A stretch of DNA of 64,000 nucleotides from Hondaea fermentalgiana. Taxonomy: Eukaryota > Sar > Bigyra > Thraustochytrida > Thraustochytriidae. The DNA is taken from positions 723,443 to 787,442 of the forward strand of contig NPFB01000012.1 of NCBI GenBank assembly GCA_014084085.1, given 5' to 3'. The position numbers and the translations under genes were made by a program. This document shows, one piece after another, positions 1-64,000 of this stretch (positions are counted from its first letter, which is position 1; every line of letters starts with the position of its first letter). The notes below the pieces were generated by a model. It ran no database searches. It saw only the letters and a list, made by a program, of their open reading frames with translations, and was not told where the DNA came from.

Positions 1-2
1 AC

Positions 3-474
3 AACATCGCCAATGTGTACAAAGCACAAGGCCGCTACGAGGAGGCCTTGGCGTACTACGAGGAAGCACTGTCGATTCGCAAGGAAAGTCTTGGCGACCG
101 GCATTCCGATGTGGCTTCCACGCTCAGCAACATCGCTATTGTGTACAGAACACAAGGCCGCTACGAAGATGCCTTGGCGTACTTCGAGGAAGCGCTGTCG
201 ATTTACAAAGAAAGTCTTGGCGACCGGCATCCCTCAGTGGCTTCCACGCTCTACAACATCGCCAATGTGCACAAAGCACAAGGCCGCTACGAGGAGGCCT
301 TGGCGGGCTTGTTACGAGGAAGCGCTGTCGATTAACAAAGAAAGACTTGGCGACCGGCATCCCGATGTGGCGAAAACGCAAAGGAATATCGAACGCACTC
401 GCAGAACGATTTGGGCAAAGACAGAGCGTCGATCTCCGCTGCAAAAACTTGCATTCCTCTGGGGTAGAAAGTGA
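3..474 (+). pseudogene. 3' end of a kinesin-light-chain-type TPR repeat gene, frameshifted
   Basis: This is the C-terminal part of a gene that begins before the window. It holds three copies of a 126-bp (42-residue) unit starting at 3, 129 and 255, each encoding a TPR of the kinesin light chain/bacterial TPR-10 kind (pattern QGRYEEAL..YEEALSI.KE.LGDRHP.VA). The units are nearly identical in DNA, which suggests recent amplification. In the third unit the expected codon TAC is replaced by seven bases (GGCTTGT, around 313-319), a net +4. The frame then shifts and TPR coding continues in the next frame to a stop at 472-474. Either the gene is broken or the repeats were misassembled. These repeats normally act as protein-binding scaffolds; nothing here shows a specific partner. 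Confidence 0.7.
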
Positions 475-1510
475 CAATCTCAGAATTATTGTAAAAGAAC
501 ACGAATAGACAACCAAACAATTGTTTTGCTCCTTTGTGAAGTTGACTTACTTTCATGGTTATCTCCTCTCCTCTGAAAACAAATTGAAATTCATATCAGA
601 CGACGATGGCGAACTTGTGGATCATGCGGAGGACTGTTGACAAAGCTCTCAAGGCTAGGCTGTATAACGTCGGGTCCAGTAAGATCACCTTTGATTGCAT
701 TGTAGGGCTCAGACCGAGCATGCGCAGCAGTATGAAGTCTTTTGAGGAGGAGGCGAAGTCCTTCGTGAAAGAGAGTGACACCGGGGGTGCCTTTTCGCTA
801 TCCATCATTTTGACACAATTTGATACGTCCAATAACCATGGTACATTTACACGCTGGATCAAGGTCGTGTCGTGGTTGCGTCGAATCGCCGGAAATTCAT
901 TCACAGAGTGACCGTGCCAACAGTTGCATGGTGGAGGTTGCTGCTTCTTATCCGAGGATAAAAGAAAGCAAAAGCTCGAGAGCAATCGAAGAGACGAAGA
1001 AGAAAAAGGGACCGACCGGCACAAGCTCTGCAAAAAGAATCCGAATTTTAACCAACGCCGTCTTTTCAGCACTTTGGATTCGCTATCGTCCCTGACATGT
1101 TTCGAGTCGTGTAACAGTACAAGCCCCAAAACGGTGGAGATAAGTAGTGAGCGATTCAGAGCAAGTCCAGTGCAGAGCTGACGTAAACGAGAACTTCAAG
1201 ATGGAGCAGGAGGACAACGTATAAGATCACAACTTCGTCTTCATATAATCTGTCCCTACCTCGTTGATGACTCCGACGCCATGCTGCTCAGCAGGCCTCT
1301 GAGGAGCAGATTCTTCCCGTGCGTCCGAACTCTACCAAAAAATGCGGACTCGAGTGCTTTCGAGTTCGTTGTAGGATGATGCCGCCTACTCGTCGTTCTA
1401 ATGTCAGCAACGACAACTTCGACGAGCAAAGGAAAGTGGCTGCCAAAGTATACATATAAAATTGTGGCGCGGAATGAGTGTCTTTTCAAATTGTATGTTG
1501 CACAGGCAGC
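475..1510. other. Intergenic region with one weak ORF
   Basis: About 1 kb between the TPR gene end and the convergent AI-2E-type gene. It is less GC-rich than its surroundings. Apart from the weak ORF at 606-911 I see no recognisable coding, RNA or repeat feature. Confidence 0.5.
606..911 (+). CDS. Possible small hypothetical protein (101 aa)
   Basis: An ATG-started frame of 101 codons. The composition is plausibly protein-like, with a stretch containing SFEEEAKSFVKESDTGG and alternating hydrophobic residues, but there is no motif I recognise. A longer antisense frame (596-1129) covers the same DNA and looks less protein-like. The same forward frame continues after the stop with lower-quality coding, so this could also be a decayed exon. 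Function unknown. Confidence 0.22.
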   Translation: MANLWIMRRTVDKALKARLYNVGSSKITFDCIVGLRPSMRSSMKSFEEEAKSFVKESDTGGAFSLSIILTQFDTSNNHGTFTRWIKVVSWLRRIAGNSFTE

Positions 1511-3211
1511 TCACAAGGGCGTCCCAAAGAGTTTCCGTCTTGGCGCCGGCGAGAAAATGTCCTCAGCGAGTGGATTGTGGAGATGTTTCAGATATATTTC
1601 CAGAAAGGAGCTCGTCAGTCCGATGAGGAGCGGACCGTAAAGAAAGCCAAGAGCACCAAAAGCATAGAGACCGGCGACAATGGAAAGACCGACAAAGTGG
1701 CGATCACCCGGAATAAATGCCGTGATACGCGCGTCAATAACGAACATCATAAGAAGCTCGACCGCGCATACCAGAATGGCGGCGCCCCGGTCATTTCGCG
1801 CCCAGAGGAGCATCGCCACGGGAACAAAAACGACCTGGGTCCCGAGCAACGGTAAAGAAGCCATTGCACCGCAGAGAAAAGAAGGAATCGCAACGATTCC
1901 AAAGCCAGAGAGCGAGAGAATGGTATACATGAGAATGCCGTGTGCAAGACCAATGCACGTCGAGCACAGCAAGATGCGCTCCGTTGACACTTTCATGCTC
2001 TCAAAAAGCTCCGCATTGTCCTGTGGACTCAGCGGTGAAAGCTTGTTGAAAAAGGGCCAAGGACTTTCATTGCTCAATAGGTAAAAGAGCGTGGTGGAGA
2101 ACGTCGTGAATGCCCACATGACGTTGCTGAGGTTGGTGACGAGGTTGAGCAGGTTGACAGAGAAGTGCTCCAAGTTGGCGCCCACGAGCGCCGCGCCTCG
2201 GCGAATGTTGGCCTTGATGTCTTCCTTGAACGCGGTGCCCGAAAGATCAATAGGCATCGCACCTTCTCCGAACATGGCGGTCACTTGTGCATGGATTGCA
2301 ATGTACACGTTGGAAGTCATGACTGAATCCACGAGTGTACGGAGTGCGTCATCGTCGTCAATGAGCTGTAACAGATACGTCGTGAGAGTCTCCACTTCGC
2401 GAAGACACTGCCGCAGTGCGAAAAACAACGGTAGGCACACTGCGCAAATCACCACGATCGTCAGCAACGCTGCTGTCAGCGAACGCGCATCCATGAGAGC
2501 GACCATCAGACCAAAGGTCCCAAATAGCGTTATCGGCCATCCGCCCCCGGGCAGGCCAACATCTTGCAAAAGCAAAAGAGCGCCCGACAGTGTAATGGCC
2601 GTCAGAACAGCGAGCACTGACTTCTGCTGACTTAGCGCTTGTGCCCGTTCAAGTCGATCAACAATCGGATCCTTCACGCGGCTCAAGACCGCAGCAAGAA
2701 GGATGGCCATGGCCACGGCGTTCAGGTGAGGTGCTAGCATAAGGTAATTACCGTAAAAGATCCCTGCCAAAAGAAGAGCGAAAACAAAAGAAGATAAGGC
2801 ATGGATCATTTTTCGGAGGTTCTTGTCTTTGGCCTTGATCGTCCCTTGATCGCTCAGTTCCTCCACTTTCGAGGCGAGACCCTGAAACTCCTTTTTGAGC
2901 TTGCGAATATTAGTCCTGCTCACGCGATCCGTCGCTGGTGCCGCAATATGTCTTTCCACGGAGAGAAGTTCATTCGACGCGCCCAGTGCAAATCGTTGCT
3001 TAGTGTTATCCAGACCGCTCTCATTCTCTGCGTCATTAGCGTCTTGCGCTTGATCAAAGCGGAAGCGCACCGTGCTATTCGCTGGGTCTGCATCGTTTCC
3101 CTTGCGCAAAATACTCTTTCTCATTCGCATTTGCTTTGGCGTTCTTTCTCGCAATGCTGCATCTCGAGGTGTCCTTGAACGAAATTCCGTCGATCCAAGC
3201 GGCGTCTCCAT
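1511..3211 (-). CDS. AI-2E/TMEM245-type multipass membrane protein
   Basis: A 566-aa protein using the ATG at 3211 (codons upstream lack an ATG). The first ~110 residues are polar and probably cytosolic, with a short coiled-coil-like stretch (LKKEFQGLASKVEEL). About eight hydrophobic segments follow. The last third has the typical AI-2E transporter family (UPF0118) layout: a Gly-rich helix pair around GFGIVAIPSFLCGAMASLPLLG, then a final pair ending FGALGFLYGPLLIGL. Eukaryotic members of this fold are the TMEM245 proteins; bacterial ones export small molecules or drive Na+/H+ exchange. The substrate here is unknown. It is divergent from the centriolin-like gene, with a 524-bp gap. Family assignment is strong; transport is inferred from the family. 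Confidence 0.85.
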   Translation of the reverse strand: METPLGSTEFRSRTPRDAALRERTPKQMRMRKSILRKGNDADPANSTVRFRFDQAQDANDAENESGLDNTKQRFALGASNELLSVERHIAAPATDRVSRTNIRKLKKEFQGLASKVEELSDQGTIKAKDKNLRKMIHALSSFVFALLLAGIFYGNYLMLAPHLNAVAMAILLAAVLSRVKDPIVDRLERAQALSQQKSVLAVLTAITLSGALLLLQDVGLPGGGWPITLFGTFGLMVALMDARSLTAALLTIVVICAVCLPLFFALRQCLREVETLTTYLLQLIDDDDALRTLVDSVMTSNVYIAIHAQVTAMFGEGAMPIDLSGTAFKEDIKANIRRGAALVGANLEHFSVNLLNLVTNLSNVMWAFTTFSTTLFYLLSNESPWPFFNKLSPLSPQDNAELFESMKVSTERILLCSTCIGLAHGILMYTILSLSGFGIVAIPSFLCGAMASLPLLGTQVVFVPVAMLLWARNDRGAAILVCAVELLMMFVIDARITAFIPGDRHFVGLSIVAGLYAFGALGFLYGPLLIGLTSSFLEIYLKHLHNPLAEDIFSPAPRRKLFGTPL

Positions 3212-3735
3212 GGTTGTGTTTGGTCTTGCGTCTTGACGCAACGCGATAGAAAGGAAGGGAGACTACTTTGATGATTCGCAGTGCTCTTGAAACTAGCCCG
3301 ACCGCGACGTCCGTCCTGTTCCCTTCCTCTTTCACGACTTCTTGAACTTGAAGACGGTATTTCTTTGCTCTTTCGAACAAAAGTCTTGCACACTCGCGAC
3401 TCTTCGAGGTTTCGACGGTCTTCCACTCGCAATTTCTGCTAAATCCTCGCCACGTCAGCTCGGGGACTTGTCTCCTCACTTGCTACTCGCTTGCGGCTCG
3501 CGTGCTGTGCTGCGCTGGGTTTGGCTGGGCTGAGCTACGTCTTGGCGGTTTTGCAATTTGCTTCTTGGTTCGCAAAACCTCAAACACAGTTGGCTCAAAG
3601 AACGACGAGCGGCTGAGCTCAACCTGCCAGGAGAGCGGCCCGGGCGGGCCGCGGTTGGCCGCTCCTTCGCCTGGAGGGGGCTAAGGCGCGCCGCGGGAGT
3701 AAGAGCGACCTCGTTCTCTGCGCGTCCGCGCCGCC
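3212..3735. promoter_or_regulatory. Divergent intergenic region between AI-2E-type and centriolin-like genes
   Basis: 524 bp between two start codons pointing apart, so it should hold both promoters and 5' UTRs. There is a run of TGGGCT/TGCGCTGGG-like direct repeats around 3500-3535. I see no clear TATA box or coding frame. Confidence 0.5.
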
Positions 3736-6700
3736 ATGTCCAGGCTGCGGCACCAGAACTTCTGGGACGACAAGAGCCGCAACCACGACGACAAAGGAGA
3801 AAGTGACGATGCCGGCGGAAAGAAAAGCCCAGCGGCGCGTTTTCTCACACCGGATCTTGTGCGACGATGTAAGTAAAGCTAGCTTGATCGCAAGCGAAGA
3901 ACAGGAAATAAAAGCGAACGAGTTAATGATGGATGGCACACTGACAAAAGGGACAGTGGCCGGCGTGGAACCCGGGGGCTCGCTCGCACGTGTTCGCTCA
4001 CTCAACCTCCATCTCCCACGGAACAGCGGAAAAATTCGCGACATCGAAAACCTCGAGGCCCTTGAGCAGCTCGAGGAGCTCGACTTAAGCTTTAACGAGA
4101 TCAGTATTGCACGCAACCTCGGGGCGCTTACACAGCTGCGAATTCTGAATCTTGCGCAAAACCGCATCGTCAAGCTCGATGGCTGCTTCGAATGGCTCGA
4201 CAAACTTGAAAACCTCAATTTGAGTGGCAACCTACTCGAATCTATTCCTCCCGTGCTTGGCAAACTCAAGGCTTTGCGAACCTTGCGTCTTGCGCGAAAC
4301 AAAATCGAGCGCGCAGCGGATCTTGAACGACTTCGTCCTCTCGATAGACTCTCGAGCCTTACGCTCGTTGGAAACCCATGCGCCGTAGAGACGGCAACAA
4401 GGGATCTAGCCATCTTTACCATCCGTTCACTCGACGTCCTTGACGGCGAGGCCGTCAAAATTGCCCAGCGCGAGGCTGCGCGCGCGCGCTTTGAAGATAC
4501 AGAAGCCGAACAATTGCGCGCTGCCCTAAGACAAGCGCGAGTCGAGGCAACACGTCGCGCATCACAGCAACAAAAAACCGAGGCCGAGCTAGCGAGCGTT
4601 AGGGCCGCGTGCAATGAAGCTGCGCAGCGCGCCACGACGGCTTTGCGCGAAAAGGAAGCGCTACGCTCAGAACTCGATGCGAAGACGCAAATGCTCGACC
4701 ACAAGGCAAATTTTGCATCAGATGTTGCCAACGAACTTTCCGACATCAAACAGCATCTTCTTTTTGCGCGAATCGACGGCGCACGGCCAGAACCTTTAGT
4801 GATTGATACGGGTAAAACGCTTTCGCTTCCAAGCCAGCATCAAATTGAGCGCAGTGCAACCTCGCCACGAATGCTGGGCAATCTTCGCAATCTCAAGGAG
4901 CGCATTCGCCTTATGCAGGAGGAAGAGCTTGGCCTTGCCATGCACGTGGGCCGTCTTCAAAAGTCGCGAGAGGCGGCACAAGACGTTTTGGAGTCGGCGC
5001 AAACAGAATTTGCACATATTCGCGCCTTGATCCTACAATGGCCGACTCATATATCAGCGGGTCTGAGCGATTCACCTCGCGCTTTAAGATCTGACACTAC
5101 CTCACTCGAGGAACTCGAGTCAGTAGCATTGGCGCATCAATCGAGAGTTAAAGAGCTTGAAGCTACGCTTGAGGGGCTTCAACGTCGAGATCAGTTCTCC
5201 CCGCTGTCCCATGGTAATATCGCATCAAACGACAATGCAACAAGGCTTGACGAGCTTGTCATTGCTGCTGTCACACTTGGCCAGGAACATATTGGGTATG
5301 CGCAGGCCGTCGAAGAGCTAGCGCGCGCTTGCATTAGCAAAAGGCCAGCCGAGGACGGTCGTTTGCAAGAAGCGCGCGATAAGCTGCAATCTGCCAAGGA
5401 TTGTCTGCGCCGGGCAGTGGCAGCCCAGCGAAAGGCCATCAGCGATATTGACGAACTTTCTGTGCAGCATCGCCTCGATTGCGAAGCGATGCTGGTTCGA
5501 CGAGCTGAGCTCGCGCAGGAGCTTCGGAAAATGAGGGATAGTCCAGAACTTGACGCCAAGTTTGCGCCTGCTGTCGCCAAAATCGAAGCCACCGTTGCCT
5601 CAGCCAGTGCGCTCAAAGATCTTGCTGTTCGAGTTGGCGCCAATCCTACGCTTTCCTTACCGTCGCCAGGAGTCCTCGTCACCACCGTAGATGGCGCCTC
5701 TGTCGCGCAAAAGACGCGCCAAGACGTATCGCCTAGGGCCAGTCGAACAATCGCAGCGCTTCGTGCAGAGCTGGAGCGTGAACGACAACGATTCCGTGCG
5801 CTGAAACACGCTCATGCGCGTGGACAACAAGATCGTGCAGAAGCTGCAACAACAGAAACTATTGCATCCGTTCGCGCCAAAGAACGTGAAGAGCGCGTTT
5901 CGTTAGAGAGGGAACTCGGCCAGCTCGTCGCCGAGTCGCAACGCGAAAAAGACCAAGCACTCGAACGCGAACGCAAGGCTCTCGAGCGTGCGCTAGAAAG
6001 CGAAGCCACGGTAGAATCTCTCAAAAAAGAAGCCAAGGCCGCAAAATCAGATCAAGACCGTTTGTCAGGCGAGCTCTCCGTCGCTCGGAACGAACTCGAA
6101 GAGCAGACGCATGCGACGGGTGCAAGCAAAAGAGAAATAGCAAATCTCAAGGCTAGTCTAGAAGAGGCCTCTGCAAAGCTTGAAGCCGAACAAAAGCTCA
6201 CTGCGCGCCTCCATCGTCAAGCACAAGACACCACTGACTTGCGCGGAGAAATCACGAGGCTTGAAAAGGAGAACTCAGAACTTGACGTTCTTGCAGACGC
6301 ATTCTCGAAGACGCTTGGTGTCCTTGCGCAGGCCTTGGAGAGCAGGGAATTCTCGTTTGATGCAACGGCTGCAGTGAACCAGATTCTTGACGGGTTCTCG
6401 CCATCAACACCGACGGCGAATTCATTGCAGCGTTTCGGAGCCGCCGTGCAGGCTTGCACGGTTCACCTTGAGCGTGCTCGTGAGGAAACAGCCAAGATCG
6501 ACACACAGCTGCTTTCGGCCAAGGAGCAGCAGGTTCGCTACGATCGAATCAAGGAAAGCTTGCCCAAGCTCAAAGAAGAATTATGCGACGCAGAGTCGAG
6601 GGCCAAAACGTGCTCGAGCATGGCGACAAAGGAAGAGGAGCGTCTGCGTTCGCTTTCTCTGCAGACGGAGGAAATGCAAAATCGCTTGACGGATCTTCGT

Positions 6701-8368
6701 GGCAAAGTTGTCGACGCACGAAACAAGCTTGCAGATGCAGATGCGCAGGCAAGCGCTGCTGCATCGCAAAGTAGAACTCTTGCTCGTGAAGTGGAAAGCC
6801 TGCGTGCTCAAAAGGCAAGTCTCGAGCTGCAACAAGCCACACTTGAAGAGACCTGCGCAGCTAGTCGCGTAGATCAAGCACGCATCGCGAGCGAAGCTCG
6901 CAAAGAGCAAGATAGGATCAATGATTTGCGTCAGCAAGGGCGCGCTCTCGAGATGCGGCTGGAGATTCTACGCACCGAGCGTGACGATGCTGCGCAACAA
7001 ATCAAAAGCCTTTCGGCTCAGAACGAAGAGGCTTCGAGAGCTAATGCCGAGGCCGCCGCCAAACAACGGGAGCACATTCGCGAGGCCGCAGACCAAGAAC
7101 GCGCCTTTGATCGGCTTTCTTCGCAAGTTCAAGATCTGACGCAAAAGGTCCGCGAGCTCACCAAGCGGCAGGCAAGCTCGCAAAAGGCCGTCGAGGAAGC
7201 GGAGCGCCGTCGCGAAAAAGCTGCTCGCGATCTTGCTGACCTGCAACGTCAGGCACGTGAATATCCAGAAATTATGGAGATCAGCGAAGCGCGGCAGGCA
7301 CTCGCAGACTTACACGCGCAGAGAGTCGAGCAAGAGCGCCGTCTACAGGTTCTTGAATTGTACCAGCTCACAGAAATGGGCCAAGTGGGCGGCTCAGACG
7401 CGCCACCGACGCCACTTGGCGAGCTCGGGGAGGCTGCACAGGTCTTGGATGCCTTAAAGCAAGTATACGTGGAAGGTCTTCGTCAAGTCCAAGAAGCATT
7501 TCTGCTCAAGGAGCAGCGACTTAAGCAAGCCTTGCGGCATGCACGGGAGGAGCTCAATCTGGCACGTCGAAAGCACGAAGAACAACTAGTGGCCGTTAAT
7601 GACGCGCTCGCCTCGGAGGGCCACCAACGACTTCTTGCCGTTGCACAAGACTTGCGCGAAAGTGTGGTGCGTCTCGCAGCGCATCGCGATGTGGATTTCC
7701 GTGTCAAAGATGCGCAGACTGCTCTCGCGGAGAAAGATGCCAAGCTTGTTTTTCTCTCTGGTCAAATCGAAGCCTTGCAAAAGGAGATGCACATTCGAGA
7801 GGACGATCTTCGCGCTCGCAACGATCGCTTGCAAGCCATGTTAGAGAAAGCGCTTGAGCACATTGATTTTGAAGACACCGTTTCGAATGCCGATGCGCGC
7901 TCTCCAGCACATCATCCATCGGCTCCGACAACGACGACGGCAGGTTCACATCGTGCTGGGCGTCGTCGCTCGTTGTCCACGCCACGCCCGACGAGCCCGT
8001 CGCCTTCTCCAGCATATGTGTCCCGATCCCCCCCCGCCGAAGAGGGACCGGTGAATTCTGGCAACGTTTCGGCGCCTGAAGTGCGAGCAAATCGAACATC
8101 GCTCTCTAAGTTCACCCGAGTTCGGGCTCGGCGCGCACATATCCACATGCAAGAAGATGGCCGCGTGGGTATCGACCTTGTACAGTCGCAACGCTCAGCT
8201 GCTCTGACGCTGCCCGTCAATCTTGCGCCAAATGTCAGTCTCCATACGATGGTGTACAATCGACCGGAGCGCGAACAGATTGACCTCCAAGCCGTGCGAT
8301 CGCCATTGACTGACAAGGTCCGAGAACTGCGTCTCGAGCTAGAGGCTATGAAGCAACAGCGTTTTTGA
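3736..8368 (+). CDS. Centriolin-like leucine-rich repeat/coiled-coil protein (two exons)
   Basis: Exons 3736-3868 and 3957-8368 (1,514 aa). The 88-nt intron starts GTAAGT, has a CTGAC branch-like site and ends ACAG. The uninterrupted frame alone loses the real N-terminus. Splicing creates FLTPDLVRR-LAGVE leading into the first LRR, as in the vertebrate centrosome protein centriolin (CNTRL) and its LRRCC relatives. Residues ~58-208 hold four to five SDS22-type LRRs and an LRR cap (LVGNPC). Next comes a short conserved segment (LLFARIDGARPEP) that in centriolin follows the first coiled coil. Then more than 1,000 residues of almost continuous Glu/Arg/Ala-rich heptads run to a basic/Ser-Pro-rich tail. 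Family knowledge suggests a basal-body/centrosomal scaffold role; that role here is inferred. It is convergent with the next gene (72-bp gap). Confidence 0.88.
3869..3956 (+). other. Spliceosomal intron of the centriolin-like gene
   Basis: 88 nt, phase 1, donor GTAAGT and acceptor GACAG, with CTGAC 11-15 nt before the 3' end. It contains an in-frame stop when read from exon 1. Joining T|TG gives Leu and restores the conserved LRR N-cap. Confidence 0.85.
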
Positions 8369-8439
8369 GCAATTGACACGTTGGGTTAAAAAGTTATGTT
8401 TGCCATTGTACAATCGTTGCAACCGCACAACGATTAAGA

Positions 8440-11022
8440 TTAGGGGAAAGACTCGATGAGGGACGTCAAATGAGTGAACAGAGCTTGTTCCACGCGCACG
8501 TTGAGACCGTGCAGTGCGCTGAAGCGAGCAGCCACTTTGCGCAAATCATCATTTTCGTACACGGGAATACGGTGCACATGTTTGCGTACCTGGACGTCAG
8601 CGTAGAAGAGCAGCTCGTCGCTCTCCCCAGATTGAGCGCTACACACTGACATGGTCTCGTTCTCCTCTGTCGAATTTTCTTCATCGGCATTGGTGGCGAG
8701 AGCGTGTGATTTCTCTTGCTTAAACGATGGCTCCTGCGGCTTCGCAGCAGGTACCCAGTGTGGTTTGTTATACTTTTTCTGCCTTTCAGCCGCCATGGAT
8801 GAATATGTAAAGGGACGGGCCATCTGTTGGCTTGCAAGACCTTTCGTGTCGACAGGTCGACGCGAGGCCCCGGAGGTTCTACTCCGAATAGACCGCCTGT
8901 CGAAGTCGCTCTCCGTCTTCGACTCGACATCATCCTCTTCGGTCTCATCGCTGTCCTCGTGATGATGGTGGAGGTGATGATGATGCTGTCTCTGACAAAG
9001 ACGGTGCGCCCGTGGCAGCGGAACGGGATAGTGAGGATTGTGCGGGCTGATCTTGGGACGAAAGGTACACTCCTTGTCCTCCGCAGCAGAAGCAAGCGAG
9101 GCCTTGCGCTTTTCTTCGATGGCGCGTTGCACCTTGTCTGTGCGCTGCAGAAGATCCTGCTCGCGCGTAAGTGCGGCAGCATCACGCGATTTCCGGCGAT
9201 CATCGAGCTCGCGAGAGTGCGGGCAGAGAGATGGGGCAAAAGATGGTCTCACGGCTGCAGCAGCCTCTGCATTCGCCTTTTGCCGGAGTGCCTGCGCGAA
9301 TTTGCGCTGCGCCATGAGTCGTAGGCGAAAATCACGAAGTACTTCCTCGGCCGGGTCGAGGCGCTTAAGAGATCGCGTTGCAACAGGGTCATGCAACGCC
9401 ACCGCGCGAGCAAATTGAGTAAAACTCGGCTCGTCAATTTCCTTTGCCCCTCCGCCATTCGAGATGATCCCCAGGACACTCTCGATGAGATCCTGGTCCG
9501 CCTTTGTGCGCTGCTGCGCCGCAGGTACGAGACCTATAAGACTTTCCAAAAACGACTTGGTTTGCGCACGACTTAAAGTGTCTCCTCTGTCATTTCCTGC
9601 TGCGATACATGACTTGACGAAAGCATCACGAAGCTCAAGCGTCAATTTCCGAGCAAAGACGCGCTTGGTCCGATTTGAAGCCTTGGGCGCCGCCGCCAAA
9701 CGCTTGTGCGCAATCACTGTAGCGCGCTCGCGCGCGGCTTTTCGTGCCTGTTGGCTTGTTGCTTCTGCGTGAAGTTTTTCGAATCGGTTTCTCCATTCTC
9801 CGTGCTCGCTATCGCATTCGTCTCCAATGCTGTTACGATGGGAACGATGTATGGCCTCGTCTTTTTCATCCATGTGATCCGCGGCAACAAAGGGCGTCGA
9901 GGCCACTCCTCCACGCACGGGCGGTTTACTCACCAGTCGTGGCTTGAAGAATGCTTGACCTGTTTTCTCGTCGACGAGACCCATGGCCTGATACTTGTCG
10001 CGACGCTTATCAAAGTGCTTCTTTCTCGACTCGTGCAGTCTCGTCGCAATTTCTGCTTGTTCAGAGGCAGAGGAGGCGTCCGTCTGAGCGCTTACTTGCC
10101 GAGGTGCTGCTGCACGGCGCATCTGTGCGAGTTTGTGCTCGCGTTCAAGCTTGTCTTGTTCCATGCGAGCGAGGAACTTGGCCATCTTGCCACAAGGACG
10201 ACTTGTTCTGCTTGCTTGTCTGGGCTTGGGCGCAGCCTCTGCGCGATGACTGAGCTTCTGAGCTGCTGTGTGCGACGGATATGCACATTTGTCGCTGTTC
10301 TCTTCCTGCGAAACTTGCTCTTTCGCAATGAAAGAAAATTGAGAGATTGTCGAGGAGACCATTCCGCTCGAGCATGTGGCGAATGAATGGCTCTGTTGAA
10401 GACCGTCGTCAGACGCTTCATCTGCAGGCGGAGGCGGCGGTGGCATTCGAGGGACAGGAATGTCTTGGGATTCGTTGGCCGTGGGCTCGTCCGACAATGG
10501 CAACTCCACGGTGGCACTTTGTTGTGATCGTGCAATGATCGCTCGTGCACGGGGAGAGAGGATAACTGGCGTTTTCTGGATGCTTCCTGTGGATGTGAGA
10601 CAGCGCGTTTCTTGATCAAGTTGCAACATGATCAGCTCAGCTGTTTGTTCGGGCGTGAGACCTGAGAAAGCAATCATTGCAAGTCTGCCAAGGCATTCCA
10701 CAAAGGTGTCAAACAGAAGTCCAGAATGATGGGCCCTTTCCATGGAGCCACGATCAAGGCAAACTTCAACACAGCGCAAGACATCCATGTTGCTCATGTA
10801 CTTGGGAGCTAGTTTGCTTTGCATGGCAAGTCGCAGGAAACCATTTGAGCCGACTCGCGCGACGCCATCGGACCCTTTCGTGGCAAAGGTGTCAAAGAGG
10901 TTCCTTGCGCCAGCTGCAAACCTTTCGCCTTTGAGCACGCCAGCAACTTCGGTAAAGCTGAAAACCACCTCCATGTGAGCGAGCTCTGCGTCTGTCTGCG
11001 CATTATTGGCTACGGCCATCAT
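8440..11022 (-). CDS. Large protein with F-x-P motifs, function unknown
   Basis: 860 aa with tandem Met codons at the start. Residues ~1-150 are globular and helical (EVAGVLKGERFAAGARNLFDTF...; GLTPEQTAELIMLQLDQET) and could be a degenerate EF-hand-like or helical domain. The rest is mostly charged and disordered. It carries spaced motifs of the type F-x-P-x-(I/L): FFKPRLV, SFAPSLCPHSREL and CTFRPKISPHNPHYP, embedded in basic coiled-coil segments. These resemble the CTFxPKI repeats seen in many flagellar/basal-body proteins of protists. A His-rich tract (HHHHLHHHHED) precedes an acidic stretch. The last ~55 residues (VRKHVHRIPVYENDDLRKVAARFSALHGLN) look like a small C-terminal domain. A cytoskeletal or ciliary role is a guess from the motifs only. 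Confidence 0.8.
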   Translation of the reverse strand: MMAVANNAQTDAELAHMEVVFSFTEVAGVLKGERFAAGARNLFDTFATKGSDGVARVGSNGFLRLAMQSKLAPKYMSNMDVLRCVEVCLDRGSMERAHHSGLLFDTFVECLGRLAMIAFSGLTPEQTAELIMLQLDQETRCLTSTGSIQKTPVILSPRARAIIARSQQSATVELPLSDEPTANESQDIPVPRMPPPPPPADEASDDGLQQSHSFATCSSGMVSSTISQFSFIAKEQVSQEENSDKCAYPSHTAAQKLSHRAEAAPKPRQASRTSRPCGKMAKFLARMEQDKLEREHKLAQMRRAAAPRQVSAQTDASSASEQAEIATRLHESRKKHFDKRRDKYQAMGLVDEKTGQAFFKPRLVSKPPVRGGVASTPFVAADHMDEKDEAIHRSHRNSIGDECDSEHGEWRNRFEKLHAEATSQQARKAARERATVIAHKRLAAAPKASNRTKRVFARKLTLELRDAFVKSCIAAGNDRGDTLSRAQTKSFLESLIGLVPAAQQRTKADQDLIESVLGIISNGGGAKEIDEPSFTQFARAVALHDPVATRSLKRLDPAEEVLRDFRLRLMAQRKFAQALRQKANAEAAAAVRPSFAPSLCPHSRELDDRRKSRDAAALTREQDLLQRTDKVQRAIEEKRKASLASAAEDKECTFRPKISPHNPHYPVPLPRAHRLCQRQHHHHLHHHHEDSDETEEDDVESKTESDFDRRSIRSRTSGASRRPVDTKGLASQQMARPFTYSSMAAERQKKYNKPHWVPAAKPQEPSFKQEKSHALATNADEENSTEENETMSVCSAQSGESDELLFYADVQVRKHVHRIPVYENDDLRKVAARFSALHGLNVRVEQALFTHLTSLIESFP

Positions 11023-11766
11023 TTTCGCGAGGCAGACGCCTTTCGCGCACCACGAGTTGAAGAAGTCAGGATGAGAGGAGAGAGAGAGCGAGAGAGAGCG
11101 AGAAGCAAGTTGTTTTGTGAGGCCCTCTTTGCGGCTTTGCCTGCCGTCTTTCTTGGCTCGCGGCCTTGGCGGCGTTCTGCCTCACCTCCCCACTCGCTCG
11201 ACTTTCCCTCGCCCTTGCCCTTGCCTTTGTCCTTGCCTTTCTCCTCTCCTTCTCTCCCTCCTTCCCTCGCTCGCTGGAGTTCTTGCTTCCTATCGTGACT
11301 TCCTTCCTTTGGTTTGCCGCCGATATCGGCACGCGCGAGGTTGGGAGCAATATTGCCGCGCCTTGCCTCGCCTTGCTTCGCCTCGCCTCGCGACGTCCTG
11401 CTTCACCCCACCCCGACACAAAGTAGACGTTGAGGTGCAGCGGGGCTTGCGCGTGCGTTCCCACGCAAGTATGTATGCCTGCCGCGCGTCCCCCGAAGGT
11501 CCCTCGAAAGCTCGCTCGCTCGTAAAGTGATCCAAGAGGAAATCGGTGATCATCGTATCCGGCGGCAACGGCTAGGTCTGAGAACGCAAGGGTGTGTATG
11601 CATGTCAGAATGAGATTTGGGAACACTGGCACGAGGCATCCACAAAAAAGAAAAAAAATGCGCATCGCATCCGATGCGATGATCTAATGTCAAAGCAGAC
11701 AAGCAAGGGGTGCGCAGTCTGGCCGCAAACTCCGACGGACCGTGGCGACGAGACACTTGCGGAGCG
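11023..11766. promoter_or_regulatory. Divergent intergenic region with CT/GA-rich and CCTTG/CCTCG repeats
   Basis: 744 bp between two divergent start codons. It holds a GA-rich stretch (11080-11105), a C/T-rich stretch (11200-11275) and a 5-bp degenerate repeat of CCTTG/CCTCG (about 11359-11391). Forward frames here are low-complexity and not convincing as protein. An A-rich run lies at about 11645-11660. Confidence 0.5.
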
Positions 11767-13029
11767 ATGGTGGTCGTACGCACGATCACGGCGTCGCTGA
11801 CGCTTCACAAGGGCGACTGCGAGGACGAGAATGTTTTGGACACCAAGATGAAGAAGGTCGTGGGCTTCCTCGCGCGTGCCCAGCAAACTCTGCTCGAAGC
11901 GGGTGAGGCCAAGGTAGAGGCGGTACAAACCGTGCGTGTTTCATGCAACCCAGTAGAGGAGTTTGTGGACTTTGACGAGGGGGACGAAAAAGCTGTTCTT
12001 GCCCAAATTGCGAGACTTGCCGCTGTCGCAGCCAAGCATGAAGTGGGATTCCTCAGCCTGGGCCCCATGCGCAGCAGCAAACACCTGGCATTGATTCCCA
12101 AGATTCTCGCACTCGCGCCGCATGTGAATATGTCTGCATCTGCTGTGCAGAATAAAGACGACGCGCCCGACTTTGGACGGGCGCTTCAACTTGCAGATGT
12201 AACCAAGCAAGTGGCTCTTCTCGGCGAGGATGGCCAAGGTAGCTTTCGCTTTTGTGTGAGCTCAGAGGTGCCCGCCGGAACACCGTTCTTCCCAGCGTCG
12301 CATTTTGCTGCAAACTACGAGAACGTATGCTTTGCGATTGGTCTCGAGACGAGCTCTGTCTTGGTTCAAGCATGGGAGGTTGCTGCAAGTGCGGAAGAGG
12401 ACGAAATCGCAGCTGTGCATGCCAAGTGTCAATTCGAGCTGACGACTCGCATGGCAGATCTGCTGCGGCCTCTTGGAGAAGCGTGCGCCACGCTTGCAAA
12501 TCACGAGGGTGCTACCTTTTTTGGAATTGACGCGTCCATGAATCCCAGTTTGTCTGACCCTGGCATTGGACACGCCTTTGGAACGGTGCTGAAGCGCATT
12601 GGGAAGGAGTCCCCTGGATCTGCTCTTTTCGGCTCTACAGGAACACTGTCGCTGTGCTTCTTGCTGACCAAGAGCATTCGCGATGCTGGTAAAGCAGCTG
12701 GGGTGACCTTGTGTGGATACTCGGGTCTCATGCTGCCACAGATGGAAGACAAAGGAATTGCCGCGGCCGCGGCGGCGGGCGCCTTTACTGTTCAGGACCT
12801 GCTCCTCTTTTCCTCAGTATGTGGCGTCGGTATCGATACGGTCCCGATTCCCGGAGAAACAAGTCGCGAGAAGCTAGCACTCTTGTTTATGGACATGTGG
12901 GCGCTCTCGACCAAATGGAGCAAACCTCTTTCTTGCAGGGTCCTTCCCGTGGCTGGGAAGAAGGCAGGAGAAGAGACGAATACGTCAAATCCTTTCTTGT
13001 GCAACTCGGTTGTCTTGGGTTTGACTTAA
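11767..13029 (+). CDS. DUF711 (UPF0210) family protein
   Basis: 420 aa from the ATG at 11767; the 19 codons before it read like 5' UTR, and family members begin with (V/I)RTITAFL-like sequence, as here (VVVRTITASLTL). Family blocks are visible through the whole length: FFPASHFA, CFAIGLE, FFGIDASMNPS, FGSTGTLSLCFLLTKSIRDAG, CGYSGLMLPQMED, the block around LLLFSSVCGVGIDTVPIPG, and SCRVLPVAGKKAGE. DUF711 proteins are common in bacteria and archaea, form a fold discussed as related to glycyl-radical enzymes, and have no established reaction. I see no targeting peptide, so cytosolic is the default. Its 3' UTR runs into a tandem duplication shared with the convergent FN3 gene. Horizontal origin is possible but not shown here. 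Confidence 0.9.
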   Translation: MVVVRTITASLTLHKGDCEDENVLDTKMKKVVGFLARAQQTLLEAGEAKVEAVQTVRVSCNPVEEFVDFDEGDEKAVLAQIARLAAVAAKHEVGFLSLGPMRSSKHLALIPKILALAPHVNMSASAVQNKDDAPDFGRALQLADVTKQVALLGEDGQGSFRFCVSSEVPAGTPFFPASHFAANYENVCFAIGLETSSVLVQAWEVAASAEEDEIAAVHAKCQFELTTRMADLLRPLGEACATLANHEGATFFGIDASMNPSLSDPGIGHAFGTVLKRIGKESPGSALFGSTGTLSLCFLLTKSIRDAGKAAGVTLCGYSGLMLPQMEDKGIAAAAAAGAFTVQDLLLFSSVCGVGIDTVPIPGETSREKLALLFMDMWALSTKWSKPLSCRVLPVAGKKAGEETNTSNPFLCNSVVLGLT

Positions 13030-13045
13030 TAGCCTCCTCCTCTAC

Positions 13046-13427
13046 GTCAAAGTCTCTCCTCCGAGGGCAAGGTCGAAGCGCCGTTCTTGCAAATCACTAC
13101 CAAAGAAATAAAGACATAAAATGCTTTAGCGATACACGAGACCTTGGTTCGTGCCCAAGAGATCCGTGCAGGGCACGCGCTGTCATGAATACCATAAGGA
13201 TAGGAAGCAACATGAGACTGAGCCATAAAAGATACCAGGTCAAAGTCTCTCCTCCGAGGGCAAGGTCGAAGCGTCGTTATTGCAAATCACTACCAAAGAA
13301 ATAAAGTCATAGAATGCTTTAGCGATACACGAGACCTTGCTTCTTGCCAAGAGATCCGTGCAAGGCACGCGTAGTCATGGATACCATGAGGATAGAAAGC
13401 AGCATGAGACTGAGCCATAAAAGATAC
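13046..13427. repeat. 193-bp tandem duplication between two convergent genes
   Basis: Unit 1 is 13046-13238 and unit 2 is 13239 to about 13427, at an offset of 193 bp. The units differ by scattered substitutions and at least one 1-bp indel (around 13148 against 13340). Unit 2 contains the real stop and last ~36 codons of the minus-strand FN3 gene. Unit 1 is therefore a detached, frameshifted copy of that gene end. Confidence 0.9.
13126..13238 (-). pseudogene. Broken duplicate of the 3' end of the FN3/multipass gene
   Basis: Read on the minus strand it begins YLLWLSLMLL like the true gene end, keeps TRALHGSLG-like sequence, then is shifted by a 1-bp insertion near 13148, so the final residues differ and the aligned stop falls out of frame. 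It is a by-product of the 193-bp tandem duplication and has no start of its own. Confidence 0.8.
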
Positions 13428-14461
13428 ATGATCAAGCCCACCGTCTGCGGACTCGACTCGCGATGAAAATGCGCGGCCACCCATGGCCGCGAAAGGCGCC
13501 AGAACACCCCCGAGAAGAAACTTGTGGCAACAAAGAATCCTGGCGCACTTTCAAAGAGCCAAAAGTCAAAGCGAGAACAGTGCCACCAGAGCAGGCTGAC
13601 GGCAGTTCCCGCACTTCCAAGCACAGCAACAGTCGAAATGACACTTGAAATACCATCCACTATGGGCGCCATGTGCTGAGTAGAGCCGGAAACCCGTTCC
13701 AACGCCGCGACGACAACAATGGCAAGCGAGACGCGGAAAAAAACAGTGAGCTTGGCCATGGAAAACACTTGGTCCAGACCCTGCACAATGGGCACATATG
13801 ACTCTGTAACGAGGACCACAAAGCCAGCAAGAACACCTACAAGGCCGAGGTGTACCGTTTGCACCGACACGTGAAATGTCCCGCGGACAAAGCTCCATGC
13901 TTTGACGCGGAGGTCTCGGAAAAAACCGGAGAAGTCAATCGGGGAGCGACGGTTGCGGCTTCGATGGCGATGGCGCGGAGGCGGTTCCGCGTAAATTTGC
14001 TTTGATGGCGCACTGAAAGGCCCCCACGCCCCGCCTTCTCCGGGTCTTTCCATGTCGGTCACCCAGTGTCGCACCCTGAATGTGTACGCTTGGCCGTGCT
14101 CGAGACCCTCGACCTTGTGTTTGTGGACGCTGTGTCCAGGCTCGAACTCCACCACGCCGCCATTGACGATTTGCCACGAAACTTGCGGTTTCGTCTGATG
14201 ACGTTTTGAGATGGGTATATGTTTCTGCATCTCGAGTTGATATTTGCATGTGCCGGCAAAGCAGCCCGCGATGGGGGCATTCCACAGCAAGGTGAGGCTG
14301 TCTGCCGCTGCATCTCCCAGGAGATCAGGGCTCGTTGGCGCCTCGAGATCCGGGGCAAAGATCGTGCCCGCGAGGCCCACGAGCAGGGCCAGGAGCATGA
14401 GCACCTCACAGACGCCGATCTTGGCGCATACTGTCGCTGACTCCGTTGCAGACGCCTGCAT
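13319..14461 (-). CDS. Fibronectin type III domain/multipass membrane protein
   Basis: 380 aa from the ATG at 14461. The frame is open much further upstream, but that part is low-complexity Arg/Ser/Ala and overlaps the divergent promoter, so it is left out. Residues ~12-32 form a signal anchor. Residues ~40-160 match an FN3 fold (DSLTLLWNAP near the start; the GLEHGQAYTFRVRHW strand-F signature; SAPSKQIYAEPP at the end). After a basic linker (RHRHRSRNRR) there are about five hydrophobic segments near 205-225, 240-260, 275-295, 305-325 and 343-363. FN3 plus a C-terminal multipass region is not a family I can name. Function unknown; a membrane or secretory-pathway location is likely. Confidence 0.78.
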   Translation of the reverse strand: MQASATESATVCAKIGVCEVLMLLALLVGLAGTIFAPDLEAPTSPDLLGDAAADSLTLLWNAPIAGCFAGTCKYQLEMQKHIPISKRHQTKPQVSWQIVNGGVVEFEPGHSVHKHKVEGLEHGQAYTFRVRHWVTDMERPGEGGAWGPFSAPSKQIYAEPPPRHRHRSRNRRSPIDFSGFFRDLRVKAWSFVRGTFHVSVQTVHLGLVGVLAGFVVLVTESYVPIVQGLDQVFSMAKLTVFFRVSLAIVVVAALERVSGSTQHMAPIVDGISSVISTVAVLGSAGTAVSLLWWHCSRFDFWLFESAPGFFVATSFFSGVFWRLSRPWVAAHFHRESSPQTVGLIMYLLWLSLMLLSILMVSMTTRALHGSLGKKQGLVYR

Positions 14462-15068
14462 CTTCCCGCTTGCGTCCGCGCCCCCGCGTTGGCGACGCTC
14501 GCCTCTGCAGCTCGCGCGCAGCCTCGCGAGACGGTTTTTGCCGCGAGGCCAAACTCGATGATTCCCGCCGCCCGCCGCCACGAAGGTCTCCGAGCGCTGT
14601 CTCCGTCGGGCAAGCGGGGGCAGGGCGAGCGAGCGAGCAAGGGCCGCTCGCGCAGAGGCTTCGCTGGCGCGCACGAGGCCTGAGCGCGCGCAGGCCGTCT
14701 GCGAGTTCGGGTCTGTGCGCAAGGCGCCGGCCAGGAACAACCAAGGCGAGGCAGCAAGCAAGCCCGTGCCCGCCAAACGCAGAACCAAGCTCGCTCGGCG
14801 CCTCTCCGACGCTCGCCCTTGCCTGGCGCCTGATCGCGAGCAGCTCGACGTAGCGCGGGCGCGGACGCTTGCGCTGCTGCAGAGGCCTCGAGCGAGCGAG
14901 CGAGCGAGCGAGCGCCTTGCGGACGAGGACGGGGACGAGGAGAAGGACCCGACCGACAGCGTCTCGAGTTCACAGCAACCAGTCGTCGACTTGAAGGTCT
15001 CTGCACGCGCGCGGCAGAGCGCGACGAGCAGCGAGCGAACAAGCGAGCAAGCGAGCGAGCGAGGGGGG
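14462..15068. promoter_or_regulatory. Divergent intergenic region with GCGA tetranucleotide repeats
   Basis: 607 bp, very GC-rich, between divergent starts of the FN3 and TTL genes. (GCGA)n runs lie at about 14891-14915 and again at 15032-15061, just before the TTL start. Long frames on both strands through here are compositional and not supported as protein. Confidence 0.5.
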
Positions 15069-16541
15069 ATGGAGAAGAACAACGGCGGCGAGGACATGGC
15101 GCTCAGCGCAGATGCCATGTCCGCGCTGCAGGATTTCCTTGGCGAAAACGGGGGTGACGGCGACGAGCTCGCGGCCATGCTCATGTTCAGGCGCCAAAAT
15201 GACTCGGATTCGGACTCGGACGATGACGAAGAAGAGGAAGAAGAAGGCGAGAAAATTGACCACGCAGCATACTACAGGGAAAGGTTTCCCGAACGCTATG
15301 GCCTTGAAGCCGCAGCAACGGCGGCTAGCGGTGAGCAGACCACTGTAAGCCAGCCGTCGAGGCGAGAAGACCCTGTTGCGCTCGTAACACTCGAAGATGA
15401 CTACGTGCAAGATTTGCTGTTGTCTGCATTCGAGTCGAGGCCACATTGGCGCGTCTCAACAGCGGTCCCTGACGAGGATGCCGGGCCAGATGCCGAGGTC
15501 CCCTTTGACTTGCACTGGGGCGAATACGAGCACTTGCAATGGTTTGGAAAACAATTTTCAAGTGGACGCTCCCTCGTGAGCTGCTACTACAATCGCAAAG
15601 GTCTCATTCGCAAGGGCCACTTGGCATACATTTTGGAAAAGTGGCGAGCCAAACACACAGACCGGCTGCCGCTGGCGCCCAAGTCGTACATTCTTACCCT
15701 CGATGCCGAGGCTTCGGGCGAGGATCCCTTGGAGGCCATTGTACAGCGGGCCGTGGAGAAATCGGGGTTCCCAGGATTCGAAGGCAAACCATGGATTCTC
15801 AAACCAAGCGTCACAAATCAAGCTAACGGTATCGCCGTGATCGACTCCGGTGATGGACTTAACACGGTCATGGAGAAGGCCGACGAGATGCAGCGCGCCG
15901 GAGACTTTGTATTACAGGACTACCTGCCGCCTCTCCTTCTCGATAGGCGCAAGTTCCATCTGCGCGTTTTCATGCTCCTGAACGGAAATCTGACCGCGTA
16001 CGTGTCGCCCGAGTTTTTGGCCATCTTTTCTCTCGAGCCGTATGAGAACGCGCCCCTTGAGCACACGCGCGCACACTTGACCAACATTGCGCATCAAGAG
16101 GTACTGTCAGAGGATGATCAGCACCGATGCATGCGGCTCTTTGAGGAAACGATTCCGGACATGGTTGCATGCGGCGCAGTAAAGGACGAAGAGGAGGGCA
16201 AGGCTCGCTTCGAAGCTGTGCGGAAACGCGTTTTCGACATGTGCGCCGAGCTCGTCGAGGCGGTATCCTCGGAGCTCACCTTTCAGCCTCGTGCAAATTG
16301 TTTCGAGCTCTTTGGGCTCGACTTTATGATTGACCCAGACTGGCACGTCTGGCTTTTGGAGGCCAATGCCGAGCCTGATCTCAGCAAGGCCGGCGACCGG
16401 CTGCAGCCCGTCATTGACGGCATTCTTCGCGATACGCTGTCCATTGTTGTTGATCGCGACCCGCGCTTTGCTGTCGTCGACGCGGAGCCCGCACCCGTCA
16501 AGCTGCACAAGGTCTTTGAGCGCGCGCCGCGACCCTTTTAA
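15069..16541 (+). CDS. Tubulin-tyrosine-ligase-like ATP-grasp protein
   Basis: 490 aa from the ATG at 15069; upstream codons are repeat-derived (GAGC/GCGA). Residues 1-80 are acidic and disordered (a run of D/E near 60). From ~120 on there is a TTL fold: GKHLAYILEKW-like helix, KPWILKPSVTNQANGI (ATP-grasp lysine and loop), FVLQDYLPPLLLDRRKFHLRVFMLL (the hallmark Y-x-x-x-P-x-L and KFH/DLR strand), and LFGLDFMIDPDWHVWLLEANAEPDL (metal-binding E-x-N). The closest known layout is the C-terminal TTL domain of yeast Pby1 and plant TTL12-like proteins rather than alpha-tubulin TTL. It should ligate an amino acid to a protein tail; the substrate is unknown. Followed 183 bp later by the PH gene on the same strand. 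Confidence 0.87.
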   Translation: MEKNNGGEDMALSADAMSALQDFLGENGGDGDELAAMLMFRRQNDSDSDSDDDEEEEEEGEKIDHAAYYRERFPERYGLEAAATAASGEQTTVSQPSRREDPVALVTLEDDYVQDLLLSAFESRPHWRVSTAVPDEDAGPDAEVPFDLHWGEYEHLQWFGKQFSSGRSLVSCYYNRKGLIRKGHLAYILEKWRAKHTDRLPLAPKSYILTLDAEASGEDPLEAIVQRAVEKSGFPGFEGKPWILKPSVTNQANGIAVIDSGDGLNTVMEKADEMQRAGDFVLQDYLPPLLLDRRKFHLRVFMLLNGNLTAYVSPEFLAIFSLEPYENAPLEHTRAHLTNIAHQEVLSEDDQHRCMRLFEETIPDMVACGAVKDEEEGKARFEAVRKRVFDMCAELVEAVSSELTFQPRANCFELFGLDFMIDPDWHVWLLEANAEPDLSKAGDRLQPVIDGILRDTLSIVVDRDPRFAVVDAEPAPVKLHKVFERAPRPF

Positions 16542-16724
16542 TCGAGTGACTGATTGATTGATGATTTTTCTCCCTCTTCTTGTCCTCCCCTACTCGGCGC
16601 ATTATTCGACGACCGGATTGACTTCTCACGAGGCAAAAACCAAACAAGAGCGAATCGGACACAGTGCACGCGGAGAGCTCGCGTTTTGCCCTGCACCGGC
16701 GGCCCCTTTCCCGCCTCGCCGAGA

Positions 16725-17249
16725 ATGCTCGCGCCCGAAGACGCGCAGCGCCTGCCGGACGCGCTGCCCGAGGATGGGCACAATGGCAAGTCGGGTATCC
16801 TCATGAAGCGCGGGCTCCGATACCAGAGCGTGCCGTGCTTTGGGACGGAATTCAAGCGCAGGTACGTGGTGCTGCGCGGCAAGTATATGTACAGGTTCAA
16901 GTCGGAGAATCACAAGCGTGTCAAAGGCGTTCCTTTGGACCTCGAAGAGTTCCAGCTCGAGGTGGCGGACTATGAAGTGGACGATGACGGCGAGGTCTTG
17001 CCATTTGCCTTCAAGTTGTCTTCGGTCCGTAAAGTTTATCTTTTTGCAGCATCTTCGGCTCGCGAGCGCCAGGCGTGGCTGCAAGCCTTGGCTGCGGCGC
17101 GCAGCCATGCGATCAAGCAACGCCTCGGACATGCAGAGCGTCAAGCATGGGAAACCCGGAACAACAATCTAGGCGCATCTCTGCAGCGACAGCATGACCG
17201 CATGAGAGATTTGCAGCGCCAAGAGGATCAGGCGAGACTTGCCTTTTGA
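16725..17249 (+). CDS. Small PH-domain protein
   Basis: 174 aa from the ATG at 16725; the open frame reaches 16554 but that part reads like 5' UTR. Residues ~18-130 form a pleckstrin homology domain: SGILMKRG start, FKRRYVVLRGKYMYRFK strand pair, PFAFKLSS, and the closing helix with the conserved Trp (RERQAWLQALAAARS). A short charged helical tail follows (ERQAWETRNNNL...RDLQRQEDQ). Basic residues in the first loop suggest phosphoinositide or membrane binding, but no defined K-x-n-R-x-R pocket is obvious. A signalling or trafficking adaptor is a fair inference. It is convergent with the NEL gene (109-bp gap). Confidence 0.8.
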   Translation: MLAPEDAQRLPDALPEDGHNGKSGILMKRGLRYQSVPCFGTEFKRRYVVLRGKYMYRFKSENHKRVKGVPLDLEEFQLEVADYEVDDDGEVLPFAFKLSSVRKVYLFAASSARERQAWLQALAAARSHAIKQRLGHAERQAWETRNNNLGASLQRQHDRMRDLQRQEDQARLAF

Positions 17250-17358
17250 TTTTCTTTGAGTACATAGGCTTTTGGGTGTGCTTGTAAAAAGTTTAAATGA
17301 TTTATTTCATCCATGTACACAAACAGCATTTCTCTCGAATCGATCGCCTGTTTCGTTT

Positions 17359-19065
17359 TCACTCACATGTCGCGTGATCGTTGACACGGCGCAGAGCATT
17401 CTCAAAATTTTCGACAGACCGCGCCATGTTGGAAAAGTCGCGACCTGTGGCTACCCAATGCTCAATCATGTCATCCAACTCAAAAGGGGCCTGCACGGCG
17501 TCAATAAAGCAGGCAGGATGGCGGGCCAAGTCGCCATAGAGATCATATACTTGAGACACCTCGACATCACTCATTGGGGAAAGGGATGCCCACTCGATCA
17601 AAGCACTCGCCTCGTATCGGTCTTGTCGCTGCCACTCATCCCATCCTGAAAACCAGGCCTGAATGTCCGCGTCCGATGCACGTAGAGCGGCTTCCTTAGC
17701 GTCGCGAAAATCCGCTTCTGGTACACTGACGAGTGACGGGTAGAGCATCTGCGTTGCGGAAACAGGCAAGTCGAGGTCTTCACGTAGCGCAATCTCGAAT
17801 CGCAGATACACCTCCACGTCCTCTCCAGCGCGAGTAGCCACGGCAGCGCGCTGAGCAACGCGCTGCGCATGTTCATGAACAATGCCAAGTCGCATGATTC
17901 GGATTCCTAGCGCGCGAAGCGCTTCACGGTCCCCACGCGCGTGAGCAATGTGGTGCCATACCACGATCTGATTTAAGGCCCACACAATCATGTCTCCGCA
18001 TGTATCGATGCTGCTTGCAATCTGGACAAGCAGCTGCGGCCGACTCAATTCATCGTCGACGATAAGTTCTAGGGCCTCCCAAGCACGCTGCGCAAGTGCT
18101 GGACGTAATGCCTCAACTCGAAACTCTTTGGTACTGCGAAGCTTGTGCAAGAAACGAGTGAGGGCGCCCAAGTCAGCTGAATCGTTGATGGCGTTTTCAA
18201 GACCATGAGCAAGCACAGTGGAAGGCCCGTTTGGTTTTACGTCACCCATATCTCTCTTGACATTGTCTGGCAACGCGGTCCACCAAAAATTCACCGCGTC
18301 GGCAAGATTTGCAAAAGGTTCGGGTTCTTGGAAAGAGAGAAAGATTCGCAGTGCCGGATGCGCGAGGCCTCGGAGACGCTCAGCTTCCTCTTCGTCGACT
18401 CCGGTGTCGCGCAGTCGCACATCGCCTCTCGACTCGATCATCGAAAGCGGCAAGCTTGTGACCCCGGCACAGTTCTCGATGATGATGTCGCCATCGACAC
18501 TGACTCCGTCGGGGAGAGTTTGTAAGACTTCACAGCGCAAGAGGTAGAGGTCGCGGTGAACACGTAGATATTGAGGAAGTGAGACGAGGGCGCAAAGCTC
18601 GTCGAGCATCAAGAGACCCTCGATCTCCATGGCGGACGGAAGCGTGTCAAGGCTTGGCAGGCGCTCGAGCTGCAAATCTCCTTTGAGGAGCAGGGTTTCA
18701 GGAAGCTCTCGAAAAGAGGTGCAGTCCGCAATGCGTAGACTTTGCGTGATCAGATCTGCTGGCAAGTCGACCAAGAGTGGCAAATTGCACAGCTCGAGCT
18801 CACACAGCACTTGAAGCTGGCTTGGAAGCGAAGCAAGGCTCACCAGTCCATCCACACGTAGGTTCCGTGCGACCATTGCGGTTGTTAGTTCTGCTTCGCC
18901 TCTCTGTTCATATTGAGCGTACTTTTCCTCCGTGTCTTCCTCTTCAAGTGCTCGTTGATTGTCGCGTACGAGCACGTCTTGCATCTCTGGCGTCCTCCCC
19001 GTTGTCCTCGTCGTCGTCGAGGGCGCCGTCCCTCTTTGCGATGATCGTCCTCGAAGAAGCCACAT
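17359..19065 (-). CDS. LRR protein with a NEL-type (IpaH/SspH-like) E3 ubiquitin ligase domain
   Basis: 568 aa from the ATG at 19065 (alternative start 18984, 541 aa). An N-terminal acidic helix (RDNQRALEEEDTEEKYAQYEQ) is followed by about eight short ~20-residue LRRs with an LP..L spacing (SLPSQLQVL, DLPADL, ELPETL, TLPSAM, SLPQYL, TLPDGV, SLPLSM). The C-terminal ~300 residues match the NEL domain of Shigella/Salmonella/Pseudomonas secreted ligases: LADAVNFWW at the start, a Cys-x-Asp motif in SIDTCGDMIVWALNQ (catalytic Cys at ~356), then VEVYLRFEIALREDLDLPVS and the W-x-x-W element of WFSGWDEW. NEL enzymes form a thioester on that Cys and pass ubiquitin to substrate. Codon use looks like its neighbours and there is no intron. 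Transfer from bacteria is inferred from the family's distribution. Confidence 0.82.
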   Translation of the reverse strand: MWLLRGRSSQRGTAPSTTTRTTGRTPEMQDVLVRDNQRALEEEDTEEKYAQYEQRGEAELTTAMVARNLRVDGLVSLASLPSQLQVLCELELCNLPLLVDLPADLITQSLRIADCTSFRELPETLLLKGDLQLERLPSLDTLPSAMEIEGLLMLDELCALVSLPQYLRVHRDLYLLRCEVLQTLPDGVSVDGDIIIENCAGVTSLPLSMIESRGDVRLRDTGVDEEEAERLRGLAHPALRIFLSFQEPEPFANLADAVNFWWTALPDNVKRDMGDVKPNGPSTVLAHGLENAINDSADLGALTRFLHKLRSTKEFRVEALRPALAQRAWEALELIVDDELSRPQLLVQIASSIDTCGDMIVWALNQIVVWHHIAHARGDREALRALGIRIMRLGIVHEHAQRVAQRAAVATRAGEDVEVYLRFEIALREDLDLPVSATQMLYPSLVSVPEADFRDAKEAALRASDADIQAWFSGWDEWQRQDRYEASALIEWASLSPMSDVEVSQVYDLYGDLARHPACFIDAVQAPFELDDMIEHWVATGRDFSNMARSVENFENALRRVNDHATCE

Positions 19066-19519
19066 TCTCACTCTCTGGCCTTGTCCGCAACGCGTGGTGC
19101 GCGCACGGCACGTCACGTCTCGCGGAGCTTCGCAGCCCAGCGTCGCCCCTCCGCCGGGCCGGGCCCGCGTCCGTCTCGTTCGCCGTCTACTGCGAAATCT
19201 CGCGAGCCGGAAAACGCGTTCCGCCAAAACGGGTTCTGCAAAGACTACGTTCAAAACGTAGAGTGGAGTAGAGTAGAATAGAGTATAGCGCCGGAAGTGG
19301 GTTTTCCGACTTGCGGGCGGGGATAGCCGACTTGACGCGCCCACCTAACCACCGGCGTATCCTCCGCCGCGTTCTTGGCTGCTCGCAGTCGCTGCTCCTG
19401 CGACGAGTCGAGCAGAAGAAGAACCGCGCGTACGTGCCGCGCGTGCGTGCGAGCGCGGGCTGGGCTGGGCTGGGCTGGGCGGCGCACCGCGGCGCGGCGC
19501 GGGGGAGGAGGAGGAGAAC
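19066..19519. promoter_or_regulatory. Divergent intergenic region with TAGAG and GGGCT repeats
   Basis: 454 bp between the NEL gene and RAD50. It holds a degenerate (TAGAG)n run at 19259-19288 and (GGGCT)n at 19457-19480. The latter ends 40 bp before the RAD50 start. Confidence 0.6.
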
Positions 19520-22500
19520 ATGGAGGCGGAAGACAGCGCCAACACGTCGGCGCCCCGCGGCGCGACGCTGTCGCGATTAGCGATCCGTGGGGTTCGCAGC
19601 TTTGGCCCCGACGAGGAGCAGGTGATCCGCTTCGACAAGCCGCTGACGGTGATCTCGGGGCAGAATGGCGCCGGCAAGACGACGGTCTTGGAGTGCCTCA
19701 AGTATGCCACGACGGGCCAGCTTCCTCCTGGCGCGAACAATGGACAGGGATTCGTGCACGACCCGAAAATGGCGGGCGTCACCGAGGTCAAGGCCGAGGT
19801 CAAGCTCGTGGTGCAGACGCGAGCATCCGAACGGCGTGCGTACTTTGTCTCGCGCAAAATGAAACTCACGCAACGGCGTACCAAGCTTGAGTTCAAGCAG
19901 CTCGAAGGGTTGCTAAAGATGAAGGATCGTCGCACCGGACAAGAGGAGACCATGTCGGGCAAGTGCTCCGATCTGGATCGCATGGTCCCGCTCTTCATGG
20001 GCGTCAGCTCGGCAATCCTACAGTCGGTCATCTTTTGCCACCAAGAGGACTCTTCATGGCCGCTTCAGGAAAGCTCCGTGCTCAAGAAAAAGTTTGACGA
20101 CATCTTTGACAGCACACGGTACAGCAAAGCACTCGACGAGGTGAAAAAGCAAAAGAAGCGCCTCAATGACGTTTTCCGGGATGCAAAGGAACGCAAAAGC
20201 GTCCTCGAATCGCAGCGAAAACATGCGAGAGACTTTACCGACGATCGCAACGAGCTTCTGGAAAGTATCTCCACCTTGCAGTCTTCGCTGGCAACAACCA
20301 AGGAGGAGCTCAATGCAGTCGAGGAGAAAATTGTCGACGTGCAGCGCAAGCTCGAGGAAACAGACACCATCCGCAAGCGCCTTGCCCAAACAAAGATCAC
20401 CTACGACGTCAAGCGCGAGGCGCTTCGCGAACTCCGAGACAAAATTGGCAGCGACGTGCTCAGCGGCAATGCCGCCAAGTCGACCAGCGAGATCGAGACG
20501 CAACGAGAACAAGTTCGCGCCGAGCTCGAATCCTATGAGAAGCGACTCGCGGCTATCAAAGTGGACGCAGAAGCTGCAGCGCGCAAGCGTGAACGGGCAG
20601 ACGCGGCCGTCGTCTCGGCGGAGCGCGAGGAAGCAGTTTTGAAGGAGAAGCTGCGCAACTATGCCGCAAGTGAGTCGAAACTTCTCAGCGAGCTGCATGT
20701 CGTGGTGGTCAAAGACGGCGCGCTCGAGCTTGCCGATCGTCTCAAGGCCGCCTTGGACGCACCCCCTGTGAATTTGGCCTCTTCCGCGCCAGACGTTGCC
20801 GTCGCGCGTCGCGCGCTGGTTGCCGAGGCTCTTCAACACGTGCGCGAGCGTGCTCGAGATGCTGGGTCGACTCTTGAAGCGCGCACAAACGAAGTCGACG
20901 CGCAGCGTGACGAGGCGCGCGCCAAACTCGCCGAGGTGCGCTCTCAGGTCTCCAGTGTTGAGGCGACGATTCGTGAGCTCCGTAGCGAGGAGGCCAGTAA
21001 GCTGGACCAAATGCACGAGATTCAAGATGAGCTTTCGAAAATGGATGGCAACTTTTCTGCCATCGGATCCCGTGTTGCGCAGCTCGATCAAAATATCGCT
21101 CAACAGGCTGAATCTCTCAAGCAACTGGAGGCGAGCGTGGGAAAAGATGACCCGAAACCCGCCTTGCGTGAGGCAGACGCTGATATTGTCACGTTGAGCA
21201 ACGACCTGCGCGATGTGAGCGACAAAATCGAGCAGCTCGAGGCGCAGCACGATCAGGTGCAAGACTATCGAAGGCTCGTGGCCTCAGCTCGCGACGAGCA
21301 GAATCGACACCCTGGACTTCTCGACGACATTAAGCGTCGTATGCACGAAATCCATCTTTACGAGGAGGAGCTCGCAGACGATGCTTCGGCGCGCCTTAGT
21401 TCGCTCGAACAGAGCGTGCAATTGGTTTCGAGCGACCATCACGAAGTCATTGCCAGCGCTCTCGAGACCACGCGCGAGGGCGCCGAGGGCGTTGCAGCTG
21501 ACCTGGGAGCCTTTGCCACTCAGGCGGAGACTGCGCTGGCCACCGCGGAAGCCGCGTTGAAGGAGGAAGGCTTGAAGATTGCCAAAATTGAGCAAGAAAA
21601 GACGGCCGCCGAATCAAGTCTTGCATCTGCGCACAAGGAGCTGGCCACACTTGCTCCGCCGCGACTTTCTGAGGCCGTACAAGCGCGGCTCGATGACGGT
21701 GAGTCCGAAGACGCCATCCGCAAGATCCTCGAAAAGCGAGTTGAAAAGGTCCAGGGTGACTACTATGACTTTGTGGCGGCCGCAGACTACCTCAACACTG
21801 TGCTCGAAAAGCTATCGCGACAGCCTGTCAACGCCGAGCACGCGTGCCCAGCCTGTATGCGGCCCATTGGGGATACCTGGAGCGAAGAAATCACGGAGCG
21901 CAACAAAAAGGCGCTCCAGACCTCGCTCCCTAGCCTTGTTCTGGCAGATGGCGGTTGCGAAGGCCATGCGACGCGTCTGGTCTCGTGGCGCTCGCAAAAG
22001 CACGCCGAGCGTTGCATCGAGTATCCACCAAACAAGGAGCTTCGTGGCTACGATCTTTTCCGCTGCATGCTCATTCTGCAGCGCGAGCTGTCGTTGGATG
22101 AGGGTGATGGCTCGCGCAAAGCGCGTCTCCTGGAAGCCAAACAAACCGCGGAGCAAGAACAAAAGGATTTTGAAAAGGCGATCCCTGTATTGCAAATGCG
22201 CGCGCGGGTCAAGGCGCAGATGACCGACAACGAAAAGACGCTTCGCGATGCCACGGAAGCCTTAAGTGCAAGTCGGTCACAGCAAGCGAAACTTGAAGCC
22301 AAAGTTCAGACACTGCGCAGTGGCAAGCTGGAACCTGCAACGACGGCACGTGACGTTGTGCAAAGTCTCTTGGACTCGTGCCTTGCCGCCGCGCGGCATG
22401 CCACCAAGGCAGGTGATCTTGGCCTTTCCACTGCGGTCCTTGAACAAGCGGTACAAACCGTTGCGGGAGAAAGTCCATTGCAGGCCGCTCGGCTTGCGCG

Positions 22501-23968
22501 TGAGGACGTGGAAAACAAGATCGCCAAGAAACGCGCTGAGAAGGAACGACTGCAAGAGGAGTGGCAGCGCAAACAAGCCCGACTTCAGCGAGCGCAGACG
22601 CAGCTCTCGGACCTGCGAAATCGTCGCATTGAGATGCGCGAGCAGTCGCAGCGCTTTGAGGAACTATCGAAGCGCAAGAACCTTGTCGTAGACGAGCGGC
22701 AAAAGGTGGTGGAGCGAATTGCTCGCGAAACCAAGATCAAATCCGTCAAGGCTGAGGAAGTGCAAAGACAGGAAGCCGCTTTGGCCGCCTTTGAGGCTCA
22801 ACGCAAGGATGAGCTTGGACGCTTGCATAAGGCAAGTTCCGGGCTTACCAACGCCGTGGCGAACGCAAATGGCCTCGTCGCCCAGCTTGACCCGGAAAAG
22901 CTTGCTGAGACGGACACGGCGGCCCGCGCCAATCTGGAAACCCTTCGCAATGCACAGCAAGCGGCTGAGGCAGCGCGCGAGGACGTGCGCGTCAAGGAAA
23001 CCGAGACGGAAGCGGTCAAGCGCGACATTTCCGAGCTGGAAAAGGCCGAGAGCCAACTTGACGACATTGTCCGTTTCTACCGAGACCAGGCCGAACTTGC
23101 CGAAAACAAGACTGTACGCGCGGGCTTGCTCGCGGAGCTGCAGGAGAAGATTGACGGTCATGACACCCTCGAGGTTGAAAAGGATAACTTGGACGAAGAT
23201 CGCCGCAAACTCGAGCGGGAAGAAGCCAGTATGGCCGCCCGTGCCAACGAGCTCGAGCGTCAGTGCGCGGCCATCGAAGAACGACTGCAGAGCGAGGAGC
23301 TTCGAAATATCGAAGAACGATATCGCGCGGCCTACATCGAGGCCCGAACAACGAAAATGGCCGCAGACGATCTCGACAAGTACTACAAGGCACTGGACAC
23401 GGCCCTCATGCGCTTTCACTCGATGAAAATTGAGGAGATCAACCGGCGGATCGCAGAGCTCTGGGGCGTCATGTACCGTGGAGGTGACATTGACCGCATT
23501 GAGATTCGATCCGAGGGAAAGACGACGGCAAATCGTCGCTCGTACAATTATCGCGTTGTCATGACCAAGGGAGACACGCAGCTCGATATGCGCGGGCGCT
23601 GCTCCGCAGGCCAGCGCGTGATGGCCGCGCTCGTGATTCGCATGGCGCTTGCCGAGACGTTCAGCATCAATTGTGGCATCCTGAGCGTTGACGAGCCAAC
23701 CGTCAACCTCGATGAGCCGAACAAGATCGGTCTCGCGAACGCGCTTGCCCAAGTTCTCAAGCTGCACAAGGAATCGCGCTTTTTTCAGCTTATCCTCATC
23801 ACGCATGATCAAGACTTTGTCGATCGCATTGCGCAGCATGTCCACAATCTCGACATGGAGGCGAATTACTACAACGTCACCCGCCACATTAACGTGAACA
23901 CGAACAAGTACGTGTCGCGAATCGCTCCACTTTACGCAGACGACGATCATCGCAGCGTAGCGAGCTAA
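19520..23968 (+). CDS. RAD50: DNA double-strand break repair ATPase RAD50
   Basis: 1,482 aa, a little longer than the usual ~1,310. The N-terminal ATPase lobe has LSRLAIRGVRSFG, Walker A GQNGAGKTT at residues 47-55 and the Q-loop in SVIFCHQEDSSWPL. Two long coiled coils flank the zinc hook C-P-A-C at 776-779, which joins two RAD50 molecules. The C-terminal lobe has the ABC signature RGRCSAGQRVMAALVIRMAL, Walker B CGILSVDEPT, and the D-loop/switch His in LILITHDQDFV. With Mre11 and Nbs1/Xrs2 it senses and tethers DNA ends in the nucleus. The signature and hook are intact, so it should be functional. The extra length is in the coils. The start is the first ATG after a GC-rich leader and fits the family. 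Confidence 0.97.
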   Translation: MEAEDSANTSAPRGATLSRLAIRGVRSFGPDEEQVIRFDKPLTVISGQNGAGKTTVLECLKYATTGQLPPGANNGQGFVHDPKMAGVTEVKAEVKLVVQTRASERRAYFVSRKMKLTQRRTKLEFKQLEGLLKMKDRRTGQEETMSGKCSDLDRMVPLFMGVSSAILQSVIFCHQEDSSWPLQESSVLKKKFDDIFDSTRYSKALDEVKKQKKRLNDVFRDAKERKSVLESQRKHARDFTDDRNELLESISTLQSSLATTKEELNAVEEKIVDVQRKLEETDTIRKRLAQTKITYDVKREALRELRDKIGSDVLSGNAAKSTSEIETQREQVRAELESYEKRLAAIKVDAEAAARKRERADAAVVSAEREEAVLKEKLRNYAASESKLLSELHVVVVKDGALELADRLKAALDAPPVNLASSAPDVAVARRALVAEALQHVRERARDAGSTLEARTNEVDAQRDEARAKLAEVRSQVSSVEATIRELRSEEASKLDQMHEIQDELSKMDGNFSAIGSRVAQLDQNIAQQAESLKQLEASVGKDDPKPALREADADIVTLSNDLRDVSDKIEQLEAQHDQVQDYRRLVASARDEQNRHPGLLDDIKRRMHEIHLYEEELADDASARLSSLEQSVQLVSSDHHEVIASALETTREGAEGVAADLGAFATQAETALATAEAALKEEGLKIAKIEQEKTAAESSLASAHKELATLAPPRLSEAVQARLDDGESEDAIRKILEKRVEKVQGDYYDFVAAADYLNTVLEKLSRQPVNAEHACPACMRPIGDTWSEEITERNKKALQTSLPSLVLADGGCEGHATRLVSWRSQKHAERCIEYPPNKELRGYDLFRCMLILQRELSLDEGDGSRKARLLEAKQTAEQEQKDFEKAIPVLQMRARVKAQMTDNEKTLRDATEALSASRSQQAKLEAKVQTLRSGKLEPATTARDVVQSLLDSCLAAARHATKAGDLGLSTAVLEQAVQTVAGESPLQAARLAREDVENKIAKKRAEKERLQEEWQRKQARLQRAQTQLSDLRNRRIEMREQSQRFEELSKRKNLVVDERQKVVERIARETKIKSVKAEEVQRQEAALAAFEAQRKDELGRLHKASSGLTNAVANANGLVAQLDPEKLAETDTAARANLETLRNAQQAAEAAREDVRVKETETEAVKRDISELEKAESQLDDIVRFYRDQAELAENKTVRAGLLAELQEKIDGHDTLEVEKDNLDEDRRKLEREEASMAARANELERQCAAIEERLQSEELRNIEERYRAAYIEARTTKMAADDLDKYYKALDTALMRFHSMKIEEINRRIAELWGVMYRGGDIDRIEIRSEGKTTANRRSYNYRVVMTKGDTQLDMRGRCSAGQRVMAALVIRMALAETFSINCGILSVDEPTVNLDEPNKIGLANALAQVLKLHKESRFFQLILITHDQDFVDRIAQHVHNLDMEANYYNVTRHINVNTNKYVSRIAPLYADDDHRSVAS

Positions 23969-24144
23969 GCTATGCTTTAACAAATGTTTTGGTGCGTGAA
24001 TTGCCAGGCAGCTCGCACGAGCTGCTGTCATGGTTGATGAACTGAAAAGGGATGTCGTTCGTTGTTAGTTAGCTGAAAGAAAAATGGAACACAAGGGATG
24101 CACCATGCAGCGTGTGCTTGATTGCGGGTGATGGAGATGCTACG

Positions 24145-25089
24145 CTACACGTTTGGCAGCACGCATGGCCCTTGAAACCCTTGCGCCGTAAGCCCGCCGT
24201 CGGTGGCGATGGTCTGGCCAGTGATGTAGCGCGCTGCAGGAAGGCATAAGAACACCACTGCTGAGGCAGGTTCTTCAGGCTCGGCGAGACGGCCCAAAGG
24301 GGTCCATGACTCGGCCTTTTCGACCTGGCTGCGGTCTTTTGCCACTGCCTCGCGAAGAAGCGGCGTGTAGGTCATCCAAGGACATACGCAGTTGACACGA
24401 ACGCCTTTGCCACCCCACTCGCACGCAAGAGCACGAGTAAATTGGATCACTGCGCCCTTGGTCATGGCATACACACAGCCTGTACCGGACGATTGCAGGC
24501 CCGCAACGCTTGCTACATTGACGATGCTTGCTTTGCTCGCCCAAAGGGTCTCGGTAAGAGCCCTGGTCAGTTCAAATGTGCATGTGACATTGAGATCCAG
24601 CATCCGCGTGTATTCGTCTTCAGAGCATTCGTGCACGGGCTTGCGGATATTTGTGCCAACATTGTTCACGAGAACGTGCAGTTTGCCTTCGAGTTGACTG
24701 GCGACGGCATCCAGCACGATCGAGCGCCCGTCCTTGGTGCTCAAGTCTGCAGAGATCCCAATGGCGCGGCCGGCCCCAAACTTGTCGTCGAGTTCCTTCA
24801 CCGCTTTGTCGACCTCTTGCTTGTTCCTTGCCGCCACAATCACCTTTTCCGCGCCAAGTGCGAGCAGCTGTTCCACGCACGCGAGCCCAATTCCTTGCGA
24901 GGATCCCTGTGCAGATCGTCAGGGTCAGTCGGTCGTCGAGGTCGCGAGGTGTGAGCGTCGCCCGCCATCTGCGTGCGTCCCGGCCATCTGTCTGTCCCAG
25001 GTATCCAACCTACCATCTCACGACGAACTCACCGTGACCAGTGCGCGCGACCCGGCCGGCAGCCGCCACAGGGCCTCCAGGGCCTCCAT
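24145..25089 (-). CDS. Tropinone-reductase-like short-chain dehydrogenase (two exons)
   Basis: Exons 25089-25033 and 24906-24145 (272 aa), with a 126-nt phase-0 intron (GTGAGT...GCACAG). Splicing joins VT to GSSQGIG and restores the Rossmann motif TGSSQGIG at residues 19-26, which neither exon has alone. Other SDR landmarks: NNVG at 100-103, and the catalytic Ser152, Tyr165 and Lys169 (YAMTK). The block [15 protein letters not shown] and the ending [15 protein letters not shown] match the plant tropinone-reductase-like branch. It should reduce a carbonyl or oxidise an alcohol with NADP(H); the substrate is unknown. There is no targeting signal. Its first exon is divergent from the ERGIC3-like gene, 250 bp away. 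Confidence 0.9.
24907..25032 (-). other. Spliceosomal intron of the SDR gene
   Basis: 126 nt on the minus strand, donor GTGAGT, CTGAC-like branch sites about 20-30 nt before the CACAG acceptor. It sits inside the codons for the TGxxxGIG cofactor loop. Confidence 0.85.
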
Positions 25090-25339
25090 GCTCTCGCCGC
25101 GACGCGTCCCAGGCGCTCCGCGAGGCTTCGATGCGGGTTTGGGAGCGGCTATCGATCGCAGACGAGCCGCCATAAAGTGCCTCGTTGAACGTCGTTGAGA
25201 AGACAGACAGAACGTCGCGGCAGACCTGGAAAGAGAGACGCCGCCGCCGCTCGCCGCGGCCTTGCGCGCTCGCGACGAGCGACCCGCCGACCGAGGAGCG
25301 GCTGCAGAGGCGGCTCGTGTCGGCCGGCCAAGAGCGGCC

Positions 25340-26680
25340 ATGAAGAGCACGGGGTTGTCTCTGCGGCGAGGGCCCAGCGTCAAGGCCGCAGGGAGCGGCA
25401 AGGGCCTTTTGGACGCCGACCTGGGCGCGACGCGACGGAAACTTGCGCGGTTCGACCTCCTGCCCAAGGTGGAGCATGACGTCGAGGTGCGCACATCGTC
25501 AGGAGGCATCGTCTCAATGGTAACGGCGGCGCTCGTCTTGGTGCTTGTAATGGGAGAGCTACGCACGTACATCTCTGCGGGGTTTACGGAAAAGATCGAG
25601 GTGGACACAACGCTTCGGGAAAAGCTTCAAATCAATGTCAACCTCACATTCCACGCCCTGGCTTGCTCACAGGTCGAGTTGATCGCCATGGACACGACGG
25701 GAGAGCACCACGTAGACATGGACGCTTCTGTCGAGAAGATTGCCGTTTCACACGGCTCGCAAAAGGAGAAGAATGCTGCGAAGGCCGCATGTAATGATTG
25801 CTTCGGAGCCGGTGACCCGGGAAGGTGCTGCAACACGTGCACGGAGCTCCTTGAAGCCTATATAGAGATGAACTGGGATGTAGAAGATATCCTAAGCAAG
25901 GCACCTCAGTGCGAGCACGAGCGAGAGCAGGGATTAGAACCCTTGGATATTTTAGATTCTGCACGCGCGCCCGACCATGGTTGCAATGTTGCTGCAGTCC
26001 TACAGGTGAACAAGGTTGGCGGTAATTTCCATGTGGCATTGGGTCACGGCAAAAGTGTTCAAGGCCGGCTGCTCCATCAATTCTCTCCCGCGCAGCTTCC
26101 CTTCTTCAATACCTCGCACACAATTCATGAGCTCTGGTTTGGTAGCACCAAGCTACCCCACGCGCCGCAACCTCCGCTGGAAAGTCGATCTCAAATCATC
26201 GATCCACACATGGCTCAAACAGGAGCCTTTCAGTACTTTATCGAAATTGTTCCCACGGAGCATCATAGCAAACGGTTCTATCAGTATACGAGTACGGAGC
26301 AGTTTACTCTCATTGGCGAGAGCGTGGAAAAGATTGAGGAGCGCCGAAAAGAGGCCGAGAAAGAAGAGAAAGAAGCCCGGGCTCGAGAAGAAGCTGCTGG
26401 TCCTGATGCAGTCGACGACGACGGCACGCCGCTCGTGTCAATCTCGGAGAAACGTCGTCATGCGCGAACAGGTCACGGTCACGCGCAGCCTGCGGCGATC
26501 TCGCAGCTCCCCGGGGTGTTTTTCGTGTACGATGTGTCTCCGTTCACGATTGTCCGCGTTGACCGAATCATGTCCATGACGCAGCTCCTCGTTGACCTGC
26601 TGGCTATTGTTGGGGGGACGGTGGCCTTTTCCAAGTTTCTCGACGGCTCGCTGGCCAAGGTTCTCTGCAAGGGCATATGA
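25340..26680 (+). CDS. ERGIC3/Erv46-like ER-Golgi cargo receptor
   Basis: 446 aa from the ATG at 25340. LARFDLLPKVEHDVEVRTSSGGIVS is the conserved cytosolic N-terminus, followed by a first TM segment (VTAALVLVLVMGELRTYI). The lumenal domain starts EKIEVDTTLREKLQINVNLTFHALAC and carries the Cys-rich part (ACNDCFGAGDPGRCCNTC). HSLSFG-like family motifs appear as HTIHELWFGS, and FQYFIEIVPT is typical. The second TM segment is near the C-terminus (LLVDLLAIVGGTVAFSKFLD). Erv46/ERGIC3 with Erv41 retrieves ER proteins and cycles in COPI/COPII vesicles. An odd point is an acidic/basic insertion (EERRKEAEKEEKEARAREE) before the last strand, longer than usual. A 12-bp minisatellite lies just after the stop. 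Confidence 0.93.
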   Translation: MKSTGLSLRRGPSVKAAGSGKGLLDADLGATRRKLARFDLLPKVEHDVEVRTSSGGIVSMVTAALVLVLVMGELRTYISAGFTEKIEVDTTLREKLQINVNLTFHALACSQVELIAMDTTGEHHVDMDASVEKIAVSHGSQKEKNAAKAACNDCFGAGDPGRCCNTCTELLEAYIEMNWDVEDILSKAPQCEHEREQGLEPLDILDSARAPDHGCNVAAVLQVNKVGGNFHVALGHGKSVQGRLLHQFSPAQLPFFNTSHTIHELWFGSTKLPHAPQPPLESRSQIIDPHMAQTGAFQYFIEIVPTEHHSKRFYQYTSTEQFTLIGESVEKIEERRKEAEKEEKEARAREEAAGPDAVDDDGTPLVSISEKRRHARTGHGHAQPAAISQLPGVFFVYDVSPFTIVRVDRIMSMTQLLVDLLAIVGGTVAFSKFLDGSLAKVLCKGI

Positions 26681-26699
26681 ATTTGCAAAAGCATCACCG

Positions 26700-26747
26700 C
26701 GCCTTTGCCTGCGCCTTTGCCTGCGCCTTTGCCTGCGCCTGCGCTCT
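26700..26747 (+). repeat. 12-bp minisatellite after the ERGIC3-like stop
   Basis: About three and a half copies of GCCTTTGCCTGC in tandem, followed by a CT-dinucleotide-rich tract to about 26780. It lies in the presumed 3' UTR. Confidence 0.85.
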
Positions 26748-26853
26748 CTCTTTTATTGTCTCTCTCTCTCTGTCTCCTCGCACAAGTGTGCATTCGTGCT
26801 TGTACTCGACATTGAAGCGAGCAGAGGAAGGCAGAGGTGAACAACAACTTCAG

Positions 26854-29706
26854 TTACGTTTCGTCTTCCTCGACGCGCGAGTGAGATACATTATGTAATA
26901 GCTGTGGTCCTTCCACATGTGCTGCAGCGAGTCTGGAGCGATCAATTGCCTCTCGAATCTTTTGACCCTTTCGTGTCTCATTCAGTGTCTCTCTCACAAA
27001 TCGCTGCTGGAATCGAATCCACATGTTGCGCTGCTCCAAAAGATCGCGCAGCTTGTTCGGCGTGGGTGCAGGCGTCAGCTTGCGTAGAAGCTCCCGGAAT
27101 TTGCCTCCATTGCGCAATGCAAAAACGAGAGAATTGCGCGGGATAAAGTACACCTCGACGCACGTGTCAGCAATGACAGTGCACGAGTGCGTATGGACTG
27201 TATTTTGACCATCAACCAAGGCTGCGCGGTCAGCAAGAATGCTGCCAGGTCCAACGGATTGAAAGCTGTACTCTTGGAGTTGGTCCGTAACGCCAGAGGT
27301 GTTGGCAGGCTGCTGCGGCGACACCGCACCCTTGTTCTCATCTTCGTCAGTTTCTCCCGCCTGATTACTCTGAGCGTGCTGGGCGAGGTCGCCCGGCGTA
27401 GGCTCACTTCCATCGTGGCGAAGCAATTTGATGCGACGACAACGTCCAATCGTAACAATGCCAAATTGCAAAGTGTCGTCAATCGGCTGACCCTGGCGGG
27501 AAATCACAGTTCCACTTGAAAATCGAGTCGCTCGCACGCTGTAGGCAAGTTGCGTGAGTTCGTCATCGACGAGCATCGCAAACTCTGGCATGCCTTTCAA
27601 GAAGCGAACAGGTCTCGCAATGCGCTCCATTTCATGTGACATGAACACCTCTCGATAGTCAACTGCCTCGATACGAAGTAGCTCCGTATACTCGACGGCA
27701 ATAGCCGAGGCTTTGCGTTTTCCAAGCGCCACAGTGCGAAGTCCGAGACCACCAAAAGACTCCCCAGCTCTCAGGACAGCCACTTCTGTAAATGAAGCTT
27801 CCTTCTTTTCCTTTCCATGATGCCGTGCGGCATGTTGATGGAGTTCCGCAGCACGCTTCGCGCCAAAGATTCGCGTTTCAAGGTTTGCACGCTTGTTACG
27901 TTCCTTTGCCTGTCCATCGGCAGCTCCCGCGCGCCCGCCTTGAATTCTTTGATCTCTTCGTGATGTTTGCTTCTCCTGATCGTTGCGTTGCTGCTCCCTC
28001 TGCGCTTGATGCGCCCGTTGCGAGCGTGGGCGATTGCTTTTTGAAGTTTTATCCGTACCGCGCGAGAGGGACGGCCTCTGTTCTGCGTTGACGCTTCCGG
28101 TTCGTTGAGTCATCTTTCGAGGTGCATCGCCGAGGGAAACCCTTCGCTGCCTACCTTGAGCCAGTTGACCTGCGCGTCCGGTGGATCTCGGCCTTCCGTC
28201 GTCACTTTCTTCACCACTCCAGAGCGGCTCTTTGTCTCGCACTTGAATCGAGACTTTGCCAGTAAGAATGACGTAAAAGTACCCACCATCGTCATTCTGG
28301 TGGAAAACAGCCTGACCGGCGGGACATACCTCGAGCTCAGCTGACCTTGCGATACGGCGGCGTGCAGGCGTGGGAATGGAAAAGTCGGAAAATGCACGAG
28401 TTCGATGCAACTCATCGGCGATTTGACGCACGGCCTCACGGGAACGTTGCCCTGGACTCACGACAAGATTTCTGCGCAATAGGGGATAGTCCTCGAACCA
28501 TGCTCCGCTGAGTACCGACGTCGTCACGCCTTTGCGCATATGCAGAACGGCGAGTGATGCCTTGGCAATCTGTCGCACTGTGTCCCAGCGCTCCTCAATG
28601 CGTCTCCTTCGCAATTTTTCTTCAGCCTCTTGCCGGTAGTTTCGCATTACCACTGCCATGCGACCCACAAGTCGCAGCTTACGCACGACCCGTCTGCGCG
28701 CTTCTTGCAGGCTTCGATTCTGAGGCAAAGGTCCGTTCCGGCATCCCGAGGACAGGTTGTCTTGCCCGGCATGTGTCGAATTAGCAGTTCGCGCGAGAAG
28801 GGCGTTATCGATGGTGGAGCCCGCCCTTTTCACGGTCAGAGTCAGCGGGCCAAAGTCAAATTTGGAAAGTGCTGCGTTTCCATCTGCCGCATCCTCTTCA
28901 TTCGCACTTGAAGTATCTTCTCCATTACTCCCTGGATTGGCAGCAGTATTGGTGGTGTCGCTTAAGGTGACAAGCGTAGTTTGCTGTTCAGCGAGCTCGT
29001 GCAAAAGCTTGGATCCTCCCGATTTGTGAAGGGCCTCAAGGAGAGTTGATGCGCGTTTCTCAATTGTAAGACGTTGAGTTGTATGTGGCACCTCAGCGAG
29101 CTCTTTCACGGCAGCACGAATGAGCTGTTCAGTACGCTGTCGGGCCATTGGACGCGGTCTCGGTGGTGGAGACTTGGTGCTTTTTTTCTCTCCCGCTTTA
29201 GATGTGGCGACAACATGGGCAACTGTCGCAAGACGCATACGACGTTTTGGCTCTGCCACTGATATTGCGATTGTGCTTGACGCACCTTTCTGATTTGACG
29301 CGGGTGGTGCGACGAAGCGGCGCTGAAGGAGCAAAGGCGTTTGCTTTTTCTTTGGCGACATTTGACTCTGGGCGTTGGGTGGTGCTGGAGCCGAGGGATC
29401 CAAGGGATGCTTTCGTTGTCTCACTGCAACGCCCATATTGGCCTGCGCAGGCGTCCGCGTTACAGATGTCTTGTCTGCGCTCGCTGCGCCAGTCGCTTGC
29501 GATACTTCTCCAAGTAGTGCTTTGGTCGACGCTCCAAGGTTTTGCCGCGCGAGACTAGGCGGCGCAGGTCCCTCATCGTGCCACGAGGTAGTAAAGCTCC
29601 TCTTTCTACGCCGCATCGCGACGGCAGGTTGTCGCCGCTCGTCGAGAAGCGCTGATCCGTCGGTCGGTGTTCGCTCGCTCAAATTTTGCTTTTGGCCACA
29701 CCACAT
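26854..29706 (-). CDS. Protein with two cyclic-nucleotide-binding folds, CNBD2-like
   Basis: 950 aa (a second in-frame Met lies at 29616). Residues 1-250 are basic and disordered. Two cNMP-binding beta-rolls follow. The first (~450-690) has CPAGQAVFHQNDDGGYFYVILTGKVSIQV, then a ~150-residue polar insertion, and resumes VAVLRAGESFGGLGLR...KASAIA. The usual ribose-binding Glu of the phosphate-binding cassette (F-G-E-x-A) is Gly here. The second (~700-875) starts FSSGTVISRQGQ and has no recognisable cassette. The layout (helix pair FLKGMPEF between rolls) resembles sperm/flagellar CNBD2-type proteins. Nucleotide binding is doubtful from these substitutions. A flagellar or signalling role would be an inference from relatives. 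Confidence 0.82.
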   Translation of the reverse strand: MWCGQKQNLSERTPTDGSALLDERRQPAVAMRRRKRSFTTSWHDEGPAPPSLARQNLGASTKALLGEVSQATGAASADKTSVTRTPAQANMGVAVRQRKHPLDPSAPAPPNAQSQMSPKKKQTPLLLQRRFVAPPASNQKGASSTIAISVAEPKRRMRLATVAHVVATSKAGEKKSTKSPPPRPRPMARQRTEQLIRAAVKELAEVPHTTQRLTIEKRASTLLEALHKSGGSKLLHELAEQQTTLVTLSDTTNTAANPGSNGEDTSSANEEDAADGNAALSKFDFGPLTLTVKRAGSTIDNALLARTANSTHAGQDNLSSGCRNGPLPQNRSLQEARRRVVRKLRLVGRMAVVMRNYRQEAEEKLRRRRIEERWDTVRQIAKASLAVLHMRKGVTTSVLSGAWFEDYPLLRRNLVVSPGQRSREAVRQIADELHRTRAFSDFSIPTPARRRIARSAELEVCPAGQAVFHQNDDGGYFYVILTGKVSIQVRDKEPLWSGEESDDGRPRSTGRAGQLAQGRQRRVSLGDAPRKMTQRTGSVNAEQRPSLSRGTDKTSKSNRPRSQRAHQAQREQQRNDQEKQTSRRDQRIQGGRAGAADGQAKERNKRANLETRIFGAKRAAELHQHAARHHGKEKKEASFTEVAVLRAGESFGGLGLRTVALGKRKASAIAVEYTELLRIEAVDYREVFMSHEMERIARPVRFLKGMPEFAMLVDDELTQLAYSVRATRFSSGTVISRQGQPIDDTLQFGIVTIGRCRRIKLLRHDGSEPTPGDLAQHAQSNQAGETDEDENKGAVSPQQPANTSGVTDQLQEYSFQSVGPGSILADRAALVDGQNTVHTHSCTVIADTCVEVYFIPRNSLVFALRNGGKFRELLRKLTPAPTPNKLRDLLEQRNMWIRFQQRFVRETLNETRKGQKIREAIDRSRLAAAHVEGPQLLHNVSHSRVEEDET

Positions 29707-30171
29707 ACAGAAAGAAAAATGCGAACCAACACATAGTACACACCCCCTTTAAAAAACTTTTTATCTTGTTGGAGAGAGTTGCATGTGGCCGGATAGAACA
29801 AGTTAAGAAAATTCCTGTGGAGGCAATCGTACTTTGTTCTGTCCTGGAGGAGCGAGGCAACAATTTTAAAAGAAAAATTCAGGATCAGCTGGCAAAGAAG
29901 AAGCGATCGCACATCCGCGTGTGAAAATGAATAGAAAAGGAATTTTACATTGCAACTCGAAAGACAAAAATCAACGCTGTTGTTTGATATGAGGGAGAGG
30001 TGGCTTTGACATCGGCGCTTTGTGAATGGAGTCTTCGTTTCGAAATCTTTTGTCCTCTATGACCATCATAGGGGGTCTTCCCCCCAAAGAAAAGAAGTAT
30101 TCGACTCGACAAGAAAGACGTCAATCGTACGCCAAATTTTTTATATTCTGCATGTCATGGGCTGAGCCAAT
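29707..30171. other. Intergenic region, no gene seen
   Basis: About 465 bp, AT-richer than its surroundings. It holds a small G5-TCTT-C5 hairpin near 30070-30084 and A/T-rich runs; nothing coding is supported. It should contain the 3' UTR of the hydrolase and the promoter of the CNBD-type gene. Confidence 0.5.
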
Positions 30172-31508
30172 TTAAATGCTATACTTTTGCAGGAAGCTAA
30201 AGGCACGCGCCCACGCGGTGGAAATCGATTCCGGATCGTGCTTGGGATCGTCGTCGTTGTCGCCGATCTGGCCAAGCTCCTTCTTGCGAGAGACCGAGTC
30301 TGGAAGACCTGTGCGTATTGTCGTGATGCGATCGATCGCAGAGAGGTGTGTGAGTGAAGCTGTTGGCGCGATCGATCTGTCCATTTCGAATGAATGCACG
30401 TACTGTTCATGAAGGCATGGCCGACAGTCGGGTAGCGGAAAAACTCAAAGTCGGTCTTGGACTCCTTGAGAGCCTCCTCAAACTTGTCCTGGCTGGGAGG
30501 GTCCGAAAAGCCCTCCATGTTGTCTCGTCCGCCGAAGTGGCAGGAGAGCGGGACCTTGAGCGTAGCGGGATCCTGTGAAGCGACGCACGTCAGTTTCGCT
30601 TGAATGAGAAGGGAAGACCCTCATTTCGCGAGTGGGCATGGACGTACCGCAAGTTCCTTGGGGGGAATGCCATAAAAGGGAAGGCCGCAAGCGAAGATGG
30701 GCTTGCCGTCCTCCCCAGTGCAGTTGACCGACGCAGCAGTCGCCAGAGCTCCGCCCTGTGAGTGATCGATTACGAGAAAAAGTACGAAACCCCCACCAAA
30801 CACACACGATGGCGAGAATCTCAAAGGTTAGCTCTCTTGAAGACACAACGAAGGTCCAATAATTTGCAATGGATGGAAATGATCGAAAACGGTCCAAAAT
30901 GAAAACACGTACCATGCAAAAGCCCATCACGCCGACGTTCTCGCAACCCTCTTCCTCCTTGAGGTGCTGGGCGACCTTGCCGAGGCCCTCGACGGCCTTG
31001 GGCCCTGTATATTTCGAAATGGTAACGTCAACGTGAAATCGTGAGACAATCAAAAACGCTCGCTTCGAGGCTTGTGATCCAACGAGCTTGAAAACGTACA
31101 GTCAAGGTTGTCCATGAGGTGATGCGCCTCTTCGGCATCGAGCGTCGACTTGCCATTGTAAAGGTCAGGGAGAAGCACCGTGCAGCCCTTGTATGCGACA
31201 ACGTGCTGGGCTTGAAGCTTGAGCTCCTCGGTGATGCCCCACCACTCCTGTGTTTGGACGTACTTGGTGTGAGCCTCTCTTTTCCAGAGCATGGACTCGC
31301 ACGGCGGGCCTTGCACATAAATGAAAACCCTGCCGAGCTTTACTTCACGCTCTCATGGACGTACCTGAATAAGGACAAGGCCACCCTTCGAGGAGGTGCC
31401 CTTGTAAATCAGCACGGGGATATCCCCGACGGTCTTCTTGATCGCCTGCATCGTGCAGTGCTCGGTCCCTTCAAGAATGTACGGCTCGTCTTCGGGCGGC
31501 GCAAGCAT
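30172..31508 (-). CDS. Dienelactone hydrolase family protein (six exons)
   Basis: Exons on the minus strand: 31508-31365, 31247-31100, 31004-30913, 30755-30648, 30572-30404, 30308-30172, giving 265 aa, a normal size for the family. Each junction restores family sequence: VLIQ|EWWGI, MDNLD-W-PKAVEG, VGVMGFCM|GGALATAAS, PKELA|DPATLKVPL, GHAFMN-S-LPDS. The catalytic triad can be placed as Cys in GFCMGG (nucleophile), Asp in GGRDN or just after, and His in VGHAFM. The core has LLPDLYNGKST. Family members are alpha/beta hydrolases acting on lactones or esters (dienelactone, carboxymethylenebutenolide and relatives); the substrate is unknown. All five introns start GTACGT and end in CAG. The start ATG has a purine at -3 and no upstream in-frame ATG nearby. 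Confidence 0.9.
30309..30403 (-). other. Intron 5 of the dienelactone hydrolase gene
   Basis: 95 nt, phase 1, GTACGT...GCACAG. It follows the catalytic-His motif GHAF. Confidence 0.85.
30573..30647 (-). other. Intron 4 of the dienelactone hydrolase gene
   Basis: 75 nt, phase 0, GTACGT...TCACAG, with a CTGACG branch-like site. It is the shortest intron seen in the window. Confidence 0.85.
30756..30912 (-). other. Intron 3 of the dienelactone hydrolase gene
   Basis: 157 nt, phase 0, GTACGT...TCACAG. It splits GFCM from GG in the nucleophile elbow. Confidence 0.88.
31005..31099 (-). other. Intron 2 of the dienelactone hydrolase gene
   Basis: 95 nt, phase 1, GTACGT...ATACAG. Splicing creates the Trp of the conserved LDW. 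Confidence 0.88.
31248..31364 (-). other. Intron 1 of the dienelactone hydrolase gene
   Basis: 117 nt, phase 0, GTACGT...ACACAG. It stays open in one frame, which gives a false ORF through it. Confidence 0.85.
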
Positions 31509-32875
31509 TCCAATGTCTCGCCGCTCGCGTTTGCTATCTGCGCGCAGCCGCAGCCCTCCTCCTCGCCGTCAGTCTTCCGTCCCGCTCCCGCTCGAGTCGA
31601 GTCGAGTCGAGTCGGCCTCGCGCGTGCGCCTCGCCCTCGTCGCGCGGGCGTGATCCGGCCTGGGCCTCGCCGGAGATGATCGAAGATCACCCTCGGCCCC
31701 CGCCTCGCTCGAGACCTCGCCCGCGCCGCTCTCCAGACCTCGCTCGCTCCAGACCTGCCCGCCGCCCGCCCTTCGCGCCGCTGCCCTGCGCGCGGGGGCT
31801 CCTCGCGCCCTCCGCGCCGCGCTGCACGTACGAGTCTCCGCGTTCGCGCTGTGTTTCTCGTCTGCCTTCGTCACGTCGCGCTCGGGATCCTTGGATCTCT
31901 CTCTCCCACTAGCCATGGTATACTAGGCTATACCGAACTGTACTATCCTATCCTACACTGTGCTTGCTATACGGGTGTAGCTGGGCGGGCGGCTGCGGCT
32001 CGTAGCAGTAACGCTAGCAGTGGCTGCGTCTGTCCGGATCCATCGCGGGTCAAGATAGCGGCGGCGGCCGCGCCGCTGCTTAAACTCGTAGCAACGCGCA
32101 GCTGCAGCCGCCGCGCACGGCGGTCGACGGCGAACCAGGCCCTCGAGCTTTGGTGTTGCACGCAGACGGGGATGAAGGTTCGCCGTCGATCCCGGCCCGG
32201 GGGCCGCTCGGAGTCAACGGATCGATTTGGGGAGGGCGTCTCACGCTTCGTGCGTGTGCTTTTGCGAGCGAGGAAGGGGGTGGGGGTCGGCGAGGCTGGA
32301 CTGAAGAGCTGGCAGCGCGCGTTCTTACGGAGAGTACGCTGGTGTTTCCTTTGATTTTGATTGATTGTCTGAGTGAGCGTGTGAGGGTTGGCTGCTGTTG
32401 CGTTTTTTCCAATAGATCACAGGAGCTTGCGTGTCTGTAAGTGCATGGATGTGACCTGCCTTGGCCCCAGAGGCAGGCGACTTGCAGGCGGAACCCCAGA
32501 GGGAGCAAGCGTATGCATGAGCTGGAATGGAAGAATTTATTCCTTTACCCTTCCAAGGTCAGTTGTAGTCAGTCACGCTCGCCTTGATAGGGTAGTAAGT
32601 AGGTCTTCAGGCGCCCTCGCCGTCAGATCTCGGCTACTACGACAACCTTGGCTGGGAACCAAGGTGAGCGAAAAAGAGAGAAAAAAGGAGAGAGAGAGAG
32701 AGAGAGAGAGAGAGTCAACAACAGCTCAAATAACAGCATCAGCGAACGTGGAGGTAGGGCAAGGCAAGGCAAGACAAAGCAAGCTCTCTTATTCTGAGAA
32801 AACGACTCGCAAGCTCGCTGCGCCGCGGGGCGGTGGCGCAAAGGCCTGCGCGAGAGCGAGGCAAGGGCGGCGACA
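31509..32875. promoter_or_regulatory. Long divergent intergenic region with TCGAG, GA and GGCAA repeats
   Basis: 1,367 bp between divergent starts. It holds (TCGAG)4 at about 31592-31613, an (AG)n microsatellite at 32688-32714, and GGCAA-type repeats at about 32758-32785. Forward frames such as 31851-32354 look compositional and are not called. There is room for an unseen RNA gene. Confidence 0.5.
32688..32714. repeat. (AG)n dinucleotide microsatellite
   Basis: About 13 uninterrupted AG units, preceded by A-rich sequence, some 160 bp upstream of the TPR/acidic gene start. Confidence 0.95.
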
Positions 32876-35800
32876 ATGTCGACGCGAGACCTTTTGCGCG
32901 AGAAAGCGCAAAGCGCTCCGCGAAGAGGGTCGCTGCAGAACCTGCGAAGGCAAAAGCTTGAGTCGCTCGCGAGACAGAACCCGACAGAGCCGCACACGCA
33001 AGAAGATCTGGGCATGCTGCTCGCAGAGGTAGGAGATTACGAAGAAGCGGAGCGATTCTTGGCTCGAGCCCTCGAGTATGGTATTCCCTCCGTCTCTTTG
33101 CTTTCGACGCGAGGTCATGCGCTTTACGCTCTGCAGCGGTACGCAGAAGCGCAAACACTTTTGCAGCGCGCAGTCAATTTAGCCTTAACGCAGGGTCGCA
33201 ACGTCCGCTTCGACACGTATGCGCGCTTGGCCCGGGCAGCCATCCTTGTAGGGGACTTTTCCGGCGCTCAAACAAACTGCGAAGAGGCTCTTCACAGAGT
33301 CATTCCCTCCTATTACGCGTCTGCAAATGGACGCGCTGGCACGGCAGAGCCTGCCAAAGGCGCCAAGACGTGCAGCTCCAAAAATGTCGACAAAGACGCG
33401 CGAAAAAGTCGAAAACAACGCGGAGAGTCGTACGGAGGCGTTGCCGACCTTCACATGATCTGTGCATCAATAGCAATGTATAATTACGACGCGAATGGAG
33501 CATTAGAACATTTGCAAAGAGCATTCGAACTCAAGCGCAATCGGCGTACAGACTGTGAGCCTTTTTCCAACGAGCATCTCTGGGCACTCGTTTCACGCGC
33601 GTACTCGATGATGGGACGTTCGACATTGGCCCACAAGGCACTTGGTATGACGCGCGTGAGAAAACCAGAAGACCTCTGGCTCGATCTTGCGGACCTCATG
33701 CTCAAGCAAGAAGACTATTTGGGCGCTCTCGGAGCTGCGGAGCAAGGATTAGTGCACTGTCCTTTTAAAGGGTCTCTTCTTGAGTCAAAATGCACTGCTC
33801 TTCGAGCCCTCTCGGAGGCGTCCAAGGCGATTCCAGAACTCAAGGAAGATCTCGCTGACGCAACCGCTCTGCTGGAGAGCATCGTGGCTGTTCAGCCAAT
33901 AACGGGGCGCTCTGCTCGTGCCAAAAACTTGCTCAAGGGCATGAAGTCTAGCGTTTCGTGCGCGGCGTTTTCTCGAGCTGAGTTCGAGCTCGACGTGGGT
34001 GGGGCCGCCTCCCCTCGATTTGCTCGAACACTTGCACTTGCGGATGACGCCGCTCCAGTGCGCAGTGACAACGAAGAAGACGAAGACGAAGACGAGGAAG
34101 AAGATGATGATGATGCAAGGGAGCAGGAGGAGGACGAGGAGAAGCACAGCTCTCTGCAAGAAAAGTGGTACCTTGAGGACGGAAATGGTTCACCCAAGAC
34201 GTATGAAGAGGAAAGTGATTTAGAATACGAGGATGACGAGACTGCAACTCCGTCCCAGCAAAAGAATTACAAGAAGAAAAGCAGCAGAGGAAAGAAGAAA
34301 TCGTCCTCGCGAAAGCTGGGTCGGATGACGAGACGTCAGCAGGAGCGGACTATGGCCCGTTTGCACACGGGGCGGGGCTTGCTGACCCAGCGATTTGAGA
34401 ACGAAGACTCTGCAGCAGCAAGTCGGGAGGAAACCCCAACAATGACAAGGCGACAGCAGCAGGAATCCACAATGCGTCTCTATGCCGCGGGAGGCATGAT
34501 GACGCAGCGTTCTGGCAATGCCAATGATGGCCAGAGCGGGGATGATGAAGCCAAACCGCGGGAGGATCGAATCACGCGTCTCCAGCGCATGAGAACACAG
34601 CGCGAAACAATGGCACGGCTTGCTTCGCAAAAGTCAACAAAGTCGCAGCTCCTGGGCGACAATTCCGGAGGCATGTCGCGCATGAGCTGGTCCGACAAGC
34701 AAAGGTCCAGTCGTGTGATGGGACATCCACCGCCGATGCGCCCGCAATCGTCTAAACTTCGCTTCAAGAAACCACCTCTCGTGCACCAGCAATCGTGGCC
34801 TCCACGCGAGGACACGACACCAAGTGGAAGACCGCAAAGCGCGCCCCGAGATTCACGATTCTCACGATCGCGCGAAACGGCCGGCACAAAGGTTAAGTTG
34901 ACGCGGCTAAGCACCAGATTAACGCAAGAAGAGTCCCTTGCAAGTTTGCATATGGACGACGCATCGCGCAGCACCCGCCGTCTGCAAACTCATGCAGAGC
35001 ATGAGGATGCCAAGGTTGTTGACTCTGGCTTGGAGGAGTCTCGCAAGGGTGATAAAGATAAAGATGGAGCCCAGGTCGCCCCCGTCCAAGGTATCGATCT
35101 CTCGCGGCTTCTCCAAAACGGGCCGGCGCCCGTTGTGCCGAGCTCGCGAGCCGTATCGGAACGAACGAATAGCACGGCAGCAGCCGCCTCGGAGTCGGAT
35201 GGCGCAGAGATTGTTGAAGAACTTGCAACCTCGATATTCGAGCCGGAAGAAGAAGGCGAGACGCCAGGTTCGGAGCCCGAGGATCTTGTTGACGATGCGG
35301 CGAAAAATTCAGACAAGGAGGATAATATGAGCGTTGTTGAAGAGGAGTTGTCGGGCGAGAGCGAGGCTGCAGCGCAGTCACAAAATGGAGAGGGGTCAAT
35401 TTCTTCGAGCGACGGCATCAAAAAGGAGGACGAAGGAGAAGGGAAAGAGGTACGGCGAGAAAGTTTGGAGCCCCCTGACGAGTCGGGCACCACTTCGTCG
35501 CCTCAAGCGCAGGGACAGGTGAAGAGGCTCTCGCAAGTTCAAACTCTTGACGACGTGCGAGCCGTAAGCGTGGTGGACCCGGTTGGATCCGTGCGCGCAC
35601 TCTTGAATTTGATAGAGATTGAGGATCAAAGTGAGCGCGCGAAGCGCACCTACTCGAGTCTCAGTAGCAGCAAGACCAGCCGGCCCCGAACTACAGCATC
35701 ATTGAGTGACAAACCGATGGAGCCTGTGGCAGAGGCAGTTGGAGAAACGGAAGATGTCGAGACAAAGGCCGTTGATTCATTGGGGCCCCCAACTACGAAG

Positions 35801-35929
35801 CCGGTAAATCCCGTGGAGGCTGCCGAGGCGCTGCTGAGTTTGATTGCGGACGAATTCTCTGAAAGCGAGGACGAGGACCAGCACCTGGACCAGGACCTCG
35901 ACTCGGATGACAGCGAGGTGCTCTTTTGA
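32876..35929 (+). CDS. TPR protein with long acidic, repeat-bearing tail
   Basis: 1,017 aa. Residues ~35-330 hold several TPR-like helix pairs (EDLGMLLAEVGDYEEAERFLARAL; TRGHALYALQRYAEAQTLLQRAV; ARAAILVGDFSGAQTNCEEAL; MYNYDANGALEHLQRAFEL; EDYLGALGAAEQGL). The rest looks disordered: an acidic stretch (D/E run ~400-420), then three related ~35-45-residue units beginning RMTRRQQERTMARLH, TMTRRQQQESTMRLY and RLQRMRTQRETMARL (about 34321, 34441 and 34572). Two short helices at the end share A-L-L-x-L-I (RALLNLIEIED, EALLSLIADEF). TPRs bind partner peptides; the tail could be a second binding platform. No enzyme domain and no targeting signal. Function unknown. Confidence 0.82.
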   Translation: MSTRDLLREKAQSAPRRGSLQNLRRQKLESLARQNPTEPHTQEDLGMLLAEVGDYEEAERFLARALEYGIPSVSLLSTRGHALYALQRYAEAQTLLQRAVNLALTQGRNVRFDTYARLARAAILVGDFSGAQTNCEEALHRVIPSYYASANGRAGTAEPAKGAKTCSSKNVDKDARKSRKQRGESYGGVADLHMICASIAMYNYDANGALEHLQRAFELKRNRRTDCEPFSNEHLWALVSRAYSMMGRSTLAHKALGMTRVRKPEDLWLDLADLMLKQEDYLGALGAAEQGLVHCPFKGSLLESKCTALRALSEASKAIPELKEDLADATALLESIVAVQPITGRSARAKNLLKGMKSSVSCAAFSRAEFELDVGGAASPRFARTLALADDAAPVRSDNEEDEDEDEEEDDDDAREQEEDEEKHSSLQEKWYLEDGNGSPKTYEEESDLEYEDDETATPSQQKNYKKKSSRGKKKSSSRKLGRMTRRQQERTMARLHTGRGLLTQRFENEDSAAASREETPTMTRRQQQESTMRLYAAGGMMTQRSGNANDGQSGDDEAKPREDRITRLQRMRTQRETMARLASQKSTKSQLLGDNSGGMSRMSWSDKQRSSRVMGHPPPMRPQSSKLRFKKPPLVHQQSWPPREDTTPSGRPQSAPRDSRFSRSRETAGTKVKLTRLSTRLTQEESLASLHMDDASRSTRRLQTHAEHEDAKVVDSGLEESRKGDKDKDGAQVAPVQGIDLSRLLQNGPAPVVPSSRAVSERTNSTAAAASESDGAEIVEELATSIFEPEEEGETPGSEPEDLVDDAAKNSDKEDNMSVVEEELSGESEAAAQSQNGEGSISSSDGIKKEDEGEGKEVRRESLEPPDESGTTSSPQAQGQVKRLSQVQTLDDVRAVSVVDPVGSVRALLNLIEIEDQSERAKRTYSSLSSSKTSRPRTTASLSDKPMEPVAEAVGETEDVETKAVDSLGPPTTKPVNPVEAAEALLSLIADEFSESEDEDQHLDQDLDSDDSEVLF

Positions 35930-37773
35930 TGATTGTGAAAGACCAAAAGAAAAAGGAGAAGCAAGCTGCGCACGTTCGTTCTTTTGTAGCAAGCATGAAT
36001 GCATGCTAGGCCTAGGCCTAGAGGTAGTAATAGAATGTATAATTCCGAAGAGGCTGGTGTGAACATGAATGTGACGTTGGCGTTTTCGAGTCGGTGCGAG
36101 AAGTTGCAACGCGGCGCGATTGCCTTTTGGACCTCGCAAAGCATGACTCCGATGGGCGATTCGCCACACGGCTCCACTCACGGCTCGGCACGCGACACGA
36201 CTCGAGGGCCACGCGACCACGATTGGCATTTTTTACGAGGTGGTGATTCTTGTGGTGCAAATTTCCCGGACGAGAAACGGCAAATTGTCCACATGGAAAT
36301 AGAACTGGCCGTCGTCGGTGCGCGTTGAGCTTCCTCTTCCCTGCGCGGCGCCTTCGTCTTGATTCGCTTCCCTTTGCCCCCTCTCGCCTTCTCTCCTCCG
36401 CCGGGAACGGGCTCCCCTCACCGCACTTGAGGCCGCGAGGTCTCCAGGTTGCCTGGTTTGCGCCCGCCATCGCCAGCTTTAATCCCACGAACGAACTGTA
36501 CATGGGCCGGCGCCGCGGAGTCGCTCTCCGCGTCCTTTTCGCCGCCGCCGCCTGACATCGTCTCGGCCTCTTCGTCGCCTTTTCAAGCCAAGCTAAACCA
36601 TGCCAAGCCTGTCCCAGGCCAAAGGGCCAAGCCAAGCAGAAGCAGGTGGCGCCTTACCCCCCACCTAGGCCGGACTAGTCATCCACTAGTGGAGCGCAAC
36701 GCTACACCTTTGCTCCACAGTGTTCTCACGTAAGCCCCCCGCAGCCGGGTCCGGCGGCGGGCCTTTCCACCCCCTCCTTCCCCGCGGCCTTTCCCCTTAT
36801 TATGTATAATCAGCCTCCTCGCGTTTGTTGCTGCTTCTCGCGCTCGAACCCCTCGAACCCGCGCCCGCACGGCGGTCCGTGATTGGGCCCGCGCGGGGCG
36901 CCCCGAGGTCAGGTGGCGCTCGCCCCGCGCTCCCGGCGACCGGCTCGCGGTGCAGCTGCAGCTGGCTGCTGGCGAGGGAAAGCGGTAGGGAAGGGAGGCG
37001 GGCGGCGGCATCGAGGCGGTGAGATTGTGGCGCGCGGCGCGAGGTGCGGGGAAGCTAGCGAGGAGCAGCGGCAAAGCTAGCGAGAAGCAGCGAGCTCTGG
37101 AGGCGGCCCGGCGTTGGTCCACAGAAGTACCGCAGCTGCGGATCACGGTGTGGTCTGCGGGGGCGGGGCCAAGAAGGCGGTGACGAAAGTCGCAGCGCGC
37201 AGCGAGGCTGCGTGCGAAGAGGCGCACCGCCGCCGCGCAGAGAAGCGGCCGGCGCCAGACGGGCAACGAGTGCGCCGCGAGGAGCAGCGCCGCGGCAGCG
37301 GAGCAGAGCTTGGCAGAGCGGCGAGGGCGCGAGCGAGGGCGGCCTGCTTCGTTTGAGTGGCCGGAGCTCAGCGCGGCGCCAGAACTGGAACGGGCCACCC
37401 CTGCCCAGACCGCGATCGCGAGAGACCCAAACAGACCACCACCGCTCCACGCCGAGGCGAGGGGAGGCGAGCGAGGCAAGGCAAGGCAAGGCAAGGCAAG
37501 CTGCGACGTCACGGCAAGCAACAAACGCACGCTCGGACGGTCGGTCGGTCGGTCGACCGGTCGCTCGCTCGCTCCTACGGGGGAGCAAGCAGGCAGACCA
37601 GAGCAGACTAGCATTGGTGTTGGCCTCTGGAAAGGCGCTGATTGCGAAGGACACCAGCAAACAAGGCGACGCTAAGCAAAGCGACGCAAAGGAAAGCAAA
37701 GCAAGGTGACGCCCCAGCTTCGTGCGCAAGGCAACTTCGTGCGCAGGACAGAGTCGAGACCTTCGAAGCAACC
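35930..37773. other. Long intergenic region with 5-bp repeats, no supported gene
   Basis: 1.84 kb between two same-strand genes. It shows AGGCCT repeats near 36010, a CCACTAGTGG palindrome at 36683-36692, and a 7-bp inverted repeat GTGGAGC/GCTCCAC at 36689-36695 and 36712-36718. There is also (GGCAA)5 at about 37475-37499 and a GGTC-repeat palindrome at about 37538-37560. The second half is extremely GC-rich. Long frames on both strands (for example 36679-37614 minus) are Arg/Ala/Ser low-complexity and not called. Confidence 0.5.
37475..37499. repeat. (GGCAA)n pentanucleotide microsatellite
   Basis: Five tandem GGCAA units, about 275 bp upstream of the HAD-gene start; looser GCAAG/GCAAA variants continue to about 37710. 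Confidence 0.9.
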
Positions 37774-38853
37774 ATGTGCGACTTTCACATGCACGTCTCG
37801 CTGCTCGCAGCGGGCCTCAAGCGATCGCACGTACGACTGCTGGCAATCGACTTTGATGACACCCTGCTCAGCCTGCACACGCACTCGACATGGGAGCTCG
37901 GGCCCAGCAAACTTGCCGCGGCGGTGCGCCCCTTCTTTATGGAGCTCTTGCCAGCGGTCCTTCGCAAAGGAATCATCGTGAGCATTGTCACCTTTTCATC
38001 ACAACGCAGACTTATTCATCAGACGCTTCGAGAGGCTTTCGGCCAGACCGTCGCGCGACAAATCTTGATACGTGGTATGGACGGATCATGGACGCCCACC
38101 CCAAACCAGTGCGCGCCCAAGTCCTGGCACTCGTGCTCGAGGAGAGGCAAGACGGACCATGTTCTGAATATCGTGTCCAAAATCTACGCCGACTCAGACG
38201 TCGAAGTCACGCCAGAACAGGTTCTCCTCCTTGACGACTCCCGATTGAATGTTATGCAGGCACGCTATGACGGCATCAACGCCTTTCAGTACGACTCTTC
38301 CGACCCAGCGTGTGGCGAAGCCGACGAGTCGAACCCGCTCTTTCAGCTCCTTATGAGCACCTTTCGTAGCCATCCTCGCAAGGCTGGTCCCTACAACGTA
38401 CCCGCATGGGCGACTGATGCCAATCAATCACCTGTCGCACCCAACAAGCGCAAAGTACATAGCGATATCCATGAGGCTTTTCCTAGTGGAAAACCAGGAC
38501 TGCCCTGCACCGGCGACGATATTCCGGCAAGTGTGGATGATACTGTATCTCTGAATTCGGCCGAGTTGCGCGACTGCTGGGACACTGAGGAGCTGGCCAT
38601 CATGGATGTGCCATCGGGCGCCTCCTCTGCTTCCAGTGGCCGCAGCAACGAGTCCAACTATTCTGATTCGCATCGGCAGCAAAGTGCCCACAGCGGGTCA
38701 ATCTATGCTCAAAGAGTGCGCGGCATGAAGCAGCAGCATGCTTGTGCCGCGTCGGAGCCCGCTCAAGCAGAGGAATGGCACGACAATCCCTTTGCTCGCA
38801 AGACTTCTCGTCGGCAATGCGTGCCACGGCCCGATTCGTGCACTTTGATGTAA
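37774..38853 (+). CDS. HAD-superfamily phosphatase-like protein
   Basis: 359 aa from the ATG at 37774; upstream codons lie in GCAAG repeats. Residues ~20-215 have a haloacid dehalogenase core: motif I LLAIDFDDTLL (nucleophile Asp and acid/base Asp), motif II VTFSS, and motif IV in EQVLLLDDSRLNVMQA (Mg-binding Asp pair). A Lys for motif III could be in GKTDHVLNI. The segment with THSTWELGPSKLAAAVRPFF is the cap region. The C-terminal ~140 residues are Ser/Pro-rich and disordered, ending ARKTSRRQCVPRPDSCTLM. Similar HAD proteins occur in apicomplexans, kinetoplastids and ciliates without known substrates. The last four residues (CTLM) resemble a CaaX prenylation box, a suggestion only. Confidence 0.83.
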   Translation: MCDFHMHVSLLAAGLKRSHVRLLAIDFDDTLLSLHTHSTWELGPSKLAAAVRPFFMELLPAVLRKGIIVSIVTFSSQRRLIHQTLREAFGQTVARQILIRGMDGSWTPTPNQCAPKSWHSCSRRGKTDHVLNIVSKIYADSDVEVTPEQVLLLDDSRLNVMQARYDGINAFQYDSSDPACGEADESNPLFQLLMSTFRSHPRKAGPYNVPAWATDANQSPVAPNKRKVHSDIHEAFPSGKPGLPCTGDDIPASVDDTVSLNSAELRDCWDTEELAIMDVPSGASSASSGRSNESNYSDSHRQQSAHSGSIYAQRVRGMKQQHACAASEPAQAEEWHDNPFARKTSRRQCVPRPDSCTLM

Positions 38854-39263
38854 AGTGCATGTATAACACTCGCATAAGTGCGAAGGGTTATGCTTGGTGT
38901 TGTGGTAGATGAACTGTAAACTGAATTGATCAATGTTGTTGTCTTCTTTTGTTGAGACAAGTATAAGATGCTATGATACCACTCGTGCTCGCGCCCTTCG
39001 CCATGGGTCTTGCTCTACTAGTCTTGTGTGTCATTTGGCTTGTTTGCACGGCGACGACCGTTGCACGAGGGCGCTCATCTCACGTGTAGGGAGGATGGAC
39101 TGGGGTTGGCATTTGCCAAAATTTCGTGGGTGCCATCGGGATGAATACACTTCACGTGCTGTTGTGGCTAGCATGTGTCGAGTTCAGGTAAAATGGAACC
39201 CGTAATTGTTTGTTCATCATGCAAGGGGTCAATTGTTTTGAGATTATGTGATCGAAAACGTTT
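38854..39263. other. Convergent intergenic region, nothing seen
   Basis: 410 bp between two gene ends; no ORF, repeat or RNA feature that I can support. It should hold both 3' UTRs. Confidence 0.5.
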
Positions 39264-42035
39264 TTAGTACAGCGCGGCGTCGAGAGCCCGCTGCATCGAG
39301 GCGTTGGCATCGCCACCGTCCCGCGCAGGAAAGGGAAAAGGCTCGCCGGTAATCTTCTCGTACAACATGATGTAGCGACGCGAGAGCTCGGCGACGAGAT
39401 GAGCAGGGGCCTCAGGAAGTACCTCGTCCTTGTAAGGGTCGCAGCGCTCCGTGTACCAGAGACGCACAAACTCCTTATCAATGTGCTGCGGGGAGCGGCC
39501 AGCTTCGACATTGGCACGATGCGTCTTGTCATCGCCCACCCAGTATCGCGAGCAGTCCGGCGTGTGGATTTCGTCAATGAGGAGAATCTCGCCAGTTTCA
39601 AGGTCACGACCAAACTCGTACTTGGTGTCGACGAGGATGAGACCATGCTCGCTAGCCACCTTTTGGCCAAAGGCAAAGAGTGCCTGGGCCTTTTCGTGGC
39701 AAAAGTCCCAGTCTTCCTTGCTCATCCAGCCATCACGCACAATGGTGTCGGCAGAAATGAGCTCATCGTGCTCGTCGCTCTTGGTCGTAGGCGTGCACAG
39801 GTTCTTCTCGAGCTTCTCGTTCTTACGCAGACCGTCTGGAAGGGAGTGTCCGCAGTACTCGCGCACGCCCTTGTTGTAGTGCGTCCACATGGAGGTACCC
39901 GAGCTTCCCGCAATGTACCCGCGCATGACAAACTCAATGGGAAAGGTCTTGCAGCGGCGCGCAAGAGTCAGGTTCGGATGCAGCGGGTTCGCCGAAGAGT
40001 TCGAGGCATGCAGCTGGTTCTTGATAATGTGCTCCGTCTTGGAGAACCACCACAGCGAAACGAGGTTGAGCACGGCACCCTTGAAAGGAATACGGGCAAG
40101 AGGCCTGTCAAAGGCCGTCAGGCGGTCCGTGGTGACGAGAACCACGTTGCGGCCGTCGTCGTAGCGATCACGGACCTTGCCAACGTACTTGGCCACCTCG
40201 GTCTGGCCCTCGCAAGGCGTGAGGTTGAGATCCGTGGCATCGACTGTGCAGTTGATGTTGGCGCGAATGCGGGGCAGGTAGAGGTGCGTCTTGTCCTTGT
40301 TCGTATACTCGCTGAGATACTGCTCGTACTTGACGTTCTCAAGGTGCGCCGCCTTCTCGTGCACGGAATCGCGCTGGTCCGTGTGGTAAGCATCGAGCTC
40401 GCCGCGGAGACGCGCGCCCATGGCGCCCTCTGAGGCAGCCAACATGCGCACGGCCAAGAGGCCGGCATTCATCGAGTTGCCGATGGCGACCGTGGCCACG
40501 GGGACGCCGCGGGGCATCTGCACAATGGAGAGGAGAGAATCCTGACCATTGAGGGTCGAGGTCTTGACCGGAACGCCAATGACCGGAAGCGGCGTGAGCG
40601 CCGCAACCATGCCGGGCAGGTGCGCGGCACCGCCAGCGCCAGCCACAATTACGCGGATTCCGCGGCCCTGGGCCGCCTTGGCGTACTCGTACATGCGGTC
40701 GGGCGTGCGGTGCGCAGAGACCACAGAGAGTTCAAAGGGAACGCGAAACTGCGTGAGCATATCAGCGCAGGCGCGCATCGTGGGCAGATCCGAGTCGCTG
40801 CCCATGATGATGCCAACAACGGGACTGGCCGCAGCGGCGCCGTCCTTTCCGCCCATTGTCTCAACGTCAGTTTCGTCGAGAGGCTCGCCAAGCTGCACGA
40901 GACGGCGGCGCAGCTCGGGCATGTCGGGAGCGGTGACGGTGATGTGTCCAAGCTTGCGACCGGGGCGCGAATCCTTGCCATACCAGTGGACCTTGGCGCC
41001 CGGAACGGTAAGAGCAGGGCGCAAGGCCTCGAGGGTTTCCTCTTCTGAGGCGGCGCCAAGGATGTTGATCATGGCGGCCGCGCCAACGCGAAGGCTCGGA
41101 TCGCCGAGGGGCAGCCCAGAGACGGCGCGAAGATGCTGCTCGAACTGACTGGTCACGCACGCCTCAATGGTCAGGTGGCCCGAGTTGTGGGGACGCGGGG
41201 CCATCTCGTTGTACAGCACGCGGTCGCCGCCCATCCAGAACATTTCGATGGCGAAAACACCGGCGCCCTCGATGGCACGCACGGCGCACTCTGCGACGCG
41301 CTGGGCCTCGATACGCGCACTTTCGGGGAGCGGGAAAGACGGCGGGACCACAACGACACGGCAAATGTTGTCGGCTTGGCGGGTTTCGACGACGTCGTAG
41401 CAAGAGGTATTGCCCTTGCGGTCGCGCGCCACGATGCACGCGAGCTCGGCCTTGAAGGGGGCCCAGCGCTCCAGGTAGACACCACCAGCCTCGACAGCCT
41501 TGCCAAGGGACTGGAGGGCCGCTTCAATGCCGTCGGCAGACTGAATGACCGCGTTGCCTTTGCCATCATAGGCCATGCACCGACTCTTGAGCATCACGGG
41601 GAAGCCGCCAAGACGCTCCTCCGTGGCTTCGCGGATGGCACTCACCGTGGGCTCTACCTTTTCGTAGTCGCCAATGGGGACTCCGCGCTTCGCCATGACA
41701 TCCTTTTGCACGGCCTTGTCGGCGATGATGCGCAGAGCAGATGGGGCCGGGTGTACGGGGCGGCCCTGCTCGGCCAGCTTTTCGAGCCCGTCAACGTTAA
41801 CGTGTTCGATTTCCACGGTGGTCACGTCGCCCTCGAGGTTCACGACGTTGTCAAAGTCGGTAAAGCTTCCCTCCACGACCCTGCACACCGGCGCGGCGGA
41901 GCTCTTCTGGCCCGCCGGGTCCAGGCACACGACGTCGAGGCCAAGCCGCGCTCCGTCGAGCGCCATCATGCGGCCCAGCTGCCCGCCGCCCAGCACGCTC
42001 ACGGTGCGGGCCACGCCGTCCAGTCGGTTGGCCAT
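39264..42035 (-). CDS. Trifunctional PurK-PurE-PurC purine biosynthesis enzyme
   Basis: 923 aa from the ATG at 42035 (upstream codons are low-complexity leader). Three domains in order. PurK (N5-CAIR synthetase, ATP-grasp) ~12-385, starting [12 protein letters not shown], with [11 protein letters not shown]. Class I PurE (N5-CAIR mutase) ~405-555, with GSDSD at 412-416, SAHRTP at 440-445 and [12 protein letters not shown]. PurC (SAICAR synthase) ~612-905, with [31 protein letters not shown] and [12 protein letters not shown]. Together they turn AIR into SAICAR in three consecutive steps of de novo IMP synthesis in the cytosol. Fungi and plants fuse only PurK-PurE; animals fuse PurC with class II PurE. 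All key motifs are present, so all three activities are expected. Confidence 0.95.
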
Positions 42036-42696
42036 CGTGCCTTTTTCTCCAAGTTCTCTCCTCTCCGCCGCCTGCGCTCGCTCCTCCTCTCCTCCTCGCT
42101 CTGCGCGCTCTCTCCCGCGCCCGGCGCGTCTCGAGTCTGTCAGTCGCTTCGAGGCTGGATCCAACAACCAACTGCATCCAACGGGTGGCTCCGGGGCACC
42201 GTTTCGCCGTCATCGCCTGTAGTCAAAAGCCAGAGTGCGCGCACCAGCTGCACCTGCACCTGCAACTGATAGGATAGTGTGCCTGGCTGAGGCTGCAGAC
42301 AAGCAAGCCTACATGTGCATGTTGCACGAGCAGGAGCCAGAATGTGTGCAGTGCAGGCAGTGTATACAAAATGGAGCTTGGCAAAGACGAAGACCGAATT
42401 AAACATCGGGAAAGGGGGGGGGGGGGGGGGGGGGGTGGTCCTTATTTGATGTTGGTGGCGTGGCGGTGGAGGTGATGAAGTTTGTCGCAGGTATAGAGCC
42501 CAAGCGCGAGAGACCATCAGGAAAAGAACAAAGTTTTTTCGGGGTGTTTTCTTGTTTGCTTGTCTACGTATGTGTTTGTCTTTTTTGTTTGTTTGCTTAT
42601 TTGTTTGTATGTTTGTTTGCTCGGGGACTTACCAGCGCAATCGATAGGACCCCCCATTTAAAAATTAAAAAAAATAAATCGAGGTGATCAGCCTGA
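42036..42696. other. Intergenic region with a 22-nt poly(G) tract and TTTG repeats
   Basis: 661 bp between two minus-strand genes. It contains poly(G) at 42414-42435, TGCA-rich sequence near 42310-42360, and TTTG/TTTGC-type repeats at about 42545-42622. No coding frame is supported. Confidence 0.6.
42414..42435. repeat. Poly(G) tract, 22 bases
   Basis: Twenty-two uninterrupted G on the plus strand, in the promoter/5' region of the PurK-PurE-PurC gene (which lies on the minus strand, so its transcript sense is poly(C)). Confidence 0.95.
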
Positions 42697-44667
42697 CTAT
42701 AAGCGCTTCGAAGAATTTGCGGCGCCAGAGCCATTTTCTGGCTTCATGGCGGCGGCGCTCGGTGAGTGTCCATTTCCAAAAGGGTTGTAAGGACCTTCAT
42801 CGTCAAAAGGGTTACCCGCACCACCATTCTCGATCAAGATATCCCGATCGTCGTCCGCAATAGCAGCAGCGTGATCAGCCGAGCCGCGCAAACCAAGCTC
42901 TTCAAGTGTAGGGCGTTTAAAAGCTTGCTCGCTGGACGAAAGACCAACATCCCGAGAGCTGCCTCCAAAAACAGGCTTCATGATGCGCTCATCAAAGTTT
43001 CGCCACGCACGCGTAAAGGTACCATAGCCCCCGCTTCCTTCTACGGTTGCGGACGCAAGAGCCTCTTCCTCTTCGATGGAGAGCGCGCGCTCGAGCACTG
43101 TTTGATTTAGCATTGCCGTGTGCGGGCTCGCGCCAAAATGCAATATTGCACTCGGGGATCGCATGCGCGACAACATGCGCGCTCTTTGCCGATTGTGATA
43201 TTCCAGCTGGGAGGCCTCGTCGGCGACCATCCCTAGGTACTCGGCAATGTAATAAACGCTTCCGCCCATGATGATATAAGTAAATAGGACCACCGAGACT
43301 GTTGTGGTAAGCATTTCTCCCTCTTGATTGAGCACTGGGGCGTGGAGCGCCAGCGCAAAGGCAACGGCGCCTCGAAGTCCCGACCATGAGATGACGAGCT
43401 GGGTCTCGAGAGAGATATAGGCCACAAGCGCTTCCCTGCGGATTTTTGCAACGACCCACTTGCCTGCATTGACAAACCCGCCGAGAATAAAAATGTGAAC
43501 GAAGCGTGAAAGAACACAAAGAACAATGAGGACGCCCGCCAGATCGGGGCGCCACTCGTTCTCACGAACCTCGGCAAGTGTGGTGCCGATAAAGACAAAC
43601 ACAAAGGTTTCGGCCACATGGCCGATGCTCTTGAACCAGGTTGCCGTGGCCACCTGAGACATGTGCGAAATATTGTAAAAGCTGTAGTGGGCCATGGTCG
43701 CGCCGCACAGAAAGAGACTCACCACCGGAGACAATCCGGCCTGTCGCGGCACCAGGTACGAGAGATACGCAAAGAGGAAGAGCACGGCCTGCTCCTTGCC
43801 TGGACTGTCCCGCAGCACAGCATGCTTGAGAATAAGGGCGCTTAGCAGACCAACAGCAATGCCCACTGCCATGGAGATGAGTGTAATGACGAGGAAACGA
43901 AGTGCTAGCAGCCGCACGTCAGCCATGGTGACGTCGTCGATATCCACGTCGCCTCGGGCGACGAGAGTGTTGTGGTACAAGCGGAATCCATTGTACAAAA
44001 CAATGGCGATTGCGCTGTTGAGGACGCTCTCTCCAAAGAGGAGCGCGTAGAGCTGGCGGTCTACATTTCCAGGAAGGACAGTCAACACAGCTCCGGGATC
44101 CACCGCAGACATCATTGAACCTAAAATAAAGCAATCGACCAGAGGCATGTCATCGTCCGTCTCCACCGTCGGCGAAGTGTGAAGATGCGTGGCGATGTCA
44201 CCACCCCGTACCCAGTTAAAGCGATACGCATAAAATACGCCATAACCAATGAGGAGCGTGGACAGAATTGTTCCAAGGAGTGAGAAACACAGAATGCCCG
44301 AGAGGTTCCGGAAAAAACTCTTGTGCTTGACGCTGTAGGCGTTACTGAAGATGATGGCAGGCAGGAAAAATTCGAAAAAGACACCTGAAAATCCACTCGT
44401 GACGTCTTCTGTAAGTTCATCGTAATGCATGGCGTCGGCCACGAGACCGAGGACAACGCCGACGGCAACAGCCATGAGCTGTTCAGGCAACCGACGAAGG
44501 ATTGGGATGGATGTCCGCCAATACATGGTCACCAGGCAAAAGAGATTGGCCGTTGTGAGCATGACTAGCTCCATGACCGGCGGCGCGCCGTTCCCTGAAA
44601 AGTCGTCCGGCGTGCCCAGCACCGAGAGCTCCTCCGCCGTGCCACTCGGCGAGAGCAGAGACGTCAT
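42697..44667 (-). CDS. Na+/H+ exchanger (CPA1/SLC9-type) with altered ND motif
   Basis: 656 aa from the ATG at 44667. About 11-12 TM segments occupy residues ~30-450. NHE landmarks: FFEFFLPAIIFSNAYSVKHKSFFRN (inhibitor/TM4 region), LGSMMSAVDPGAVLTVL (TM5, usually SAVDPVAVL), LFGESVLN, FLCGATMAHYSFYN, ETFVFVFIGTTL, and WSGLRGAVAFALAL (the G-L-R-G-A loop near TM10-11). In the usual GESxLNDA motif the ion-binding Asp is Ser218 here (codon AGC). The sequence pattern and the cytosolic tail resemble endosomal NHE6/7/9 and plant NHX5/6 more than plasma-membrane NHE1. It would be expected in endomembranes, but the missing Asp questions normal exchange. Confidence 0.92.
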   Translation of the reverse strand: MTSLLSPSGTAEELSVLGTPDDFSGNGAPPVMELVMLTTANLFCLVTMYWRTSIPILRRLPEQLMAVAVGVVLGLVADAMHYDELTEDVTSGFSGVFFEFFLPAIIFSNAYSVKHKSFFRNLSGILCFSLLGTILSTLLIGYGVFYAYRFNWVRGGDIATHLHTSPTVETDDDMPLVDCFILGSMMSAVDPGAVLTVLPGNVDRQLYALLFGESVLNSAIAIVLYNGFRLYHNTLVARGDVDIDDVTMADVRLLALRFLVITLISMAVGIAVGLLSALILKHAVLRDSPGKEQAVLFLFAYLSYLVPRQAGLSPVVSLFLCGATMAHYSFYNISHMSQVATATWFKSIGHVAETFVFVFIGTTLAEVRENEWRPDLAGVLIVLCVLSRFVHIFILGGFVNAGKWVVAKIRREALVAYISLETQLVISWSGLRGAVAFALALHAPVLNQEGEMLTTTVSVVLFTYIIMGGSVYYIAEYLGMVADEASQLEYHNRQRARMLSRMRSPSAILHFGASPHTAMLNQTVLERALSIEEEEALASATVEGSGGYGTFTRAWRNFDERIMKPVFGGSSRDVGLSSSEQAFKRPTLEELGLRGSADHAAAIADDDRDILIENGGAGNPFDDEGPYNPFGNGHSPSAAAMKPENGSGAANSSKRL

Positions 44668-45373
44668 GGCGTAGCTCTGTCGCTCGCCGTCCTTGCTTGC
44701 TCGACGCCTCTGCACCGGGGCCGCTCACGATAGTCTCACGCCCTCGCGTTTGCCGCCGAACGCTCGCGGCAAAGCTCGAGGTCGTTCGGTTCGGCCGCGG
44801 CCCGGGATGGACCCTGTGCGTCGCCGCCGCCGCCGCCGCCGCGCGTTCAACCAAAACGCGGTCTGGCCTCCCGGCTGCTCACCTCGATTACCGGTTGAAG
44901 GTGGTGAGATTCGAGGTCAGGGCAGGACAGGATAGGTCGCTTCGCATTACGTACAAAGGCGAGTTTTCGTAGCTGCAGCTGTTTGGTGGATACGTACGAG
45001 ACTGCTACTGAGGAGATGCGAGGAGGGGATCGTGCTGTCATCGTGAATGGTACACGTGCGGCATACAAGCTGCTCGCTCGCGGGAGGTCCTCGATCTTTG
45101 ATGTAGCGTGGGCTCAGAATAGAAGCAATCTTCCGTTTTTTGCGAATTTTTTTTTGGCGATTCTGCGAAGAAGATGGTGAACACGCTCGTATCATTCAAT
45201 GGTCAGAAGCGATATGGTTTTGCCACCTTGCGGCTTTGAGTTTTGGCGTAAAGGAGCAACGTGCGTTGAGTTTCATCACAGAGACAGATCGATTATCTTA
45301 CCGGTCACAGCACAAAGGTCTTTGATTTTGCATTCTACGCAGTTCTTGTTCATCAATTCTCCACGGTGCCACG
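44668..45373. promoter_or_regulatory. Divergent intergenic region with a CGC triplet run
   Basis: 706 bp between the NHE and MsrA starts. (CGC)n lies at about 44822-44842; the MsrA-proximal half is AT-richer with a T9 run near 45148. No supported ORF. Confidence 0.5.
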
Positions 45374-45997
45374 ATGCGTGGCATGCTCGGAGGCCTGTTA
45401 GGCCTGCTGCCAGCGGCGCTGGGCGGGGCCACGAAAGCTGGGCCACGTATGCAGGCGCTTCTGCAGCGCGAGGTGCCGAGCTCGGGAACGTGCGCGCTAC
45501 AAGAGGCACAGACTGCGACCTTTGCAGCGGGATGCTTTTGGGTCGTGGAGCTCCGCTTCCAGCGAATCCCCGGCGTCGTGGAGACGCAAGTGGGATACAC
45601 AGGAGGGCACATGGCGCATCCCACGTACGATGACGTCCTCTCCGACGAGACGGGTCACGCTGAGGCGGTAGAGGTGGCGTTTGATCCGGAGGTGGTCAGC
45701 TTCCGAGAGCTCGCCGATGTCTTTTTCGAGATGCACGATCCGACGACCTTGAATCGCCAAGGAAATGACCACGGCAGACAATATCGCAGCGCCATTTTCT
45801 TCCACAGCAAGGCACAGGAGACTGAGGCCAAGGAGGCCTTGGCAGACGCCCAAAAGCTTTATTCGAACAGTATCAAAACGCAAATCGTGCCTGCCTCGGA
45901 GTGGTGGCCCGCTGAAGAATATCATCAGCGCTACCTGTCCAAGGGCGGGCAGAGCGCCTCAAAGGGGGACCTCTCTCCAATTCGCTGTTACGGATGA
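45374..45997 (+). CDS. msrA: Peptide methionine-S-sulfoxide reductase MsrA
   Basis: 207 aa. The catalytic Cys54 sits in the signature GCFWVVELRFQ; then GVVETQVGYTGGHMAHPTY, TGHAEAVEVAFDP, MHDPTTLNRQGNDHGRQYRSAIFF and the C-terminal IRCYG with its resolving Cys. It reduces Met-S-sulfoxide in proteins using thioredoxin, repairing oxidative damage. The first ~45 residues (MRGMLGGLLGLLPAALGG) are hydrophobic with basic residues and could be a signal or organelle-targeting sequence. The usual region before IRCYG is shortened (SKGGQSASKGDLSP). Divergent from NHE; convergent with the VIT1-like gene. Confidence 0.95.
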   Translation: MRGMLGGLLGLLPAALGGATKAGPRMQALLQREVPSSGTCALQEAQTATFAAGCFWVVELRFQRIPGVVETQVGYTGGHMAHPTYDDVLSDETGHAEAVEVAFDPEVVSFRELADVFFEMHDPTTLNRQGNDHGRQYRSAIFFHSKAQETEAKEALADAQKLYSNSIKTQIVPASEWWPAEEYHQRYLSKGGQSASKGDLSPIRCYG

Positions 45998-46113
45998 GCA
46001 TGGGCTGCCTTCTTTTCTCCGCATAATCAGCATTATGAACCTCAAAAAGCATATTAAAAAAATTTGGTTGCATTCTTTACTCCTGTCCAAAAGCTGGCAG
46101 CCTCTACATTTGA

Positions 46114-46971
46114 TCATTTGGGGTTCTGAAAGAAATCGTGAGCAAGCTCCTCGACGATCATGGCAATGCCGTACGAGGTGGACGCCACCGCAGAGCCAAG
46201 CAAGAGGAACTCGAGACCGCTGTACCACCAAGAAGACGCCGAAAAGGCCGACTTGAAGGATCCCAAAATGAAGAGGACCAGCATGGTAACAATAACGGCT
46301 GTGATGAAGAGCACCGAGCTCGAAACGTCAGGAACGACAAGTGGAACGATCAGGTAGCCAAGAAGTGGCATGGTGCCAAAGATGAGAAAGGAAAAAAAGG
46401 TGACCACGCCGTCCTTGTACGGGTTCTCATCCGGGCCAGGGACCTTGAGCTGCAGCTCCTCGCACATCATAATGTCGATAAAGAATTCCTTGTACTTGGC
46501 CATGGTCTTGACGACCACCTGGGCCTTGTCACGCGGGAGACCACGCTGTTCGTAAAGGTCAACCATCTCGGTAATCTCGCCGTCTTCGAAGTTGTCAAAC
46601 TCCCAGACCTCGCGCTTGCGCTCCTGCATGACATGCTCGTGGTAGGCAATCGTACTCACGCAGTCACCCACGCCCATGGAAAAGGCGTCAGCAACAATGT
46701 TGGACACGCCCAAAATGAGCACAGTGGATGGGCCGAGGTTGCCGCCGGCAGCACCGCTGATGATGGCAAAGCACGTCAGCACGCCGTCCAGTCCGCCGTA
46801 CACGACAGACTTGATGGAGTCGCCGAGCGTGCGATGTCCCTCTTCGGCAGCGTGCGACTTGTGGGCCTCGATGGATGCGCTCACGTTGTTTTCATAGTAG
46901 GCTTGCCTCGCCTTTTCCATGTGCCGGGTCGGCCCTCCGTTGCCGTTTCCGTTCGTCGCGCCGTACATCAT
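46114..46971 (-). CDS. VIT1/CCC1-type vacuolar iron/manganese transporter
   Basis: 285 aa with tandem Met at the start. After a ~45-residue Gly/Asn-rich N-terminus come five TM segments. TM1 begins in SIKSVVYGGLDGVLTCFAIISGAAGG, with the conserved Asp. TM2 has LILGVSNIVADAFSMGVGDCVSTIA. A cytosolic metal-binding helical hairpin (MQERKREVWEFDNFEDGEITEMVDLYEQRG, EEL) is rich in Glu. Then come FFSFLIFGTMPLLGYLI, VLFITAVIVTMLVLFILGSFKSAF and a last TM. Plant VIT1 and yeast CCC1 move cytosolic Fe2+/Mn2+ into vacuoles by H+ antiport; the TM1 Asp and hairpin Glu residues needed for this are present. Vacuolar location is inferred from the family. Confidence 0.93.
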   Translation of the reverse strand: MMYGATNGNGNGGPTRHMEKARQAYYENNVSASIEAHKSHAAEEGHRTLGDSIKSVVYGGLDGVLTCFAIISGAAGGNLGPSTVLILGVSNIVADAFSMGVGDCVSTIAYHEHVMQERKREVWEFDNFEDGEITEMVDLYEQRGLPRDKAQVVVKTMAKYKEFFIDIMMCEELQLKVPGPDENPYKDGVVTFFSFLIFGTMPLLGYLIVPLVVPDVSSSVLFITAVIVTMLVLFILGSFKSAFSASSWWYSGLEFLLLGSAVASTSYGIAMIVEELAHDFFQNPK

Positions 46972-48064
46972 CTTGGCCTATCGTCTGTGTGCAACGTCGC
47001 AGCAGCGTCTGCTGCCTCGCGCCTCTCTGCAGCCTCGCTCGCGTCGCGCGCGCGGGGCAAAGGGCTCGGCCTCGCGGGTCTCGGCGCCACTGCTCTTCGC
47101 CGGCCGACCAGTGCTGCTTCCTCGCCGCTCCTGCGCCTCGCGCGGGCGGCGCAGCGTCTGGCAACTATGCGCCGGCGCCGGCGTCTGTCTGCCGTGGCGA
47201 AGGCGGCCCCGCTTCGGTCTGCCGCGGCTGCTCACGCGCCCGCTCGCATGCGCCGTCGCGCTCTCGCCACCCGTGCAGACTCGAAGGCAGGCGTTTTTGC
47301 TTTTATTTGGATGCCTCCTGCTTGTCGCCTCTTGGACAGGAAGATAGCCTAGCTTCGTGAGAAGCAGGTCCAGCGATGTATCGTTACGATGGAGCACATG
47401 TCATCTCAGCCAGCCACTAGGAACAACTGAATGATTGGGGTGGTTTGATCGGGAGCGACGCTCGCGTCAAGCTGGAGTTTCTTGCGCAAGACACAACGGC
47501 AAGCAATGCCAAAACCGTGCGAAATCAGCCTGAGGAGATTTATTGTCGGTCTCCCAAATCCGACAGCCTGTTTCTTGTTCTGTCACACTCTGCTACTCTT
47601 CACTCTGGCGAATTGGTTCCCAATCAGAGAAGCTCCAGGCATAATTCACTCTGACACACTGCTTTTTCAATTCAACGCGTATGCGAGTTCCCTCTGCAGA
47701 AGCATTCTTTGTGCGAATTGGCGCTTCGAATGGCATCAGGATCTCAGGGAGCTAATAAGACAAAAGTCGAGAGTGCGAAGCAAATGAACGTTATCAAGTC
47801 CATACAAGCAAAGCTCAGGTGCTACCATGCTATGACAATGAGATGGGAATTACAGGCAGTTAGCGAAGAGCAAAATGTAGAACCAGCGAGCGCGGTCAGC
47901 ATGTAGATTCGAATTCGAAGCGGGACGACTGCGCTCGGGGATGATAAAGTATCAGAGGATCTCGAAAACTGAGCACCAAGTTCACGTTGAGAAAAAGCCC
48001 TAGATGTCCTGAATCTAAAGAAGAAAAGGAAGGATTGGTCTTACTATGCAAGTTGAATGAAACG

Positions 48065-48099
48065 TTATCCCCACGTATCGAGGGATAGACGGGGGATAA
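48065..48099. other. Inverted repeat/hairpin, 8-bp perfect arms with inner stem
   Basis: Arms TTATCCCC (48065-48072) and GGGGATAA (48092-48099). Inside, TATC/GATA closes a GAGG tetraloop, flanked by a CG pair on each side. Confidence 0.75.
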
Positions 48100-48334
48100 A
48101 ACGAGCAAGGGACAACAATTGACGCTATCGAGCACTGTGCCTCTGCTCCCTAACGACGTTAGCGACGTCGAGCAGTACATTTCGAGCCTCTCATCAACTC
48201 CGTCCGCGGGTGGTTACCTATGTAAAAGTAAGTAGTGTATGATTTGGCGTTAAACTTGAATTCACCGTCAATGCTCCAGAGTGAAAAAGGATACGATATG
48301 GTCTAATCAAGCCATTCCTTCGTAGGAAAGGACT

Positions 48335-48416
48335 ATACCGACGAAGCAGGAGCCTTAGCGCTCTACGCTCGCTTCACGAGCGTCTCCTTCATTCCCCATT
48401 ATTGCATCGTCGGTAT
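48335..48416. ncRNA. Candidate structured RNA or long nested hairpin
   Basis: Three nested perfect pairings: ATACCGACGA (48335-48344) with TCGTCGGTAT (48407-48416); AGGAG (48348-48352) with CTCCT (48384-48388); and ACGCTCG (48365-48371) with CGAGCGT (48377-48383) around a CTTCA loop. A further small hairpin, TTCCT-TCGT-AGGAA, lies just upstream at 48315-48328. It lies in a region without ORFs. Not recognised as U1, U2, U4, U5, U6, SRP, 5S or tRNA. The strand cannot be decided from a symmetric fold. Confidence 0.35.
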
Positions 48417-48605
48417 CCGCCTATGCACACCGCGTTGGCATTGCCGTGTACAAAGCAAGGTTCTGTTCTCCCCGTCGCGCCGTTACCGCCAGCACTGCTG
48501 CCACCGCCGCTCTTGTCGCGCCTCTGTCGCATGCGTCGCAGTCAATCTTGGCCAGCCAGCACCTTGCCCTCTCCTCACCTACTGATCTCGATAGAGTTCG
48601 CCTGT

Positions 48606-48641
48606 AAGCGGGTCCAGAGTGACCCCATCTCGAACCCGCTT
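48606..48641. other. Inverted repeat, 8-bp perfect arms
   Basis: AAGCGGGT (48606-48613) pairs with ACCCGCTT (48634-48641), enclosing a short GAG/CTC pair. Confidence 0.7.
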
Positions 48642-48723
48642 GCGCTGCGCGTACCAGACCCGGTATAAACCTTCCATTTTAAAAGATTGTAAATTCTCTG
48701 TGTTATGTGCGACAAAACCACGT

Positions 48724-48785
48724 GTGGACGGCGTCCACTTCCCTAGGGTACAAGCAAGCCCTGTTTAGGGCGGTACTTCACCGCC
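48724..48785. other. Row of three hairpins, two of them mutually exclusive
   Basis: GTGGAC-GGC-GTCCAC (48724-48738), GCCCT-GTTT-AGGGC (48758-48771) and GGCGGT-ACTTC-ACCGCC (48769-48785). The last two share bases 48769-48771, so only one of them can form at a time. Confidence 0.7.
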
Positions 48786-49141
48786 GATGGATGGAGAGAG
48801 CTAGCTACCTGCAGCAGCAGCTACTGGAGACACGAGCGAGCGATAGCGTGCACGTGGCGGCCGCGGCAACCGTACGTACTGCGCGCGTCCACGGGGGAAT
48901 ACCGTACTCGCGCGCCGCAGCCGGTGCAGACGGTCGATGTGTGAGGCGAGATTGGCTGCCACGCTTGCGCTCGAAGTGCGCACATGGTGCTGCTACAATA
49001 GTGGTATTCTTTTGTAAGGGTTGCGAGGGTTGGACTTTCTTCCGCTTCGGGCAGAGGAGCGGGAGCGCGTCCAGACCCAAAGTAGACTCCGCCAAGGCAG
49101 CTGTAAACTCGCAACGAGGGTGCCTTCTCGCCCCGAGGAGT

Positions 49142-49161
49142 GGAGAGGAGAGGAGAGGAGA
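49142..49161. repeat. (GGAGA)4 pentanucleotide microsatellite
   Basis: Four tandem GGAGA units, ending about 38 bp before the start codon of the Cys-rich/SH3 gene. Confidence 0.9.
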
Positions 49162-49198
49162 GCACGCGGGCACGGAGCGAAGCCAGGGCAGCTGGAGA

Positions 49199-50296
49199 AT
49201 GATGCGCGTGTCGAGATGGGTAGCAACAATGGTTGTGGCCACTGGCGTCGGCATTGTAAATGCGCAGACCCCGTACCCAACGATGCGCGATACGACCCCG
49301 ACGCCAACCATGGCGCCCATTGCGCTCGTAGACCTGTGCTCGCCGGGAGACAAGGTCAACTTCGAGCTGAATGAGGAGTATTTTGACTTTGACCTCGGCG
49401 TCTGTGGCCTTGAGTGCTCGCTCGACATTCTTCGCGAGCAGGACGAGATCAACACATGCGTGCGCAATTGCTTTTCCGTCGAGAACGGAAGGTCCAAGAG
49501 TCTGCAGAGCGAGCCTTACTCGCTCAACTGCGGCGAATGCTTTGGCGCCTATGCAGCCTGCATGGTCCTGGACTGCGAGTGCTCCGCGGCGCGCGAGACC
49601 TCGGTGCGCTGCCGGGCCTGCTCGCTGGCCAGCTGCGAGCCGGACTTTACGAATTGCACGGGGGGGCTCGTCGTGCCCGAGTACTATGAAGGCCCAGAAG
49701 AAGAGCTCGACATGCAGCGCGTAATCATTTATGCAAGCGCCGGTGGCGCAGGGGCTTTTCTCGCCATGGGCGGCGTGCTCTTCTTGCGTTACCGAAGAGT
49801 CTTGAAGAGGCGAACCAGGAACCTTACCAAGGACGAGAAGGAGTCGATGAAGACGGCGCGTTTTGATGCCAAGTTGTCAGCTGGCCAGGCCCCGCCTCCG
49901 GCGAGCGCTCGTCGACCAGATATGGAAACTTCGCAGGCCCCAGGGGCGGGCGGGCCTCGTGTTTACCTACCTTCCATGTCATCGGCTGCCGCTGCGCCTG
50001 CTAAGCTGGCATCTCGGGTGAGCGCGCGTGTAAGCGCCAATTTTGGCCGCAAAGCGCCCCCACAAGTGCCTACGCGCAACTTTGCCCAGGGCTTTCAAAC
50101 GAGGCACGCAAACCCAGTGGGCCACTCCTTTCGTGTCACCATGCCCTTTGTTAGCACCCACGAGGACGAGATCACGCTCCGGACCAATGCGATTGTCACA
50201 ATTCTCGAGATCCTAAGCGACGACTGGGTCATGGTTCGCGAGAACTCCACGGGGAAGGAAGGCATGACGCTCTCCGGCAATCTCGTAGATGTATAA
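49199..50296 (+). CDS. Type I membrane protein: Cys-rich ectodomain, TM, C-terminal SH3
   Basis: 365 aa from the ATG at 49199; the open frame continues upstream through repeats and hairpins and is not used. Residues 1-24 form a signal peptide (SRWVATMVVATGVGIVNAQ, cleavage likely near AQ-TP). Residues ~48-158 contain about 16 Cys in spaced pairs (CGLEC, CVRNC, CGEC, CECS, CRAC, SLASCEP), which suggests disulfides. A TM helix is at ~178-202 (VIIYASAGGAGAFLAMGGVLFL), followed by basic stop-transfer residues. The cytosolic part has a Pro/Ala-rich linker and, at ~308-365, an SH3 fold (SFRVTMPFVSTHEDEITL near its start, then the DDWVMVRE Trp strand and MTLSGNLVDV). It looks like a receptor- or adaptor-type plasma-membrane protein. 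The family is not known to me. Confidence 0.82.
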   Translation: MMRVSRWVATMVVATGVGIVNAQTPYPTMRDTTPTPTMAPIALVDLCSPGDKVNFELNEEYFDFDLGVCGLECSLDILREQDEINTCVRNCFSVENGRSKSLQSEPYSLNCGECFGAYAACMVLDCECSAARETSVRCRACSLASCEPDFTNCTGGLVVPEYYEGPEEELDMQRVIIYASAGGAGAFLAMGGVLFLRYRRVLKRRTRNLTKDEKESMKTARFDAKLSAGQAPPPASARRPDMETSQAPGAGGPRVYLPSMSSAAAAPAKLASRVSARVSANFGRKAPPQVPTRNFAQGFQTRHANPVGHSFRVTMPFVSTHEDEITLRTNAIVTILEILSDDWVMVRENSTGKEGMTLSGNLVDV

Positions 50297-50692
50297 GCTG
50301 TCTGTCCATTCGGCCTCCGGTCACGCTCCGCTCCGCTCCACTCCGTCCCGCTGTCCCCTTGGCCGGTCCGGCGGACCACGAAAATGGGTTGCGCAGTGTC
50401 CGTTGGAACGTCATTTTTTCAAGTTTCACAAGCGACTTGGCGGCCTTCTGTCTTCATTTCTTCTTTCCTTTCTTATCCTTTCGTCTTTCTTTCTTTCTTT
50501 CTTTTTTTCTTCCGTCTACTTTCCAGCTTCAGCTTTTTAGTATAGCCACCGTCAGTCTCTGTGCCAATTATGGCTGGCGCGACCCCAAAAGGACAACGAA
50601 AACACCCAAGGAGCTCACAGCATTTTACTTTTTGTCAATCGGCCAGCGAGAGAAAGCCAGAGAAAGGGAGTGCACAAGCGCGTACGACGACC
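50297..50692. other. Intergenic region with a TTTC microsatellite
   Basis: 396 bp between two plus-strand genes. It holds CTCC-type repeats at about 50328-50355 and a (TTTC)n tract at about 50484-50512. An in-frame ATG at 50570 could extend the next gene. Confidence 0.6.
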
Positions 50693-52228
50693 ATGGCGAC
50701 ATCCTTTGCGTGCCGCGTGCTTTCCTGGCGCCTCGACGTTCCTCAAAAACGCGCCTGGGTCCGGGCTCATGTGGAAACCGACCAGCAAAGTCCAGGGCAC
50801 TGCCGAATTGTCGTGAGCGCAGAGCGAAAGGCTCGCCTTGGCGACGAGCTCGCAAAGCTTCTCGCTGCGGACAACGATATTGCACGAATCAGGGCTGCCG
50901 CGCTGGTCGACGCAGATGACAGCACGGACGCTTGCACTGCCCTCCTCGTATCTGAAGAAAAAGCTGACGCTTGTGTTTTTGTACTCCGTTGCACCAAAAG
51001 CGAGACCATGGCTCATTTGCTGGAGAGTCTTGACGTTCCTGCTCCAGCGTCTAGCCTCGTTGACGCGGTTCGCAGCGAGATCGAGGCTTGGACACGTGCC
51101 ATTAGTGACCTTGACGAGGCGCGCGCATCACCTGGGAATATTCTCAAGGTCTGTCCGCTCGCGCAACCCTCGACAAGACTCCAAGGAAATCTTCTTTGGA
51201 CACCGCTGGCAGATTCGTCGCCAACAGCGCTCGGGCGCAAATATTTTGCTGTGACGCCGACTCATCTGTGTATGTTTGGGCGCGATGCAAGCGGTGCCCC
51301 TGTATCAAGTCTTCCTCTCAGTCAGGCGGAAGTGGAGCTCACTGACGCGGTAGAAAACGCGGGAACTTACTCGTGGCGTGTGCAAACGCCTGCTCGTCGG
51401 TGGACAGTTGTCGCAGGACATGGCACAGTCGCGCAGCAATGGATCGAAGCCTTGGCAGCCAGTGGCGCAAAGGCCACGGCGGCACAGGAGCGCTTACAGC
51501 GCGCACGGAGTAATGCACTTGCGTCGATCCAGACTCTCGAGGCCATTCTGGCTCGTGAGGATGTTCTCGCAGCGTTTTGCCGCTTCGCCAACGCGCAGAA
51601 CCGCGCGGAGGCCGTTCAACTTTTCTTGGCGATGCGTTCGACGGATGGATTCGATGAATCCGACTTTGAAGCCCTCGCCGACCAGTGCTCGCAACCAGAT
51701 CTGGACAACTTCCTCGCCATTTTTCAGCCGCATTGCGAAGCATGGCAAAGCATGGTAGAGGAAGGCGAAGCAGCACGCGTGGTCGAGCTTGCTCGCGGCG
51801 TGCTGCAGGATGACCTTGAAAGCGATCTCGTGTCACGATTTCTAAACGATTTTGCATTCACGAGCATGCGTGATGCCGCCGAAGGTGAACTCAAACGGCG
51901 CGCCGAGGTCTTTTTCGGGGACAAGGTTCTCTATATAGACAACGAGTCAAGCAAAGCAAGCACGGTACGTCGCTGCCCATTGCCGCAGGATCGTGCGCGT
52001 ATCCTCATTGGCCGTGATGAATCCTGCGATGTAGTACTTTCGTGTCCAAAGGTTTCACGCTTCCACTGTCTTTTGAACATCAATATGGACGACACCATCG
52101 CGGTCACTGACCTCGGCTCTTCACAAGGAACTTTCGTCAACGGCACGCAGATTGAGGCAATTGGGCTTCGTTCGCAAGATCGCGTTCATGTCGGAACATT
52201 TTCGCTCTATGTGGGAACAGAAATATGA
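50693..52228 (+). CDS. PH-like and FHA-domain protein
   Basis: 511 aa from the ATG at 50693, which has a better context (ACCATGG) than an in-frame ATG at 50570 (+41 aa). Residues ~160-265 look like a PH domain: LQGNLLWTPLADS start, KYFAVTPTHLCMFG strands and a closing helix with Trp (AQQWIEALAASG). Residues ~290-405 are helical (AFCRFANAQNRAEAVQLFLAMR...LVSRFLNDFAF) and could be an RGS-like bundle; this is uncertain. Residues ~430-508 are an FHA domain: ILIGRDESCDVVL, VSRFHCLL, TDLGSSQGTFVNG and a closing strand. FHA domains bind phosphothreonine, and the Gly-Arg, Ser-Arg-x-His and Asn residues needed are present. It is probably a membrane-linked phospho-signalling adaptor; partners are unknown. 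Confidence 0.82.
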   Translation: MATSFACRVLSWRLDVPQKRAWVRAHVETDQQSPGHCRIVVSAERKARLGDELAKLLAADNDIARIRAAALVDADDSTDACTALLVSEEKADACVFVLRCTKSETMAHLLESLDVPAPASSLVDAVRSEIEAWTRAISDLDEARASPGNILKVCPLAQPSTRLQGNLLWTPLADSSPTALGRKYFAVTPTHLCMFGRDASGAPVSSLPLSQAEVELTDAVENAGTYSWRVQTPARRWTVVAGHGTVAQQWIEALAASGAKATAAQERLQRARSNALASIQTLEAILAREDVLAAFCRFANAQNRAEAVQLFLAMRSTDGFDESDFEALADQCSQPDLDNFLAIFQPHCEAWQSMVEEGEAARVVELARGVLQDDLESDLVSRFLNDFAFTSMRDAAEGELKRRAEVFFGDKVLYIDNESSKASTVRRCPLPQDRARILIGRDESCDVVLSCPKVSRFHCLLNINMDDTIAVTDLGSSQGTFVNGTQIEAIGLRSQDRVHVGTFSLYVGTEI

Positions 52229-52433
52229 GTAAACGTGAAAAAAGACATTGTTGTTGTTGTTATTGTTGATATTCTTTTTGTCCCTAAGTTTGTCTCTTCT
52301 TTTGGGGGTTGAAATTCCTGTTGATGCTGATAAAGAAAAGGGGTTCCAAAGAGGTGAAAGAACAATGCCTATTTTATTTCTAATTCCTTTTTGCAAAGCC
52401 CTGCCTGACGAGCAAGAAGATTCAGCAAAAGGA

Positions 52434-53717
52434 TTAGTCCCGAAAGTACCTGTTGATAAAGTCCTGCTCAGTTTGATCAGGCGTATCGTCAGCCCATTCG
52501 TGAGCGAAACCCTCAAGACGGCGCTCCATGTCTGAGGTTCTAGAGGCACGTTCGGGATCCTCGGCGCGAAGTTGAGCAAGAGACTTGCGGTGTTTTTGGT
52601 TGTATGCCATGGCAGCGAGAAGCGCAACAATGAGAGCCACATAGGCAGCAGAAAGGACAAACTTTTGACCCGGGGGAATGAAGTGGTACGTGGGGTGCGT
52701 ACCCGATCCGAAGAATCGATCGTATGTGGAAAAGGCGCCAGAAAGCATGACGAGGTAAAAGATGGGGTTGCCCACCATGCCCTGATATATCATAGCGCCG
52801 CCACCCGCGAGACCTGCAACGAGGAACCATGGCGAAATGGCGCCGCCGATGCGCCCGCCGTCGAGCTGACCGATGGGCAAGAGATTGAAAAGGTTGATCA
52901 TGATACCAAAATCGGCCAGCGAAATGAGCATTTGAGATTCCATGGAGATGCCAACAAGACTCGTGGCGACGGCCGCGGCGCCGCCAACAACGGGCCCCCC
53001 AAAAGCCACGAGAGCCTCCTCACGCACATCTTTGGGTCGGTCCTTCATCTCGACAAAAGCGCCCATGAATGGGATAAAGATGGCAGGGCCAGCCGGAATG
53101 CCGAGACGCTTCATGACCATTAAGTGTCCCGACTCGTGGATGCCAATCAGACCAACCATTCCTACAGCAAACGGCCATCCATAAAAGAGAGCGTAGGCGC
53201 CCGTTGTTGCGAGCATTGACATGGCCGGCATAAGTTTGGTAAACTTGAGCGCGCCCAGCACCCACTTCATTTTACCTCCAAGAATGACGAATGCCGTGGC
53301 AGTGGCGCCAAGGCCGCGCGAGAGAAGACCACCTTGCTTCTGTCTCGGCTCTTCCTGCTCTTGTTGCTGCTGTTGACGCATCCAGGCTTCTTCTTCCTCA
53401 TCACGCCGCGGAGGACGACCTGGGGGCGGGGGCGCACCCGTGCTCAGCATACGAACCTGAAAGCCCTTGGACCAGGCTGGAAGAAGGGAGTTGACGTCCC
53501 GGGGCTCAGTTTTGTGCGTGTCTTGCTTGTCCTCAGAAAGTTGAACACCCAAGGAGACAGCAGCGGGCCAGCGTTGGTTCATGACATTTCCTTTTTCAAA
53601 GGTGCCTGCAAGCGCATTTCGTTGGCGCAGCCCAGCCGTTGGTCCGCAAAGCCATCGTTTGTGCTGTGCAGTCGGGCGCACAGCAAGTCTTCTCGCGGCG
53701 ACAATCTTGGCGAGCAT
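52434..53717 (-). CDS. M50/site-2-protease-type membrane metalloprotease, probably mitochondrial
   Basis: 427 aa from the ATG at 53717. The N-terminus (MLAKIVAARRLAVRPTAQHKR) is basic and amphipathic with no acidic residue, typical of a mitochondrial presequence. After a polyGln/acidic linker come ~6 TM segments. The zinc site HESGH is at 194-198 and the third ligand motif N-L-L-P-I-G-Q-L-D-G-G-R at ~278-289 (Asp286). The sequence GPAIFIPFMGAFVEMKDRPKDVREEALVAFGGPV is typical of the EGY1/Rv-type (no PDZ) subgroup. Such proteases cut within membranes; the substrate is unknown. All catalytic residues are present. A GTT-repeat tract lies beyond its 3' end at about 52246-52268. Confidence 0.9.
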   Translation of the reverse strand: MLAKIVAARRLAVRPTAQHKRWLCGPTAGLRQRNALAGTFEKGNVMNQRWPAAVSLGVQLSEDKQDTHKTEPRDVNSLLPAWSKGFQVRMLSTGAPPPPGRPPRRDEEEEAWMRQQQQQEQEEPRQKQGGLLSRGLGATATAFVILGGKMKWVLGALKFTKLMPAMSMLATTGAYALFYGWPFAVGMVGLIGIHESGHLMVMKRLGIPAGPAIFIPFMGAFVEMKDRPKDVREEALVAFGGPVVGGAAAVATSLVGISMESQMLISLADFGIMINLFNLLPIGQLDGGRIGGAISPWFLVAGLAGGGAMIYQGMVGNPIFYLVMLSGAFSTYDRFFGSGTHPTYHFIPPGQKFVLSAAYVALIVALLAAMAYNQKHRKSLAQLRAEDPERASRTSDMERRLEGFAHEWADDTPDQTEQDFINRYFRD

Positions 53718-54402
53718 GGCTCTTTTTGGCGCTTGATGTGAGTCCAATCAAGGTATGTGTACGCTTCGTTGAGATTTGACTTCTCGCTCCCCAAAACTTC
53801 TTGGGCGTCCGGATAAAGTAAGCTAGCAAGTTCACGAGCGCAAAGAGAGAGAGTGTCTCTGTGCCTGCACGATAAGCCAGCGTGCTCGAAGACAGACGTG
53901 ACGTGACGTGACGGTCGGCGCTCTCGCTCCCCAAAGAAGAATCTTTCTCGGTTCCACCCGCCTGGCGGCAGCGCGCAGGTAGCGACGCTGCTCTTGCGCA
54001 GCCTTCTCCTCCTCCTCCTCCTCGCTCGCCCTGGCCACAGCTCGAGCGGCAGGGATCGGCGTCTGCTGCTCGATCAATCCTTGTTCCTCCTGCATCATGA
54101 AGACGCCCACGGAGAGCGAGCGAAGCCCAGGGGCAGAAGCGAAACCGCCGCCTCCAACGTCCTGTGAAGCGTTACGAATATAGCGGTTTTGAGGCCACGC
54201 GCTGCCAGTCAGCATTCGCGCGAGAAGAGGACCAGACCATCCACGCTCGGCGCTCGGCGGGAGCTCGCGCAGCGCTCGAGCCTGCGACGCGCGGGAAGGC
54301 AGCTTGCTTCGCTTCTGGGTCGCGCAGGAATCCGGCCGCCGCCGCGAGACCGGCGAGCGCGGCGCCCGAAGAAGGGCGGCCGGCGACGAGGACTCACCCA
54401 CC
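53718..54402. promoter_or_regulatory. Divergent intergenic region, contains one possible small ORF
   Basis: 685 bp between the M50 protease start and the cysteine desulfurase-TtcA start. The minus strand holds a 128-codon frame (53832-54215), annotated separately. The rest shows no feature. Confidence 0.5.
53832..54215 (-). CDS. Possible small hypothetical protein (128 aa)
   Basis: ATG-started frame. Its first ~40 residues (SAWPQNRYIRNASQ...GLRSLSVGVFM) lack acidic residues except one and could be a mitochondrial presequence. They are followed by a charged helical stretch (ARASEEEEEEKAAQEQRRYLRAAARR). It lies 114 bp upstream of, and in the same direction as, the M50 protease. No family is recognised, and a GC-driven spurious frame is equally possible. 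Confidence 0.28.
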   Translation of the reverse strand: MLTGSAWPQNRYIRNASQDVGGGGFASAPGLRSLSVGVFMMQEEQGLIEQQTPIPAARAVARASEEEEEEKAAQEQRRYLRAAARRVEPRKILLWGARAPTVTSRHVCLRARWLIVQAQRHSLSLRS

Positions 54403-57400
54403 ATGGCGCCCAACGAAAAGGCGGCCGAGACCCCGACCCCTCCGGGCGCAAGGGCCAAGACGTCGGAGGAGGAGGCAGAGGAAGACGGGGACGCCTTTCG
54501 CGAGTTTGTGGACGTGGGCGAGGCAACGGACGATCGCAAGACACAAGATGCGTTGCCCGCGGAAAAGGCCTTTGAGAGACTTCGCGCTGGCGTGGTCGGC
54601 ACGCTCGACCCCGTGGACACGCCCTTTGGCGTGAAGCCGCTCGTGTACGCAGACTGGACTGCGAGCGGTCGCGCTTTTGGACCCATCGAAACCTATGTGC
54701 GCGAAAAGGTGTACCCGTTTTACGCCAATACGCACACGTCCTCGTCAATTACGGGATTGCAGTCGACTTGTTTCCGCGCTGAAGCGCGGCAAATCATCCA
54801 GCAGGCCGTCAATGCCAACACACGGACTGACGTCGTCCTTTTCGCGGGAACAGGCGCTACGGGCGCCGTAAACAAGCTCGTAAGCGTGCTCGGTCTCGAC
54901 GCCCCGCTCCGGGCCGACGAAGTCTCTCGCCCGCGCCCCGTCGTCTTTGTCGGGCCCTTTGAGCACCATAGCAACCTTTTGCCTTGGCGCGAGTCAAGCG
55001 CAGAAGTCGTCTGCGTGCCCGAACGCCAGGATGGGCTTGGCATTGACCGGGACGCCTTGGCGGAGCTCTTGCGGACGTACGCGGACCGCCCTCTTTTGGT
55101 CGGCGCTTTTTCGGCTGGGTCGAACGTCTCTGGCGTCCTCGAGGATGTCGATCGCATTTCTGCGCTCTTGCACCGCCACGGGGCCCTCGCGTGCTGGGAC
55201 TATGCTGCGGCTGGACCTTATGCGCGCATCGACATGAACCCCGTTCTTGCGGGTGAGGACCCCGATCGTCCCTTTGCGTACAAGGACGCAGTCTTTCTCT
55301 CCACGCACAAGTTTGTGGGAGGCATTAATACTCCGGGTGTCCTGGTTGCCAAAAAGAAGCTCTTTGGCAATGCCGTACCTGGAACGGGTAGTGTCGGTGG
55401 CGGCACGGTTTACTTTGTGCGCGAGGACGGCCACAGATATCTCTCGAACCGCGTCGAGCGGGAGGAAGGGGGCACCCCAGATGTGGTGGGCGCCATTCGC
55501 GCGGGCCTTGCTTTTCAGCTCAAACAGAGCGTGGGCTGGGCGAATATCGAGGCCCGTGACAAGGTGATTGGTCGCAAGATCGCGGCCAAGCTCGGTTCGG
55601 AGCCCAAGCTGGTCCTGCTCGGTCCCAAGTGGGGCGACGCGGAAGGTAGCCGGCTGCCCATCGTGTCTTTCCTGGTTCGTCACGGTACCCGCTTCTTACA
55701 TTATAATTTTGTGTCTGCAGTTCTCAACGACGTCTTTGGAATTCAGACGCGAGGCGGATGCATGTGCGCCGGACTTTACGCGCAGCGTCTTTTGGGCCTG
55801 TCTCGCGAGTCTGTCGAAGCCATCGAGGACGAGCTCTTGCGAAACCCCAAGCACTCGGAGTATCTGCGCCCAGGCTTTAGCCGTTTGAGTCTTGCCTACT
55901 TTGCGAGCGACGAAGAGCTCGACTACGTCCTTGACGCAGTGTGCGCTGTGGCGCAGCTGGGCTGGAAACTTTTGCCGCAGTATCGTTTCAACACGCGGAC
56001 CGGTGAATGGAAGCACAAATCGCGTTTCACCAAGTTTCCGGGGCGCCTTTGGCTCGGCGACGCCAATCTCTTGGGCGCGACGCCCTCGGAACCGGAGAAC
56101 GAGGATCGTGCTCGGCCCGACTCTTATGCGTTTCCTGATCTCCTGCAGCAAGGCATTCAACAGATGGACGCCGCCGCAGAAGAGTCGGCCAAAGAGACGC
56201 TTGGAGACCAGACGCAGCTCTTTACGCCCGAGGCTGCGCCGCTCCGGTGGTTTGCCATGCCTTCAGAGGTTCATGCAGAGCTCAGCGCTGGCAGCAACAA
56301 GTGGGCCGCAGCTCCCGTGGAGGTGCGCGCCTCGGAGGGGAAAGAAGGAGAAGAAGACAACTCCGCGCTCACCTCGAATCCGGTGACCGGGCCTTTGGAC
56401 CCCTTTAAGTATTGGGCGATGGTGCGCGAGAGCATGCCAGTGGCACCTGCGCTGACTGCGTCGGATGAATCAGACAATGCAGCAGACCGCGCGCGTAAGC
56501 GTGGGCCCGAGGCCAAGGAAGAGCCCGCGAAGCGAGCCAAAGCGAAGACGGAAAAGTCCTCAACTGTGGTGGTGTGCGAAGACAACTCGTGCTTTCGCGT
56601 GCGCAAGCGTGACAAGTACCCACTCAGGACGGCGGAGGTAATTCGTAGCGATCAAGCGGCGCAGAATCTTGCACAACCGCAAGCAGATGCCGCGGTGGTG
56701 GCGCCGAAAGCGCCGCCCAAGGCACTCCGTCCTCGGATCCCCAAGGGCATCTTGAAGAACGTCGGCAAGGCATTGGCACAATGGGAAATGATCCAAGAAG
56801 GGGATCGACTCTTGCTCGGACTGTCTGGCGGCAAGGATTCGCTGGCCCTTTTGCACGTCTTGCTGCACGTGCAAGCCAAGTCGCCCGTCAAGTTCGAACT
56901 CGCTGCCTGCACCGTGGACCCGATGACTGAGGCTTTTGATCCGAGTCCTCTGATCCCGTATATGGCCTCGCTCGGCGTAACGTACCACTACTTGAAGGAG
57001 CCAATCTTTGATCGTGCCAAGTCTGGCTCGTTGCAAGGAACATCGATCTGTAGCTTTTGCGCGCGTATGAAGCGCGGAGCGCTTTACGGCTGTGCCCGGG
57101 AACACGGCTACAACAAGCTTGTGCTTGCGCAGCACTTGGACGATTCGGCAGAGACGCTCATGATGGGTCTTTTCCATAATGGCATTGCCCGCGCCATGAT
57201 GGCGAATTACGAGGAGAAGAAGGGCGACGTCCGTGTAATTCGTCCGTTGGCATACGTGCGTGAGCATGAGACCAAGGCGTTTTCTTATGCGGCCAAGCTC
57301 CCTGTGATTAACGAGAATTGCCCGGCGTGCTTTGAGGCACCGCAGGAACGCCAGCGCATCAAGCGAATGCTTGCCAAGGAGGAGGCCACGTGCCCACGGA

Positions 57401-57618
57401 TGTTTCACAGTTTGCGCCGTGCGCTCTTGCCGCTCATGGACGCAGACCTTCTCACCGAGATGTCAGCCATCACGAGTCGAAGGACGGATCTGGCAAACAT
57501 GGAGCAGCGGCGTGTCCGGGCTGCGGACCACAAGCAGCGGAAGCAAGAGAAAGAGCAGGCGAAGGACAAGGAGAAGGAAAAGGAGCACGAGGAGGTCGCC
57601 GCAGAAATCAAGGCTTAG
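54403..57618 (+). CDS. Cysteine desulfurase-like/TtcA-like tRNA thiolase fusion
   Basis: 1,071 aa from the ATG at 54403. Residues ~50-560 form a class V aminotransferase: YADWTASGR, the PLP-contact region FEHHSNLLPWRE, CWDYAAAGPY, the Schiff-base Lys303 in STHKFVGG, and a Cys loop RGGCMCAG with Cys453 and Cys455. A ~190-residue linker with basic KR-rich patches follows. Residues ~775-1020 match bacterial TtcA: PP-loop SGGKDS at 808-813, CSFCARMKRGAL (Cys883/886), HLDDSAETLMMGL, IRPLAYVREHE and NENCPACFEAP (Cys973/976). TtcA uses ATP and a [4Fe-4S] cluster on such Cys to make 2-thiocytidine in tRNA, with sulfur from a cysteine desulfurase. Having both in one chain suggests direct sulfur transfer. 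A Lys/Glu-rich tail ends the protein. The tRNA position is inferred. Confidence 0.92.
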   Translation: MAPNEKAAETPTPPGARAKTSEEEAEEDGDAFREFVDVGEATDDRKTQDALPAEKAFERLRAGVVGTLDPVDTPFGVKPLVYADWTASGRAFGPIETYVREKVYPFYANTHTSSSITGLQSTCFRAEARQIIQQAVNANTRTDVVLFAGTGATGAVNKLVSVLGLDAPLRADEVSRPRPVVFVGPFEHHSNLLPWRESSAEVVCVPERQDGLGIDRDALAELLRTYADRPLLVGAFSAGSNVSGVLEDVDRISALLHRHGALACWDYAAAGPYARIDMNPVLAGEDPDRPFAYKDAVFLSTHKFVGGINTPGVLVAKKKLFGNAVPGTGSVGGGTVYFVREDGHRYLSNRVEREEGGTPDVVGAIRAGLAFQLKQSVGWANIEARDKVIGRKIAAKLGSEPKLVLLGPKWGDAEGSRLPIVSFLVRHGTRFLHYNFVSAVLNDVFGIQTRGGCMCAGLYAQRLLGLSRESVEAIEDELLRNPKHSEYLRPGFSRLSLAYFASDEELDYVLDAVCAVAQLGWKLLPQYRFNTRTGEWKHKSRFTKFPGRLWLGDANLLGATPSEPENEDRARPDSYAFPDLLQQGIQQMDAAAEESAKETLGDQTQLFTPEAAPLRWFAMPSEVHAELSAGSNKWAAAPVEVRASEGKEGEEDNSALTSNPVTGPLDPFKYWAMVRESMPVAPALTASDESDNAADRARKRGPEAKEEPAKRAKAKTEKSSTVVVCEDNSCFRVRKRDKYPLRTAEVIRSDQAAQNLAQPQADAAVVAPKAPPKALRPRIPKGILKNVGKALAQWEMIQEGDRLLLGLSGGKDSLALLHVLLHVQAKSPVKFELAACTVDPMTEAFDPSPLIPYMASLGVTYHYLKEPIFDRAKSGSLQGTSICSFCARMKRGALYGCAREHGYNKLVLAQHLDDSAETLMMGLFHNGIARAMMANYEEKKGDVRVIRPLAYVREHETKAFSYAAKLPVINENCPACFEAPQERQRIKRMLAKEEATCPRMFHSLRRALLPLMDADLLTEMSAITSRRTDLANMEQRRVRAADHKQRKQEKEQAKDKEKEKEHEEVAAEIKA

Positions 57619-57916
57619 TGATCTGGCAAGTAAAACATGTTGATACTAAATTTCTAGAAGAGAAACGTGGCGGAAACAACCGAATGAAGACAGTCACTGC
57701 GCTATTTGCGGCTCGACGAGTACGAAGAAGATCTCTCTTTTCTTGGTTGCGTCGATGCATTGGTCGGGAAAGCCGACTGACTTGCTCTCTCACAAAAAAA
57801 GTTGGTCGTGCACTTGGGATTAGCAGATCGTTGTCAATTTGGTGTGATCTCGCTCCCACTTTGACAGATTGTCTTCTACTATTTCAAAAATCAATGCTTT
57901 GAACCTGGCCAAGATT

Positions 57917-60070
57917 CTAGGATCCCGTTCCCGTGGGAGGCGCGAGCGCGACCGAAATGGAGAGGATTTTGACCGGAATAAGAGGCTTGTCGTTTCGATC
58001 GACCTTGACGCTCTCAATCTCCCGCGCCACATCCATGCCCTTGACGACGCGTCCAAAGATGGTATGCTTACCATCGAGCCATGGCGTCTCCTTGGTGGTG
58101 ATGAAAAATTGGCTTCCGTTGGTGCTCGGACCAGCGTTCGCCATGGAAAGCGTAAATGGACGATCATGGCGGAGACGTTTGGTATCAAATTCATCTGCAA
58201 AAGTCCCGCCCCAAATCGATTCTCCTCCCGTGCCGTTGCCCTTGGGGTCACCGCCCTGGATCATGAAATCCTTGATAATGCGATGAAAGGTGAGGTTATC
58301 ATAGTAGCCGCGTTTCGCGTGCGTCGAAAAGTTCTCCACTGTGAGCGGCGCTACATCCGGAAAGAGTTCGGCAACGAGATCGCCCATGGACGTGTGAATG
58401 GTCGCAGACCGTGCGAGGACTTGCGTGACTTGAAGTCCGGCGTCACGGTCTCCGCCTGCGCCGCTGCCGCCGAGAAGATTGATTGGTTTTTCGTTGAAAA
58501 CGTCGCGGCCCGCGCTCGAGTGACTGGGAGCATCATCATCGGCCGCGGGCTCGCGGCGTGTAAAGAGATAGAAACGCTGCTTATCAAAAGCAGCGCTCAC
58601 GATGATGGGATCCACAGCGTTTGCGGCGTTCGCAGAGGACTTGTTTTTGAGTGCCGAGGTATCAGCACCATGAAGCGCTCGTTGCATTTGATAGTTGCGA
58701 TCTGGGACCCCTTGGTAAAGTGCAATGCCCGCGAATCGCTCGGAGCTCTCGAGTCGACCGAGAACGCGTGTAGTCGCGCCCGTTTCGACGTTGATAAGCT
58801 TGATGCCTTCCATGGTTGGTAGCACAAGAAAGGCGCCTGCCTCGTCAAAGAGAGCTACGGATGGAGGCGCAGCCCCGGTTGCGGCCTTTGCTGCGTATTT
58901 GCGTTCGATGGCAACGCGGCGGCCAAAATCAACGGGATCAATGCCCTGTGCTGCTCCTGCTGCGCCGTCATCGAGGTCCTTGCGCGCCAAGGATTCAGTG
59001 ATGACGAGCTTTAGTTTTCCGGTTGCAAAGCGAAAGACAATAACCTCTCCATTGGCGCAGCTCAGCGCTAGGAGCTTGCCATCTGCGCTTGCGCTCGCTC
59101 CAAGCGCAAAGGTCTTGCGCTTGTTCAATTCAAAGAGATCAGTTTCGATTTTGCGCGAGAAGCGGACGGTGCCAACCCCAGCATGCGCACGATCCGGAAA
59201 CTGAAAAGAGGACGTATCTCCCGACGTTCCGTTTGTCCAAAATTCCACAAAGCCTTGCGCATCAGCGCTGACGACACAGTGGCGTTCGGGAAGGAAGCAA
59301 AGAGCCGTGACGGGCGCGCGATGGAGATCGATCTTGGCCAGAGGGTGCGCTCCGTCTGTCGACTCATGGTCAAAGATTGCAATTGTGCCGTTGTCGCGAT
59401 GCGCTACGGCAATAAGATGTCGGTTCGTTGCCACGCTGCGCGGGTGACTCCGAAGCCATGTGACTGGCCCAGGTGCAAAGTCAAGGGCAATGATGTTGGT
59501 CATGTCGAAACCTGCAACATCAAATACCTTGAGTGTGTTATCAAGACCCGCACTGCAGAGCCTTTTGCCGTCGAGGCTCATGCTCAATGCGGTGAGCGCT
59601 TCGGCGTGAGCTTGATAGGTTTTCACAAACTCTACTCGAGCGGGCATAATTTTCCAGAATCGAACTTGGCCGTCGTCACTGCCAGTCACGATAAAGCTGC
59701 AGGCAGCAGAGACGGCTGTGTGTGTCACCTGCGTCTTGTGCATGTAGCTCTTTTCGTAGAGGTCCGCGCAAGGGAGCCTGTCCAGGTAAACTTTTTCAAG
59801 AGCTGCGGAACGCTTGCGTTTCTTGCCTCTGCCGCTGCTGATTGCTTCCGGGGCTTCATCCTTGTCGTGCGTCGCATCTTGAGACGCGGCGCCGCTCTTT
59901 GCGCTTTCCTCGTTTGCCACAGCGCCGTTTTGTTGGTCGCTCGCCGCTGCAGCGTTGTGGTTTTTCGCCGCGTGACCTTGATCTCCTCCGCTGGGGGCGC
60001 TGGCCTTGGTCTTTACAGGCTGCGGCAGCCGCGGGCCTTCGTCGTCGCTGCTTTCGTCGCCGCTACCCAT
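57917..60070 (-). CDS. PPWD1: WD40-cyclophilin peptidyl-prolyl isomerase PPWD1
   Basis: 717 aa. Residues 1-95 are disordered, with a KKRKR nuclear-localisation-like cluster. Residues ~110-440 hold WD40 blades (ACSFIVTGSDDGQVRFWK, LCSAGLDNTLKVFD, CVVSADAQGFVEFW). Residues ~555-705 are a cyclophilin: FHRIIKDFMIQGGDP, GGESIWGG, SMANAGPSTNGSQFFIT and TPWLDGKHTIFG, keeping the catalytic Arg, the Phe/Met pocket and the drug-binding Trp. The order WD40 then cyclophilin and the start YLDRLPCADLYEKSYMH are specific for PPWD1, a spliceosome-associated (C complex) isomerase in the nucleus. It is an uninterrupted frame. Convergent with the desulfurase-TtcA fusion (298-bp gap). Confidence 0.96.
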   Translation of the reverse strand: MGSGDESSDDEGPRLPQPVKTKASAPSGGDQGHAAKNHNAAAASDQQNGAVANEESAKSGAASQDATHDKDEAPEAISSGRGKKRKRSAALEKVYLDRLPCADLYEKSYMHKTQVTHTAVSAACSFIVTGSDDGQVRFWKIMPARVEFVKTYQAHAEALTALSMSLDGKRLCSAGLDNTLKVFDVAGFDMTNIIALDFAPGPVTWLRSHPRSVATNRHLIAVAHRDNGTIAIFDHESTDGAHPLAKIDLHRAPVTALCFLPERHCVVSADAQGFVEFWTNGTSGDTSSFQFPDRAHAGVGTVRFSRKIETDLFELNKRKTFALGASASADGKLLALSCANGEVIVFRFATGKLKLVITESLARKDLDDGAAGAAQGIDPVDFGRRVAIERKYAAKAATGAAPPSVALFDEAGAFLVLPTMEGIKLINVETGATTRVLGRLESSERFAGIALYQGVPDRNYQMQRALHGADTSALKNKSSANAANAVDPIIVSAAFDKQRFYLFTRREPAADDDAPSHSSAGRDVFNEKPINLLGGSGAGGDRDAGLQVTQVLARSATIHTSMGDLVAELFPDVAPLTVENFSTHAKRGYYDNLTFHRIIKDFMIQGGDPKGNGTGGESIWGGTFADEFDTKRLRHDRPFTLSMANAGPSTNGSQFFITTKETPWLDGKHTIFGRVVKGMDVAREIESVKVDRNDKPLIPVKILSISVALAPPTGTGS

Positions 60071-60529
60071 GGTCCTGTCCCTGGGTCCGCGGCGCAGCTC
60101 CGCTCCTCTGTGCTTGCTCTTTGCGCGATTCGTGTTTCTGTTTTGTTGCTTCTACAAGTTGCATAAGCCGGGCTCCACACCACTGGTGAAGAAAGAGGAA
60201 GGGGAAAAAAGGCCATCTTCATCATCATGATCATCGTCATCATGTTTATGGTCATCATGAGCGTCATGACGATTATCATTAGCAGCAGCAACACAAGCAC
60301 CAAACACCAGCGGCCTGGACCTCGCTTTGGCTTTCGCTTCGCAAACGTCGACATGGTTTTTGCAAGCCTCGATGGCGAGAATTTTCATCTGCCTTGTATT
60401 CGCAAAAGCCAAGCCACAGCTGTACTAAGGCGAGCGCAAAGCAAACAAGCATCGTGGATCTTGGGCATCGTGGATCTTGGAGCTTGAGCGAACCCGATTC
60501 TCGCGTGCACCGGAGGGAGGAAAGCAAGG
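60071..60529. promoter_or_regulatory. Divergent intergenic region with imperfect CAT/TCA repeats
   Basis: 459 bp. An imperfect triplet repeat of the ATC/ATG class runs from about 60208 to 60275. A GATCTTGG-type direct repeat lies at about 60453-60480 just upstream of the lipase. No supported ORF. Confidence 0.55.
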
Positions 60530-61495
60530 ATGACGAAGCTCGTGCAGGCGGTGCTTGCGGTGGCGGCAATGACGAGCTGCGAGACGCTGGGCTCTGTGCA
60601 AGGCTCCTCGGAAACAGTGAGGGCGTTGTCATCGTGGACTCAGGTGAGCGAGGCCCTGGTGTCCGGGGTGGCGGACGTAGACGAGCTGCGCGAGGCGCTG
60701 CTGCCGCTGGCAAAGGCATCGCATGCGTCGTACGCCGGCGATGTCGGTGAAGATATTGGTCAGGATTTCGCGTTGGTGGCAAGGGAAACACCCGAGGATG
60801 GCATGAATGCGTTGGCATATCTTGCTCCTGATGCACGGGTGATTGTGGCTTTCCGCGGCACCACGAGCGAGTCCGATGACTGCGCCGATGTCTTGCTCTT
60901 TACGCCAGAGAAACCTCTGCCAGAATCATGTGAAAAGTACTCTAATTACACCCTCGACTATGTGTCGCGGGCTTCGGAATTCGTTCACGAGGCGATATCG
61001 GCAGCTGCAACATCACCAGCAGCTGAGGCCAGTGACAAGGATGAGAAGGAAGCGCTGGACGTGGTGTTCACGGGCCACAGTCTGGGTGCCTCATTGGCAC
61101 AGCTCATGGCGCTTTCATACCATGCGTCGGGAATGGACAATGTTCAATTTCGGGCAATTGCATTTGCACCCGCGGGCGTGAAGGAGATCGCCGAACGCGA
61201 CGGCTTTCCGACGGATGATGCCAAGAAGGTGGCCGCAGTCATTGTAAACCCCTTTGATCCTGTGTACACAACGACGGAGCGCACGGAGATTGGAAGAGTT
61301 TGCAAGTTTCAAAGCATTTCGGAGCCATTGATGTGTCGTTGCTGCAAGTCACTGGAGGATAAAAGGCGACTGCTCGAGGGGCAACAAGAAATTTCGATGA
61401 GCCTATGCTGTCGTGTGTGTTTTGCGAAGGCGCATCGATTTCCAAATTACATGGAAGCCCTGACGGCCATGGAGGAAGATCCGGACTGCAAGTAA
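60530..61495 (+). CDS. Secreted class 3 (fungal-type) lipase
   Basis: 321 aa. The N-terminus (KLVQAVLAVAAMTSCETLGSVQG) is a likely signal peptide. The alpha/beta-hydrolase core has ARVIVAFRGTTS (oxyanion strand), the nucleophile Ser184 in GHSLGAS, Asp243 in NPFDPVY and His302 in AHRFPNY, a full triad in the order of Rhizomucor-type lipase_3. A Cys-rich insertion between Asp and His (LMCRCCKSLE...SLCCRVC) is unusual and could form disulfides or a lid. It should hydrolyse acylglycerols or related esters outside the cell or in the secretory pathway. Divergent from PPWD1. Confidence 0.92.
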   Translation: MTKLVQAVLAVAAMTSCETLGSVQGSSETVRALSSWTQVSEALVSGVADVDELREALLPLAKASHASYAGDVGEDIGQDFALVARETPEDGMNALAYLAPDARVIVAFRGTTSESDDCADVLLFTPEKPLPESCEKYSNYTLDYVSRASEFVHEAISAAATSPAAEASDKDEKEALDVVFTGHSLGASLAQLMALSYHASGMDNVQFRAIAFAPAGVKEIAERDGFPTDDAKKVAAVIVNPFDPVYTTTERTEIGRVCKFQSISEPLMCRCCKSLEDKRRLLEGQQEISMSLCCRVCFAKAHRFPNYMEALTAMEEDPDCK

Positions 61496-61993
61496 TCTTG
61501 TCGCTTTTCAACTTGCTCTTCTTGCCCCTTCCCTCCTCGAATTTGAACAGCCGCCAAGCGTGAGCGCGAGGGCTTTAGTAAGCAAAAAAACAATCTTTCT
61601 TTTTTTTCATAAAAATTGACCACGAATGATTGAGCATGTTGTCAAATGACCATCAGGTTGGTTGCGCAAAGGAAGGGAGGATGCGAGGCGCGCTCGGCAT
61701 TTCGCCTTGCGATGGTTCTTCTTCATCTTCTTTTTTACTTCTCTTTGTTCAAAGTCGCTCGCGTTGAGAGAGGATTATGAATTTGCAACCTTTTGATGTG
61801 ACTCGATGGAATCTCAAAAGCAGATAGCACAAAGGAAACATGAGCCAGCCGCGGTGGCGGGCATGCTGAGAGATGGCTGCGAACTTGCGAGACGGAGACG
61901 AAAATCCGAGGTAGACGCAGCACCGCAGCAAAGGCGGCAGGTTGTGAAATGAATGAATGGAGCAGTAACGGGCATTGAAGAGACCCGCTTTAC
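61496..61993. other. Convergent intergenic region, nothing seen
   Basis: 498 bp between the lipase and pyruvate kinase 3' ends; AT-richer, with A/T runs near 61585-61615. No supported ORF or RNA. Confidence 0.5.
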
Positions 61994-63568
61994 TTACTCG
62001 ACGAGGTCCTTGAGGTCCTCGTCCTCGTCACCTTCGTCCTCGCGCTTCTCGAAGGTGAGGACCTTGATCATGTTGGACTGACCGGAGACGGCGTCGCGCA
62101 TGCCGTGGAGGGCGACAAGCTGCTCACCAGGCTGGATCCAGCCGAGCTCGTGGCTGATCTCGGCGGCGCGGAGCAGGATCGAGTGCGTGCCGATCATGCT
62201 GCCCATGACGCGAGCGCGGCAGCCGCGGAGAAGACCCTCGCACTGGCGCGCGGCCTCCGGGTCGGCGGTGAGGACGAGAACGGGGACAACGGGGCGGTAC
62301 TTGGCAACGAGGCGAGCCGTGGTACCGGTCTCGGTGAGAACGACAATGACCTTGGCGGACATGTCCATGGCCGTCTTGACGGCAGAGCTGGCGACGGCCT
62401 CGGGGGTGTCGAGGGGCTTGCCGTTCTGGATGATGTTGACGGTGGTGCGGGTGGCGTTGTAGAGTTTAGGGTGGTTGATGGCGGACTCGGCCTCGCGGCA
62501 GATGGAAGCCATGATGCTGACGGCCTCGAGCGGGTACGAGCCACCGGCGGACTCGCCACTGAGCATGACGGCATCAGAGCCGTCGAGAACGGCGTTGGCG
62601 ACGTCAGTGCACTCGGCACGGGTGGGGCGCGGGGCCTGGATCATGGATTCGAGCATCTGGGTGGCGGTAATGACGGGCTTGCCGACGACGTTGCAGCGGC
62701 GGATCATCCACTTTTGCGCGAGGAAGACGGCCTGGGAGCGGATCTCCATGCCGAGATCACCGCGGGCGACCATGATACCGTCGGAGGCCTCGAGGATCTC
62801 GTCAAAGTTGTGAAGGCCGGCCTCGTTCTCGATCTTGGAGATGATCTTGATGTGGCGGCCGCGCGCGCCGAGGACGTCGCGGATCTTGTGGACATCGGAG
62901 GCGCGCTGGACGAAGGAGGCGGCGACGAAGTCGACGTTGTGGACGACGCCAAAGTTGACGAGATCGTTCTCGTCCTTCTCGCCGATGGTGGGGAGGTCGA
63001 CCTCGACACCGGGGAGGTTCATGTTCTTGCGCTCGGAGAGCTTGCCGGTGTTGAGCATCTCAACGACGACGGAGGTCTCGCGGATCTCGACGACCTTCAT
63101 GGTGAGCGAGCCGTCAGCGGCGAGGATGGTGCCGCCGACCTGCACGGAGCTGCAGAGGCCCTTGTACGAGCATGCGAACTTGGTTTCATCGCCCTTGAAG
63201 TCGTAGTCAGTGGTGATTTCGACCTTGGAGCCCTTTTCGAGCATGACGTGGTCGCCGTTGGCGAGGAAGCCCGTGCGGACCTCGGGGCCCTTGGTGTCGA
63301 GGAGGACGGCAACCTGGCGGTCCGGTCGTTCGGCGGCGGCGGCGCGAATGTTGGCGAGCGTGTTGGCGTGGGTGGGGTGGTCGCCGTGGGAGAAGTTGAG
63401 GCGGCACACGTTCATGCCGGCGTCAATCATCTTGACGAGGGTCTCCTTGTCCCAGCTCGCGGGGCCGATCGTGCAGACGATCTTGGTCTTGCGCTCGCCC
63501 TCGGCGGGCGTCAGGATCGAGTCCAGCGTGATGCCGCTGTTGCGGAGCGTGTTCGAGTTGTCGCCCAT
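61994..63568 (-). CDS. PYK: Pyruvate kinase
   Basis: 524 aa from the ATG at 63568; an open upstream extension is a GA-rich low-complexity leader. Landmarks: KTKIVCTIGPAS start, MNVCRLNFSHGDH (substrate Arg), LLDTKGPEVRTG, the signature IKIISKIENEAGLHNFDEI with the catalytic Lys, GIMVARGDLGMEI (Mg-binding Glu/Asp), TATQMLESMI and SDAVMLSGESAGG. The C-terminal effector domain ends in an acidic tail (EKREDEGDEDEDLKDLVE). It makes ATP and pyruvate from phosphoenolpyruvate and ADP in the last step of glycolysis. The strong GC-ending codon bias (very few A/T third bases) suggests high expression. No targeting peptide, so cytosolic. Confidence 0.97.
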   Translation of the reverse strand: MGDNSNTLRNSGITLDSILTPAEGERKTKIVCTIGPASWDKETLVKMIDAGMNVCRLNFSHGDHPTHANTLANIRAAAAERPDRQVAVLLDTKGPEVRTGFLANGDHVMLEKGSKVEITTDYDFKGDETKFACSYKGLCSSVQVGGTILAADGSLTMKVVEIRETSVVVEMLNTGKLSERKNMNLPGVEVDLPTIGEKDENDLVNFGVVHNVDFVAASFVQRASDVHKIRDVLGARGRHIKIISKIENEAGLHNFDEILEASDGIMVARGDLGMEIRSQAVFLAQKWMIRRCNVVGKPVITATQMLESMIQAPRPTRAECTDVANAVLDGSDAVMLSGESAGGSYPLEAVSIMASICREAESAINHPKLYNATRTTVNIIQNGKPLDTPEAVASSAVKTAMDMSAKVIVVLTETGTTARLVAKYRPVVPVLVLTADPEAARQCEGLLRGCRARVMGSMIGTHSILLRAAEISHELGWIQPGEQLVALHGMRDAVSGQSNMIKVLTFEKREDEGDEDEDLKDLVE

Positions 63569-64000
63569 GGTGCTCGGCTGTGTCTTCTCCTCTCCTTCTC
63601 CTTCTCCTTCTCCTTCTTCTTCTTCTTCTTCTGCTGCGGCTGCTGCTGCTTCGGGCCTGCCTCTGCGCGTGGGGTTGGCTGAGGTCCGACGGGCTGGCGG
63701 CTGATGCGGTTCTGCCGCCAGGCTTCTCTCCCTCCTCTCTCCTTTCTCTCTCCCTCTCTGCGGCTCCAGATCAGACCAGATCACAAGAATGAACGGGCGC
63801 TCGATCACTGCGGCCGCGTCAATGGACGAATCGCCCCGTGAATGAACAAAAGCCTCGACAAAGTGGGTGAACGACGGACGAACGAACCGACATTGACAGA
63901 GAGTGTTTTCGATTGATCGCCCACGCTTGCAGGAAGACGGGCGCGCACGCTTCCTTGCTTCCTCCCTCCCTCCCTCCCTCCGTAGCTAGCTTGTTTGTTT
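63569..64000. promoter_or_regulatory. Upstream region of pyruvate kinase with triplet/hexanucleotide and CCCT repeats
   Basis: 432 bp to the window edge. TTCTCC/TTC repeats lie immediately upstream of the start (about 63590-63640), then GCTGCT-rich sequence, CT-rich sequence near 63725-63760 and CCCT repeats at about 63960-63980. Confidence 0.6.

What the first reader, a model, noticed from the sequence alone, without database searches (positions are those of the whole stretch)
17359..19065. NEL-type E3 ubiquitin ligase domain in a eukaryotic genome
The C-terminal ~300 residues carry the NEL landmarks known from secreted bacterial effectors: the Cys-x-Asp catalytic motif in SIDTCGDM, LADAVNFWW, VEVYLRFEIALREDLDLP and a W-x-x-W element. 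They sit behind short LRRs in the same order as IpaH/SspH proteins. Here the gene lies between ordinary eukaryotic genes. A free-living protist using, or having captured, this ligase class would be unusual; it could be a native ligase or defence-related.
Basis: partly seen in the sequence, partly recalled or inferred. Interest (0 to 1): 0.78.

Follow-up and report, generated by a model that had tools for sequence, protein, structure and literature searches.

The report
Protist's own NEL-type ubiquitin ligase family
A marine protist carries its own family of a ubiquitin-ligase type so far described from injected bacterial proteins, and where the bacterial proteins have the part that grips the ubiquitin carrier these appear to have a U-box-like domain, a sign that the enzyme was rebuilt for native use.

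Summary
The NEL call is right, and it covers a whole family. The gene at 17359-19065(-), 568 aa, hits Pfam NEL (93.8 bits, cut-off 24) among ordinary eukaryotic genes on a 1.1 Mb contig. Three other NEL genes of this genome match database proteins of Hondaea fermentalgiana, a thraustochytrid, letter for letter. The genome holds 13 NEL genes on 12 contigs. With homologues from other, mostly unnamed contigs there are 33 distinct sequences, one side of a 100/100 branch against 15 bacterial rows of 13 genes. Cys-x-Asp is kept in 48 of 48 rows. The model (pLDDT 89.5) matches IpaH3, SspH2 and SspH1. There 32 of 33 protist-type sequences carry a conserved domain predicted as U-box-like (pLDDT 90.6), with weak but consistent profile support. 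Pfam does not call it. Best reading: a native, diversified E3 family using the NEL cysteine and docking E2-Ub through this module. Activity and docking are inferred.

The parts
17359..19065 (-). NEL gene, 568 aa from ATG at 19065 (residue 94 of the 661-codon open frame 17359-19344), single open frame
   Evidence: P0002 is 567 aa with like first residues
18385..18876 (-). short leucine-rich repeats (frame residues about 157-320)
   Evidence: IpaH9.8/IpaH3 aligned from residue 160-162; strands in the model; Foldseek/VIA LRR matches
18280..18312 (-). ANLADAVNFWW element between LRR and catalytic core
   Evidence: alignment with IpaH9.8; partly conserved in the family
17626..18189 (-). NEL catalytic core (Pfam PF14496 match, residues 386-573)
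   Evidence: 93.8 bits; fold match to IpaH3, SspH2, SspH1, SlrP
17998..18000 (-). catalytic cysteine codon C449 of the Cys-x-Asp motif
   Evidence: 33 of 33 protist-type and 15 of 15 bacterial rows
17992..17994 (-). aspartate codon D451 of the Cys-x-Asp motif
   Evidence: 33 of 33 and 15 of 15 rows
17632..17655 (-). W-x-x-x-W-x-x-W element (W564, W568, W571); the match ends within 8 residues of W571 for 10 of 12 solved NEL chains
   Evidence: W571 kept in 33 of 33 and 15 of 15 rows
17383..17553 (-). C-terminal U-box-like domain (residues 598-654) in the place of the bacterial helical E2-Ub-binding thumb
   Evidence: predicted at pLDDT 90.6 in a C-terminal piece; Foldseek/VIA U-box and RING-type matches; profile matches to Prp19 and UBE4B U-boxes, E 0.2-0.8; hhalign to Hondaea U-boxes P 1.1e-4, probability 57, 0 of 300 shuffles; not found in the bacterial NELs compared; not called by Pfam

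Best explanation
A native thraustochytrid E3 ubiquitin ligase, one of at least 14 NEL proteins of Hondaea. Shown by sequence: gene among eukaryotic genes, LRR then NEL core, invariant Cys-x-Asp, many divergent relatives, a conserved C-terminal domain not found in the bacterial NELs compared. Predicted: NEL fold; C-terminal U-box-like fold. Inferred: the U-box-like module docks E2-Ub, ubiquitin passes to C449 as a thioester, and the LRR presents the substrate and may keep the ligase off until substrate binds, as in bacterial NELs. The module sits where bacterial NELs have their helical E2-Ub-binding thumb, so the E2-docking part looks exchanged for a RING-type one, giving a RING-plus-cysteine relay like RBR ligases but built independently. 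Paralogues vary the N-terminal part (LRR, SPRY, SAM, ARM, hydrophobic segments) while keeping core and tail, as expected of ligases aimed at different substrates or places.
For: NEL; the 12 other NEL genes of G000 score 76-105 bits by hmmscan. Native: 13 genes on 12 contigs; P0003, P0012 and P0018, all named Hondaea fermentalgiana by their sources, lie whole in frames of this genome; eukaryotic neighbours. Clade: 33 protist-type rows against 15 bacterial rows, 100/100; pairs such as window+P0002 100/99, L013+P0016 100/99, L018+P0011 100/100, L016+P0014 100/100, L009+P0005 100/100. Catalysis: Cys and Asp in 48 of 48 rows. Fold: pLDDT 89.5; IpaH3 5.6e-12, SspH2 2.5e-11, SspH1 5.4e-11. U-box-like tail. 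In SspH1 the catalytic region is 405-622 and the E2-Ub-binding thumb 623-697, two long antiparallel helices (PMC12506513, passages). The phmmer match ends at query residue 569-579 for 10 of 12 solved NEL chains; for SspH1 at chain position 453, about residue 613 if that chain begins at 161, which I infer.
Confidence: 0.62

Rival explanations
1. Native NEL ligase that works as bacterial NELs do: the catalytic core itself recruits E2-Ub, and the U-box-like tail is only structural or binds something else.
For: The loop-2 proline of U-boxes is missing in 31 of 32 rows and loop 1 is altered in the window copy. A review reports that E2 mutations that abolish activity towards RING or HECT ligases leave transfer to NELs functional (PMC4133400 passage).
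Against: The tail is conserved (mean column identity 49% over 32 rows), lies where the E2-Ub-binding thumb lies in bacteria, and is predicted as an E2-docking fold class. A loop-1 hydrophobic residue is kept in 32 of 32 rows.
Confidence: 0.27
2. Recent bacterial gene capture, perhaps an inactive passenger, rather than a working native family.
For: NEL with short LRRs is otherwise known from Gram-negative bacteria; no introns; the window gene has low GC3 (0.568) and the weakest codon fit.
Against: 13 genes on 12 contigs, all open; only 22% identity at most of the window core to any of 15 bacterial rows; long stem to bacteria, and partners with shared architecture on other contigs; the neighbouring RAD50-like gene is also a single open frame.
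Confidence: 0.05
3. Pseudo-enzyme: the NEL fold is kept as a substrate-binding or scaffold domain and no longer transfers ubiquitin.
For: No biochemical data exist; fold similarity alone shows no activity.
Against: Cys and Asp are invariant in 33 of 33 sequences, among 19 positions shared with bacteria at the thresholds used; a decayed enzyme family of this depth should have lost them in some copies.
Confidence: 0.06

Closest known systems
IpaH/SspH/SlrP NEL ligases of Shigella and Salmonella (solved structures 3cvr, 3g06, 9h6w, 4puf, 6lol)
   Same: LRR then linker then NEL core; Cys-x-Asp; predicted fold of LRR plus core
   Different: Encoded by the eukaryote itself, with no secretion context; in the place of the C-terminal helical E2-Ub-binding thumb a U-box-like domain; at least one paralogue (L018) with ARM repeats and no LRR called by Pfam
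Large NEL proteins of environmental Pseudomonas (L022-L041)
   Same: NEL core with Cys-x-Asp, 27-31% identity over the tblastn-matched stretch, several matches per genome
   Different: No U-box-like tail by the family's own model; other side of the 100/100 branch
U-box domains of Prp19 and UBE4B (E4B)
   Same: Predicted fold of the C-terminal domain; order of the DPV strand, helix and D-x-x-N elements
   Different: Not detected by the Pfam U-box model; lacks the usual loop-2 proline in 31 of 32 rows; sits behind a cysteine-type ligase core
RBR ligases
   Same: Proposed logic: a RING-type E2-docking module plus a catalytic cysteine in one chain
   Different: Unrelated catalytic domain and opposite order; comparison from general knowledge, no RBR sequence was compared here
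NEL mention in Klebsormidium NLR-like genes (PMC7145615)
   Same: The one printed statement of a NEL-like domain in a eukaryote's own gene that my searches turned up
   Different: The passages describe an LRR ('ODAL', SSF52075) domain as homologous to NEL; no catalytic Cys is discussed in the passages I saw

Membership tests
NEL (Pfam PF14496) | Profile match above the curated cut-off | tested here: met
   93.8 bits against 24; 13 of 13 matches in the genome above it
NEL (Pfam PF14496) | Catalytic Cys-x-Asp motif | tested here: met
   33 of 33 protist-type rows
NEL (Pfam PF14496) | All-helical catalytic fold of solved NELs | tested here: met
   Predicted model only, pLDDT 89.5; IpaH3 E 5.6e-12
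NEL (Pfam PF14496) | C-terminal thumb of two long antiparallel helices that binds E2-Ub | tested here: not met
   C-terminal piece predicted with helices of 13, 11 and 7 residues and short strands, matching U-box and RING-type folds; thumb described in PMC12506513. This is a feature of the solved bacterial members, not part of the Pfam definition
NEL (Pfam PF14496) | Ubiquitin ligase activity through a cysteine thioester | not testable with these tools
IpaH/SspH T3SS effectors | Bacterial gene, secreted by a type III system | tested here: not met
   Eukaryotic neighbours and genome; NCBIfam IpaH/SspH2/SlrP scores 25-33 bits against cut-offs 550-1243
U-box (Pfam PF04564) | Profile match above the curated cut-off | tested here: not met
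   0 of 12 and 0 of 32 pieces matched the U-box model; hence 'U-box-like'
U-box (Pfam PF04564) | U-box/RING-type fold | tested here: inconclusive
U-box (Pfam PF04564) | E2-contact residues of loops 1 and 2 (positions recalled) | tested here: inconclusive
   Loop-1 hydrophobic kept in 32 of 32, DPV or DPI in 26 of 32; loop-2 proline in 1 of 32

The most novel reading that the evidence does not exclude
Thraustochytrids possess a separate, native class of E3 ligase in which a RING-type (U-box-like) E2-docking module feeds ubiquitin to a NEL cysteine: an independent counterpart of RBR ligases. It arose when a NEL gene exchanged its helical thumb for a U-box, and then spread into a family with LRR, SPRY, SAM, ARM and hydrophobic N-terminal parts that may serve as intracellular sensors of microbes or viruses.
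Probability: 0.45. Interest if true: 0.92.

Novelty: new variant of a known kind. Interest (0 to 1): 0.85.

Why it matters
A 2014 review noted that NELs, unlike most bacterial E3s, lack structural likeness to eukaryotic E3s, and raised the idea that structurally related NEL enzymes encoded by eukaryotes exist (PMC4133400 passage). This family answers that directly at the sequence level. If the tail docks E2, it also gives a natural experiment on how a cysteine ligase changes its E2-docking part. Thraustochytrids are cultured and some are transformed in laboratories (recalled), so both points can be tested in harmless organisms.

Tried and rejected
Contamination or chimera at this point: rejected by neighbours and 12 contigs. 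Single recent capture: rejected by tree and paralogues. Viral origin: two viral-contig scans gave no relative; Foldseek against viral models gave phage proteins named E3 ligase or SspH2 and LRR proteins, best E 2.0e-3, so LRR and possibly NEL-like phage proteins exist, but nothing points to a viral source. A direct U-box call by Pfam failed. The first two protein searches reached few relatives (3 hits each), the third, with P0003 residues 735-935, gave 23 proteins; each scored only candidates sharing exact words, so absence elsewhere is not shown.

Rows and their limits. The 33 protist-type rows are 14 Hondaea sequences (13 of this genome, P0017), P0013 labelled Durusdinium trenchii, P0010 whose organism is cut off in the listing, and 17 without names; calling the last eukaryotic rests on the tree. 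Dropped before the tree: duplicates P0001, P0003, P0012, P0018, P0022; Pseudomonas L023, L030, L031 and L033 by my choice as redundant or short; L034 and L035 gave no hit, probably because I read them on the plus strand although the matches are on the minus strand. So 14 of 20 Pseudomonas loci plus P0004. Two loci pairs are the same gene fetched twice (L025/L039 and L029/L038, by contig and place), so the 15 bacterial rows are 13 genes. P0004 and L019 are long branches. A7 holds 32 of 33 C-terminal cores (L019 left out as degenerate), so the 38 of 38 hits (33 distinct plus 5 duplicates) are mostly by construction. In one search 21 bacterial sequences were given, two of them (L034, L035) in the wrong strand. 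The first U-box alignment A8 was wrong in strand and was replaced by A9. L014 was read for 2671 of 3546 codons; L021, its upstream part, was fetched and not used.

Left open: the Durusdinium-labelled contig (11,256 bases) and that of P0010 (5,881 bases) may reflect transfer or contamination. 'Several genomes' is inferred from non-identical partners on other contigs. Papers: no NEL report for thraustochytrids was found in searches (0 papers; 20 of 6,682 listed, none of the 20 with 'NEL domain'; 1 paper; 6 papers); searches listed 20 of 86, 3 of 3 and 16 of 16. Only an open-licence library was searched. Of papers I saw listings, or passages (PMC9320238, PMC7145615, PMC12770821, PMC7029713, PMC12506513, PMC4133400), plus section 19 of PMC7145615; PMC4327156 held none of the terms sought. 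PMC7029713 lists PF14496 among the RING models it searched with in Giardia.

Full report
Observation. The minus-strand frame 17359-19344 is open for 661 codons. A database model, P0001, starts 63 codons later. Pfam NEL matches residues 386-573 at 93.8 bits, cut-off 24. phmmer against PDB sequences gives IpaH9.8 at 5.9e-11 and IpaH3 at 4e-10, running through LRR and NEL. NCBIfam IpaH, SspH2 and SlrP models match weakly, far under their cut-offs, as expected for a distant member.

Where it lies. Neighbours are a tubulin-tyrosine-ligase-like gene, a PH-domain gene and a RAD50-like gene. Other long frames of the window encode a PurK/PurE/SAICAR synthetase fusion, pyruvate kinase, a WD40-cyclophilin, a sodium/proton exchanger and others. 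The contig is 1.10 Mb of a 36.0 Mb genome. P0003, P0012 and P0018, named Hondaea fermentalgiana proteins by their sources, lie whole in frames of this genome, so I take the organism to be Hondaea, a thraustochytrid.

Family. A search of the genome with PF14496 gave 13 matches on 12 contigs, all above cut-off and in open frames of 661 to 3546 codons. P0017, also a Hondaea NEL protein, has no match above 49% identity in this assembly, so the species has at least 14. Pfam finds SPRY in L015 and L016, SAM in L014, an ARM repeat in L018 (annotated importin alpha) and LRR-like or no other domains in the rest. L020 and its relatives P0023, P0025 and P0026 have cysteine-rich hydrophobic N-termini (by eye). 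Of 10 flanking frames at other NEL loci, 5 have clear Pfam hits (tubulin, PQ-loop, ABHD18, kinesin, papain-type protease), 2 only weak ones and 3 none.

Relatives elsewhere. The third protein search gave 23 proteins at E 0.01 or better; with P0002 and the window's genome 33 distinct sequences result, 17 of them from unnamed contigs. In the tree of 48 rows the 33 are one side of a branch against 15 bacterial rows, 13 different genes (100/100). Hondaea genes are scattered through the 33 and pair with sequences from other contigs: window with P0002 (100/99), L018 with P0011 (100/100), L016 with P0014 (100/100), L009 with P0005 (100/100), L013 with P0016 (100/99). Architecture follows: P0011 has ARM and P0014 has SPRY, like their partners. 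If those contigs are other species, as I infer, the family had diversified before they split. Many inner branches are weak (16 of 44 starred). The tree cannot be rooted inside, so direction of transfer is not shown; capture from bacteria is the simpler reading given the narrow eukaryotic spread found.

Catalytic site. Cys449 and Asp451 are kept in 33 of 33 protist-type and 15 of 15 bacterial rows; 19 alignment positions are shared at the thresholds used. The AlphaFold2 model of P0001 with 26 sequences has pLDDT 89.5 and pTM 0.66; its best Foldseek matches are IpaH3, SspH2, SspH1 and SlrP.

Why that matters for mechanism. In SspH1 the catalytic region is 405-622 with Cys492, and residues 623-697, two long antiparallel helices and a small helical segment, form the E2-Ub-binding thumb (PMC12506513 passages). 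The match of the window protein ends at residue 569-579 for 10 of 12 solved NEL chains; for SlrP it runs to 589 and for SspH2 to 612. For SspH1 it ends at chain position 453, which I infer to be about residue 613. The U-box-like domain thus stands in the place of the thumb. The simplest proposal is that E2-Ub is docked by this module and ubiquitin handed to Cys449, then to a substrate held by the N-terminal part. Each step of this is inferred.

Resident status. GC3 of the 13 genes (some in part) is 0.568-0.714 against 0.589-0.688 in four neighbouring genes; codon fit is positive for all 13, lowest in the window gene, where it barely exceeds a shifted frame. Single-exon structure is not odd here, since the RAD50-like gene is also one frame.

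Literature. A review stated that bacterial E3s often resemble eukaryotic ones in structure, that NELs are an exception, and raised the idea of NEL enzymes encoded by eukaryotes (PMC4133400, passages). The NEL review PMC9320238 treats bacterial members in the passages seen. PMC7145615 mentions a NEL-like domain in green-alga NLR genes, apparently an LRR similarity. My searches found no report for thraustochytrids (limits under Tried and rejected).

Noticed in passing
L018 (G000:C96), P0011, P0012, P0013: NEL core fused to ARM/importin-like repeats instead of LRRs, seen on several contigs; one database record is labelled Durusdinium trenchii (dinoflagellate), which may be transfer or contamination.
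   Followed up: partly
L020 (G000:C172), P0022: A database gene model fuses the NEL protein with the downstream tubulin gene; in this genome they are separate open frames, so the 'tubulin' name is probably a model error.
   Followed up: partly
L020, L012, P0023, P0025, P0026: A supported subgroup (100/99) of NEL proteins, most with cysteine-rich hydrophobic N-termini by eye, possibly membrane-bound.
   Followed up: no
L015, L016, P0014: NEL proteins with a SPRY domain; L015 and L016 also have LRRs of a second type by Pfam. An architecture like that of immune sensors.
   Followed up: no
G001-G003, L022-L041: Three Pseudomonas genomes carry 4 to 6 NEL matches each in very long open frames (some matches partial).
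   Followed up: partly
window 39264-42167 (-): PurK, PurE and SAICAR synthetase domains in one open frame, a purine-synthesis enzyme fusion.
   Followed up: no
window 54304-57618 (+): One open frame joins a class-V aminotransferase and a PP-loop ATPase domain, possibly a tRNA-modification fusion.
   Followed up: no
window 11710-13029 (+): DUF711 protein (237 bits), a family I recall mainly from prokaryotes.
   Followed up: no
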